From: Fidelibacterota bacterium
GTDB lineage: Bacteria > Fidelibacterota > UBA8477 > JABMPR01
Assembly (NCBI GenBank): GCA_024278595.1
Contig: JAJRSW010000121.1
Span: 1-42,166 of the forward strand
Reading direction: 5' to 3'
Length of the DNA: 42,166 nt
Positions within the stretch are counted from its first letter, which is position 1. Each line of letters starts with the position of its first letter. Under the pieces are notes generated by a model. That model did not search any database. It was not told the origin of the DNA and saw only the letters and a program-made list of their open reading frames with translations. The position numbers were made by a program, and so were the translations under genes. Positions 1 through 42,166 of this stretch are shown in pieces.

Positions 1-2
1 CA

Positions 3-131
3 GATGTAATTGCAGAATGCGAAGCATGGCAGGATCACCGAAACAATAAAAAAGCAACTATCAATTGGCAGTTTACACCGGAGAATGCGCGGATTAAGCT
101 TAAGCGACTTTATCCGACATTACAGAGTTGA
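3..131 (+). pseudogene. IS630-family transposase, C-terminal fragment
   Basis: The window opens inside an ORF of 42 residues ending at TGA 129-131. Its tail (AWQDHRNNKKATINWQFT followed by ARIKLKRLYPT) matches the C-terminal end typical of IS630/Tc1-mariner-type DDE transposases, where a Trp-rich 'INWQFT' segment is followed by 'A-R-I-K-L-K-R-L-Y-P'. The 5' part lies outside the window, so I cannot say whether the element is intact upstream. The element's right end probably falls within about 10-15 bp after the stop: a TA dinucleotide at 140-141 is a candidate for the IS630 TA target. The other end is needed to test terminal repeats. Family assignment is from pattern recognition. Confidence 0.7.
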
Positions 132-136
132 CTTGA

Positions 137-1231
137 CACTACGGTGTTTACAATTCATCCACATCTGGTCCAGAACTTGGACTGTATTCACAAAATGGTA
201 GTCTTGTTTATGGAGGTTTTAATTTCTTCGAACAAAATGCTAACTATGATGCATACAATAATTCGCTCTCTGCTGATATTTATGCTCAAGTTAATTGGTG
301 GTTTAAAGATGTACCTCAAGTGACAATGGACATCGACACTGATCATCAAGCAGATGTTATCATGGGAGCTGGTCCAGGGATGCTTCCAAAGATGTCATCT
401 GCCCCTGAAGAAATAGTCGAGTTATACTCGCTTGGGCTAAGTCTTGAGATGGATTCATCCTACATCGATGCAATAACATCATATGATTCAGTAATTGTTA
501 ACTGTCTGGATTGTGATCTCTCAAAAGCAGCACTTAGATCAATTGAGAGGTGTTACAGTGGACTGGACGATTCGCCAGGGCTAATCCAGAAGCTTGAGCA
601 ATACCATGCTCAGTATCCAGATGAATTTATAGGTTTTCTGGCATATTATTTCTCAGCAGGTGAATTGGCTAGATCGGGAGATTTAGCTAGTGCAATTACA
701 CGACTGGAAGAATGTGTCTTGATATTTGAGGCTAATGAAAATGGTGATGAGGGAGCTGCCTGGGCGCTATTCGATATAGGTCAGATTTATGAGATGTTGG
801 CTGAACTTGAAGAGGGACTTGGCAAAGCTAGTACATATCTTGCCAAAGCAAACAGCTCCTATGGAAAAATCATGACTAAATATCCAGGGTCAGAAGCAGC
901 CGAAGCTCTGAGTGATTTAGACCAGGATGATAAACCAGTTGTTATTCTTCCAACAGCATATAAGCTGAACCATCCTTATCCGAATCCTTTTAACCCAACT
1001 ACGACTATTCAGTTTGAGTTACCAGAGATTTCTGATGTGACAATTGCAATCTATGATATCCTGGGAAGAAGTGTCTGGAGTTACGAGGAGTCTGCTAAAT
1101 CAGCTGGGCGCTATTCCTTACAGTGGAATGGCTTGAACAATAACGGCAAACTGGCAGCAAGTGGTGTGTACTTGATCTCCTTCTCAACACCTGAGTTCAG
1201 AGCCGTTCAGAAAGCTGTACTTATAAGATAG
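137..1231 (+). pseudogene. 5'-truncated T9SS-secreted beta-helix protein with C-terminal sorting domain
   Basis: The frame is open from just after the transposase end (137) to TAG 1229-1231. The first ATG is at 320, but clear protein-like sequence precedes it: residues encoded at 143-300 read like right-handed beta-helix rungs (Asn/Gly-rich, 'NNSLSADIYAQVNWW'), which are usually preceded by hundreds of residues. The middle (about 390-930) is alpha-helical and TPR-like. The end (about 960-1231) is a T9SS type A sorting domain: YPNPFNPTTTIQFELP, then IYDILGRSVW, and a terminal KAVLIR. No signal peptide is encoded, so the surviving piece could not be exported. I infer that insertion of the IS630 element, or recombination at it, removed the 5' part. 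Starting at 320 would give a 303-residue cytoplasmic protein, which is less likely to be functional. Confidence 0.7.
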
Positions 1232-1318
1232 CTCTCTATATCTGGGAGCAACCTATGATACATGGTTGCTCCTAGTGATTTAGAGAGTAAAATCATAATA
1301 AATCAGAGGGATGAGAAG

Positions 1319-1573
1319 ATGAATTCATATTTCTCAGAATCGCAACTGATGCAAGCACCGGTAAAACGGGCGGCATTCAGTGAGCGTATGGCCTATCAAA
1401 TGGCTGAGATGTCACGCTTGGCTTATTTCAAATTTGAGGGTGGTCATACCATCGTCGAGTTTATTAGTGAAACCCGCAAATTTATCAAGGATGAAGAGGC
1501 AACCATCCTACTTGAACATTTGGCCAAAATGCTCATCCCAGTTACAATATTTCTCTCTATTTCCTTCCACTAA
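1319..1573 (+). pseudogene. Probable class 3 lipase family N-terminal fragment
   Basis: The ORF has a good start at 1319 (AGAGGG at 1305-1310) and encodes about 84 residues. The segment AAFSERMAYQMAEMSRLAYF followed by KFEGG resembles the N-terminal 'S-R-A-Y-x-K-F-E' lead-in of bacterial lipase_3 (alpha/beta hydrolase) proteins. Those continue for another 200 or more residues with a GxSxG nucleophile elbow, which is absent here. The similarity fades near 1530 and the frame ends in hydrophobic residues at a TAA, so I read it as a truncated gene. It follows the broken beta-helix gene, in keeping with a decaying accessory patch. A genuine small protein cannot be excluded. Confidence 0.4.
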
Positions 1574-1798
1574 TACCCTAAAAGATTCTTCAGACATGAC
1601 AGGCTTCTTCTCTAATAGTCCGAATTTAACAGTTAGTGGTAAAACACTTGGAGTAATATTTTTCAAGAAAGCGGAAAACGTAGCTGAATCTTGTCCTTTT
1701 CGGACACTTAGGATTTCATCCGCGGTGGTTCTCATTTCACGAGCAATATAATAAGATACTATTGGAAATTCTGGGTTATTTAGTAGAACTGTGGTTTA
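1508..1798 (-). pseudogene. Degenerate ORF, possible C-terminal remnant of unknown protein
   Basis: On the minus strand the frame is open from about 1798 down to the stop at 1508. An ATG at 1735 gives 75 residues, but plausible protein sequence extends upstream of it (LLNNPEFPIVSYYIARE), as if this were the tail of a longer gene whose 5' end is lost. It overlaps the end of the lipase-like fragment by about 65 bp on the opposite strand, so both cannot be intact genes of normal architecture. I do not recognise the family. Low confidence; it may be non-coding. Confidence 0.2.
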
Positions 1799-1852
1799 CT
1801 CCATCTAGTGTTTCCATATTTCTTCCAGCATAATTGATCTATGGATTTCACT

Positions 1853-3388
1853 CTAATTCATCCACAACTGCCGATCCAGCGTACGATATTGGATCGCTTC
1901 AGAGATATGCTCTGCCTGGATCTGTTCCGACCCACCAAGGTCAGCAATGGTTCGCGATACCTTAAGGATTCTGTCATAAGCCCGGGCACTCAAACCCAGA
2001 TTCATGATGGCGGTCCTGAGTAATTCAGATGAGGTACTATCGATCAAGCAGATCGTGCGGATCATTTTGGGGGGCATGTCGGCATTGGAATGAATGTGGG
2101 CATCCTTTATAAAACGCTTGATCTGGAGATTCCGAGCTTGTTGAACCCGCTGCCTGACAATATTCGAGGGTTCTCCGTCCTCCTTGGCTGCCAGTTCCTC
2201 AAAGGGGATGGCCGGAACTTCAATATGCAGGTCGATCCGGTCCAATAAGGGTCCGGAGATCTTGGCCATATACTTCTGAATAGACACACTACTGCAGGTA
2301 CATTCATGCCGTGGATCACTGCTGTAACCACAGGGACAGGGATTCATGGCACTCAACAGGATAAAATTTGCCGGGTAGGTGAGACTCATACTAGCGCGAC
2401 TGATAGTCACCTCAGTATTCTCCAGGGGTTGACGCATTACCTCTAGCACATTCTTCTGGAATTCAGGTAATTCATCCAGGAACAACACGCCATGATGAGC
2501 CAGGCTTACTTCTCCCGGGCGAGGTATGCGACCGCCTCCGACCAGGGCAGCATCCGAAATTGTATGATGAGGAGACCGAAAGGGTCGGGTTGCCACCAAA
2601 CCCTCTGTTCGAACCATCCCGGCAATGGAATGGATCTTGGTGGTTTCCAGGGCTTCTTCCAGGGTCATTTGCGGAAGGATGGTTGGGAACCGCTTAGCCA
2701 GCATTGTTTTACCTGAACCAGGCGGTCCGATCATCAAGACATTATGCCCGCCGGCTGCCGCTACCTCCAAGGCCCGTTTAACATGAGCCTGACCCCGCAC
2801 ATCAGCCAGATCAACCGGATAATTCTGTGCTTCAGAAAACAACAGATCAGCATCGACCTCCAACGGCTCGATATACTTTTCCCCATTTAAGAATAGAATG
2901 GCATCCAGTAGTGTGTTGACGGGAATGACATCAATATCCCCAGTAATAGCTGCCTCTCGGGCATTGGCTGCCGGTAGGATCAAACCGTTCAAGTGGCTCT
3001 CATGGACACCTACTGCAGAGGGGAGAGCGCCCTTAACCGGTCGTAAAGTTCCATCCAGAGAGAGCTCACCCATGAGGACATAATCTTCCAGATCTTCATG
3101 GTTCACAGCACCCAGAGCAGCCAGAATCCCGATGGCAATGGGTAGATCAAATGCTGAACCTTCTTTTTTGATGTCCGCCGGAGCCAGGTTGATGGTATAG
3201 GCTTTGGGGGGGAACTTATAGCCACTGTTCTTGATGGCAGAGATCACCCGCTCCTTGCTTTCGCGGACAGCCAGCTCAGGCAGACCCACCGTATTGTATC
3301 TGAATGCGTGACCTTCCACATTAACCTCTACCTCCACCAGGTATGGATCAATTCCAATCAGTGAACTGCTTAAAACACGTGCTAACAT
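1853..3388 (-). CDS. YifB/ComM family Mg-chelatase-like AAA+ ATPase
   Basis: A 511-residue protein, normal for the YifB/ComM family. The N-terminal lobe (about 1-160) starts MLARVLSSSLIGIDPYLVEV and carries the family's VGLPELAVRESKERV and NLAPADIKKEGSAFDLPIA segments (ribosomal-S5/Lon-like fold). The AAA+ core follows with Walker A GPPGSGKT at about residue 221 and Walker B LFLDELPEF at about 305, then the conserved MNPCPCGY segment and a C-terminal Mg-chelatase domain. ComM acts as a hexameric helicase promoting branch migration during natural transformation in some bacteria; that role here is by family only. I chose the start at 3388 rather than the longer ORF start at 3421: AAGGGAG sits 7 nt upstream and the protein then begins as its homologues do. 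Confidence 0.93.
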   Translation of the reverse strand: MLARVLSSSLIGIDPYLVEVEVNVEGHAFRYNTVGLPELAVRESKERVISAIKNSGYKFPPKAYTINLAPADIKKEGSAFDLPIAIGILAALGAVNHEDLEDYVLMGELSLDGTLRPVKGALPSAVGVHESHLNGLILPAANAREAAITGDIDVIPVNTLLDAILFLNGEKYIEPLEVDADLLFSEAQNYPVDLADVRGQAHVKRALEVAAAGGHNVLMIGPPGSGKTMLAKRFPTILPQMTLEEALETTKIHSIAGMVRTEGLVATRPFRSPHHTISDAALVGGGRIPRPGEVSLAHHGVLFLDELPEFQKNVLEVMRQPLENTEVTISRASMSLTYPANFILLSAMNPCPCGYSSDPRHECTCSSVSIQKYMAKISGPLLDRIDLHIEVPAIPFEELAAKEDGEPSNIVRQRVQQARNLQIKRFIKDAHIHSNADMPPKMIRTICLIDSTSSELLRTAIMNLGLSARAYDRILKVSRTIADLGGSEQIQAEHISEAIQYRTLDRQLWMN

Positions 3389-3535
3389 AACAAAACTCCC
3401 TTCAGGAAAGTGCTGAATCAAGGAACTATCCGGGAAGACCGGAAGATCCTGTAGTCATTATTTTCTATTAAATGGAGAAATGCCGTGCGGGTTTGCTGAC
3501 GTTATTTCTTGAATCGGTCTTACATTAAGTAATAA

Positions 3536-4423
3536 TTACATACAATTCTTATCGAAAGCTTGTTCAATAATAAGTTTATTCATGTACTTCCAGCGATCCT
3601 GATTTGATTGGGCATAGCTGAATTTAAGATTAAAAACGGCCATGCTGTCAAACCCGTGTTTGCGGGCCAAAGTCTCAAGGAAAACCGGATCTTGAAGCAT
3701 ATCGGGTTGGTTTTTATTCAAACATTCTGTTTCAACGGCTAAAGCGATGATATTCAATTCCTCATCAGTCAACACAAATGCCGTGAGTGGAGCGGCTCCC
3801 AGCGGTCTATAGGCTAACGGAGAGGCCAGCTCAACAGCGGAATCAATACTCTGACGTGCTTCTGCCGTTGCGATCTTTCTTTCGATCTCTTTCTGCTCCA
3901 GGGCTTCATCCTTGGGAAGTTTGGATTCAGGCGCTGTTGGGCGTCCCCAAAAAAGTTCCAGCACTGATTTATCCTCAGACCGAATTTTCTGATGAGCGTA
4001 TTTGAGAGCAGTCATAAACGGACGGGCTTTGTTCACATCGATCTCATAATACAGGTCGATCCAACCCATGAATTCAGCCATAGTGGCATCACCATTGTCT
4101 TCCATCTCCAACACATTTTGCCAGATCACAAACAGATTGTCGATCTCTTCATTAAAATTATGGGTTTTACGAGGCGATACGGCAATGGTCTCATTGGCAA
4201 GTTTCCGGGTTTCATAGGCGCTGGACATATAGGCAAACAGAAACGTTTGTTTCTCAGATGGTGTCAGAGCCGACCAGTAGATACTTTGGGCAAAAGCAAC
4301 ATGCTCTTCTGCTGTGTTCAGGACACTGGCTTCCTGAGCAAAGGTTTGAGTGAGCAGTAACATTACCTAAAATGTGATACTGAAAAGAGTGAACCTCATA
4401 AACATTCCTACCGATCTATTCAT
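3536..4423 (-). pseudogene. Exported protein of unknown function with an amber codon inside its signal peptide
   Basis: The uninterrupted ORF runs 4363 to 3536 (275 residues) and starts MLLLTQTFAQE, an unusually short, uncharged leader. Reading upstream in the same frame gives VM preceded by TAG (4367-4369), then a further 18 codons back to an ATG at 4423 with GGAG a few bases upstream. Joined, MNRSVGMFMRFTLFSITF-stop-VMLLLTQTFAQEA is a textbook signal peptide (basic N-region, hydrophobic core, AQ-E cleavage site) broken once. The mature part is alpha-helical and charged, with no domain I recognise. Either this is a recent nonsense mutation, a sequencing or assembly error, or translation reinitiates at the ATG one codon after the stop (TAG-GTA-ATG). 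A conserved mature frame argues the change is recent. It is a lone gene between yifB and ispG, all on the minus strand. Confidence 0.6.
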
Positions 4424-4519
4424 ATTGCTCCAAATCTAAGCCCGGATTTAAACACAAGTACAAAAAAATACAGAATTTTAGCCCTGCACTTACCATTAGA
4501 GGGGAAAGATATCGTCGCT

Positions 4520-6442
4520 CTACTGCGGCTCAACCCAGCAACCATCGCTCTTGATCAGGTCAATGAGCGACTCCACGGCCTCTGCCTGGGGGATGTGGGC
4601 CTGCACAACATTTAAACCCCGATAAAGTGATACTTTTCCCGGACCGGTACCCACATAGCCAAAATCAGCATCAGCCATTTCACCTGGGCCGTTAACGATA
4701 CAGCCCATAATGCCGATCTTTAGACCCTTCAGGTGAGCTGTTCTGGCTCGGATCCGGGCCGTAACTTCCTCAAGATCAAACAAAGTTCGACCACAAGAGG
4801 GACAAGCGATGTATTCAGTCTTGGTCATCCGGCTGCGACTGGCCTGGAGGACACCAAAGGCGATGGTCGTCAGATCGTCCAATGGCACCTGATCTGAGTT
4901 CAGCCAGATGCCATCTACCAGACCATCATTCAGTAGTCCTCCCATTTCTGTAGCTGCCGACAGGAGCAGGTCATCACGCGACAAACCTGGGTAATTATTG
5001 TGTAATATGACAGATTGCTGTTTGCCACTTTGGACCAGATCAAGTAGAAAGCGTCGCTGGTCTGCCAGAACATGCGAATTCTGGGTGGAGAGGATCCAGA
5101 TTATACCGGAGTCATCTGGTAGGCTGGAACTAGCAATTTGGGCATCCACTTTAATAAAGTTGGCGGCTTTGTGGCGTAGGTCAGCCTTCACGTAGCCTTC
5201 GAGATCAAATAATGGGAACAACTGCTCATTCTCATCAGACACTTGCCAAGTATCTGAATCACAGAGCACTAGAGTGTTTGTTGAAAGTTTAATATCAGGA
5301 ATATTCTTAGCGACATAAAGGATATCAGCTCCCAGGTCACCTGGAAGCCAGCTCTGCTGCACCAGATCAAACTGGTAGCCGGCTGCCTTGAGATGATTCG
5401 CCGTATCAGAGTGGCCACTGGCTATATCTGCCACGACTATGGGTACCTGTCCAGCGCCGATAATGCCCGTTTTTCTGGTGGGTCTCCGTTCATAGGAAAA
5501 TAAATCGATGGGAAGACTGTCCAGGGGCGGAATCGGCTGGTGATCTTGAATAGCGGACACAGAATTAACCAGTGAAATAGCGACCGGGATCTCTGCTTCC
5601 GGTGCTTCTGTCAGCGACACTCTGATTGTATCACCAAACCCATCTTTTAGTAAAGCTCCGATCCCCAACGCTGATTTGATCCTGGCATCATCACCATCAC
5701 CTGCTTCCGTGACCCCCAGATGCAGCGGATAATTAAATCCTTCCCGCTGCATGTGATCCACCAGTAGCCGGTAGGCCTGGATCATGACCCGGGTATTACT
5801 GGCTTTCATGGAAATTACCAGTTCATGGAAATTTTCGTCAGCACAGATTCGGATGAACTCCATAGCCGATTCGACCATTCCCAAGGGCGTATCACCATAA
5901 TGATTTAGGATCCGGTCCGCTAAAGAACCGTGGTTGGACCCAATCCGCAGCGCAGTACCAGCTTCCCGGCACAGCTTGACCAAAGGTGTAAATCTTGTAC
6001 GAATATGGTCTAATTCTGCCTGGTACTCAGAATCGCTATACTCCTTTTGTTGAAATTGCTTACGGTCGACGTAATTGCCGGGATTGACCCGTACCTTTTC
6101 GATCAAGGTGGCCGCTACTTCTGCGGCTCTGGGAACAAAATGAATATCAGCGATGAGCGGGACGGAATATCCCTGTTTTGCTAGTTCTGATTTGATCACA
6201 CCCAGATTGCGGGCTTCCTTAACACTGGGTGCGGTGATACGCACATACTCACAACCCGCATCCACCAAGCGAATGGTCTGGGCCACAGTGGCCGCCGTGT
6301 CCAGCGTGTCAGTATTGGTCATGGATTGGATCCGAATAGGATATCCACCACCCAGGGGAACATCACCGATGTTTACCACCCGGGTCCCATATCGCTGATA
6401 GCGGGTCAGCCGATCCAGATTATCTGAGAAATAATTGTTCAT
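4520..6442 (-). CDS. ispG: 4-hydroxy-3-methylbut-2-enyl-diphosphate synthase (long form)
   Basis: Catalyses reductive ring opening of MEcPP to HMBPP in the MEP isoprenoid pathway, using a [4Fe-4S] cluster. The N-terminal TIM barrel (about 1-290) begins RYGTRVVNIGDVPLGGGYPI with IRIQSMTNTDT. The C-terminal reductase-like domain has the cluster ligands: Cys547 and Cys550 in CPSCGRTLFD, Cys581 in GIMGCIVNGPGE, and Glu just after. At 640 residues it is the long form with a middle domain of about 200 residues (roughly 310-530), as in Bacteroidota/Chlorobi and plants, versus about 370 in E. coli. The start at 6442 has only weak upstream signals. It is divergent from the downstream aminopeptidase, with a shared 213-bp upstream region. 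Confidence 0.95.
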   Translation of the reverse strand: MNNYFSDNLDRLTRYQRYGTRVVNIGDVPLGGGYPIRIQSMTNTDTLDTAATVAQTIRLVDAGCEYVRITAPSVKEARNLGVIKSELAKQGYSVPLIADIHFVPRAAEVAATLIEKVRVNPGNYVDRKQFQQKEYSDSEYQAELDHIRTRFTPLVKLCREAGTALRIGSNHGSLADRILNHYGDTPLGMVESAMEFIRICADENFHELVISMKASNTRVMIQAYRLLVDHMQREGFNYPLHLGVTEAGDGDDARIKSALGIGALLKDGFGDTIRVSLTEAPEAEIPVAISLVNSVSAIQDHQPIPPLDSLPIDLFSYERRPTRKTGIIGAGQVPIVVADIASGHSDTANHLKAAGYQFDLVQQSWLPGDLGADILYVAKNIPDIKLSTNTLVLCDSDTWQVSDENEQLFPLFDLEGYVKADLRHKAANFIKVDAQIASSSLPDDSGIIWILSTQNSHVLADQRRFLLDLVQSGKQQSVILHNNYPGLSRDDLLLSAATEMGGLLNDGLVDGIWLNSDQVPLDDLTTIAFGVLQASRSRMTKTEYIACPSCGRTLFDLEEVTARIRARTAHLKGLKIGIMGCIVNGPGEMADADFGYVGTGPGKVSLYRGLNVVQAHIPQAEAVESLIDLIKSDGCWVEPQ

Positions 6443-6655
6443 ATATTTAATATAACCTTAGTTAATAATTGTTCATTCAGATCAATCTAAAGTTTGCCAA
6501 GCGTGAAACCAAGACTGGAGACGAACCTGTTGAATCGCCGGATCAGCCGTTGGGTAGGTCTACCCAATTCAAGCTTGAGTAGCGGAATGCAAAATCTTGC
6601 GTCACGACAAGCTCTCCGTTATCTTCCGCGTCTTAGAAAATGGAGCCTATGGAGT

Positions 6656-7966
6656 ATGACAGAAAATAATATATATAAAAACCGCCGCGACAGCTTAATC
6701 AAATCAATGGGGAAGGGGGTTGCCATCCTGAAGGGGGCACCCACCCAGACCCGTACCCACGATACTGAATATCCCTATCGGCAGGATTCAGATTTTTTCT
6801 ATTTGACTGGTTATACAGAGCCTGGCGCAGCCTGTATCATTGACCCCAATAATTCGGATCATCCATTTACCTTGTTCGTGTTACCACAGGATCCCAAAAA
6901 AGAGGTCTGGACTGGTTGGCGACTGAATTTTGAAGAAACAGTCCGGAAATATGGTGCTGATCAGGCCCTGGATATTGCTGGATACGAAAGTACGGTTCTC
7001 ACTGTCATGAAAACAGCTGATAAGGTGTACACCAATCTCAATCACGAGCAGGAGCATCAATACAAAATACTGGATCAGCTCAGGCAGGTTCGCAGTGAGG
7101 TGCAACGCAATGGTGGCGGGCCGGAAGGTCTGGAATCTATCGGTTCCATCGTGCATGAGATGCGGCTTATCAAAGATGATGCAGAGATCGCGCTGATGCA
7201 GAAAGCGGCCGATATTTCAGCTGAAGCCCATGTCAAAGCAATGGAAGTCTGTGTTCCTGGCTTACATGAATACCAACTCCAGTCAGTCATGGAGAGCCAT
7301 TTCGTCTTCGAAGGTGGCTCTGGTCCGGCTTATACATCCATCGTAGGAAGCGGTGATAATGCCACGGTCTTGCATTATGTCAGGAACGATGCGCAGATCA
7401 AGGACGGTGATCTGATCCTCATTGATGCCGCAGCAGAATTTGGTATGTATGCTGCGGACATTACCAGAACTTTTCCCGCTAATGGAAAATTCTCCACAGC
7501 CCAAAGAGCTCTTTATGAAGTTGTCCTGAAGGCTCAAAAAGCTGTTATAGCAGCTGCTAAACCAGGGGTCACATTTCAAGAACTACATGATCTTGATCTA
7601 AAACTTCTCGTTGCGGGGATGGTTGAGATTGGCCTGCTTAAAGGCGCTGTGGAAGAGCTGATTGCCAAGGAAAGCTATCAGGACTATTTCATGCATAAAA
7701 CCGGTCACTGGATCGGCTTGGACGTGCATGATATGGGCAAGTACATCCAGGCTGGAAAATCCAGGGTTCTTAAACCCGGAATGGTGCTCACTGTTGAACC
7801 TGGGATCTATGTGAATTCTAGATCGAAGGCTCCCAAAAAATACCGGGGAATCGGAATTCGAATCGAAGATGATATATTGATCACAAAATCCGGGAACAAG
7901 AACTTGACAGCTGGTGTACCAAAAGAGATCTCAGAAATCGAAGCCCTTATGGCTCACAATAAATAA
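6656..7966 (+). CDS. pepP: Xaa-Pro aminopeptidase (M24B, aminopeptidase P)
   Basis: Removes N-terminal residues preceding proline; a cytoplasmic di-metal enzyme. The 436-residue product is the usual size. An AMP_N domain (about 1-150, YPYRQDSDFFYLTGYTEPGA) precedes the pita-bread catalytic domain. Metal ligands are visible: Asp257 and Asp268 (IDAAAEFGMYAADITRTF), His351 (KTGHWIGLDVHD), Glu381 (TVEPGIY) and Glu404 (GIRIEDD). I set the start at 6656 (MTENNIYKNRR), preceded by GGAG motifs at 6642 and 6651. The open frame extends back to 6494, but that stretch is not like aminopeptidase sequence and would add 54 unlikely residues. The selenoprotein candidate follows after 11 bp and may be co-transcribed. 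Confidence 0.93.
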   Translation: MTENNIYKNRRDSLIKSMGKGVAILKGAPTQTRTHDTEYPYRQDSDFFYLTGYTEPGAACIIDPNNSDHPFTLFVLPQDPKKEVWTGWRLNFEETVRKYGADQALDIAGYESTVLTVMKTADKVYTNLNHEQEHQYKILDQLRQVRSEVQRNGGGPEGLESIGSIVHEMRLIKDDAEIALMQKAADISAEAHVKAMEVCVPGLHEYQLQSVMESHFVFEGGSGPAYTSIVGSGDNATVLHYVRNDAQIKDGDLILIDAAAEFGMYAADITRTFPANGKFSTAQRALYEVVLKAQKAVIAAAKPGVTFQELHDLDLKLLVAGMVEIGLLKGAVEELIAKESYQDYFMHKTGHWIGLDVHDMGKYIQAGKSRVLKPGMVLTVEPGIYVNSRSKAPKKYRGIGIRIEDDILITKSGNKNLTAGVPKEISEIEALMAHNK

Positions 7967-7977
7967 CAGGATACCTT

Positions 7978-9159
7978 ATGAACAGAATTATCACAAAGAG
8001 CAGCCTGATCCTGATCTTATTTAGTTTAGGTTTGCTGGGGTGCAAGAGCAACGCCATGGACCCAATCTATAATCCAAATGAGTTCACACTTTTGATCGCA
8101 GCCAGCAATGATGGGGAAGTAGGACCCTGCGGCTGAAAGTCTAATCCACTTGGCGGTCTTGCCAGGAAGCAAACTGTTTTAAAGGGATTGATGGAAACTG
8201 AAGCCACTTATTTTATTGATGCTGGTGATGCATTTTTCAAAAACCCCTACGTTGTTCAATCTAAACGAGAAAAGTTAACTGCCACAGCTGAAGCGATCTT
8301 ACAATCCTATAATATTATGGGATGTCAGGTCATGAATATCGGCATGAATGATCTGGCAGCCGGTTATGATTTTATTGAAAAATTGCAGGATCAGGCCGAT
8401 TTCCCATTCATCTCAGCCAATATAATGCAGGTAAATACTGAAAAGCTACTGTTCGCAGAAAGTGCCATTATCAGGACTCAAGCTAAGACGCTTGGATTTG
8501 TGGGGGTGACCATTGGCGACAAGCGCCTGAAAGAATTTACTTTTTCTGACCCCGTAGAAGCAGCCAATAGAGCAGTGGCAGCATTAAGGGATAAAGTGGA
8601 TCTGGTCTTTTTATTGGCAAATGTGGATGATCGGACCGAGACAACCCTGACCAAGGAAGTGGCAGGTATTGATTTTCTGATCCGTTCAAAGACCGGTTCG
8701 ATGTACCGTAATCCCAAAGAAAAAAATGATGTTGTCATTATCCGCAACGGGAAACAGGGTAAATATGCTGGTGCGCTTAAGATCACTCAGGTAGATAAGG
8801 TCTCAAAATTGAAAAATGTGAGTGCGCAAAGAACCCGGATAAAATTTACCGATAATAGACTCCAGGCTTTGTCCAGGGATCTGGAAGTGGGCCAGACTCT
8901 TGAAGAACGTTATGCCGAAGATGAAAAAAGACTCCAACTGATCAAACGTCTCCAAAAGGAGAAACAGGATAATATGGAGCTGATCAAAACCCTGAAGAAT
9001 AGCTATTTCTATGAGCCGATCCCCCTAAATGATAAGGTGGAAGATGCACCTGAGGTTGCTGAGATCGTGGCTGATTATATGCCAAAAAAGAATAAAACCA
9101 GTACTAAAGACCAGGCGAAAGCTGCTCTAAAAGAAAAGCAGGCACCCAGGATCAAATAG
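7978..9159 (+). CDS. UshA/5'-nucleotidase-like lipoprotein, predicted selenoprotein (UGA = Sec at codon 53)
   Basis: ATG 7978 opens a lipoprotein signal peptide (MNRIITKSSLILILFSLGLL, then GC; lipobox Cys22). The frame then meets TGA at 8134-8136 inside GEVGPCG-(TGA)-KSNPLGGLARK and continues uninterrupted to TAG at 9159, giving 393 residues with Sec53. The first ATG after the TGA (8188) would give 323 residues lacking the leader and the GGLAR motif. The layout follows the UshA/metallophosphatase family: GGLAR(K), then FIDAGDAFF, MNIGMNDLAAGYDFI (where GNHEFD-like sequence is usual), FPFISANI, TLGFVGVTI. Several classic metal ligands look absent, so catalysis is doubtful. From memory, relatives carry CxC at the CG-stop position, so this would be CxU, a possible redox or metal site at the envelope surface. 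The last 90 residues are charged and probably coiled coil. A SECIS-like hairpin lies 18 nt downstream of the UGA. A simple nonsense mutation is the alternative. Confidence 0.82.
8134..8166 (+). promoter_or_regulatory. Bacterial SECIS element (UGA plus downstream hairpin)
   Basis: The UGA at 8134-8136 is followed by a hairpin: 5' arm CUUGGC (8149-8154), loop GGUCUU (8155-8160), 3' arm GCCAGG (8161-8166), giving six pairs including one U-G. The loop begins 18 nt after the UGA. As I recall it, the E. coli fdhF SECIS also begins its GGUCU apical loop 18 nt after the UGA, and the loop G and U are the SelB contacts. The hairpin also encodes the family motif GGLAR, so some base identity is protein-constrained, but the complementary arms are not required by the protein. 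Confidence 0.78.
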
Positions 9160-9182
9160 AAGTAGACTAATATGTGTGACAA

Positions 9183-9217
9183 AAAAAGAGGCTGAATTAT
9201 TCAGCCTCTTTTTTTTT
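9183..9217. terminator. Bidirectional intrinsic terminator
   Basis: A perfect 10-bp stem AAGAGGCTGA (9186-9195) / TCAGCCTCTT (9201-9210) with loop ATTAT is flanked by an A-run on the left (9181-9187) and a T-run on the right (9209-9217). It therefore works on both strands: for the 7978-9159 gene on plus, and for the tRNA on minus, which converge here. Confidence 0.9.
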
Positions 9218-9218
9218 G

Positions 9219-9291
9219 AGCGAGAGACCGGACTCGAACCGGCGACAACCACGTTGGCAACGTGGAGCTCTACCAACTGAGCTACTCTCGC
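9219..9291 (-). tRNA. tRNA-Gly (anticodon GCC)
   Basis: On the minus strand the sequence folds as a full cloverleaf: acceptor GCGAGAG pairs with CTCTCGC, D-arm with AGCTCAGTTGGTAGAGCT, anticodon stem CCACG/CGTGG with loop TTGCCAA (anticodon GCC), and T-arm GCCGG-TTCGAGT-CCGGT. The length is 73 nt including discriminator T at 9219. CCA is not encoded; TCAAAA follows the acceptor. Confidence 0.96.
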
Positions 9292-9611
9292 GTTCCTTTT
9301 GTCGGCCATCTGTTGATGGCTTAAAAGCGGCGAGAATATAAATCGAGTGGGGGGTGTGGCAAATAGTTTTTGATTCAAATATTTAGTTTGTAATTTCACA
9401 TTGCTTGCTATGGTATTTTTCGTCCAGGTTCCATATCAAAATAATATAATTGTAGATCAGAACTTTACAGTAAGGAGCTTGTAAAGGACCTGAAAAAAAG
9501 TCTGAAACAATAATATTAACAGTGTATAAGGTCAAGTTGTATGTGATTGGCATGTGCTTTGTGAAAAGGGCTGGCGTGCAAGCAAACCAAATAGCCCTAA
9601 AGGAGGCAATC
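9292..9611. other. Intergenic region between tRNA-Gly and the TonB-domain gene
   Basis: This 320-bp stretch holds the predicted tRNA promoter on the minus strand. The open frames here (minus 9383-9685 and the upstream extension of the TonB-domain gene from 9522) do not look like protein. Apart from the ribosome binding site at its right edge (AAAGGAGG at about 9599-9606) I see no other feature. Confidence 0.5.
9335..9362 (-). promoter_or_regulatory. Predicted sigma-70-type promoter for tRNA-Gly
   Basis: On the minus strand, TTGCCA (9357-9362) and TATATT (9335-9340) are separated by 16 nt, placing a start site about 35-40 nt before the tRNA 5' end at 9291. Match to the E. coli consensus is by eye. 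Confidence 0.45.
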
Positions 9612-9980
9612 ATGAACAAAATCAAACTAACCATCAGTAATGTGATCCTATTGGTCGCTGCCCTAAGCGTCTCAGCGGAACCCAAAGTAAAGGCTGAATG
9701 TTGTCAACCCAGCCCAGTCGGCGGCATCGATGCATTAAAAGCCAACACCCAGTTTCCAGTGTGGGCTCAGGAATATGACCTGGAAGGAGATGTATTGCTT
9801 AATTTTCAAGTTGATATCTATGGGAATGTTTCTGACATCCAGGTAAGCGAAAGTGGTGGGGACCTGTTTGACGAATCGGCAATTGATGCGGTGTTAAGAA
9901 CTGATTGGAACCCGGCCAGGCAGGCTGGTGATGCAGTAGCGGTAACATACCTGCTGCCGTTCCACTTTCGTTCCAAATGA
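9612..9980 (+). CDS. Small exported protein with TonB C-terminal domain
   Basis: A 122-residue product: N-terminal signal peptide (MNKIKLTISNVILLVAALSV, SAEP cleavage region), then a TonB_C fold (about 40-120). Family features include FPVWAQEYDLEGDVLLNFQV, DIYGNVSDIQVSESGGDLFDESAIDAV, W-N-PARQAGDAV and a final FHFRSK. Unlike true TonB it lacks a Pro-rich periplasmic linker, so it probably sits free in the periplasm or is processed, rather than bridging to ExbBD. The start at 9612 has a near-perfect AAAGGAGG 6 nt upstream; the longer frame from 9522 is rejected. Two adjacent Cys (ECCQP) soon after the leader are unusual. It stands alone, without exbB/exbD. Confidence 0.82.
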   Translation: MNKIKLTISNVILLVAALSVSAEPKVKAECCQPSPVGGIDALKANTQFPVWAQEYDLEGDVLLNFQVDIYGNVSDIQVSESGGDLFDESAIDAVLRTDWNPARQAGDAVAVTYLLPFHFRSK

Positions 9981-10178
9981 TCATTGATCCACCAGTTTTT
10001 TGACAGATCGTCCCTTTATTCAATATTGATGAGCTCGCAAAAAGTATTTAGAAAATCACATAACATGCCCTATAACCTTTAAATACAACCGCTTACGACA
10101 TATACACGTAAAGCAATAAATAACAACACTACCTCTGCGGCCTGCGGGAGGGACTCTCTGCGGGGGCGTCAATATTAG

Positions 10179-10214
10179 ACAGGCAGAATGCAGACGTATT
10201 CTGCCTGTTTTATT
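10179..10214 (+). terminator. Intrinsic terminator
   Basis: An 11-bp perfect stem ACAGGCAGAAT (10179-10189) / ATTCTGCCTGT (10198-10208) with loop GCAGACGT, followed by TTTATTT. Confidence 0.75.
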
Positions 10215-10220
10215 TACCCT

Positions 10221-10384
10221 GAATAATTCATAGCCACGAAGTCACGAAGGCACAAAATTTTAAAAAATATATGCTTAGCAAAAATTATCCCTCACAGATG
10301 CAAATAGTTCTGTTTAAAATGATCTTGTTCATAACTTTAATAATCTTCCTGGCTTAGTGTCTTCGTGGCAATAATTCATGAATA
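10221..10384. repeat. Inverted-repeat element with CACGAAG motifs (MITE- or REP-like)
   Basis: The left arm GAATAATTCATAGCCACGAA (10221-10240, continuing GTCACGAAGGCAC) is matched in inverted form on the right (about 10347-10384), whose reverse complement reads ATGAATTATTGCCACGAAG then ACACTAAG. Shared core: GCCACGAAGnCACnAAG plus an ATAATTCAT-like outer part. The 90 bp between the arms are AT-rich and non-coding. Short palindromic elements with CACGAAG repeats occur in intergenic DNA of many environmental bacteria; mobility here is unproven. Confidence 0.5.
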
Positions 10385-10391
10385 ATGCAGG

Positions 10392-10688
10392 TTACAAGGG
10401 TTTGATATGTATCTCAATCTTTACCATGTTGTATTTAAGTGTTTTTAAAGCATCCATGGCAGCATCAATATCCAGACTGAAACTTTCCGGGTTGCCATAA
10501 TTGAGTAGGTGCGGAACAGATAGCGGATAGGCCCCTGCGATCTTTTCGAGAGTCGCAAAAGTAGGGTCTGCTAACCCCCGTTCCAACTTACTTATATAAC
10601 TTCCATTCAGACCAGCTTTGTCAGCCAGCTCTTTCTGGAGAAGTTGGTGGGATTCTCGAACCCTTCGCAATTGTTTACCGATGTCCAT
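10392..10688 (-). CDS. XRE-family helix-turn-helix regulator
   Basis: A 98-residue product. The HTH_3 domain occupies about 4-62: GKQLRRVRESHQLLQKELAD, then AGLNGSYISKLERGLADPTF and TLEKIAGAYPLSVPHLL, the cro/CI pattern with recognition helix at NGSYISKLERG. The remaining 35 residues form a short alternating tail (KYNMVKIEIHIKPL), possibly a dimerisation strand. GGAGA lies about 8 nt before ATG 10688. It is isolated and divergent from pcm, whose promoter region it shares (141 bp), so it may autoregulate or act on pcm; target unknown. Confidence 0.88.
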   Translation of the reverse strand: MDIGKQLRRVRESHQLLQKELADKAGLNGSYISKLERGLADPTFATLEKIAGAYPLSVPHLLNYGNPESFSLDIDAAMDALKTLKYNMVKIEIHIKPL

Positions 10689-10829
10689 ATCAGAAATCTC
10701 CCCATTTAGAGTTGCCGCCAGTCGTCCTGGCGTCTTGAAAGAAGTCCTTGAATATAAAAGTTTTAGAGCGATTTATTAATGATTTTCGATAAGTTAATGA
10801 ATGCAAGACTATTCGGGTTAAATTGAAAC

Positions 10830-11516
10830 ATGAGATCTGGTTTGGATTATGATGATGCTTATGAATTGCGCCAAGAAATGGTTGAACGTCAACTGGCGGA
10901 TCGTGGGATATACCGCACAGACATCCTGGAAGTGTTCCAGGATACCCCGAGACATCTATTCATTCCTGATTTCGATCTGACTGAAGCCTATGCCGATCAT
11001 CCACTGCCCATCAAAGCGGGTCAAACCATTAGTCAACCCTATATCGTCGCACTAATGATCCAGTATCTTGAACCAGCGCTGAGTCACAAAATTCTCGAAA
11101 TTGGAAGTGGTAGTGGCTATGCGACTGCCATCTTATCAAAATTATGTCAGCACATCGATGCATTGGAAGTTTATCAGGCCTTGGTGGAGGCCTCCCGCGA
11201 GACGCTGAAACAACTTTCCATTGCTAATGTTACGCTCATGCATAAGAGTGCCTGGGAACAAATGAATGGAGCAACGGTATACGATCGTATCATTCTGTGG
11301 GCCAGTCCTCCCCGGATCCCGAGCCACATATTTGACAGATTGGGAGAAGGTGGTATTCTGGTTGCACCGGAGGGGAAGCGCGACCAGTATGTATGGATAT
11401 ACAAGAAGAACCAGGGACGGTTAGAGCAGACAAAAAAAGATGCCGTCAGATTCGTGCCCCTGGTTTCAGGTTCTACCCAGGAGATTGACGGCACAATGAG
11501 AGGTTATGATGAATAA
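10830..11516 (+). CDS. pcm: Protein-L-isoaspartate O-methyltransferase
   Basis: Methylates isoaspartyl residues in aged proteins using SAM, starting their repair. The 228-residue sequence has the family's N-terminal helical part (MVERQLADRGI, VFQDTPRHLFIP), the substrate-loop motif GQTISQPYIVALM (about 65-77), and SAM-binding motif I ILEIGSGSGYATAIL (about 88-102). It ends with GDGTMRGYDE-like sequence. ATG 10830 has no strong ribosome binding site nearby; the length and start fit the family. Its 3' end overlaps the PspC gene, so the two are probably co-translated. Confidence 0.93.
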   Translation: MRSGLDYDDAYELRQEMVERQLADRGIYRTDILEVFQDTPRHLFIPDFDLTEAYADHPLPIKAGQTISQPYIVALMIQYLEPALSHKILEIGSGSGYATAILSKLCQHIDALEVYQALVEASRETLKQLSIANVTLMHKSAWEQMNGATVYDRIILWASPPRIPSHIFDRLGEGGILVAPEGKRDQYVWIYKKNQGRLEQTKKDAVRFVPLVSGSTQEIDGTMRGYDE

Positions 11517-12138
11517 ATTATATAAATCAAATAAAGACAAAATATTTGATGGCGTTTGCGGTGGTTTTGGTGAGTATTTTAATATTGACCCGGTCATCAT
11601 TCGCTTATTATGGGTAGTTATGGTAATTTTCGGAGGTACCGGTGTTCTGGCCTACGTGATCGCCATGCTGATCATTCCAAAAGATCCTGATCAAACCGCA
11701 GATAAGAGTCAGGGAACCGCTATAGACCCCACGCTTTATTCCCATCGGTTCTGGGGAATATTGCTCATTCTGGCAGGTCTGTTATTACTCGTGGGACTGA
11801 TCGGTCCGGTAGGGGGGATCTTTGCGGGTGTGGCCATTGTAATGGGTAGTGTTGTTTGGTCAGTGCTCGTCATCGGACTGGGTCTGTATCTCTTTTTTAA
11901 TCGATCCGATCAGGTGGACCTCAAAGCATCTGTGAACCAGGTGTTTCCAGAAGGTAAAAAACTCTATCGATCAAGAGGGGATAAGCGTCTCGCAGGCGTT
12001 TGTGGAGGTATTGGCGCCTATTTTAAAGTGGACTCGAATATCATTCGTATTTTTTGGACCCTGGCAACTCTGGGCTCATTTGGATTTGGTGTCCTGGCAT
12101 ATCTGATTCTAGCAATATATCTAACTGAAGCAGAATAA
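11509..12138 (+). CDS. Membrane protein with two PspC domains
   Basis: Two PspC domains bracket the 209-residue protein: KLYKSNKDKIFDGVCGGFGE near the N-terminus and KLYRSRGDKRLAGVCGGIGA at about 152, each followed by Y-F-x-V/I-D and a transmembrane helix. Two or three further hydrophobic segments (about 82-130) lie between. PspC proteins are inner-membrane sensors of envelope stress in the phage-shock response, but duplicated stand-alone forms have no assigned role. Two ATGs lie at 11506 and 11509; I prefer 11509 (GAGAGG upstream), but either is possible. It overlaps pcm by 8-11 nt. Confidence 0.88.
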   Translation: MNKLYKSNKDKIFDGVCGGFGEYFNIDPVIIRLLWVVMVIFGGTGVLAYVIAMLIIPKDPDQTADKSQGTAIDPTLYSHRFWGILLILAGLLLLVGLIGPVGGIFAGVAIVMGSVVWSVLVIGLGLYLFFNRSDQVDLKASVNQVFPEGKKLYRSRGDKRLAGVCGGIGAYFKVDSNIIRIFWTLATLGSFGFGVLAYLILAIYLTEAE

Positions 12139-12169
12139 ACGAACCAGGGGTAAGCGTATCAGCATAGCT

Positions 12170-13843
12170 TTGAAACAACGTTTTATTGTACGATGGTGCC
12201 CAAGGAGTATCCCGGTGATGCTCCTTTTCTTTGGACTGCTCCTGAGTATCCAGGCCCAGGGGGTCTTCGAGAGAGGTACTTTCACCAGCATTCCAAGTGG
12301 GAAGCATGTGAATCACAGTTATTATGGAATCTGGAATATTTATTTCGCTGTAGAGGATGGCGTTCTGGTGTATGATCATCATAACGAAAAATGGCTGGAT
12401 CCAATCACCGTCAGCGATGGCTTGCTCCAATACCCTGTTCTCCTGGTCTGGGAGGATCGTGGAACTCAGGATGTCTGGATTATTACACCTGATTATGTCT
12501 TTGTGTATGATCTGCTCACGGGCTGGATGACCAATGCCACCCTTCCCAAAGATTCAAATTTCGCTGGTGTCTACGAATTAGGGATCACTGACCGGTATGT
12601 CGTGGTAACTGCGGTAAAAGAAGAGCGGAGTGAGAACTATTCTGCCATCTACTTGAAGAGTTCCGGTACCTTTAAAAATTGGGGCGAGGACACATCCCTG
12701 GATCTTGATTGGGACAATGTTAAAAAGATCGCTACCATCGACCCTGGCTTGGAGGATATTTATGAATCACTGCCTCTGCAGGTGATCCAGAATGGCGGAT
12801 TTGATGCTGATGGTCTCCTGCACCTGGATGGTTATCCAACCCGCTCAGTTAGTTCTGTATCAGCCCTTTCTGGTGGCAGGGGATCGGGTGAAGCATTTCT
12901 CAGTACTTACGGCATGGGCATATTTTACCAGAAGCTCCCCGGTACCAGGTTCACTGCGCTACCCTTTGGTCTGTTATCACCGGATGTCATGTGCCTGGTT
13001 GCTGATGATCAGCAGCTGATAATCGGTGGCCGGGCTGGATTGACGTTTTTGGACGGCTTCCAGGCGGAATATGATGAAGCAATTCGGGATCCTGCCTTTG
13101 ATTATTCATTTATTTCGGCCATCGATAAAACTGAATCTGAACTGTGGATTGCTGCCCGCGGAGGCATATTTAAAAGAACGGCGGGTAAGCGTAGTTGGGA
13201 GCGGATCATCACCAAAAAGGACCTGGTCAGCCAACGGATCTACTCCATCGCCAGTGGAAGTGATGGAAACCTGATGGTGGCAACAGAGCGCAATGCCTAT
13301 TTATATCACAGTTCCGGTCTCAGATTGCAGACGCTTTTCCCGGATGGTCTTGATTGGCCAGTTTTCAACATTAATTATACCCAGGGGAAGTATTACCTCT
13401 CGACTTACTATGGCTTGTATATTTATGATGAGGCAAATTTAAGTTTTCTGGGACGGATTAACAGTTATGGTGACTTCCTTGCTCCAGCTGCAAATTCAGC
13501 CATTGATCCAGTATACGAAAGTGTACTTCAGGGGGAGATATTGTGGGTCAGCACGCATCGGGGCTTGGTTCAATTCCAGCTCGTTCAGGAAAAAGGCTCA
13601 GCCTACCTGGCGCCACAAACTCCTTTTAGACCGCGAGGATTAGCCCAGGTGGGCAAACGGGTTTGGGTCGGGACAGATCTGGGACTTTTTAGTTTTGAGC
13701 CCACTAACGCATCCTGGCGACACTACACCGTCAATGATGGTCTAGCCAGCAATTTTGTGACTGATTTAGTAGCAATTGACAACTATATTTGGCTTGGTAC
13801 AAATCTAGGACTAACGAGGATAGTGTGGCGAAATCTATATTGA
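12170..13843 (+). CDS. Exported beta-propeller protein (two-component-sensor-type propeller)
   Basis: A 557-residue product with a signal peptide ending near SIQAQG-VF, from a TTG start at 12170; ATG at codon 17 would cut into the leader. Repeated blades with the ligand-sensor propeller signature are visible throughout: NHSYYGIWNIYFAVEDGVLV, ISAIDKTESELWIAARGGIF, YSIASGSDGNLMVATERNAY, RVWVGTDLGLFSFEP, LASNFVTDLVAIDNYIWLGT, NLGLTRI. There is no transmembrane helix, kinase or T9SS sorting domain after the propeller, so it ends as a free periplasmic or exported propeller. The GWxTD lipoprotein gene starts inside its last codons, so the pair is translationally coupled and may form a complex. PorZ of T9SS also uses such blades, but similarity to PorZ specifically is not shown. 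Confidence 0.75.
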   Translation: MKQRFIVRWCPRSIPVMLLFFGLLLSIQAQGVFERGTFTSIPSGKHVNHSYYGIWNIYFAVEDGVLVYDHHNEKWLDPITVSDGLLQYPVLLVWEDRGTQDVWIITPDYVFVYDLLTGWMTNATLPKDSNFAGVYELGITDRYVVVTAVKEERSENYSAIYLKSSGTFKNWGEDTSLDLDWDNVKKIATIDPGLEDIYESLPLQVIQNGGFDADGLLHLDGYPTRSVSSVSALSGGRGSGEAFLSTYGMGIFYQKLPGTRFTALPFGLLSPDVMCLVADDQQLIIGGRAGLTFLDGFQAEYDEAIRDPAFDYSFISAIDKTESELWIAARGGIFKRTAGKRSWERIITKKDLVSQRIYSIASGSDGNLMVATERNAYLYHSSGLRLQTLFPDGLDWPVFNINYTQGKYYLSTYYGLYIYDEANLSFLGRINSYGDFLAPAANSAIDPVYESVLQGEILWVSTHRGLVQFQLVQEKGSAYLAPQTPFRPRGLAQVGKRVWVGTDLGLFSFEPTNASWRHYTVNDGLASNFVTDLVAIDNYIWLGTNLGLTRIVWRNLY

Positions 13844-15093
13844 CATCTGCAGCAAAGATTTTTTTCGTAATTATACTGATTATCGGATGCAGTGACCAGG
13901 CCGTCAAACAGGAAAAGGATCTGACCTTACCTGACTTTTCATTTGTAGGTCTTTCCGAACCGCTGGCTGATAAAAAGAACATCAAAGTTTCAGTGCATGT
14001 TAAAATCCCCTACACCGAACTGCAATTTACCCGTACTGGGGATCGGTTTCTTGCTCGCTACGAAATTGGGGTCAATATTGCCGATCAGGATAATGAGCGT
14101 ATTGCCGGCAAGATCTGGAGTGATTCACTTTGGTTGGACAGCTATCAGGATACCCGGAAAACTGACAATAAAGTTATGTCCGAGTACAGTTTTGTGGTCC
14201 CGGCCTCTGAATTGATGATCAAAGTCAGGGTAACGGATCTTTACACCAAAAAATCGCGGATCCTAAGTGATGAAGTTGATCATTCCAAGATGTATGCAGG
14301 CGCATTGGCCCTGGGCAATATCATGTTGATCGGGGACCGCCCTCAGACCGATAACGACCTCCTCATGGATCAATCATTCTATGAGATCATTGATACTCTC
14401 CAATTTCAGGCTCGCCTCATGGGGGAACGCCAACCCTATACGATTAGTTATGAACTAATCGTGAAAAATGAATTAAAGCTTAGCCATAGTATGGTTCTGG
14501 ATCACGAAGGACCTGTCGATTCCCTACTTACGTTTACCGTTCCTTTGACTGATATGCACTTCACCAATTACACCCTCAAGCTCAAAGCGGAAGATGGGGA
14601 TGGAAATACTGTTAACACCAGAACCCATTTCAGAGTGCGCATCCGAGGTATAAATTTTGATGTGGGCAACCTGGAAGAAGCTGTCAGGCAACTGATCTAC
14701 ATTGCCGATGACCGGGTAATCCGTAAGATCCTTTCAGGGAGTGATGAGCGGATAGCAGCTGAATTTAAAGAATTCTGGGCCAGTATTGATCCCACACCTG
14801 GCAGTCCTGAAAATGAATTAATGGCAGAGTACTATCGCAGGGTCGCCTTCTCAATCGAGGCCTTCACAGTCGTTCAGGATGGGTGGAGGACCGATAGAGG
14901 GATGATCTATATTCTGTTTGGACCACCGGATGAAATCCAAAGAGGTCCTTTTGAATTGGACCGCAAGCCGTATCAGGTCTGGGAATATTACCGTCTGGGT
15001 AAACAGTTCGTCTTCAGTGATGAGACCGGATTTGGGGACTATCGGCTTGACAAAAATTATCTCAATCAAAATGATTGGCGATTCCGCTATTAA
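13825..15093 (+). CDS. GWxTD-domain lipoprotein
   Basis: A GTG start at 13825 (GAGGA upstream) gives 422 residues with a lipoprotein leader VAKSILTSAAKIFFVIILII then GC. The middle (about 30-270) is beta-rich, with Ig-like repeats (YSFVVPASELMIKVRVTDLY; TNYTLKLKAEDGDGNTV). The C-terminal GWxTD domain shows GWRTDRGMIYILFGPPDEIQ at about residue 353, then VWEYYRLGKQFVFSDETGFG. This domain is common in FCB and Acidobacteriota genomes and its molecular function is unknown to me. The longer frame from 13789 would place 12 extra residues before the leader and lacks a better ribosome binding site. It overlaps the propeller gene by 19 nt. Confidence 0.88.
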   Translation: MAKSILTSAAKIFFVIILIIGCSDQAVKQEKDLTLPDFSFVGLSEPLADKKNIKVSVHVKIPYTELQFTRTGDRFLARYEIGVNIADQDNERIAGKIWSDSLWLDSYQDTRKTDNKVMSEYSFVVPASELMIKVRVTDLYTKKSRILSDEVDHSKMYAGALALGNIMLIGDRPQTDNDLLMDQSFYEIIDTLQFQARLMGERQPYTISYELIVKNELKLSHSMVLDHEGPVDSLLTFTVPLTDMHFTNYTLKLKAEDGDGNTVNTRTHFRVRIRGINFDVGNLEEAVRQLIYIADDRVIRKILSGSDERIAAEFKEFWASIDPTPGSPENELMAEYYRRVAFSIEAFTVVQDGWRTDRGMIYILFGPPDEIQRGPFELDRKPYQVWEYYRLGKQFVFSDETGFGDYRLDKNYLNQNDWRFRY

Positions 15094-15411
15094 TTAAAAT
15101 GGAGATCCCTGGAACCCAGGGGCGTCTATTGTAAAAACTAAAAGACAGTATTTATGGTGTCGGCACACCAAGTGCTGTCCGCTCAAGGCGATCAAATAAT
15201 GCAATTTCGAGATCGGTGGAAATCTCAGATCATCCGAAGCTATCCATGCTTCAATTTAAACCCATAAAATATCATACTCCGGACCTAATTAATAAGTGCT
15301 ATTGCACAAAATATTTCTAGATTTCACATTGCCTCAAAAAAGTGTTTGAGGCCGAGGATAAAGTATTAAAAATTCAAGACCTGAAAGCACTTTTCAGGCA
15401 CGAGAGGGCAG
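15094..15411. other. Intergenic region upstream of mreB
   Basis: 318 bp without a convincing ORF. A perfect 6-bp hairpin CCCTGG-AAC-CCAGGG (15107-15121) follows the GWxTD stop but lacks a U-tract, so it is at most a weak terminator. A second small stem GAGAT/ATCTC lies near 15210-15227. The region probably carries the mre operon promoter, but I could not pick out a clear -35/-10 pair. I see no known riboswitch pattern. Confidence 0.4.
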
Positions 15412-16434
15412 ATGGCCGCTAAATTTTCAAATTTTCGAAACTGGATGGGTGTCGATATAGCAGTTGACCTCGGGACAGCGAATACGCTGATCTATGTCCG
15501 TGGACAGGGAATTGTTTTAAATGAACCATCTATTGTTGCAAGATCAAAATCTACCTCCAAGGTCATTGCAGTTGGTAATGAGGCAAAAAGGATGGTGGGG
15601 AAAGTTCACCAGGAGATCGAAACGATCCGGCCTCTGCGGGATGGAGTTATTGCTGACTTTGAAATGGCAGATGGGATGCTCCAGGGTTTTCTCAACAAAC
15701 TTCCCATTTCCAAATTAGCCCGGCCTAGAATGGTCATCTGTGTTCCATCTGGAATTACCGAGGTCGAGAAACGCGCAGTTAAGGAATCTGCAGAACGGCG
15801 AAATGCCAGAGAAGTATTTCTCATCGAAGAACCAGTGGCTGCTGCCATCGGGATCGGGATCGATATTAGTGAACCAGTCGGCAATATGATTGTTGATATC
15901 GGTGGTGGCACAACCGAAATTGCCATTATCGCTCTCAACGGTATTGTCACTAAAGAATCATTGCGCGTTGCTGGCGATGAGATGGATGAAGCGATCATCC
16001 AGCATTTTAAACGGGATCATAATCTATTGATCGGTGAGCGTACGGCTGAGAGTATCAAATGTAATGTCGGCTCAGCTTTGAAGGGGACTGATTACAAGCT
16101 CTCAGTTAAAGGCCGTAATATGATCGCCGGCATCCCCAAGACCATCGAAGTATCCTCCTCTGAAATTCGGGACGCGCTCCGCGATACCATCGACCTGATC
16201 GTGGATGCAGTCAAGATGTGCCTGGAACGGACACCACCTGAATTGAGCTCAGATCTGTTGGATCGCGGTATTATTCTTACTGGTGGCGGTGCCCTGCTCC
16301 AGGGCTTTGACAAACGAATGCGCCTGGAGGTTGACCTGCCGGTAAATGTCGCTGAGTATCCACTCCTATCCATTGTTCAGGGGACTGGCAAGGTCCTGGA
16401 TGGGATTGAGCGGTTTGAGGATGTCCTTTATTGA
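15412..16434 (+). CDS. mreB: Rod shape-determining actin homologue MreB
   Basis: Forms membrane-associated filaments that organise lateral cell-wall synthesis. The 340-residue protein has actin phosphate-1 motif VDLGTANTLIYVRGQG (about 17-32), MVICVPSGITEVEKRAV, phosphate-2 motif DIGGGTTEIAIIAL (about 161-174), and adenosine motif ILTGGGALLQG near 285. First gene of the mreBCD-mrdA-rodA run; ATG 15412 is preceded by GAGGGCAG. Confidence 0.97.
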   Translation: MAAKFSNFRNWMGVDIAVDLGTANTLIYVRGQGIVLNEPSIVARSKSTSKVIAVGNEAKRMVGKVHQEIETIRPLRDGVIADFEMADGMLQGFLNKLPISKLARPRMVICVPSGITEVEKRAVKESAERRNAREVFLIEEPVAAAIGIGIDISEPVGNMIVDIGGGTTEIAIIALNGIVTKESLRVAGDEMDEAIIQHFKRDHNLLIGERTAESIKCNVGSALKGTDYKLSVKGRNMIAGIPKTIEVSSSEIRDALRDTIDLIVDAVKMCLERTPPELSSDLLDRGIILTGGGALLQGFDKRMRLEVDLPVNVAEYPLLSIVQGTGKVLDGIERFEDVLY

Positions 16435-16456
16435 TCCAAATGACCTAGGATAGACC

Positions 16457-17248
16457 TTGGCTGCCTCCGCATCTCCACTTTCTAGCTACAAATCACTGGT
16501 AAACCTGCTGGCCAGCACTGTCCTGTCTTTGATGATCATTGCCTCCAATACCAGTGTTCCGGTGATCCAGGTCCGTAATCTTGTTTTAGATGGTTCAGCC
16601 TATCTCTATGTACCGATCCAGTGGATCGAAACACTTTTTACGCTGGAACATGACTATAAAATATTGCAGCAAAATTATATCAAAGCCCAGATCGAGTTGA
16701 ACAAACACAAAACCCTGGTCCAGGAGAATCAACGACTGAGAAATTCCCTGGGATTCAAACGGGAGAAGAGTTTTAATGTCATCCCCGCCAATGTATTGTC
16801 AGATGTGGGTAGCCATACCATGAATAGCTTAACAGTCGACCAGGGCTCAGATGATGGTGTCATGCTCTTAGCGGGTGTCGTGGATGCACGCGCCCAACTG
16901 GTAGGCAAGATTGTAGCTGTTGCCCCCAATACGGCATTGGTTCAATTGGTGAATGACAAGAACTTCAGAGTCTCTGTCAGGGAAATGCGTTCCCGTAATG
17001 TAGGTATCTTGAGTTATTATTTAAAAAAGGGCTATGTCATCCAGGATGTGCCCAAGAATGCAGAAGTAATCGCTGGAGACTCAGTTGTGACCTCCGGATT
17101 TAGCGATATTTTCCCAGAGCATATCTTTGTTGGGTGGGTCTCCGAAATTTCCCCAGTTATCGAAGATTATGTCAAATCCATTCAAGTTGACCTGGCCACC
17201 GATTTTAACCGCTTAGAAGAAGTATTTATCCTCGAGTCAGATGATTGA
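16457..17248 (+). CDS. mreC: Rod shape-determining protein MreC
   Basis: The periplasmic scaffold that couples MreB to PBP2. The 263-residue protein has one N-terminal membrane segment (about 15-35), a coiled coil (about 65-100: HDYKILQQNYIKAQIELNKH then KTLVQENQRLRNSLGF), and the twin beta-barrel MreC core (VIPANVLSDVG, VGKIVAVAPNTALVQLVNDK, AGDSVVTSGFSDIFPEHIFV). It starts at TTG 16457 with AGGA about 9 nt upstream. Its 3' end overlaps mreD by 8 nt. Confidence 0.93.
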   Translation: MAASASPLSSYKSLVNLLASTVLSLMIIASNTSVPVIQVRNLVLDGSAYLYVPIQWIETLFTLEHDYKILQQNYIKAQIELNKHKTLVQENQRLRNSLGFKREKSFNVIPANVLSDVGSHTMNSLTVDQGSDDGVMLLAGVVDARAQLVGKIVAVAPNTALVQLVNDKNFRVSVREMRSRNVGILSYYLKKGYVIQDVPKNAEVIAGDSVVTSGFSDIFPEHIFVGWVSEISPVIEDYVKSIQVDLATDFNRLEEVFILESDD

Positions 17249-17717
17249 TATCATTAAATATAGCGTGCTGGGCCTCCTGACCCTCATCTTCCAGTGGATG
17301 CTGGGGGATATTTTCAGTATCTATGGGGTGACGCCCAGTTTTCTGGTAATCTTTATCATTTATGTGGGCTTGACCCACAGTCAACTACAAGCGATCTGGT
17401 TGGGATTTATGCTTGGATTTATTATTGATTCCCTGACTGGCACTCAGATGTTGGGAATAAGTGCGTTGGCTTTATCCATCGTTGGATATCTGGCGGGTAT
17501 CTTTCATGGTCGCATTGTCCGCATTCCCGTTATCGTTCAATATTTGCTCCACACCGGTTTTCTGCTGGTCTTTTTTATCTTGACCGTAATGATATCACTT
17601 CAAGATTCGCAGTGGTCTGCGGGCAATATCGTTTTTCTGATCCTGTTACCCAAAACCATCTATACACTGGGGCTCTTAAGCGGAATATTTTTTCTCCTGC
17701 GTGTTGGGTCAGATTAG
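17241..17717 (+). CDS. mreD: Rod shape-determining protein MreD
   Basis: A 158-residue integral membrane protein with about five hydrophobic helices and the MreD-type motif W-x-G-F-x-L-G-F-x-x-D (WLGFMLGFIIDSLTGTQMLG). Sequence similarity in this family is always weak, so the call rests on size, topology and its position between mreC and mrdA. ATG 17241 overlaps the mreC end. Its TAG stop (17715-17717) shares a G with the GTG start of PBP2. Confidence 0.88.
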   Translation: MIDIIKYSVLGLLTLIFQWMLGDIFSIYGVTPSFLVIFIIYVGLTHSQLQAIWLGFMLGFIIDSLTGTQMLGISALALSIVGYLAGIFHGRIVRIPVIVQYLLHTGFLLVFFILTVMISLQDSQWSAGNIVFLILLPKTIYTLGLLSGIFFLLRVGSD

Positions 17718-19495
17718 TGCTTCAAGGGAAGAATATTGTAGATGGCTGGCGCTCTCTGTTCATCCATGGTTTGCTGGCTCTCCTGTTCCTGGTCCTTATG
17801 GGCCGCTACTACTATCTTATGATAGTTCTCCACGAAAAATATGCTGAAAAGGCTACTGCAAACCATATCCGAGCAGTACCCGTGTTGGCCTCAAGGGGTA
17901 TCATCTACGACCGTGATGGCAATATACTGGTTGACAATGCCCCCAGTTATACCATCTCTGTCATTCCAAAAGAGATCAAGGACCATCCGGAATCTTTAAA
18001 TCGATTATCAAATATTATGGGCATCTCGGTGGAGGAGATCAATCGCCGCATTTTAAAAAATCGCCGCGGATCCTTTGCCCCTGCTAAAGTATATAGCCGA
18101 GTTCCTTTTGAAAAGATATCCCACTTGCAGGAACATCGCCTGGAACTCATTGGTGTTACCTACAGTATTGAACCGATCCGGAGCTACATCTCTGAATTGG
18201 ATCTTTCACACGCTTTAGGATACACGCGGGAGATCAATCGGGATGATCTCGATCGCTTTAAGAAGGATTTGGATTATCAACCGGGTGATCAAGTTGGCTG
18301 GAAGGGGCTTGAGAAATATTACGAGCCAGTCCTCCATGGGAAGCGTGGATTTCGCTATATTGAGGTCAATGCTCTGGGGCAGGAGATGGGTGATGTTGAC
18401 AGTCACACTCCTATCATTCCCATACCCGGTCATGATATTTTCCTGAGTATCGATCCTTTTATTCAAGCTGCTGCTGAGAGAGCCCTGGCTGATTCTTCAG
18501 GCTCGGTCATCATCCTGAATCATAGAACCGGCGAGATTCTGGCCTATACCAGTCGTCCTGGTTACGATCTGGAGATGTTGTCCGGTCGAATTTCATCCAA
18601 GGATTGGAATGCCCTGATCCAGGATCCACGCAAGCCTTTATATGATCGCGGCATCCAAGGGCTGTACCCAGCTGGATCCACCTTAAAACCGCTGGCGGCC
18701 TTGTATTCATTGGAAAATCATTCAAACGCCCGGGAACGCACCTATACCTGCCGCGGGAGCTATCGACTTGGGAACAGATCATTTGGATGCTGGAAAAAAG
18801 GGGGACACGGAAAGGTCAACCTTCATGAAGCAATCCAGCAATCCTGTAACGTATATTTTTTTAACCTGATCCAGGACATTGGGTTGGAAGGTTGGGCCTA
18901 CATGGCCAGGGCTTTTGGTTTAGGTCAGGTCACCCATATTGATATTCCAGGGGAAAATAAGGGTCTGGTTCCAGATACCCGCTTCATGAACCGTAAATAC
19001 GGGGTGAGAAAATGGACCAGGGGTAACCTGCTGAATATTGTGGTTGGCCAGGGAGATGTCCTGGTGACCCCGCTTCAGTTGGCTCAATTTGCGGCAATAC
19101 TGGCTCAAAAAGGCGTTCGCCATGAACCTCATTTTGTACAGCAGGTGGTCGCAAAAAATGGTGAGATCATTCAAAAATATGAACCAAGGAGCGAACTGAG
19201 CGTCAGTGCTTCAGAAAAGTCCTGGGAATTTATCCACCAGGCCATGTGGGCTGTCGTGAACAGCCCCAAGGGAACGGCCAAAGCAGCTCGCCAACGTAAT
19301 TGGGATATATACGGAAAGACTGGTACAGCCCAAAATCCACATGGGGAGGATCATGCCTGGTTCATTGGCTTCAGTCTGGATGATCGCTATCCCTATGCCT
19401 GGGCAGTCCTGCTTGAGAATGGTGGCGGCGGGGGTGGAAAAGCAGCACCACTGATCGCTAAAGTGCTCCGGGATATTGCGAGAAAAGACCTATGA
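17717..19495 (+). CDS. mrdA: Penicillin-binding protein 2 (elongasome transpeptidase)
   Basis: Class B PBP that cross-links peptidoglycan with RodA during side-wall growth. Starting at GTG 17717, which overlaps the mreD stop, it is 592 residues: one membrane anchor (about 14-36), the pedestal domain (ASRGIIYDRDGNILVDNAPS; then about 60-240), and the transpeptidase domain with SxxK S321-TLK, SxN S376-CN and KTG K534-TGTAQ. The frame extends to 17612 within mreD, but that part is an overlap artefact. Its stop overlaps the rodA start (ATGA). Confidence 0.95.
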   Translation: MLQGKNIVDGWRSLFIHGLLALLFLVLMGRYYYLMIVLHEKYAEKATANHIRAVPVLASRGIIYDRDGNILVDNAPSYTISVIPKEIKDHPESLNRLSNIMGISVEEINRRILKNRRGSFAPAKVYSRVPFEKISHLQEHRLELIGVTYSIEPIRSYISELDLSHALGYTREINRDDLDRFKKDLDYQPGDQVGWKGLEKYYEPVLHGKRGFRYIEVNALGQEMGDVDSHTPIIPIPGHDIFLSIDPFIQAAAERALADSSGSVIILNHRTGEILAYTSRPGYDLEMLSGRISSKDWNALIQDPRKPLYDRGIQGLYPAGSTLKPLAALYSLENHSNARERTYTCRGSYRLGNRSFGCWKKGGHGKVNLHEAIQQSCNVYFFNLIQDIGLEGWAYMARAFGLGQVTHIDIPGENKGLVPDTRFMNRKYGVRKWTRGNLLNIVVGQGDVLVTPLQLAQFAAILAQKGVRHEPHFVQQVVAKNGEIIQKYEPRSELSVSASEKSWEFIHQAMWAVVNSPKGTAKAARQRNWDIYGKTGTAQNPHGEDHAWFIGFSLDDRYPYAWAVLLENGGGGGGKAAPLIAKVLRDIARKDL

Positions 19496-20724
19496 AATTA
19501 AGAACTTATATCATTGAACGTTTTCGTGAATTTGAATGGAGCACCCTGGCCCTGGTGCTCCTCCTGTCTGCCAGTGGTCTGGTTGCAATTTATAGTATCG
19601 AGGTTCAGCATGGAACAAGCGCCGGCTATTTTCTAAGGCAGAGTATTTGGACCATTCTGGGATTGGGATTTTTCTTTGGAGTTTTCTTATTGCCCCGCAA
19701 AGTGATTCATAATGTGGCTTATATACTCTACGGAATCGGGATCATCCTGCTCCTTATACCCATTGCGATGAAGGATGGGGGAGCGGTAAGTCGCTGGATC
19801 ACCATCGGTAGTATTGGCCTGCAGCCTTCAGAATTCATGAAGATATTTCTGTTGTTGGGGTTGGCAAAATATTTTGCTGATCATAAACGGCGTTTATCTA
19901 CTGTAAAAGAATTAATGACGCCTTTTGCCATGACCATTGTGCCAACCATACTGGTTCTGGTTCAACCGGATCTGGGAACGGCTCTGGTCTATTTTGGAAT
20001 GTTGATCGTCGTGATCTTCTGGGCCGGGATCAGACCCCTCCATTTCTTTTTGCTGCTGGCTCCGGCCGTGTCCATGATCGCTGCTTTTCAAACCCTGTCT
20101 TTTTTCCTCTGGATGGGACTTATTATTGTCATCCTGTATTTTGGAAATCTGCCCTTTTGGACCAAGATCTTCAATTTTAGTATCAACGTAGCCCTGGGTG
20201 GGATCACAAATTTGTTGTGGGCACTGCTGAAACCTTACCAGCAGCAGCGTATTCTTTCTGTACTGGATACTGATTCTGATCCACTTGGAGCAGGTTATCA
20301 GGTGTCCCAATCCCTCACGGCATTTGGATCAGGAGGACCCTTTGGGAAAGGCTTTGGAGAAGGGACTCAAACCCATTTAAAATTTCTGCCTGAGCAGCAC
20401 ACCGATTTTATCATGACAGTTATCGGTGAAGAATTTGGCTTTATTGGTGTGCTGATAGTCATTGGACTATTTTATCTCCTCATCGCCAAACTAATCAACC
20501 AGGCTTATAGCAGCAAATATCGATTTGATAGTGTCATCCTCATCGGGTTTGCCGCCGTGTTGGTGTTTCACACCTTCGTGAATCTAGGGATGATCGCCGG
20601 TATTATGCCTGTGACCGGAATCCCCCTACCCTATATCAGCTATGGTGGTTCATTTATGCTCACTACCATGATCCTGGCTGGATTATCAGTAAATATGGGC
20701 ACCCTGAGACGGGCTTCGCGTTAG
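19492..20724 (+). CDS. rodA: Peptidoglycan glycosyltransferase RodA (SEDS)
   Basis: Polymerises lipid II into glycan strands with PBP2. The 410-residue protein has about ten membrane segments and SEDS motifs: GGAVSRWITIGSIGLQPSEF, VLVQPDLGTALVYFGML with the catalytic-type Asp, and HTDFIMTVIGEEFGFIGVL, then GIPLPYISYGGSFML. It is about 30-40 residues longer than E. coli RodA; the extra length lies around helices 6-8 (about 185-250). Last gene of the mre run. Confidence 0.95.
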   Translation: MKLRTYIIERFREFEWSTLALVLLLSASGLVAIYSIEVQHGTSAGYFLRQSIWTILGLGFFFGVFLLPRKVIHNVAYILYGIGIILLLIPIAMKDGGAVSRWITIGSIGLQPSEFMKIFLLLGLAKYFADHKRRLSTVKELMTPFAMTIVPTILVLVQPDLGTALVYFGMLIVVIFWAGIRPLHFFLLLAPAVSMIAAFQTLSFFLWMGLIIVILYFGNLPFWTKIFNFSINVALGGITNLLWALLKPYQQQRILSVLDTDSDPLGAGYQVSQSLTAFGSGGPFGKGFGEGTQTHLKFLPEQHTDFIMTVIGEEFGFIGVLIVIGLFYLLIAKLINQAYSSKYRFDSVILIGFAAVLVFHTFVNLGMIAGIMPVTGIPLPYISYGGSFMLTTMILAGLSVNMGTLRRASR

Positions 20725-20836
20725 GGTGATAGGCCCCCTGCAAAAATCCATAATAACGTTGCGAGTCCTTGTGCCGAGGTTAAATTTACGGCCGTATGAT
20801 TTCTTGTCTTAACTCCCAGTAGAAAGTGATTTAAGC

Positions 20837-22009
20837 ATGTATAAAAGACAGCTCGGTTTCATCATGATCCTCGCTCTGATCCTCGGTTGTTCGGGTTCTA
20901 AAAACCTAAAACAAGAGCTTCAGCAGGTAAAACAGGAAACTGCCGGCACTGATAGTGTCCTGTTCATGTTGGATATCAGATTAAAGGAATTTTCGAAAGA
21001 GGTCAAGGCCATGCGTGAGACCTATAACGAAAACCATATTAGCCTGGAAAATTTATATAAACAAAATGCTGCATCCAAACGGTCCATAGAGCAGCTTAAC
21101 AAAGATCTGGATAGCCGGATAGCTGGTGAACGGACCCACAACGATTCCCTGGCCGGTATTACTGCTCAAGCCACCAATAGTAGTATCGCTGGTCTGGAAG
21201 CTGAACAAGCTGGGATCCGCGAATCTCTCACGGGTTTAAACTCATCCATTCAGTCGACCCAATTCCAGGTGGATAGTATTTTTGCCAGTCTGGATCCGGA
21301 AAAAATAGCAATTATGGAAGACAATCTGCTGAGTATTCAGAATCGCTTCACGCTCCTGGATTCTTCCTTCTCAGAGTTCCAACTCTCAGTCACAGATCAT
21401 ATGATGGATGCTGATGATCAGTTTGGTACCCTCGAACATCACGCCCGGGTCCAGGATAGTGCAAATTATGATATCCTTTCGCAACTGGTACTGCTGGAGA
21501 ATAAAATTATTTCGCTTACCAACTCCTTTAATGAACTGATGGCCATGCCGGAGGCCAATCCCAACCTGATCAGGGTACCCGCACAGCAATCCTATGCTCA
21601 ACCGGCAGTTACAACGTCTAGCACTGTGAAAATGGATTACGAAACCTACAAACAGCATTACATCGATGCCTTGAGTTTATATCAGAATGGTGATTATATG
21701 GGAGCCATTGATGATTTCGAAATGCTTATCCGCAATGATACCCGGAATGATCTGGCGGACAACGCACAGTACTGGATCGGTGAATGTTACTATGCCCTGG
21801 ACGAATACCCCCGAGCCATCGAAGCTTTCCGCAAAGTGCTCAATTATGCGGATTCCAATAAAGCAGATGCAGCCCAATTCAAGATCGGATATTCCTATCT
21901 GAATAGTGGCGATAAGGCACGTTATTATAATGAATTAGAACGGCTTTTGGATATGTTCCCTGACAGTTCCTACCGGGAAAAAGTCAAGCAGATCCTCGCC
22001 TCAAGATAA
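20837..22009 (+). CDS. CpoB/YbgF-like lipoprotein (coiled coil plus TPR)
   Basis: 390 residues. The lipoprotein leader is MYKRQLGFIMILALILG then CS. A long heptad-rich region (about 25-245, Lys/Glu/Gln-rich with repeated N-S-L-x-x-L patterns) is followed by a C-terminal YbgF-type TPR domain (about 265-388: YIDALSLYQNGDYMGAIDDF, NAQYWIGECYYALDEYPRAI, AAQFKIGYSYLNSGD). CpoB/YbgF coordinates Tol-Pal outer-membrane constriction with peptidoglycan synthesis in E. coli. No tol-pal genes are adjacent, but the position just after rodA suits an envelope role. It is longer than E. coli CpoB (about 260) because of the extended coiled coil. Confidence 0.8.
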   Translation: MYKRQLGFIMILALILGCSGSKNLKQELQQVKQETAGTDSVLFMLDIRLKEFSKEVKAMRETYNENHISLENLYKQNAASKRSIEQLNKDLDSRIAGERTHNDSLAGITAQATNSSIAGLEAEQAGIRESLTGLNSSIQSTQFQVDSIFASLDPEKIAIMEDNLLSIQNRFTLLDSSFSEFQLSVTDHMMDADDQFGTLEHHARVQDSANYDILSQLVLLENKIISLTNSFNELMAMPEANPNLIRVPAQQSYAQPAVTTSSTVKMDYETYKQHYIDALSLYQNGDYMGAIDDFEMLIRNDTRNDLADNAQYWIGECYYALDEYPRAIEAFRKVLNYADSNKADAAQFKIGYSYLNSGDKARYYNELERLLDMFPDSSYREKVKQILASR

Positions 22010-22036
22010 TAGGTTAACAAAAATAAAAACAACCCT

Positions 22037-22870
22037 ATGGCTACAAAAATTTACTATCTCTCCGCCGAAGTAACACCTTTCTCAGAGAGTACCGATCTGG
22101 CAAAGATATCGAATAAGGTTCCTGCCTATTTCCAGGAGAAGAAACAGGACCTGCGGATATTCACCCCGCGCTATGGATTTGTAAGCGAGCGTCGTTACGT
22201 GATCCGCGAGGTTATTCGTCTCAAAGAGATCGAGGTGGAGTACAAAGGTATACTGACCTTTGGCGCCGCAAAGTCCGCCTTCGTTCCCCACACTAAGGTG
22301 CAGGTGTATTTCATGGAATATCAGCCCTATTTTGGCGGAAAAAACAAGACTCTGTACAAAGTGGCTGAAAATCGCTACAATCAGCGCAATGCGGAAAAAT
22401 ATTTTTATTTTTCCAAGATCGCCATTGAGAACCTGACCTATCTATACTGGCAGCCCGACTATATCCTTTGTAACGACTGGACCACAGCCATGGTGCCGGT
22501 GCTCCTTAAGACCATCTATGCCGAAGAAGAATTCTTTACCGATATGAAAACAGTCCTGAATCTGGTTAATATTGGTGAAATGGGACTGGCAGCTAAAAAG
22601 CACTACGAAATGGCCGGTTTAGAACCTGAGGATTATGCCGGTTATGAGAACGATCTGCTGGGATTAGCCATCAAACATGCCGATGAAATAATCAGTATTT
22701 CAATAAATGGTAAAGACAATAAACAGGAGATAGAAGCACACAACAACATTCAGAAAGCGCTTGATGCATCCGGTAAAAAGGTGAAATATTTCACTATTTC
22801 TGATGAAAGTGATGAGGATTGGCGGCAACTTAACCTGGAATTGGAAACATTCTTTGGGGTTGAGTATTAA
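22037..22870 (+). CDS. GT5 starch-synthase catalytic-domain protein, N-terminal domain only
   Basis: The 277 residues cover only the N-terminal Rossmann domain of glycogen/starch synthases: IYYLSAEVTPFSESTDLAKI, LRIFTPRYGFV, YFYFSKIAIENLTYLYWQPD, ILCNDWTTAMVPVLLKTIY, ending near LLGLAIKHADEIISIS. The second domain with the ADP-glucose site (family 1 glycosyltransferase part) is missing. The signature K-x-G-G-L of active GT5 (normally in the first 20-25 residues) appears as STDLAK, so the ADP-glucose-binding Lys/Gly loop is not conserved. A bona fide glycogen synthase seems unlikely. Similar short 'glycogen/starch synthase' proteins of about 270 residues are, as far as I recall, common in Bacteroidota near envelope genes. 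Confidence 0.75.
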   Translation: MATKIYYLSAEVTPFSESTDLAKISNKVPAYFQEKKQDLRIFTPRYGFVSERRYVIREVIRLKEIEVEYKGILTFGAAKSAFVPHTKVQVYFMEYQPYFGGKNKTLYKVAENRYNQRNAEKYFYFSKIAIENLTYLYWQPDYILCNDWTTAMVPVLLKTIYAEEEFFTDMKTVLNLVNIGEMGLAAKKHYEMAGLEPEDYAGYENDLLGLAIKHADEIISISINGKDNKQEIEAHNNIQKALDASGKKVKYFTISDESDEDWRQLNLELETFFGVEY

Positions 22871-22909
22871 ACCTCTGCAAATTGGCAGTATTGACTTTAA
22901 CCATGATAA

Positions 22910-22938
22910 GTCAAGCGTCTGATCGCTTGGCTTTTTTT
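22910..22938 (+). terminator. Intrinsic terminator
   Basis: Stem GTCAAGCG (22910-22917) / CGCTTGGC (22924-22931) with loop TCTGAT and seven T residues (22932-22938). It ends the transcript of the GT5-like gene; the next ATG is only 13 bp further on, so the downstream gene may have leaky read-through expression or its own promoter overlapping this site. Confidence 0.8.
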
Positions 22939-22950
22939 AACAGGGTACCT

Positions 22951-24075
22951 ATGAAAATCCGGATCACTATCTCGCTCATTGCCATTTCCCTGGCCATCTG
23001 GTCCTGCGATGAACCAAAACCTTTCGACAACCCGACCTTCAGCTATAATCCGTTTTCCTTTCAACAGGATACGCTCCATAATATTGAAGAAACCACACCC
23101 GGCAAGCAATCCATCGAATGGGGTGACCATTTACGGGCCTGGGTGGGAGATACACAGTATTACCGAGCAGGATTCTCCCTGGACTTTAGCTTCTCAGACT
23201 CCAATCTCATCGGTGTCGATGCGGATAGCGTCCAGCTCTGGATAAGACACCAGACCAGCTATCCGGAAAATGGTGCCGATACGCTGGTAGACACCTATAA
23301 AAGTTTCAATTTCTATCAGACAACTGGCGTTCCAATTGATCTTAGTGCCGGAATATTCGGGGAGCATCTGGGAAATGACACCATGGATGTAAAGGGTGAG
23401 AATAACTTCTGGACCTTTACCCTGCCGGATTCAACTATTATGGCTGGCGATACGAGTATTGGTCTGGGGGTTTTTCCGGATGAAGCTGGTATCATGTCCG
23501 TGCTGTATGGCGGCGGTTCAACCATCCGTCCATCCCTGATGTTTTTCTTTCACGAACCTGATACTGCTGGTGCCGATAGTGTTACATCACTCACTTTTCT
23601 GACTGACAGCCTCTACATGCATCTCATTGAACAAACCGGGGCATTTGATCCGCAGTATGATTATCTCAGTCAATTGTCAGGCGATTCCCTGGTATTCAGT
23701 CTCAATTTGCAAAACATCATTCCAGACAATGATACGCTTATCCATATTATCTCCTCCAATCTGTTGCCGGATTTCGCTCTGGATGCCTCAGCATTTTACG
23801 TTTCCTCTCCTCTGGATTCTCTGCAAAAATATTACCTCAATGTCATTGATCCAGTATCTGAGATCTCAGTCAATTTCACGTTCGGGCTCGATGAAGCATA
23901 TCTGGGGAACGAAATCAAATACATTATCCAACCGGCTCTGGATGAAGGAAGAACCACCATCGATCTTGTATTGAGATCCAATAACATTGGGTTTGACCCT
24001 GGTTTTATAGCCATATCCCGGGATGCCCGGGAATCGGCGATCTTTGTCAGTAGCTCTTTTGCGGTGCGACCATGA
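22951..24075 (+). CDS. Lipoprotein of unknown function
   Basis: Starting at ATG 22951 (374 residues), the leader is MKIRITISLIAISLAIWS then CDE, a clear lipobox. The mature part is beta-rich and acidic, with no domain I recognise. Several stretches (VDADSVQLWIRHQT; FWTFTLPDSTIMAGDTSIGL; STIRPSLMFFFHEPD) are like extracellular or periplasmic beta-sandwich proteins, broadly like the DUF4270-type lipoproteins of Bacteroidota. The longer frame from 22882 runs through the terminator and is rejected. It overlaps the next gene by ATGA, so the two probably form a unit. Confidence 0.7.
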   Translation: MKIRITISLIAISLAIWSCDEPKPFDNPTFSYNPFSFQQDTLHNIEETTPGKQSIEWGDHLRAWVGDTQYYRAGFSLDFSFSDSNLIGVDADSVQLWIRHQTSYPENGADTLVDTYKSFNFYQTTGVPIDLSAGIFGEHLGNDTMDVKGENNFWTFTLPDSTIMAGDTSIGLGVFPDEAGIMSVLYGGGSTIRPSLMFFFHEPDTAGADSVTSLTFLTDSLYMHLIEQTGAFDPQYDYLSQLSGDSLVFSLNLQNIIPDNDTLIHIISSNLLPDFALDASAFYVSSPLDSLQKYYLNVIDPVSEISVNFTFGLDEAYLGNEIKYIIQPALDEGRTTIDLVLRSNNIGFDPGFIAISRDARESAIFVSSSFAVRP

Positions 24076-25247
24076 TACGATTACTCCTCCTCCTGGTATT
24101 AAACATAGCAACTTTTGGCCAATCTGCCTATTATCGCCTGGGTTATGGTGATGTTTTTCCAACCGTGGGTGCTTTTGAATCCAGTGTTGGTGAAGGTGTG
24201 GTCGCCTGGCAGGATACCACCCGGTTCTCTAATTCAAACCCAGCCGCACTGCCGGGGCTCAAGCAGGTATATTTTGGTGGTTCCTTGGGTTCTAAGTTCA
24301 AATCTGTATCCGCTAATGTAACCAATACTACGCGACTGGATCAGGTGGGTATTGCTTTTCCAGTAGGAGCCAAGGCTGGTCTCAGTCTGGGGGTGGGTGC
24401 CATCACGGATCTTGAAACCATATATGAGTTCATTCTGGCAGCAGGAACTCTGCAGGAGGATACGCAAGGTGGGATCTGGGATTATCAACTGGGCTTGGGT
24501 TATGGTATCACGCCAACCCTGAGCTTGGGCTTGAAATTTCATTTACTCCAGGGTGCAATACGACGGCAAACCACGTTTCGATCAGATGATATAAATGAAC
24601 TCTACGTGATTAAGGGCAATATTTCAGGTAAAAGTCTGGAGTTGGGTCTCTTGACGCAGTTGGGTGATAATGTTACGCTGGGATTGACTGCCAAATATCC
24701 CTACCGGCGTCCCACGCTGGATGGCCGCGATAGTTTGGCCGGTACTGAGACCTATATTGAGATCGATGAGGAACTGAAAGCCTGGCCCACCACTTATAAA
24801 CTGGGACTGGTCTACCATCGATCAAAACACACAAAATTCGTGGTTGGTATTGAACAACAGTTGTTCTCTGAGACCGGGTTTGATGAATCCAGAATTTTTA
24901 CACTACCCCAGGGCTGGCAAACGATGCCGGTGGCCTCACTCCAGGTCTCAATGGTCCGTCTGGCTGCTGACCCGATCTCAAGATCCTGGTTTAAACGAGT
25001 GGGCTGGCAAACTGGCTTGTCAGTTAAAAACTATTATCTGGCTTCCAGCGCTGATCAGCTCATCAGTGAAATGGCACTGATCTCTGGTCTCAACCTGGGC
25101 TTGAGAAATGGCCGGAGCATTTTTGATATTTCTGGAGAATTTGGAACTCGCAGTGGGGAAGAGAGTCTTCCTGAAGAGTTGTTCGCCCGGATAAAATTTG
25201 GAATTCAAGTTAACGATACATGGTTTAGAAAAGTTAAAAGAAGATAA
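24072..25247 (+). CDS. Outer-membrane beta-barrel protein (PorV/UPF0164-like)
   Basis: 391 residues with a signal peptide (about 1-17, ending ATFGQSAYY). The sequence DVFPTVGAFESSVGEGVVAW then RFSNSNPAALPG and amphipathic strands (YFGGSLGSKFKSVSANVT; GIAFPVGAKAGLSLGVGAI) follow the FadL/PorV-like barrel pattern, where an early N-P-A marks the first strand. It starts in the ATGA overlap with the preceding lipoprotein gene, so the two are probably expressed as a lipoprotein-barrel pair. No ligand is evident. Confidence 0.7.
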   Translation: MIRLLLLLVLNIATFGQSAYYRLGYGDVFPTVGAFESSVGEGVVAWQDTTRFSNSNPAALPGLKQVYFGGSLGSKFKSVSANVTNTTRLDQVGIAFPVGAKAGLSLGVGAITDLETIYEFILAAGTLQEDTQGGIWDYQLGLGYGITPTLSLGLKFHLLQGAIRRQTTFRSDDINELYVIKGNISGKSLELGLLTQLGDNVTLGLTAKYPYRRPTLDGRDSLAGTETYIEIDEELKAWPTTYKLGLVYHRSKHTKFVVGIEQQLFSETGFDESRIFTLPQGWQTMPVASLQVSMVRLAADPISRSWFKRVGWQTGLSVKNYYLASSADQLISEMALISGLNLGLRNGRSIFDISGEFGTRSGEESLPEELFARIKFGIQVNDTWFRKVKRR

Positions 25248-25257
25248 GGATAAATTC

Positions 25258-26532
25258 ATGAGATCTAGATCTGTCTCAGTATTAGTCATGGGTATTATGC
25301 TGTTCACTATGGTGATATCCGCCTGTTTGCCGCCCCAGGCCACTCCTGAGGAACTGGCAGCACTTGAAAAGGCCCGGAAAGATTCTGTCCGTAAAGCAAA
25401 CTCCCGCTATTGCATGAAACATCTCAGTTTTGCTACGGAATATTACAAAAACAAAGCGTATGAAGATGCCTTATTTAACTACCATAAATTATTCGAGTAT
25501 GAGTGTGTGGATGAGCAGATGGCTGTAAATGTCTACGTCTATATGGGAAATAGCTATCGGGCTTTGGATAGCCTGGACGCCGCTCTCAGTACCTACGATG
25601 CAGGACTCTCCATCATCCCTGCCAATCGGTCGCTATGGGAGAATAAACTGTATGTCCTGAAAATGACCGGTGATGATGAGCTTATCATGCAAACCAAACT
25701 CGATATGTTCGCCCAATTTCCTGATGATGCTGAACTGGGAGAAGAAATTGCCGAAGATTATGTAGCAAATGGGATGTACGAAGAGGCTCAGTCCATGGCT
25801 GAAGCACTTCTGGTAACCAACCCAGACAACAAAAATTTAAGCAATATTATTCGGGAAGCTGTTGAAGCGAGAGGTGGCGATGTCATTGGTTTTCTCAAAA
25901 AAGAATATGAAAATAACCCCGATAATATCTCAAATGCCCAGGAATATGGTCAGGAACTGTTGGCTGTTGGTGAAACCTCTACCGCTATCAGTGTGTTGGA
26001 AGGCGTTCTGAAAATATCCCCTGGGATGACCAATATCATTAAAACCCTGGTACGGGCTTATGGAGAGATCGGTCAGACCAAAAATGTGATTATCCTGCTC
26101 AAGAAACTGAATACAGCCAACCCCGATGATATTCGAGTATATTTCGCTATGACCGAAGCCTACATTGCAGACGGTCAGTTTAAATCTGCCATGACCTGGG
26201 CGGGTAAAGCTTTAAAGATGGACAAAAATAATGGTCAGGCTTATGCCAACCGAGCATCTGTTTATGAAGCTGTCGCCATGGAATGCACCAACTCTGTTCC
26301 AAATTTTGATGATAAACTGGTGTTCCTTATGGCGTATGAGGATTATAAGACCGCCAAGGCCAAGGGCTGGCACAAGGCGAGCAATAAGATCGATTTCCTG
26401 AAAGAAGCCCGTATTCCCCAGAGTGGAGATTGGTTTTTTAATAAAGATGACTATGTAAAGGGCGGCAAGGCCAAACCCAAAAAAGCCTGCTATTCCTGGC
26501 TTAATCGAAGCGTGGTTGCCCCGAAAAAGTAA
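25258..26532 (+). CDS. TPR-repeat lipoprotein
   Basis: 424 residues from ATG 25258 with AAGGA 8 nt upstream. Lipoprotein leader MRSRSVSVLVMGIMLFTMVI, then SAC. The rest is almost entirely helical repeats of about 34 residues: MAVNVYVYMGNSYRALDSLD, LSTYDAGLSIIPANRSLWEN, YVANGMYEEAQSMAEALLVT, VLEGVLKISPGMTNIIKTLV and AYANRA-type blocks. The C-terminus is Lys/Cys-containing. Likely an outer-membrane scaffold facing the periplasm, partner unknown. The ORF extends to 25198 in the gene before, but the ribosome binding site and lipobox fix the start. Confidence 0.85.
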   Translation: MRSRSVSVLVMGIMLFTMVISACLPPQATPEELAALEKARKDSVRKANSRYCMKHLSFATEYYKNKAYEDALFNYHKLFEYECVDEQMAVNVYVYMGNSYRALDSLDAALSTYDAGLSIIPANRSLWENKLYVLKMTGDDELIMQTKLDMFAQFPDDAELGEEIAEDYVANGMYEEAQSMAEALLVTNPDNKNLSNIIREAVEARGGDVIGFLKKEYENNPDNISNAQEYGQELLAVGETSTAISVLEGVLKISPGMTNIIKTLVRAYGEIGQTKNVIILLKKLNTANPDDIRVYFAMTEAYIADGQFKSAMTWAGKALKMDKNNGQAYANRASVYEAVAMECTNSVPNFDDKLVFLMAYEDYKTAKAKGWHKASNKIDFLKEARIPQSGDWFFNKDDYVKGGKAKPKKACYSWLNRSVVAPKK

Positions 26533-26550
26533 GGGGTCGGACGGGTTATT

Positions 26551-27003
26551 ATGATAATTGCCATTGGCTCAGATCATGCGGCCTACACAGCCAAGGACCA
26601 ATTGGTAAAATATCTAGGAGATCTGGGTCTGCAGATTCTGGATCAGGGGACCTATTCTGAGGACTCGTGTGATTATCCAGATTATGCAGCAGCAGTCAGT
26701 CGCGCCGTGCTGAATGGTACAGCGGATCGGGGAATCCTGATCTGTGGAACCGGTATCGGCATGTCCATTGCAGCCAATCGCTATGAAGGAGTTCGGGCTG
26801 CCCTCTGCTATACAGAAGAACTGGCTGCCCTGAGCCGACTCCATAATAATGCAAATGTCTTGTGTATGGGTGCCAGAACTCAATCGCTGGAATCCATGAA
26901 AGCGATCCTCAGGCTCTGGTTGAACACAGAGTGGGAAGGTGATCGTCACGCTGGAAGGCTGGCAAAAATAGAATCAAATCCGAGGGGTCAACATGCTAAA
27001 TGA
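26551..27003 (+). CDS. rpiB: Ribose 5-phosphate isomerase B
   Basis: Interconverts ribose-5-P and ribulose-5-P. The 150 residues match the RpiB/LacAB family: [20 protein letters not shown] at the start, catalytic Cys65 in [20 protein letters not shown], the [20 protein letters not shown] segment and final GRLAKI. Its end overlaps the glyA start by 11 nt; this rpiB-glyA-nrdR order is common in many bacteria. Confidence 0.95.
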
Positions 27004-28291
27004 TCTTAAAGCAGCCGATTCTCTGATCTACGAAGCCATCATGGCCGAACGCGACCGGGAAACTGGCACGCTTGAACTGATCGCATCAGAAAATTTTGTC
27101 AGTAAAGCGGTTTTACAGGCTGCCGGCAGTGTTATGACCAATAAGTATGCTGAGGGCTATCCCGGTAAGCGCTATTATGGTGGTTGTGACGCAGTGGATA
27201 TAGCTGAAGACCTGGCTCGTGATCGGGTAAAGGCGCTTTTTGGCGCGGAATACGCCAATGTTCAACCCCATTCAGGTAGTCAGGCAAACATGTCGGTCTA
27301 TTTCACCCTGGTGAAACCGGGCGACACAGTCCTGGGAATGGATCTGGCTCATGGCGGTCATTTAACCCATGGCTCCCCGGTTAATTTTTCCGGAAAGCTT
27401 TATAATATAGTCGCCTATGGTGTCGATCCTGACACCGGTCGCATCGATTACGATATGGTCAGGGACCAGGCTAAAAAACACCAACCCAAGATGATCATAG
27501 CCGGGGGGAGTGCCTATCCACGCCACTATGATTTTGCAGCTTTTCGTGAGATAGCTGATGAAGTTGGCGCTTTTCTCATGGCTGATGTGGCCCACCCGGC
27601 AGGCTTGATCGCAGCCGGTGAACACCCCAGTCCTCTGCCTCATTGCCATGTTGTAACCTCTACGACCCATAAGACCTTACGTGGTCCACGCGGTGGTCTG
27701 GTCCTCATGGGAGCAGATTTTGAAAATCCTTTTGGCATCGTTGCTCCCAAAAGCGGGCGCACCAAGCTGATGAGTGAATTGCTGGATAGTACAGTCATGC
27801 CCGGGATTCAGGGCGGACCACTGATGCACATCATTGCCGCCAAGGCCGTGGCCTTTGGTGAGGCCTTGAAACCGTCCTTTAAAGTTTATGCAAAACAGGT
27901 GATCGCCAATGCCAAAGCGCTGGGAGACTCCCTGCATGAATACGGATTCTACCTGATCTCAGGTGGTACTGACAATCACCTCTTGCTCATTGATCTCACT
28001 GAAAAAAATATTAGCGGTAAGCAAGCCGAACGCGTGCTGGAAGAAGCTGGAATGACCACCAACAAGAATATGGTCCCCTTCGATAAGCGCAGTCCGTTCA
28101 TTACCAGTGGGATCAGGATCGGTACAGCCGCCTTGACCACCCGGGGCTTTAAGGAAGCCGACATGCGTGCCATTGGCGGTTTTATTAATGAGGTTATATC
28201 TGATCCGGATAGCGACAGTGTTATCCCATCAGTTCGAAATAGGGTAACAGAATTAGTAAGTAGCTTCCCGCTCTATGAGGATGTGGAGTAA
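26993..28291 (+). CDS. glyA: Serine hydroxymethyltransferase
   Basis: Makes glycine and methylene-tetrahydrofolate from serine, with PLP. The 432-residue protein has [40 protein letters not shown] and the PLP-binding Lys227 in [16 protein letters not shown]. The final helix ends with [12 protein letters not shown], typical of GlyA. Starts ATG 26993 inside rpiB; 5 bp before nrdR. Confidence 0.97.
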
Positions 28292-28296
28292 AACCG

Positions 28297-28740
28297 ATGA
28301 ATTGTCCCCAATGTCAACATGGTGATACCCGGGTCATTGACTCGCGTCATACCCAGGATGGTCGGGCCATCCGTCGACGCAGAGAGTGTGGCGGATGTGC
28401 GTTTAGATTTACAACCTACGAATATGTGGAGACACAACCACTGCTGGTGATCAAAAGTAATCAGCAACGGGAACCCTTTGACCGGGAAAAGATCCTTAAA
28501 AGCATCGCCATTGCCTGCAGTAAACGTCCCATCACCAGCGCCCAGATGAATCAAACTGTGGATCTTATCATTCAGGATGTGAATACCTTCGGCTCATCCG
28601 AGGTACATGCCAAAGACATAGGCGAACTGGTGATGAAACATCTAAAGGGATTAGATGAGATCGCCTACGTAAGATTTGCCAGTGTCTATCGTAAATTTGA
28701 AGATGTAAAAGAGTTCAGAGCTGAACTGGATGATATATAA
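28297..28740 (+). CDS. nrdR: Transcriptional repressor NrdR
   Basis: Represses ribonucleotide reductase genes in response to dNTP/ATP. The 147 residues show the zinc ribbon (MNCPQCQHGDTRVIDSRHTQ then RRRRECGGCAFRFTTYE, two CxxC pairs) and the ATP-cone (about 50-135, including LVIKSNQQREPFDREKILKS). NrdR boxes would be expected upstream of nrd genes, none of which lie in this window. Confidence 0.96.
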   Translation: MNCPQCQHGDTRVIDSRHTQDGRAIRRRRECGGCAFRFTTYEYVETQPLLVIKSNQQREPFDREKILKSIAIACSKRPITSAQMNQTVDLIIQDVNTFGSSEVHAKDIGELVMKHLKGLDEIAYVRFASVYRKFEDVKEFRAELDDI

Positions 28741-28776
28741 ATCAATCCTTTCGTCTGACCTGATAAATATACAGTC

Positions 28777-29526
28777 ATGATCAAGATAAAAAATTTGCAT
28801 AAATCCTTTGGCGACCTGGTTGTTCTGAATGGTGTTGATCTGGATGTGGATGATGGCCAAAGTGTGGTTGTCATGGGGAAAAGTGGTGAGGGTAAGAGTG
28901 TCCTGCTCAAGCTCATCGTCCGGCTGTTGTATCCTGATTCAGGACGGATCATAATTGATGATGCAAACCTGGCAACTCTGACCGGTAATGCTCTTGATGA
29001 GACCCGGCTCAAGTTTGGGATGCTTTTTCAATCAGCGGCACTCTTTGATAGTTTAAATATTTTTGATAATGTGGGTATCGGACTAAAAGCTTATAATCGG
29101 TATACAGATGCCGAAATAAAAATCATCACTGCTGATAGTCTGGATCGGGTTGGTCTCACAGATGTTGGTGAAAAATATCCGGCCCAACTCAGCGGGGGTA
29201 TGCGGAAACGGGTTGGTCTGGCACGCGTAGTGGCCATGCGCCCCAAATACATCCTATATGATGAACCGACAACCGGTCTGGATCCAGTAACCAGTGCCCA
29301 GATCGCCAAATTGATCAAAGAGATGCAAAATGACCTGAAAGTAACCAGCATCATAGTAACGCATGACATTCCAACTGGTTTTTACTTGGGTGATAAGATC
29401 GTTTTGCTGAATCACGGGAACTTTTCTTTTACCGGTAGCGTCAAAGAGATGAAAAAATCACCGTTAAAATCAGTCAAAGATTTTATCAGTGGCTACAATG
29501 CAGATGTAGATTTGAATAACAGGTAG
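28777..29526 (+). CDS. ABC transporter ATP-binding protein, MlaF-like
   Basis: 249 residues: Walker A GKSGEGKSVLLKLIV, signature LSGGMRKRVGLARVVAMRPK, Walker B YILYDEPTTGLDPVTS, with the D-loop and switch His in IIVTHDIPTGFYLGDK. The GKSGxGKSV loop with LFQSAALFDSLNIFDNVGIG is typical of the MlaF/Ttg2A (MCE-phospholipid transport) branch. Matching permease and MCE genes are not adjacent, so the partner is outside the window or unlinked. Confidence 0.88.
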   Translation: MIKIKNLHKSFGDLVVLNGVDLDVDDGQSVVVMGKSGEGKSVLLKLIVRLLYPDSGRIIIDDANLATLTGNALDETRLKFGMLFQSAALFDSLNIFDNVGIGLKAYNRYTDAEIKIITADSLDRVGLTDVGEKYPAQLSGGMRKRVGLARVVAMRPKYILYDEPTTGLDPVTSAQIAKLIKEMQNDLKVTSIIVTHDIPTGFYLGDKIVLLNHGNFSFTGSVKEMKKSPLKSVKDFISGYNADVDLNNR

Positions 29527-29530
29527 GAAT

Positions 29531-29794
29531 TTGCTCAGAAACCAATACTACTGTCCCAGCTCAAGATCGGTGCTTACGGGGGCGGATGATGCTCTCATGA
29601 CAGCTTTTAACCTGGCAGTTGTGAACCGGGAGGTTCACAATAGTAGCGGTGAACTGATAACTGACCAACAGCAAGCCCTCCTGATAGAGCAGCAGCAGAA
29701 TATTGCCTTCCTCATCACTGGCGGTATCCCACAACTTTTACCACAGTTAGCTATATCACTTGCGGGTCTGGTCGATGGGAAATCCTTTGAATAG
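29531..29794 (+). CDS. Trm112-like small protein without zinc cysteines
   Basis: 87 residues from TTG 29531 with AGGA nearby, 4 bp after the ABC gene. The order C-P-x(3)-S-x-L at the N-terminus, the middle NLAVVNREVHNSSGELITDQ, and the end IAFLITGGIPQLLPQLAISL match the Trm112/UPF0434 pattern (CPxT/S, N-x-A-I, 'IRDGIPVLLP'). True zinc-binding members have four Cys; here only one survives, so it is a metal-free variant. Role unknown. Start codon and length are less certain than the family pattern. Confidence 0.65.
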   Translation: MLRNQYYCPSSRSVLTGADDALMTAFNLAVVNREVHNSSGELITDQQQALLIEQQQNIAFLITGGIPQLLPQLAISLAGLVDGKSFE

Positions 29795-29925
29795 GGGAGG
29801 GCGAAAAGCTATATTCGCCCGTTCAAAATAAGGAGAACTTGAAGAGAGTAAACGTTACTGGGAATTTTTGAGGAGAAACCTCGCAAAATGAATTGGAACC
29901 TGGCGTTCATCTTTTTTTAGTTGAT

Positions 29926-29957
29926 ACCGAATGTTGATTTAATCATTCGGTTTTTTT
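29926..29957 (+). terminator. Intrinsic terminator
   Basis: Stem ACCGAATG (29926-29933) / CATTCGGT (29944-29951) with a 10-nt loop and a T-run at 29951-29957. It ends the preceding unit. A second, weaker hairpin GGGCGAA/TTCGCCC (29799-29820) without a strong U-tract sits just after the Trm112-like stop. Confidence 0.8.
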
Positions 29958-29978
29958 ATGAATGAGGAGTTTGTAAGA

Positions 29979-31250
29979 ATGAGAACCTATAAATATATTA
30001 ACCTTTTAATTGGGAGCATGTTGCTCCTGTCAATTGCCTATTCACAGAGCGCATTATTTCTGTTGATCGCTCCAGGTGCCAGAGCCGGTGGTATGGGGGA
30101 GGCGCAGGTTGCTGTGGCTAATGATTCCTACGCAACTTATTGGAATCCGGCCGGATTAGGCTTTCAGGAGGGCTATGAGCTTTCCGGGATGCATGTGAAC
30201 TGGCTGCCTGGTCTGGTTGATGATATGTACTATGACTTTATTGCCGGGATTGCGCCAGTGGAAAATCTGGGCGTATTCGGGGCCCATATCATCTACTTGA
30301 ATGCCGGTGAACAAACCTATACGGATGCCAATGGAGTCGATCTGGGGACCTTTCTGACCTATTTCACATCTGGTGCAATTAGTTACAGTACCTTGATCAC
30401 TGAAAATTCCAGTATTGGCTTTAACTTTAAAATTCTTTATCAGCATTTGACTGATTCATTCGTTCATGTTGAAGAAGAGAAGACCAAAGGAACTGCCACC
30501 AACTTCGGATTTGATGTTGGCTACCTCAGCAAGGGTTATTTTGGCGGCCGGTTGGACATTGGTGCCATGGTGTCAAATCTGGGACCGAAAGTAATCTTTA
30601 ATGATGAAGAGCAGGCTGATCCCATGCCTACCAATCTTAAACTGGGTATAAATATGAAGGTCTATGAATCAAGTTTTAATCGCCTGAATATTGTTTATGA
30701 TGTTAATAAACTGCTGGTGGGTGAATATGCCGCCATGGATTGGGATGAAGATGGGTTTATTGGCGGTTATGACAACTCCGGAGCAGTGTACGAATCAGGT
30801 GATTATAACGCCGATGGCCAGAAAGAAATTGCCCATACAGACTCCTGGTGGAAGGGTATTTTTACCTCCTTCCTGGACGACTGGTATCTGGGGGGTGATC
30901 GAGATATGGATGGTGACAGGATCATTGGTGGTTGGAACGCCGACACCGTAGCAACAGTTGGCGGAGTATATGGCTCTGGTGGCGATCTTGAGATCGGCAA
31001 CAGTGACGGTCGCAGTATTACAAACGAGTTCTCCTCATTGATCCATAGTTTTGGACTTGAATATTGGTACAATGACATGTTTGCCATACGAGCGGGATAC
31101 TACTATGATACTGAGGGAAAGATCACCACGCCCACCGTTGGTGCCGGTCTTCGTTACTCCAACTATGGATTTGATTTTGGCTACACCGTGGCCGAAGAAA
31201 CCCACCCGCTGAACAATACCATGCGTTTTTCGCTGCTCCTCAAGTTTTAG
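29979..31250 (+). CDS. PorV-like outer-membrane protein (T9SS-associated) with Ca-loop insertions
   Basis: Start chosen at ATG 29979 (GAGGAG upstream); the frame from 29958 begins in the terminator tail. 423 residues. Signal peptide to about AYSQSAL, then the PorV/PorQ opener FLLIAPGARAGGMGEAQVAV with DSYATYWNPAGLGF (about 27-60), the family's N-P-A signature. A barrel of amphipathic strands follows and ends on FSLLLKF (terminal Phe). PorV (LptO) shuttles sorted T9SS cargo to the attachment complex. The middle (about residues 254-345) has an insertion rich in DxDxDG-like loops: DWDEDGFIGG, DYNADGQKEI, DRDMDGDRII. No other porK/L/M/N genes are in the window, so function is by family only. Confidence 0.85.
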   Translation: MRTYKYINLLIGSMLLLSIAYSQSALFLLIAPGARAGGMGEAQVAVANDSYATYWNPAGLGFQEGYELSGMHVNWLPGLVDDMYYDFIAGIAPVENLGVFGAHIIYLNAGEQTYTDANGVDLGTFLTYFTSGAISYSTLITENSSIGFNFKILYQHLTDSFVHVEEEKTKGTATNFGFDVGYLSKGYFGGRLDIGAMVSNLGPKVIFNDEEQADPMPTNLKLGINMKVYESSFNRLNIVYDVNKLLVGEYAAMDWDEDGFIGGYDNSGAVYESGDYNADGQKEIAHTDSWWKGIFTSFLDDWYLGGDRDMDGDRIIGGWNADTVATVGGVYGSGGDLEIGNSDGRSITNEFSSLIHSFGLEYWYNDMFAIRAGYYYDTEGKITTPTVGAGLRYSNYGFDFGYTVAEETHPLNNTMRFSLLLKF

Positions 31251-31320
31251 GAGCGGCCTAAACCTCGTTGAGCATTTGTTGGCAACCTTCAACCTGTTAT
31301 CCATATAAGTAATCGGGGAT

Positions 31321-34128
31321 ATGATTAAATCGATTCTCACCATCATGTTGCTGCTTGGGCTGTCAACAGCTTCTTTAAGCGCCGAATCACTTAAGGTCGC
31401 AGTTATTCGTGTGGCCTTCCAGCCGGATAATTCTCCTGCCACAACCGGGGATGGTACCTTTATCATGGAGGATACTTCTGGTCTGGTTTGTGCAGACTGG
31501 TCTTTGGACCCACCGCCCCACGCAAGCACCTATTTTAAGGACCACCTCAGAGCCGCCGACAACTACTGGCAACGCGTCAGTAATGGTCACATTACCATTG
31601 ATTTGGATAATTCAACGGTCTATCCCTTGAGCGAGGACGAGGCATTTGAATTGCCCCATGACATGCTCTACTACCATCCCTATCTGGAAGATTTTGATGA
31701 AACCGGTAAGTTGTATGAATTGGGTCGTGATGCCCTGGCTTTAGCCGACCCCTATATTGACTTTAGCGATTATTCGACCATCATTCTGGCTCACGCCGGC
31801 ATGGGTGGTGATTTTGCTTTTGCCCTGGATCCCACCCCGGGCAACATTCCATCTGCTTACCTTTCCCAGGCCGATTTTCTGGAATATGGATCCCTCAGTA
31901 CGGACGAAAAAGATCTGGATGATCTGATAATCATTCCTGAATCACAAAATTTCCTGCAATACGAGGAGACCCGCAACCTGTTTGAAAATGCTGAAGATCC
32001 TTGTTTTTATCAGGTTGGGCTAAATGGAACACTGGCGCTAATGTTGGGCTTTCATCTGGGATTACCACCACTCTATAACACAGAGACCGGTCTTTCCCTG
32101 GTGGGTGGTTTTGCCCTCATGGATCAGGGCTCCAACAACTTTCATGGTATCGCACCAGCATTTCCTGATCCATATACCAGGATCAAAGCTGGCTGGGTAT
32201 CCGCCAATGAACAGGGGATCGGTGCTCAGGTAAGCCTTGCGCCAGATGACGCGCCGGTGCGCGTTTCGATCTCTGAAAGCGAATATTATCTACTGGAGAA
32301 CCGCCAAAGAGATTTAATCCAGCCTGATGATATGATCCAGTGGATCGATAAAGCTGGTTATGACACAGTCTCAGTGGAGCTGAGTTCTGGGGGCGTGGTT
32401 TTGCGTGTTGATGAACAACATGCCGGTTTACCTGGTAATGGCCTGCACATCTGGCATGTCGATGAATCGGCCTGGTTCACCAATGACAACCCCAATGGCG
32501 GTGACATCCAACTGGTAGACTTTGTTGAAGCTGATGGGGCTCAGGACATGGGTCACACCACCCAATTACTCTTTGCTGATTATCTCGAGACTGGTTGGTG
32601 GTTTGATCCCTGGTTCGCCGGGAATGCGGGTTGGTTTCACTTGAATCGCAAGCAGGAAGTCATTGGGGACAGTTTATTAAGTTTTTCATCCTCAACATTT
32701 CCGGCCACGATCTCAAATGCTGGTACGCCCAGTCATCTCAGGATCGAGAACATCTCAAAGAATAGCTCAAATATGAGTTTCTCCATTGCTTCGGATCGAT
32801 TGGTTGCAACTGACGGGATAGCTTCATTTATCGGCTGGGGTTCTACACAAAATGACCTGTGGGCTTTTAATGCAGACTCAACCCGGATTCTGGAATGTGA
32901 ATATGATTCAGGAAAACTGACTAACTCAGTTAACACCCTGGCAGATCCGGCCGTCATCTTCAATGGTAGTGACTACTCGTTTCAATTTAGATACCCAATT
33001 ATTGTACCCTCATTACCGTCCGGTATTCGTTTGCATAGCATTGTAACCGATTATTCAATAGCGCACGCGACCCTCGATTCCTTATTTGAATTCGCTGATT
33101 ATGGTCAGCATTTTATGTATTATGCTAAACGCGGATCAGACTATACCAGTGTATTCTGGAGACCTGAATTGGGGGAGACCACCATTTCAACGCTGATCAG
33201 TCAGCCGCAGGCCAGATTTCTAACCGCATACGGTTTTAAAATATTTTATGGAGACCATGCTGATCGGCCACTACCGGTTGGCGTAAGACATCGGAACTAC
33301 TACGATCGTGTTGAAGGGACAGATATCCTTTCGTGGTCAACTGGTGAGAACGCTTTAAAAATCACCAATCTTGAAGCAAATACACAGAATTATATCAGCA
33401 TGGATCGACCTGAGCACATCATTCCCCTGGATCTGGATGACGATGGGATCTATGAGATAGCACTATTTTACCCACAATCAATTAAGGTGATTAACCAGGC
33501 CGAAGTAGCCTGGAATGGTAATCCCGTCACTGTTCAACCCTATTATGGTAATCCGGTCATTGGTCCTCTGGTGGACGGTGAACTCGGTATCTTTTTACGT
33601 CACCAGAGTGGGTACACCATTATTTCACCAACAGGTGAACTCTTGGAGACTGGTGTGTTGCCCCAGGTTATGGGTGAGATCTCGAACACACTACGGATTG
33701 AAGAGGGCTTGAGCCTGCTTCTATCTGGTGCTGACTTGTTGTATTTTGAATATGACAACCAGGATCGAAGTGAGGTATTCTGGAGTGATCCCCAGGGTAA
33801 CCTGTCTGGGACCAGGATGGTTGAGCTCACAGGTTATTCGCCAGAGAACCCTCGTGATATCGGCCGCGACACTTTCTACAATTATCCAAACCCGGTAAAG
33901 GGGCGTAGCACCACCATTAGAGCCTGGATTGGTGAGGTGGACACCTGGACCATTGAAATATTCTCCTTGAGCGGTGCCCAGGTCAGCTATACAGAAGAAG
34001 CGGTCAAACAGAAAAATGCCTACAATGAGTGGGTCTGGGACGCAGCTTCAATTTCTAATGGTGTTTTTCTGGCTCAGATCGTGGCTGGTGATCAAGCAGA
34101 GATCATTAAGATCGCCATTATCCGATGA
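31321..34128 (+). CDS. M6-peptidase-like secreted protein with degenerate active site and T9SS sorting domain
   Basis: 935 residues, signal peptide about 1-20 (ending TASLSAE). The N-terminal half follows the M6 (immune inhibitor A-like) layout: YFKDHLRAADNYWQRVSNGH, the metal region around residue 240, then LPPLYNTETGLSLVGGFALM and the D-x-S-N-F-H-G turn. Aligned on the conserved GLPxLY, the HExGH motif is replaced by LMLGF (residues 240-244), so zinc ligands and the catalytic Glu are gone. A C-terminal beta-rich segment ends with a T9SS-type domain: FYNYPNPVKGRSTTIRAWIG, IEIFSLSGAQVSY, ending IIKIAIIR. It overlaps the next gene by ATGA, so I infer co-expression with the gluzincin fusion. 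Confidence 0.85.
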   Translation: MIKSILTIMLLLGLSTASLSAESLKVAVIRVAFQPDNSPATTGDGTFIMEDTSGLVCADWSLDPPPHASTYFKDHLRAADNYWQRVSNGHITIDLDNSTVYPLSEDEAFELPHDMLYYHPYLEDFDETGKLYELGRDALALADPYIDFSDYSTIILAHAGMGGDFAFALDPTPGNIPSAYLSQADFLEYGSLSTDEKDLDDLIIIPESQNFLQYEETRNLFENAEDPCFYQVGLNGTLALMLGFHLGLPPLYNTETGLSLVGGFALMDQGSNNFHGIAPAFPDPYTRIKAGWVSANEQGIGAQVSLAPDDAPVRVSISESEYYLLENRQRDLIQPDDMIQWIDKAGYDTVSVELSSGGVVLRVDEQHAGLPGNGLHIWHVDESAWFTNDNPNGGDIQLVDFVEADGAQDMGHTTQLLFADYLETGWWFDPWFAGNAGWFHLNRKQEVIGDSLLSFSSSTFPATISNAGTPSHLRIENISKNSSNMSFSIASDRLVATDGIASFIGWGSTQNDLWAFNADSTRILECEYDSGKLTNSVNTLADPAVIFNGSDYSFQFRYPIIVPSLPSGIRLHSIVTDYSIAHATLDSLFEFADYGQHFMYYAKRGSDYTSVFWRPELGETTISTLISQPQARFLTAYGFKIFYGDHADRPLPVGVRHRNYYDRVEGTDILSWSTGENALKITNLEANTQNYISMDRPEHIIPLDLDDDGIYEIALFYPQSIKVINQAEVAWNGNPVTVQPYYGNPVIGPLVDGELGIFLRHQSGYTIISPTGELLETGVLPQVMGEISNTLRIEEGLSLLLSGADLLYFEYDNQDRSEVFWSDPQGNLSGTRMVELTGYSPENPRDIGRDTFYNYPNPVKGRSTTIRAWIGEVDTWTIEIFSLSGAQVSYTEEAVKQKNAYNEWVWDAASISNGVFLAQIVAGDQAEIIKIAIIR

Positions 34129-37100
34129 TCCTCTTTAAAACTGCTTTAAGCCTTATTTCCCTTGCGGGACTTGTGTTCGCACAGGGTTTTAATCATCCCG
34201 AACTGGAGTGGAAAACCATCGAAGGCGAGTATTTCATAGTTCATTATCATCAGAATACGGCCTGGACCGCTAATGAAGCACTGCATATAGCTGATGATAT
34301 TTACCCTGCCATCACCAGTTTATATCATTACAAACCGGAGGAAAAAACCCACATCATTATTAGGGATACAGATGATTATGCCAACGGAGGTGCCTATTAT
34401 TTTGATAATAAGATCGAGATCTGGGCCATGCCTCTGGATTATGAACTACGTGGTTCACACTACTGGTTACGCGATGTGATCACGCATGAATTTACCCACA
34501 TCATCAGCTTAAGGGCATCCCGAAAAATGCCTGGCAATGTTCCTGCGGCCTACCTGCAGGTCATCTCCTACGAGCCAGAACGCCGGGAAGATGTCTTGTA
34601 TGGGTATCCGAACGGTATTGCATCCTATCCTTTACCATCTGTGGTTGTACCCATGTGGTGGGCGGAAGGCATCGCCCAATTCCAATCGGACACCATGCGT
34701 TGGGATTGGTGGGATAGTATTCGTGATATGATCCTGCGTGACCGGATAAAATATTCTAATGTGCTGACACTCAACGAGATGGACGGCTTCGGTAAGGTGG
34801 GGATCGGGAATGAAAGTGTCTATGATCAGGGCTTTGGTCTGGTGCGATATATCGCCCATGAATATGGTCAGGATGTTCTGCAAAGGATCACAGAACGCAT
34901 CAGTGGACCGCTCCATTACCGCTTTTACAAAGCGCTGGAAACTGAAACCGGGCTGCCGCCACAAATCCTATGGCAGCAGTGGATCGCTCAATTGGAACAA
35001 AGGCAGAGCAGATCTTTTAAGCCGGAGGAGGCGATTTCCCCGGTAAAATTCATCCAACGTGAAGGTGGAGCCAACTTTTATCCTCGCTGGAATTCTGCGG
35101 GAACCAGTATTGGCTTCATTTCAAGTGCCGGTGAAACCTATTTATCCCGGACTGCTCTATTTATCAAAGATTCCACTGGAAAAGCTGAAAAGGTGATCCC
35201 TACGGCAGAGGGATTTGACTGGAGTCCAGATGGGGTGCATCTGGTTTATGCCCGCAAAGAATTCTACGATGGGGGCATCCCGGATCCGCGAACGATGCAT
35301 CAGCGCAAGCACCACCTCTCATCATTTCAGTCTGCTCAAACCGATGCTAGTTGTGGACGCTGCCAATTCCTCATAAGCGGATCTCGGTTTTCTGATCTAT
35401 TTATTGCCCATCGCGATAGTCTTGATGACGAGCAGCAGCTCACCTTTGGTGAACGGGTCAAGAACCCGGCCTGGTCACCCGATGGATCCAGCATTGCCTT
35501 TGTAAACCTGCGCGATGGCTCTAATAATCTCTGTCTGGCTTTCCCGGCCCATCCCGACAGCATTCTTCAATTGACCTACCTGGATCCAGGAACTCAGCTC
35601 TATGCACCACGCTGGTCACCGGACGGGCGCAGTATCATTTTTGATTATACATCCGGGAGCAACCGTGATATTGCCATTTATGACCTCAAGACCAGATCGA
35701 TCATGCCCGTGTTGGATCAAGTCTGGGATGAACGAGACCCTGTATTTAAAAGTGATTACCAGATCCTCTACAGTGATGACCGCACCGGAATATTTAATCT
35801 TTATAGCTATGACCTGGTGACTGGGGAGAATCAACGTCTCACCAATGTCCAGGGAGGGGCTTTTCAGGCAGAATGGCAGTCTGGGCAGGTGGTCTACTCA
35901 CTCTATGATAGTCTGGGCTTTAATATCGCTGTTCTGGACGATTCAGAGCTATTGTCAGTGGCGACCGAGGCTCTGGATCTCTCTGTTGATCGGATCATCT
36001 CACCGACCTGGGTCCGCCACACTGAGGAAAAGGCCAGTGACGATTATACGATCCAGTATGGTCCCATGTTTCTTTTACCAAAAATGCAGATCGAAATTGA
36101 TAATCATAAAAATACCATCGTCTATAAACCGGGTTTTTATTTCTTTTCTGATGAGATCATTAGTAATTATTCCATGGTAGGTGGCTTTGGCATTGCGCCG
36201 AATAAAGATATGGATATTTTCCTTTCCACCCGGTACCGGGGCTTTCTGCCAACTCTCACTTTTGAATTCTATCAGATGATACGGCATACTGAAGAAGAAC
36301 TATGGTATTATGACCATGTCTGGCCCGCCCAGAGCGAATTGACCTTCAGTTTGACCCAGGGAATATTATCTGCTGATCTGTTGGTCCCGCCCACGCATCA
36401 TCTAACCCTGGATATTTCCGCCTCCAATTACCGTACCGCCATTGGCGCTCATACAGTCGGACCCGGTCTATCCGCCGGGGGCACAAGTTATGATTATTTC
36501 AAGGGCTGGGATTGGGGTCTGGAATGGAACTTGTCCCATATTGCTCTGCGTCAGGAACGGGGGATCAACCCGTCTGGGTATAAGACCAAAGTTGCGGTGC
36601 GGGACAATCACCACAACTTTGTGGCGGGTTATGGTTACGATGAGGACACGGAACGCTGGGGCAACCAGTACGACCTGTTCCGTTATATGAAATTCAATGC
36701 TGCTGGTTTTTATGGCTACCGGCTACCCATACCCGGGCAAATCGTACTTTCAAATACAACCGAGATCAACCTCATCGACAATAATGCCATCGATGACTTT
36801 TTCTATGAATTTGCCGGTGGTCTGCCTGGATTGAAGGGCTATCCGTTTTACAGTTTGAAAGGTAGCCGTCGTTTTGTTTCAACTTCTACTCTCAGACTGC
36901 CCATTTTCCGTGATAATTACAGCCGATTAGCCCAGCTTACCGTGCGTGATCTCTATCTGGGGTTGCATGCACAAGTTGGGGCAGCCTGGTCAGCTGATCC
37001 GAAACAGGTATCTCTAACGGATTTTTCGGCTTGGATGATGCATGAGCGTGAACAGATCGCTTTGGTACGCGACGTTGGCGTTGACCTGAGACTCGCGTTA

Positions 37101-37247
37101 AATTCTTATTATGCCTTTCCGACAGCCATAGAATTTGGAGCTTATTACGGTCTGGATGAAGTTAATGTCACAACAAATAATGATCAGGATCTAACGTATG
37201 GTGGCGAATGGCGCTACTACTGGAAGGTGTTATTTGGATTCGAATAA
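34125..37247 (+). CDS. Gluzincin peptidase-TolB-like propeller-outer-membrane barrel fusion
   Basis: 1040 residues, signal peptide about 1-20. The N-terminal gluzincin (peptidase MA-like) domain has HEFTH at residues 121-125 (ITHEFTHIISLRAS) and a downstream Glu181 in WWAEGIAQFQSD, so active-site residues look intact. The middle (about 290-620) repeats TolB/WD40-type blades: FYPRWNSAGTSIGFISS, FDWSPDGVHLVYAR, NPAWSPDGSSIAFV, APRWSPDGRSIIFD. The last 400 residues are beta-strand-rich with an aromatic C-terminus (YYWKVLFGFE), consistent with an outer-membrane surface-antigen-type barrel. Peptidase, propeller and barrel in one chain would place a protease at the outer membrane. It overlaps the M6-like gene and ends within the next gene. 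Confidence 0.8.
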   Translation: MILFKTALSLISLAGLVFAQGFNHPELEWKTIEGEYFIVHYHQNTAWTANEALHIADDIYPAITSLYHYKPEEKTHIIIRDTDDYANGGAYYFDNKIEIWAMPLDYELRGSHYWLRDVITHEFTHIISLRASRKMPGNVPAAYLQVISYEPERREDVLYGYPNGIASYPLPSVVVPMWWAEGIAQFQSDTMRWDWWDSIRDMILRDRIKYSNVLTLNEMDGFGKVGIGNESVYDQGFGLVRYIAHEYGQDVLQRITERISGPLHYRFYKALETETGLPPQILWQQWIAQLEQRQSRSFKPEEAISPVKFIQREGGANFYPRWNSAGTSIGFISSAGETYLSRTALFIKDSTGKAEKVIPTAEGFDWSPDGVHLVYARKEFYDGGIPDPRTMHQRKHHLSSFQSAQTDASCGRCQFLISGSRFSDLFIAHRDSLDDEQQLTFGERVKNPAWSPDGSSIAFVNLRDGSNNLCLAFPAHPDSILQLTYLDPGTQLYAPRWSPDGRSIIFDYTSGSNRDIAIYDLKTRSIMPVLDQVWDERDPVFKSDYQILYSDDRTGIFNLYSYDLVTGENQRLTNVQGGAFQAEWQSGQVVYSLYDSLGFNIAVLDDSELLSVATEALDLSVDRIISPTWVRHTEEKASDDYTIQYGPMFLLPKMQIEIDNHKNTIVYKPGFYFFSDEIISNYSMVGGFGIAPNKDMDIFLSTRYRGFLPTLTFEFYQMIRHTEEELWYYDHVWPAQSELTFSLTQGILSADLLVPPTHHLTLDISASNYRTAIGAHTVGPGLSAGGTSYDYFKGWDWGLEWNLSHIALRQERGINPSGYKTKVAVRDNHHNFVAGYGYDEDTERWGNQYDLFRYMKFNAAGFYGYRLPIPGQIVLSNTTEINLIDNNAIDDFFYEFAGGLPGLKGYPFYSLKGSRRFVSTSTLRLPIFRDNYSRLAQLTVRDLYLGLHAQVGAAWSADPKQVSLTDFSAWMMHEREQIALVRDVGVDLRLALNSYYAFPTAIEFGAYYGLDEVNVTTNNDQDLTYGGEWRYYWKVLFGFE

Positions 37248-37965
37248 ACGAAGAGGAACGGCGCTAGTATTTAGTGTGCTGCTAATATTGACGTCCACTG
37301 TTTTTGCCCGGGACCTGCAGTCTGGTCCAGCCAAGCTTAACGTGAATCGTACCATGTTGAAAAACTTTGTAAAGTCGCTCATCATACCCGGTTGGGGTCA
37401 ATATTCCAGCGGGCATAAAATACGCGCGATCACCTTTTTAACTGCTGAACTGGCCGGTATTTACGGGTATCAGGTAAACTACACTGGCGGGGCAGATGGA
37501 GCAACAGAGTTTAAAGCGTATGCAGATATTCATTGGGACTATGGCGTTTGGTCAGCCAACGACAATGGTGAAACAGCTTGCGGAGGGAATCTTAGAACGC
37601 ATGAAATGCCAATTATTGCGCCAGGACAACCGTTGAAAGACCACCACTTCTACGAAAATATCGGAAAATACCCTGAATTCTCCTGTGGCTGGGATGACTA
37701 TACCGATGGTGTTGTGGGCTATGATTACGATGCAGAAGAAGGTACCAATAAAGCTTACTACATTGATATGAGAACCGAATCCAATCAACTTTACCGGAAT
37801 GCTCAGGTAGCCGGCACCCTGGTTATGGTCAATCATCTGATCAGTGCTTTTGATGCGGCCCTGGGGACAGATATTACATCATTTGAAACAACTAAAATGG
37901 CTGGAAATTTCTATATTAATCCGCTGAGTACTACTAATAGTATTGGCCTGGAGGTAAAATTTTGA
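37234..37965 (+). CDS. DUF5683-like exported membrane-associated protein
   Basis: From TTG 37234 (GGAAGGTG upstream), 243 residues. N-terminal signal or anchor (LVFSVLLILTSTVFA), then the DUF5683 core SLIIPGWGQYSSGHKIRAIT followed by a hydrophobic segment. The rest, with DIHWDYGVWSANDN and DDYTDGVVGYDYDAEEG, is acidic and aromatic and leads to a helical membrane-like stretch (VAGTLVMVNHLISAFDA). Function is unknown; related proteins sit among envelope genes in FCB genomes. The longer frame to 37198 overlaps the gene before and has no ribosome binding site. It overlaps bamD at TTGA. Confidence 0.65.
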   Translation: MDSNKRRGTALVFSVLLILTSTVFARDLQSGPAKLNVNRTMLKNFVKSLIIPGWGQYSSGHKIRAITFLTAELAGIYGYQVNYTGGADGATEFKAYADIHWDYGVWSANDNGETACGGNLRTHEMPIIAPGQPLKDHHFYENIGKYPEFSCGWDDYTDGVVGYDYDAEEGTNKAYYIDMRTESNQLYRNAQVAGTLVMVNHLISAFDAALGTDITSFETTKMAGNFYINPLSTTNSIGLEVKF

Positions 37966-38759
37966 TCCGCAGTATTCCTAAAAAACTCAAATTGCCAGCA
38001 CTGGTACTGATCACCGGGTTGCTGCTCCAGTTTTGTGCGTCCCAGAAAGAAGATCTGAAATCCGGTGATATGGAAGCTACTTTTCAAAGTGGGATGGATT
38101 ACCTGGAAAAGGATAATTACCTCAAAGCTGAAGAAGTGTTCACCTTTATCATTTATAATGATCCAGCGGGGGCCTATGCAGACGATGCTCAATTTTATCT
38201 GGCTGAAACATTTTTCCGTAGAGATGAATTTCTGGTGGCTGTCAGTGAGTATGACCGGCTCATCCGTCGTATGAAGAACTCCAGCTATGTGGAAGAAGCT
38301 TTTTGGCGGAAAACGGAAGCTTACTGTGAGCTTTCCCCTGATTACCGGCTTGAACGTGATATGACGGACAAAGCCTTAAAATATCTGTACGATTTTCTGG
38401 ATATCTATCCCAATAGCAAATATCGTCCTGATGCTGATGCCCGGATCCTTGAAATGCGCGAAAAATTGGCTCGGAAGTTAATGGCTTCCGCCAAACTGTA
38501 TGATACGCTGAGAGAGTACGAATCAGCCGTATTCTACTACGACACGATCATCCAGGAGTATTCCGATACAAAACTATATGCCACTGCCCGTCTGGGCAAA
38601 GCAGGCGATATGGTTGCTCTGGAGCGGTGGGCCGAGGCGCGGGAACTGCTGAACTCAGTGGCTATCGATGGTCTGGCTGACCTGAGTCCCAAAGAAACAC
38701 TTAGATTACGAACACTGGGAGCAAAAGTAGTTAATGAGACCAGCAACGATAAAAATTGA
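37962..38759 (+). CDS. bamD: Outer-membrane assembly lipoprotein BamD
   Basis: 265 residues from TTG 37962, overlapping the preceding stop. Lipoprotein leader MIRSIPKKLKLPALVLITGL then LLQFCAS. TPR pairs in the YfiO pattern: ATFQSGMDYLEKDNYLKAEE, ADDAQFYLAETFFRRDEFLV, VEEAFWRKTEAYCELSP, RPDADARILEMREKLARK. BamD is the essential partner of BamA in outer-membrane protein insertion. Its place behind PorV-like and barrel genes fits barrel biogenesis. Confidence 0.9.
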   Translation: MIRSIPKKLKLPALVLITGLLLQFCASQKEDLKSGDMEATFQSGMDYLEKDNYLKAEEVFTFIIYNDPAGAYADDAQFYLAETFFRRDEFLVAVSEYDRLIRRMKNSSYVEEAFWRKTEAYCELSPDYRLERDMTDKALKYLYDFLDIYPNSKYRPDADARILEMREKLARKLMASAKLYDTLREYESAVFYYDTIIQEYSDTKLYATARLGKAGDMVALERWAEARELLNSVAIDGLADLSPKETLRLRTLGAKVVNETSNDKN

Positions 38760-38843
38760 AACCTGCTTTGTTCAATAACTCTTATCACCGATCAAAAGAT
38801 CTTATATCTGTAGGCGGCGATATCTACCAAGAGCACTGATACT

Positions 38844-39431
38844 GTGAAACTTTGTTTATTTGGGGGAACATTTGATCCGCCCCATAATGCCCATTTCATC
38901 ATTGCTGAAGCCATCCGGGAATCGCTTGAACTGAATAAGATCATTTTTATTCCGGCCTATAAACCACCCCATAAATTTGAGCATCTGCAAATTACACCAG
39001 TAGCACACCGCATTGCCATGCTCAAGCTATGCATTGATGATATTGCGCAATTTGAATTCTCAGATATCGAACTTAAACGTGGAGGCGTATCCTACACCAT
39101 CGATACCATCCTGGAGATAAAACAGAAACACAATATAAGTACTAATGATCTTTACTTTCTTATTGGTAGTGATAGTCTGGCCGATTTCAAATCCTGGTAC
39201 CGATGGGAAGAGGTGCTCAATGAAAGCCGGGTAATAGTGGCCCGCCGACCACGTTTTGAGAAATCTGATATTGCCGCTGATCTTCTGGCAAGAGTCACCT
39301 TCTTGAATCTACCCCGCATGGAGATCTCCAGTACAGAGATCAGAGAACGTTTTAATGTGGATCGAATGACACGTTTTTATGTTCCCGCTGTGGTTTCCGA
39401 GTATATTAAAAAAAATAAACTCTACGGATAA
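38844..39431 (+). CDS. nadD: Nicotinate-nucleotide adenylyltransferase
   Basis: 195 residues from GTG 38844. KLCLFGGTFDPPHNAHFIIA with the HxxH-type adenylation motif, IPAYKPPHKFEHLQITPVAH, then FLIGSDSLADFKSWYRWEE and SSTEIRERFN near the end, all diagnostic of NadD. Converts NaMN to NaAD in NAD synthesis. It starts 85 bp after bamD, so it may have its own promoter. Confidence 0.95.
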   Translation: MKLCLFGGTFDPPHNAHFIIAEAIRESLELNKIIFIPAYKPPHKFEHLQITPVAHRIAMLKLCIDDIAQFEFSDIELKRGGVSYTIDTILEIKQKHNISTNDLYFLIGSDSLADFKSWYRWEEVLNESRVIVARRPRFEKSDIAADLLARVTFLNLPRMEISSTEIRERFNVDRMTRFYVPAVVSEYIKKNKLYG

Positions 39432-39436
39432 AAGTT

Positions 39437-40429
39437 ATGGATGCTTTGGTCAATTCAATCGGTATGGGGGGGAACAGCGTTGTGATCGCCATCAGCGCCG
39501 CCTTGCTATTTTTTGGAGCTGAATGGCTGGTAAAGGGGGGGAGTCATCTGGCCCGGCAATATGGTGTAAAACCCATGATCGTAGGCTTGACCATCGTCGC
39601 ATTCGGAACTTCAATGCCAGAGTTCGTAGTGAGCCTCATCGCCAACGTCTGGCAGGATTCATCTACAATCGCTCTGGGTAATATTATTGGGAGCAACGTC
39701 ACCAATATTGGCCTGATACTCGGTCTGAGTGGTTTGATCTTTCCCATTACCATGCAATTCAGCCAGATCTACAAAGGACTTATCTTTCTATTTTTAGTGA
39801 GTCTCCTGCTCTACGTTTTATCCCTGGACGGTGCCATCACCAGGGGTGACGGACTGATCATGATTGTACTGCTGATTGCCTACATTTTATATCTGTATAG
39901 TCATCCTCAGGATGCTCCCACGGAAGAGTTAGATACTGATCTGAACTCAAGCATGAAAAATGTGGCTCTCGTAGTGGGAGGTAGTCTGGCTCTGTCGGTT
40001 GGTGCCTGGTTATTTGTGGAAAGTGCCGTTTGGATCGCCGATGAGTTTAACATCCCGAAAATGGTTATTGGCCTGACAATTGTCGCCGTGGGGACCAGTT
40101 TACCTGAGCTGGCGACTTCCCTGGTAGCGGCCCTGCGGAAACATGGTGAGATCTCAGTTGGCAACATCATTGGCAGCAATATTTTTAATATCCTGTTCAT
40201 CATGGGTGGGGTTGGAATGATCAAGCCGCTGGTTGTGCTTGAATCCAGGGTGATCGATGGACAGACCTTCCAAATATTTCCCCATGCTCAATACATCATC
40301 ATGATGCTGTTTGGTCTGGTATTGCTACCCCTCGGGCTACGTCACCGGATCGGTCGCTTTACCGGTACTATTCTTTTGACAGGCTATATCGGCTTCTATA
40401 TCTATCTCTTTTATGGTCGTGCCGGATAG
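39437..40429 (+). CDS. Calcium/cation antiporter (CaCA family, YrbG-like)
   Basis: 330 residues, about ten membrane helices. Two inverted alpha-repeats carry the exchanger signature: GTSMPEFVVSLIANVWQDSS, IALGNIIGSNVTNIGLIL in the first half and GTSLPELATSLVAALRKHGE, ISVGNIIGSNIFNILFIM in the second, each with the conserved Pro-Glu pair. Likely Na+/Ca2+ or K+-dependent exchange; E. coli YrbG is the nearest type. The start at 39437 is 5 bp after nadD. Confidence 0.92.
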   Translation: MDALVNSIGMGGNSVVIAISAALLFFGAEWLVKGGSHLARQYGVKPMIVGLTIVAFGTSMPEFVVSLIANVWQDSSTIALGNIIGSNVTNIGLILGLSGLIFPITMQFSQIYKGLIFLFLVSLLLYVLSLDGAITRGDGLIMIVLLIAYILYLYSHPQDAPTEELDTDLNSSMKNVALVVGGSLALSVGAWLFVESAVWIADEFNIPKMVIGLTIVAVGTSLPELATSLVAALRKHGEISVGNIIGSNIFNILFIMGGVGMIKPLVVLESRVIDGQTFQIFPHAQYIIMMLFGLVLLPLGLRHRIGRFTGTILLTGYIGFYIYLFYGRAG

Positions 40430-40440
40430 GAAATAGCCCC

Positions 40441-41205
40441 ATGGTTGAGAGCCAGAATATTCAGAAGATAGAGCCCTACCAACGTTTGGCTGCCTATTAT
40501 GATCAACTCATGGATTACATTGATTACGATATTTGGGTAGCTGATATTGAGTTGCTGGTCAAGCCCTTTTCACCTGGATCGAACTGGCTTGATATATCCT
40601 GTGGTACAGGTTCCATGGCGATCAGATTAGCCAGGAATGGTCGCAAAATGACAGCTGTTGATCTGAGTCAACCCATGATAAAACTATCCATGGAGAAAGC
40701 AAAAAAGGCTGATGTACAGATCGATTTTCAAGTGGGTGATATGGTCAGTTATTCAGCTGACCAGTTATACGATGTGATCATCAATCTGCATGATGGCTTG
40801 AATTATCTCCTGAATGTGACTGATATTCAGTCGTTTATGGATCATACCTATAACTTGTTATCGCCTGGTGGAATCCTCTTATTTGATGTCGTCACACCTT
40901 TACTCTGTCAGACTCATTTTCGGGGTTACCGCGAGATATTCAATGATGAGCAGGGTGGCTATGAACGTTATACCAGTTACGATCCCGCATCCCGACTGGC
41001 CCGGTCAGTTTTCACCCTTAACACCCATGATGCAGATACCGTGGAAGTTGAAACCCATATTCAAAAGGCCTATGAGCAGGCTGATATAGAATCCTTTTGC
41101 CAGGACTCAAAATATGAGTGGTGGCAGATCATCGATGATGAAACCTTGAAAACAGGATGTCCTGAGTCAGAGCGTTACCTGGTTATGTTGAGGAAAATAG
41201 TATGA
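40441..41205 (+). CDS. Class I SAM-dependent methyltransferase
   Basis: 254 residues. Motif I WLDISCGTGSMAIRLARNGR (about 42-61), then TAVDLSQPMIKLSMEKAK and a motif-IV-like VIINLHDGLNYLLNV. Substrate unknown. Distinct from Pcm. It overlaps ftsE by 4 nt (GTATGA), suggesting it is translated with the FtsEX genes. Confidence 0.85.
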   Translation: MVESQNIQKIEPYQRLAAYYDQLMDYIDYDIWVADIELLVKPFSPGSNWLDISCGTGSMAIRLARNGRKMTAVDLSQPMIKLSMEKAKKADVQIDFQVGDMVSYSADQLYDVIINLHDGLNYLLNVTDIQSFMDHTYNLLSPGGILLFDVVTPLLCQTHFRGYREIFNDEQGGYERYTSYDPASRLARSVFTLNTHDADTVEVETHIQKAYEQADIESFCQDSKYEWWQIIDDETLKTGCPESERYLVMLRKIV

Positions 41206-41864
41206 TTCGGTTTGAAAAGGTTCAGCTCCGTTTCGATACAGGCATCTCGCTGCGTAATTTGAATTTCAAGATCAATAAAGATGAATTTGTTTACCTACAT
41301 GGTCCCTCTGGCAGTGGGAAGACCTCGATTTTGAAAATGATCTACATGGAACTGTTCCCAAACGAGGGGCTGGTGGAGGTTTTGGACCAAGCTTCGAGTT
41401 TGGCAAAACGACGTGAGATCGCCAGGGTCAGGCAACAGGTAGGCATGGTATTTCAGGATTTTAAACTGCTGCCTGATCGGGATATCTATAGTAATATTGC
41501 TCTGCCGCTTGAGATCCAGGGGCTAAGATCAGATGCAGTGCATCAGCGAGTAATCGCGCTGGCAGATGATATGGGACTACGCTCCCGGTTAGCGCATTAT
41601 CCCCAGGAATTATCGGGTGGGGAGCAGCAGCGGGTGACCATGGCCAGAGCAACCATAAATGCTCCGGCTATACTTTTGGCGGATGAACCAACCGCCCATC
41701 TGGATGAAAAGTCTGCTTCAGAGGTGATCCAATGGATCTGGAAAGTCCATAATTTAGGCACCTGTGTCATTTTTGCCACCCACAAGGAACATATCCTCAA
41801 ACAGGAGCCGGCCAGAACCTTATCCATCCTGGCGGGCGAGATCATCGAGGATTACCAGCGATGA
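41202..41864 (+). CDS. ftsE: Cell division ATP-binding protein FtsE
   Basis: 220 residues. Walker A GPSGSGKTSILKMIYMELFP, Q-loop VGMVFQDFKLLPDRDIYSNI, signature ELSGGEQQRVTMARATINAP, Walker B AILLADEPTAHLDEKS. With FtsX it controls peptidoglycan hydrolases at the septum. Its stop overlaps ftsX (ATGA). Confidence 0.95.
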   Translation: MIRFEKVQLRFDTGISLRNLNFKINKDEFVYLHGPSGSGKTSILKMIYMELFPNEGLVEVLDQASSLAKRREIARVRQQVGMVFQDFKLLPDRDIYSNIALPLEIQGLRSDAVHQRVIALADDMGLRSRLAHYPQELSGGEQQRVTMARATINAPAILLADEPTAHLDEKSASEVIQWIWKVHNLGTCVIFATHKEHILKQEPARTLSILAGEIIEDYQR

Positions 41865-42166
41865 AACTAGCCTATATCATCCGTGAGGGAATTATTGGGA
41901 TCCGCCGTGCCATCTTCCCCTTTATGAATTCTGTTTTTTCGGTGACCATCGCCTTGGTGCTGGTTGGTGTTGGCGTTCTGGCAGTCGATAACGGACTCCA
42001 ATATCTCGGTGATCTACAGGCTGATTATGATCTTGAAATATTTATTGAGAGCGATGCAGGTGAGAGTCAGAAGCGTGAACTGGCCAAGGACATCACTGAA
42101 TATCCTGGTATTATTCGTATGGAATATCTCTCAAAGGAAGATGCTGCCGCACTCTACAATGCTGAA
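41861..42166 (+). CDS. ftsX: Cell division protein FtsX (partial, 5' end)
   Basis: ATG 41861 overlaps the ftsE stop; 102 codons are visible before the window ends. The opening MKLAYIIREGIIGIRRAIFP is followed by a membrane segment (MNSVFSVTIALVLVGVGVLA) and the start of the large extracytoplasmic domain (YDLEIFIESDAGESQKRELA). Position and topology match FtsX. Confidence 0.92.
   Translation, partial: MKLAYIIREGIIGIRRAIFPFMNSVFSVTIALVLVGVGVLAVDNGLQYLGDLQADYDLEIFIESDAGESQKRELAKDITEYPGIIRMEYLSKEDAAALYNAE

Follow-up and report, generated by a model that had tools for sequence, protein, structure and literature searches.

A UshA-like lipoprotein of Candidatus Neomarinimicrobiota with a predicted Cys-Gly-selenocysteine site and a degenerate metal centre

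The gene at positions 7978–9159 of the window (the whole 42,166-nucleotide stretch of DNA that was analysed) raises two questions: how the TGA at its codon 53 is read, and what a protein that resembles the 5'-nucleotidase UshA might do with the residue encoded there. The reading frame begins with ATG and ends with TAG, and, as the earlier note had observed, it is clean except for a single internal stop, the TGA at 8134–8136. The features of the locus are as follows.

7978–9159, + strand: UshA-like gene, predicted to encode a selenoprotein; 393 codons plus TAG, with the TGA at codon 53 read as selenocysteine
8032–8043, + strand: lipobox LLGC with the predicted lipid-anchored Cys22, by eye from the translation
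8080–8787, + strand: metallophosphoesterase-type (UshA N-terminal) domain with a degenerate metal site, predicted; limits set by us from the model strands
8128–8136, + strand: Cys51-Gly52-Sec53 (C-G-U) motif, with the UGA at 8134–8136
8149–8166, + strand: SECIS-like hairpin, stem CTTGGC/GCCAGG, loop GGUCUU
9187–9217, + strand: terminator-like inverted repeat with a T run, 3' of the gene, read directly from the sequence

The in-frame TGA as a predicted selenocysteine codon

The translation around the codon (EVGPCGU-KSNPLGGLAR) places the UGA inside a Pro-Cys-Gly-U motif. By eye, the N-terminus carries a signal sequence with an LLGC lipobox ending at Cys22, the leader that had been proposed before the UGA; this column holds Cys in 81 of 111 homologues and a gap in 23, and the product is predicted to be exported and lipid-anchored. 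As the earlier note had claimed, TGA is not reassigned here, because 11 of the 33 window ORFs taken as genes end with it. A gene finder blind to selenocysteine would either truncate the gene after codon 52 or begin it 3' of the TGA. Elsewhere in the window, a weak candidate at its left edge (position 129) has an in-frame TGA with 42 and 63 open codons on either side, and ORFs at 15412–20724 that look by eye like MreB, MreC, MreD, penicillin-binding protein 2 and RodA lie in a row, presumably as a cell-shape cluster.

The source genome (3.26 Mb in 124 contigs, 94% complete) contains the selenocysteine machinery: tRNA-Sec (72 bits, above the Rfam cut-off, with the same call by ARAGORN), SelA (509 bits), SelB (326 bits, about 1.6 kb from SelA on the same contig) and SelD (376 bits). 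The selD gene (L054; C105:4113-5033 of the same genome, minus strand) has one in-frame TGA of its own, which makes it a second likely selenoprotein gene; SelD itself is a listed selenoprotein in the 2008 ocean metagenome study (PMC2398784). Across the phylum, Candidatus Neomarinimicrobiota, tRNA-Sec was detected in 148 of 245 genomes, so the phylum appears to use selenium widely.

Codon 53 was compared across 111 homologous loci of the phylum, namely the window's own, 30 returned by the phylum scan and 80 others chosen for spread from among the matches listed, including all nine listed rows without an internal stop; 102 have TGA and 9 have Cys, counts from a picked sample that are not a phylum frequency. 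The matches listed are the better-scoring ones. Families f5 and f14, where all 6 sampled loci have Cys, include many genomes that score below them. In a second sample of 80 loci, from a scan of named genomes, the motif is present in 80 of 80, with UGA in 42 and Cys in 38. Its 38 phylum loci, many apparently on contigs already present in the first sample, divide into 37 UGA and 1 Cys, and its 42 outside loci (Deltaproteobacteria, Oligoflexia, Myxococcota, Zymogenaceae, Desulfobulbaceae and others) into 5 UGA and 37 Cys. The selenocysteine thus aligns, as proposed, with the second Cys of a CxC motif in relatives, and a codon for neither did not occur at this column in the 111 and 80 loci. A FastTree tree of 150 tips (the 111 loci and 39 of the 42 outside loci), rooted by us on haem-bearing Cys forms and with several low supports, gives nine Sec/Cys changes by Fitch counting and a Cys root.

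The match between codon and machinery is imperfect. With strict filters, tRNA-Sec is detected in the genomes of 78 of the 102 UGA forms and undetected for 24, all of them draft genomes of 55–98% completeness, one of 98%; these 24 weigh against a clean correspondence of UGA and tRNA-Sec. Six of the nine Cys forms lie in genomes without detected tRNA-Sec and three in genomes with it, and the association of UGA or Cys with tRNA-Sec presence has a Fisher p of 0.011, uncorrected for kinship. The Cys forms L027, L078 and L080 stand in genomes with tRNA-Sec; L080 is a second, Cys copy beside the UGA copy L081 in one genome, and L027 still has a GGTCT loop, which would fit a recent change from UGA.

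A SECIS-like hairpin across UGA homologues

The earlier note had described a SECIS-like hairpin beginning 18 nt after the UGA. Its 6-bp stem and GGUCUU loop are present, with CTTGGC at 8149–8154, GGTCTT at 8155–8160 and GCCAGG at 8161–8166, but 18 nt is the spacing to the loop, and the stem starts after 12 nt. The SECIS hairpin of E. coli fdhF has a GGUCU-type loop just after the UGA, an arrangement shared by the window hairpin. RNAfold adds a G8155-U8160 pair and gives −8.9 kcal/mol. Against synonymous recoding, the window's 24-nt hairpin has p = 0.01; against dinucleotide shuffles, however, its 45-nt stretch has z = −0.19, and 81 of 200 shuffles are at least as stable, so single-sequence folding was discarded as uninformative. 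With one sequence not decisive, the case for the putative hairpin is built on comparison across homologues.

That comparison separates the two forms. A GGTCT loop at +21 from the U of the UGA occurs in 99 of 102 UGA forms versus 1 of 9 Cys forms. Over +12 to +36, UGA forms average −8.85 kcal/mol and their synonymous recodings −3.8 (mean z −2.48, with p ≤ 0.05 in 72 of 102), whereas Cys forms give −3.69 versus −3.93 kcal/mol recoded (z 0.13; 0 of 9 at p ≤ 0.05). The signal in UGA forms is weaker over a wider stretch, +9 to +42 (z −1.52, 45 of 102), and the control stretch +42 to +60 shows no excess stability against the same recoding (z 0.05, 4 of 102). The hairpin occurs in two registers, with a loop of 5 or 6 nt; among 68 distinct hairpin windows, 29 fit one register better, 37 the other and 2 tie, all six stem pairs form in 50, and 65 have 5 or 6 of 6 pairs when the better true register is taken for each sequence. 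In 37 sequences, the third-position pair 17–29 varies in a compensatory manner (GC 18, AT 11, CG 4, TA 3, GT 1), and in either register group 0 of 1000 shuffles reach the observed pairing, a count in which the relatedness of the sequences is uncontrolled. A slid-register control gives one register (sum 42) that pairs 78.2% of cells, above the true registers (74.8 and 70.6% over all 68), but whose innermost pair would have to enclose a loop of a single nucleotide. Stability relative to recoding and the third-position compensatory changes across UGA homologues thus bear out the SECIS-like hairpin.

A true stop or a sequencing error at 8134, in a pseudogene or with a restart at TTG 8188, can be set against this, and a 323-codon ORF from that TTG does exist mechanically. 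Such a reading is very improbable, as 102 of 111 homologues have TGA at this codon and the rest have Cys, a conserved, covarying hairpin follows it, and conserved protein flanks it on both sides. The recurrent TGA, the hairpin and the use of TGA as a stop elsewhere led us to reject a pseudogene, a true stop or a reassigned codon. Taken together, the selenocysteine machinery, the UGA/Cys column and the covarying hairpin uphold the earlier proposal, and the UGA at 8134 almost certainly encodes selenocysteine, which would make the protein a selenoprotein.

A known family with a predicted UshA-type fold and few metal ligands

The earlier note did not recall this family among described selenoproteins, but it has been on record since 2008. 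The best NCBIfam match of the window protein is NF041198, UshA_like_PCGU (227 bits, 3.3e-67); the protein shares its PCGU motif, the Sec/Cys position and the UshA-type domain, but matches model positions 15–393 of 519, without the C-terminal region, and lies under the curated cut-off of 275 bits, which is exceeded in 1 of 245 phylum genomes. Matches to this model at E ≤ 1e-20 occur in 216 of the 245, an upper bound for the gene because the count also takes in matches to the model's haem part. NF049981 (UshA-like selenoprotein family 2) matches weakly (51 bits, far under its cut-off of 140), and its motif is listed as CxxU, in contrast to CxU in the window protein. The 2008 ocean metagenome selenoproteome lists 'COG0737, UshA-like, CxU', with 76 selenoproteins in 20 samples and 92 Cys homologues; its discussion names UshA-like, SelD and FdhA as exceptions among the major families that lack a conserved Cys-based redox motif, and yet the table of the same paper gives CxU for UshA-like (PMC2398784). 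The family is listed again in PMC9312934 and PMC13188914. It is thus known, and on the basis of the NCBIfam models and these listings we rejected a new selenoprotein family.

The AlphaFold2 model of the window protein has a pLDDT of 90.3 and a pTM of 0.87, and a Foldseek search finds the UshA N-terminal fold in it, with E. coli 5'-nucleotidase (UshA) as top match (E 1.7e-19, TMq 0.54). Profile matches reach 1.2e-32 for nucleotidases and 4.9e-21 for SoxB. The N-terminal domain fold is common to UshA and other 5'-nucleotidases (2ush, 3ivd, CD73), but the metal ligands are not conserved in the window protein, and no 5'-nucleotidase C-terminal substrate domain is recognised, because Pfam returns no match at E ≤ 0.001. 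The thiosulfohydrolase SoxB (2wdc) belongs to the same superfamily (Foldseek E 7.1e-17), yet at 46 bits the window protein falls short of the TIGR04486 cut-off of 550.

We aligned 55 sequences, the window protein and 54 of the 80 second-sample loci. E47, C51, G52, C/U53, G59, G60, R63 and G83 are invariant in all 55. The binuclear metal ligands of UshA, which we take to be D41, H43, D84, N116, H217, H252 and Q254 (UshA numbering), fall at S43, D45, D84, M123, N215, K238 and G240 of the window protein, which thus keeps one of the seven, D84; we placed these columns from profile alignments, and motif I may shift by one residue in some rows. Across the 55 rows, the number of ligands kept is 0 in 7, 1 in 17, 2 in 7, 3 in 11, 4 in 8 and 5 in 5, and no row keeps 6 or 7. 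Because 8 rows keep four ligands and 5 keep five, residual metal binding is possible in these relatives. Where the C-G-U motif stands with respect to the former metal site is estimated from the alignment and the strand positions; it would lie in the loop after the first strand, and Cys51-Gly52-Sec53 would there form the conserved functional site. The body of the protein would be a UshA N-terminal domain that is probably no longer a phosphatase, because most ligands are lost and the C-terminal nucleotide-binding half is missing.

Neighbours, haem-bearing relatives and a possible redox role

A rhodanese gene lies near the selenoprotein gene on the same strand in 57 of the 111 loci (45 downstream, 12 upstream), and 55 of the 111, which are related and so not independent, have both a rhodanese and a MauE-like protein nearby; where the downstream sequence extends for 1.3 kb or more, 47 of 83 loci carry both. 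Among profile matches, a C....C motif occurs in 52 of the 57 rhodaneses and CGC in 54 of the 55 MauE-like proteins, counts that lean upward in that the profiles were built from ORFs picked by such motifs. The two neighbours are absent from the fetched flanks of the window's genus and of the 9 Cys forms, and the pair was not found in those of the 42 loci outside the phylum. At the window locus, the neighbours are an aminopeptidase-P-like ORF upstream (by eye) and a tRNA-Gly downstream, the only hit in an Rfam scan of the window. The source genome does hold an adjacent rhodanese and MauE (Pfam Rhodanese 2e-16, MauE 7.3e-25) on another contig (L138 1019-2007, C29), unlinked to the gene; it is in other families of the phylum that the pair is linked to the UshA-like gene. 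Such a pair is present side by side, in one copy, in 18 of 19 genus genomes including the source; the remaining genome is 63% complete and also without a selenoprotein match, and this co-occurrence within one genus has little power.

Outside the phylum, four CxxCH motifs follow the C-G-U/C motif in 32 of 42 loci. None follow it in the 38 phylum loci of the second sample, some of which end at contig ends, nor does the window protein contain CxxCH or the haem-binding region of NF041198 (model 400–519), the C-terminal part of which matches cytochrome c554-like ORFs elsewhere in the source genome. The sampled forms of the phylum are thus without the tetrahaem part that most relatives sampled outside it carry; together with the poorly conserved metal ligands beside an invariant C-G-U/C site and the rhodanese/MauE neighbours, this is what we add to the description of the family. 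Two UGA forms outside the phylum (L180 and L192, from Myxococcota/Myxococcales MAGs) are also without CxxCH after the motif, and their architecture resembles the Neomarinimicrobiota form.

Could the protein be a working metallophosphoesterase, either a 5'-nucleotidase or a SoxB-like hydrolase, whose Cys51/Sec53 bind metal or tune the site? The UshA fold and the matches to nucleotidases and SoxB speak for this, as do the residues at three ligand columns (Asp in 32 of 55 rows at D84, His in 27 at H217 and in 23 at H252) and the 5 rows with five of seven ligands. We nevertheless consider it unlikely: a single row of the 55 has Asn at the Asn116 column, none of the ligand columns is invariant whereas the C-G-U/C site is, the window protein keeps only D84, and the C-terminal nucleotidase domain goes unrecognised by Pfam at the threshold above. 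CxU and CxC are plausible soft-metal ligands, and a Cys-Gly-Sec site that binds or senses Hg, Cu or As in the cell envelope, with no redox relay, is a further option, in keeping with the metal site that the earlier note had offered as an alternative. It appears quite unlikely, as the four CxxCH of 32 of 42 outside relatives and the rhodanese/MauE neighbours both point to electron or sulfur transfer, and no metal transporter was seen by eye among the listed, mostly unannotated, neighbour clusters.

A redox site rather than a phosphatase is the likely reading, because the C-G-U/C site is invariant, metal ligands are lost, and haem motifs or rhodanese and MauE accompany the protein. The best explanation overall, on balance a probable one, is a periplasmic lipoprotein with a selenol/thiol redox site on a degenerate UshA fold. 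The UGA at 8134 would be decoded through the GGUCU-loop hairpin by the genome's tRNA-Sec, SelA, SelB and SelD. From what the sequences carry (selenoprotein features, ligand loss, predicted fold and neighbours) we infer the redox role, partners, substrate and electron path. C51 and U53 would most likely cycle between a selenenylsulfide and the reduced selenol/thiol, or carry a sulfur atom, perhaps in sulfur-linked electron transfer. Within the phylum, the partners could be the rhodanese, which is anchored in the membrane, and the CGC-bearing membrane protein of MauE/DoxX type, a partnership that we propose tentatively; through them, sulfur or electrons would move between the quinone pool and some sulfur or disulfide compound of the periplasm. 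In most of the relatives sampled beyond the phylum, the four CxxCH haem motifs may stand in place of such a partner.

In the open-licence literature, no link of rhodanese or MauE to the UshA-like selenoprotein and no paper joining Neomarinimicrobiota and selenoproteins was found, and the papers listed that mention MauE and rhodanese together comprise one on Streptococcus. UshA, rhodanese and selenoprotein are mentioned together only in the selenoproteome papers (PMC2398784, PMC9312934, PMC13188914), as far as the available parts of that literature go, and one paper on Marinimicrobia and selenocysteine, in the passages available, gave no mention of UshA.

It is conceivable, if rather doubtful, that selenoprotein, rhodanese and CGC-bearing MauE together make up a so far undescribed sulfur or disulfide:quinone oxidoreductase of the periplasm that depends on selenium and is widespread among the Neomarinimicrobiota. 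The fold of a dead phosphatase would in this case have become a selenol/thiol carrier, and a fused tetrahaem domain would do the electron step outside the phylum. In the parts of the lists available, UshA-like has stood among selenoproteins since 2008 as a table row without a function; the loss of ligands next to a strictly kept C-G-U/C site, along with the neighbouring rhodanese and MauE genes, makes a testable redox hypothesis of that label.
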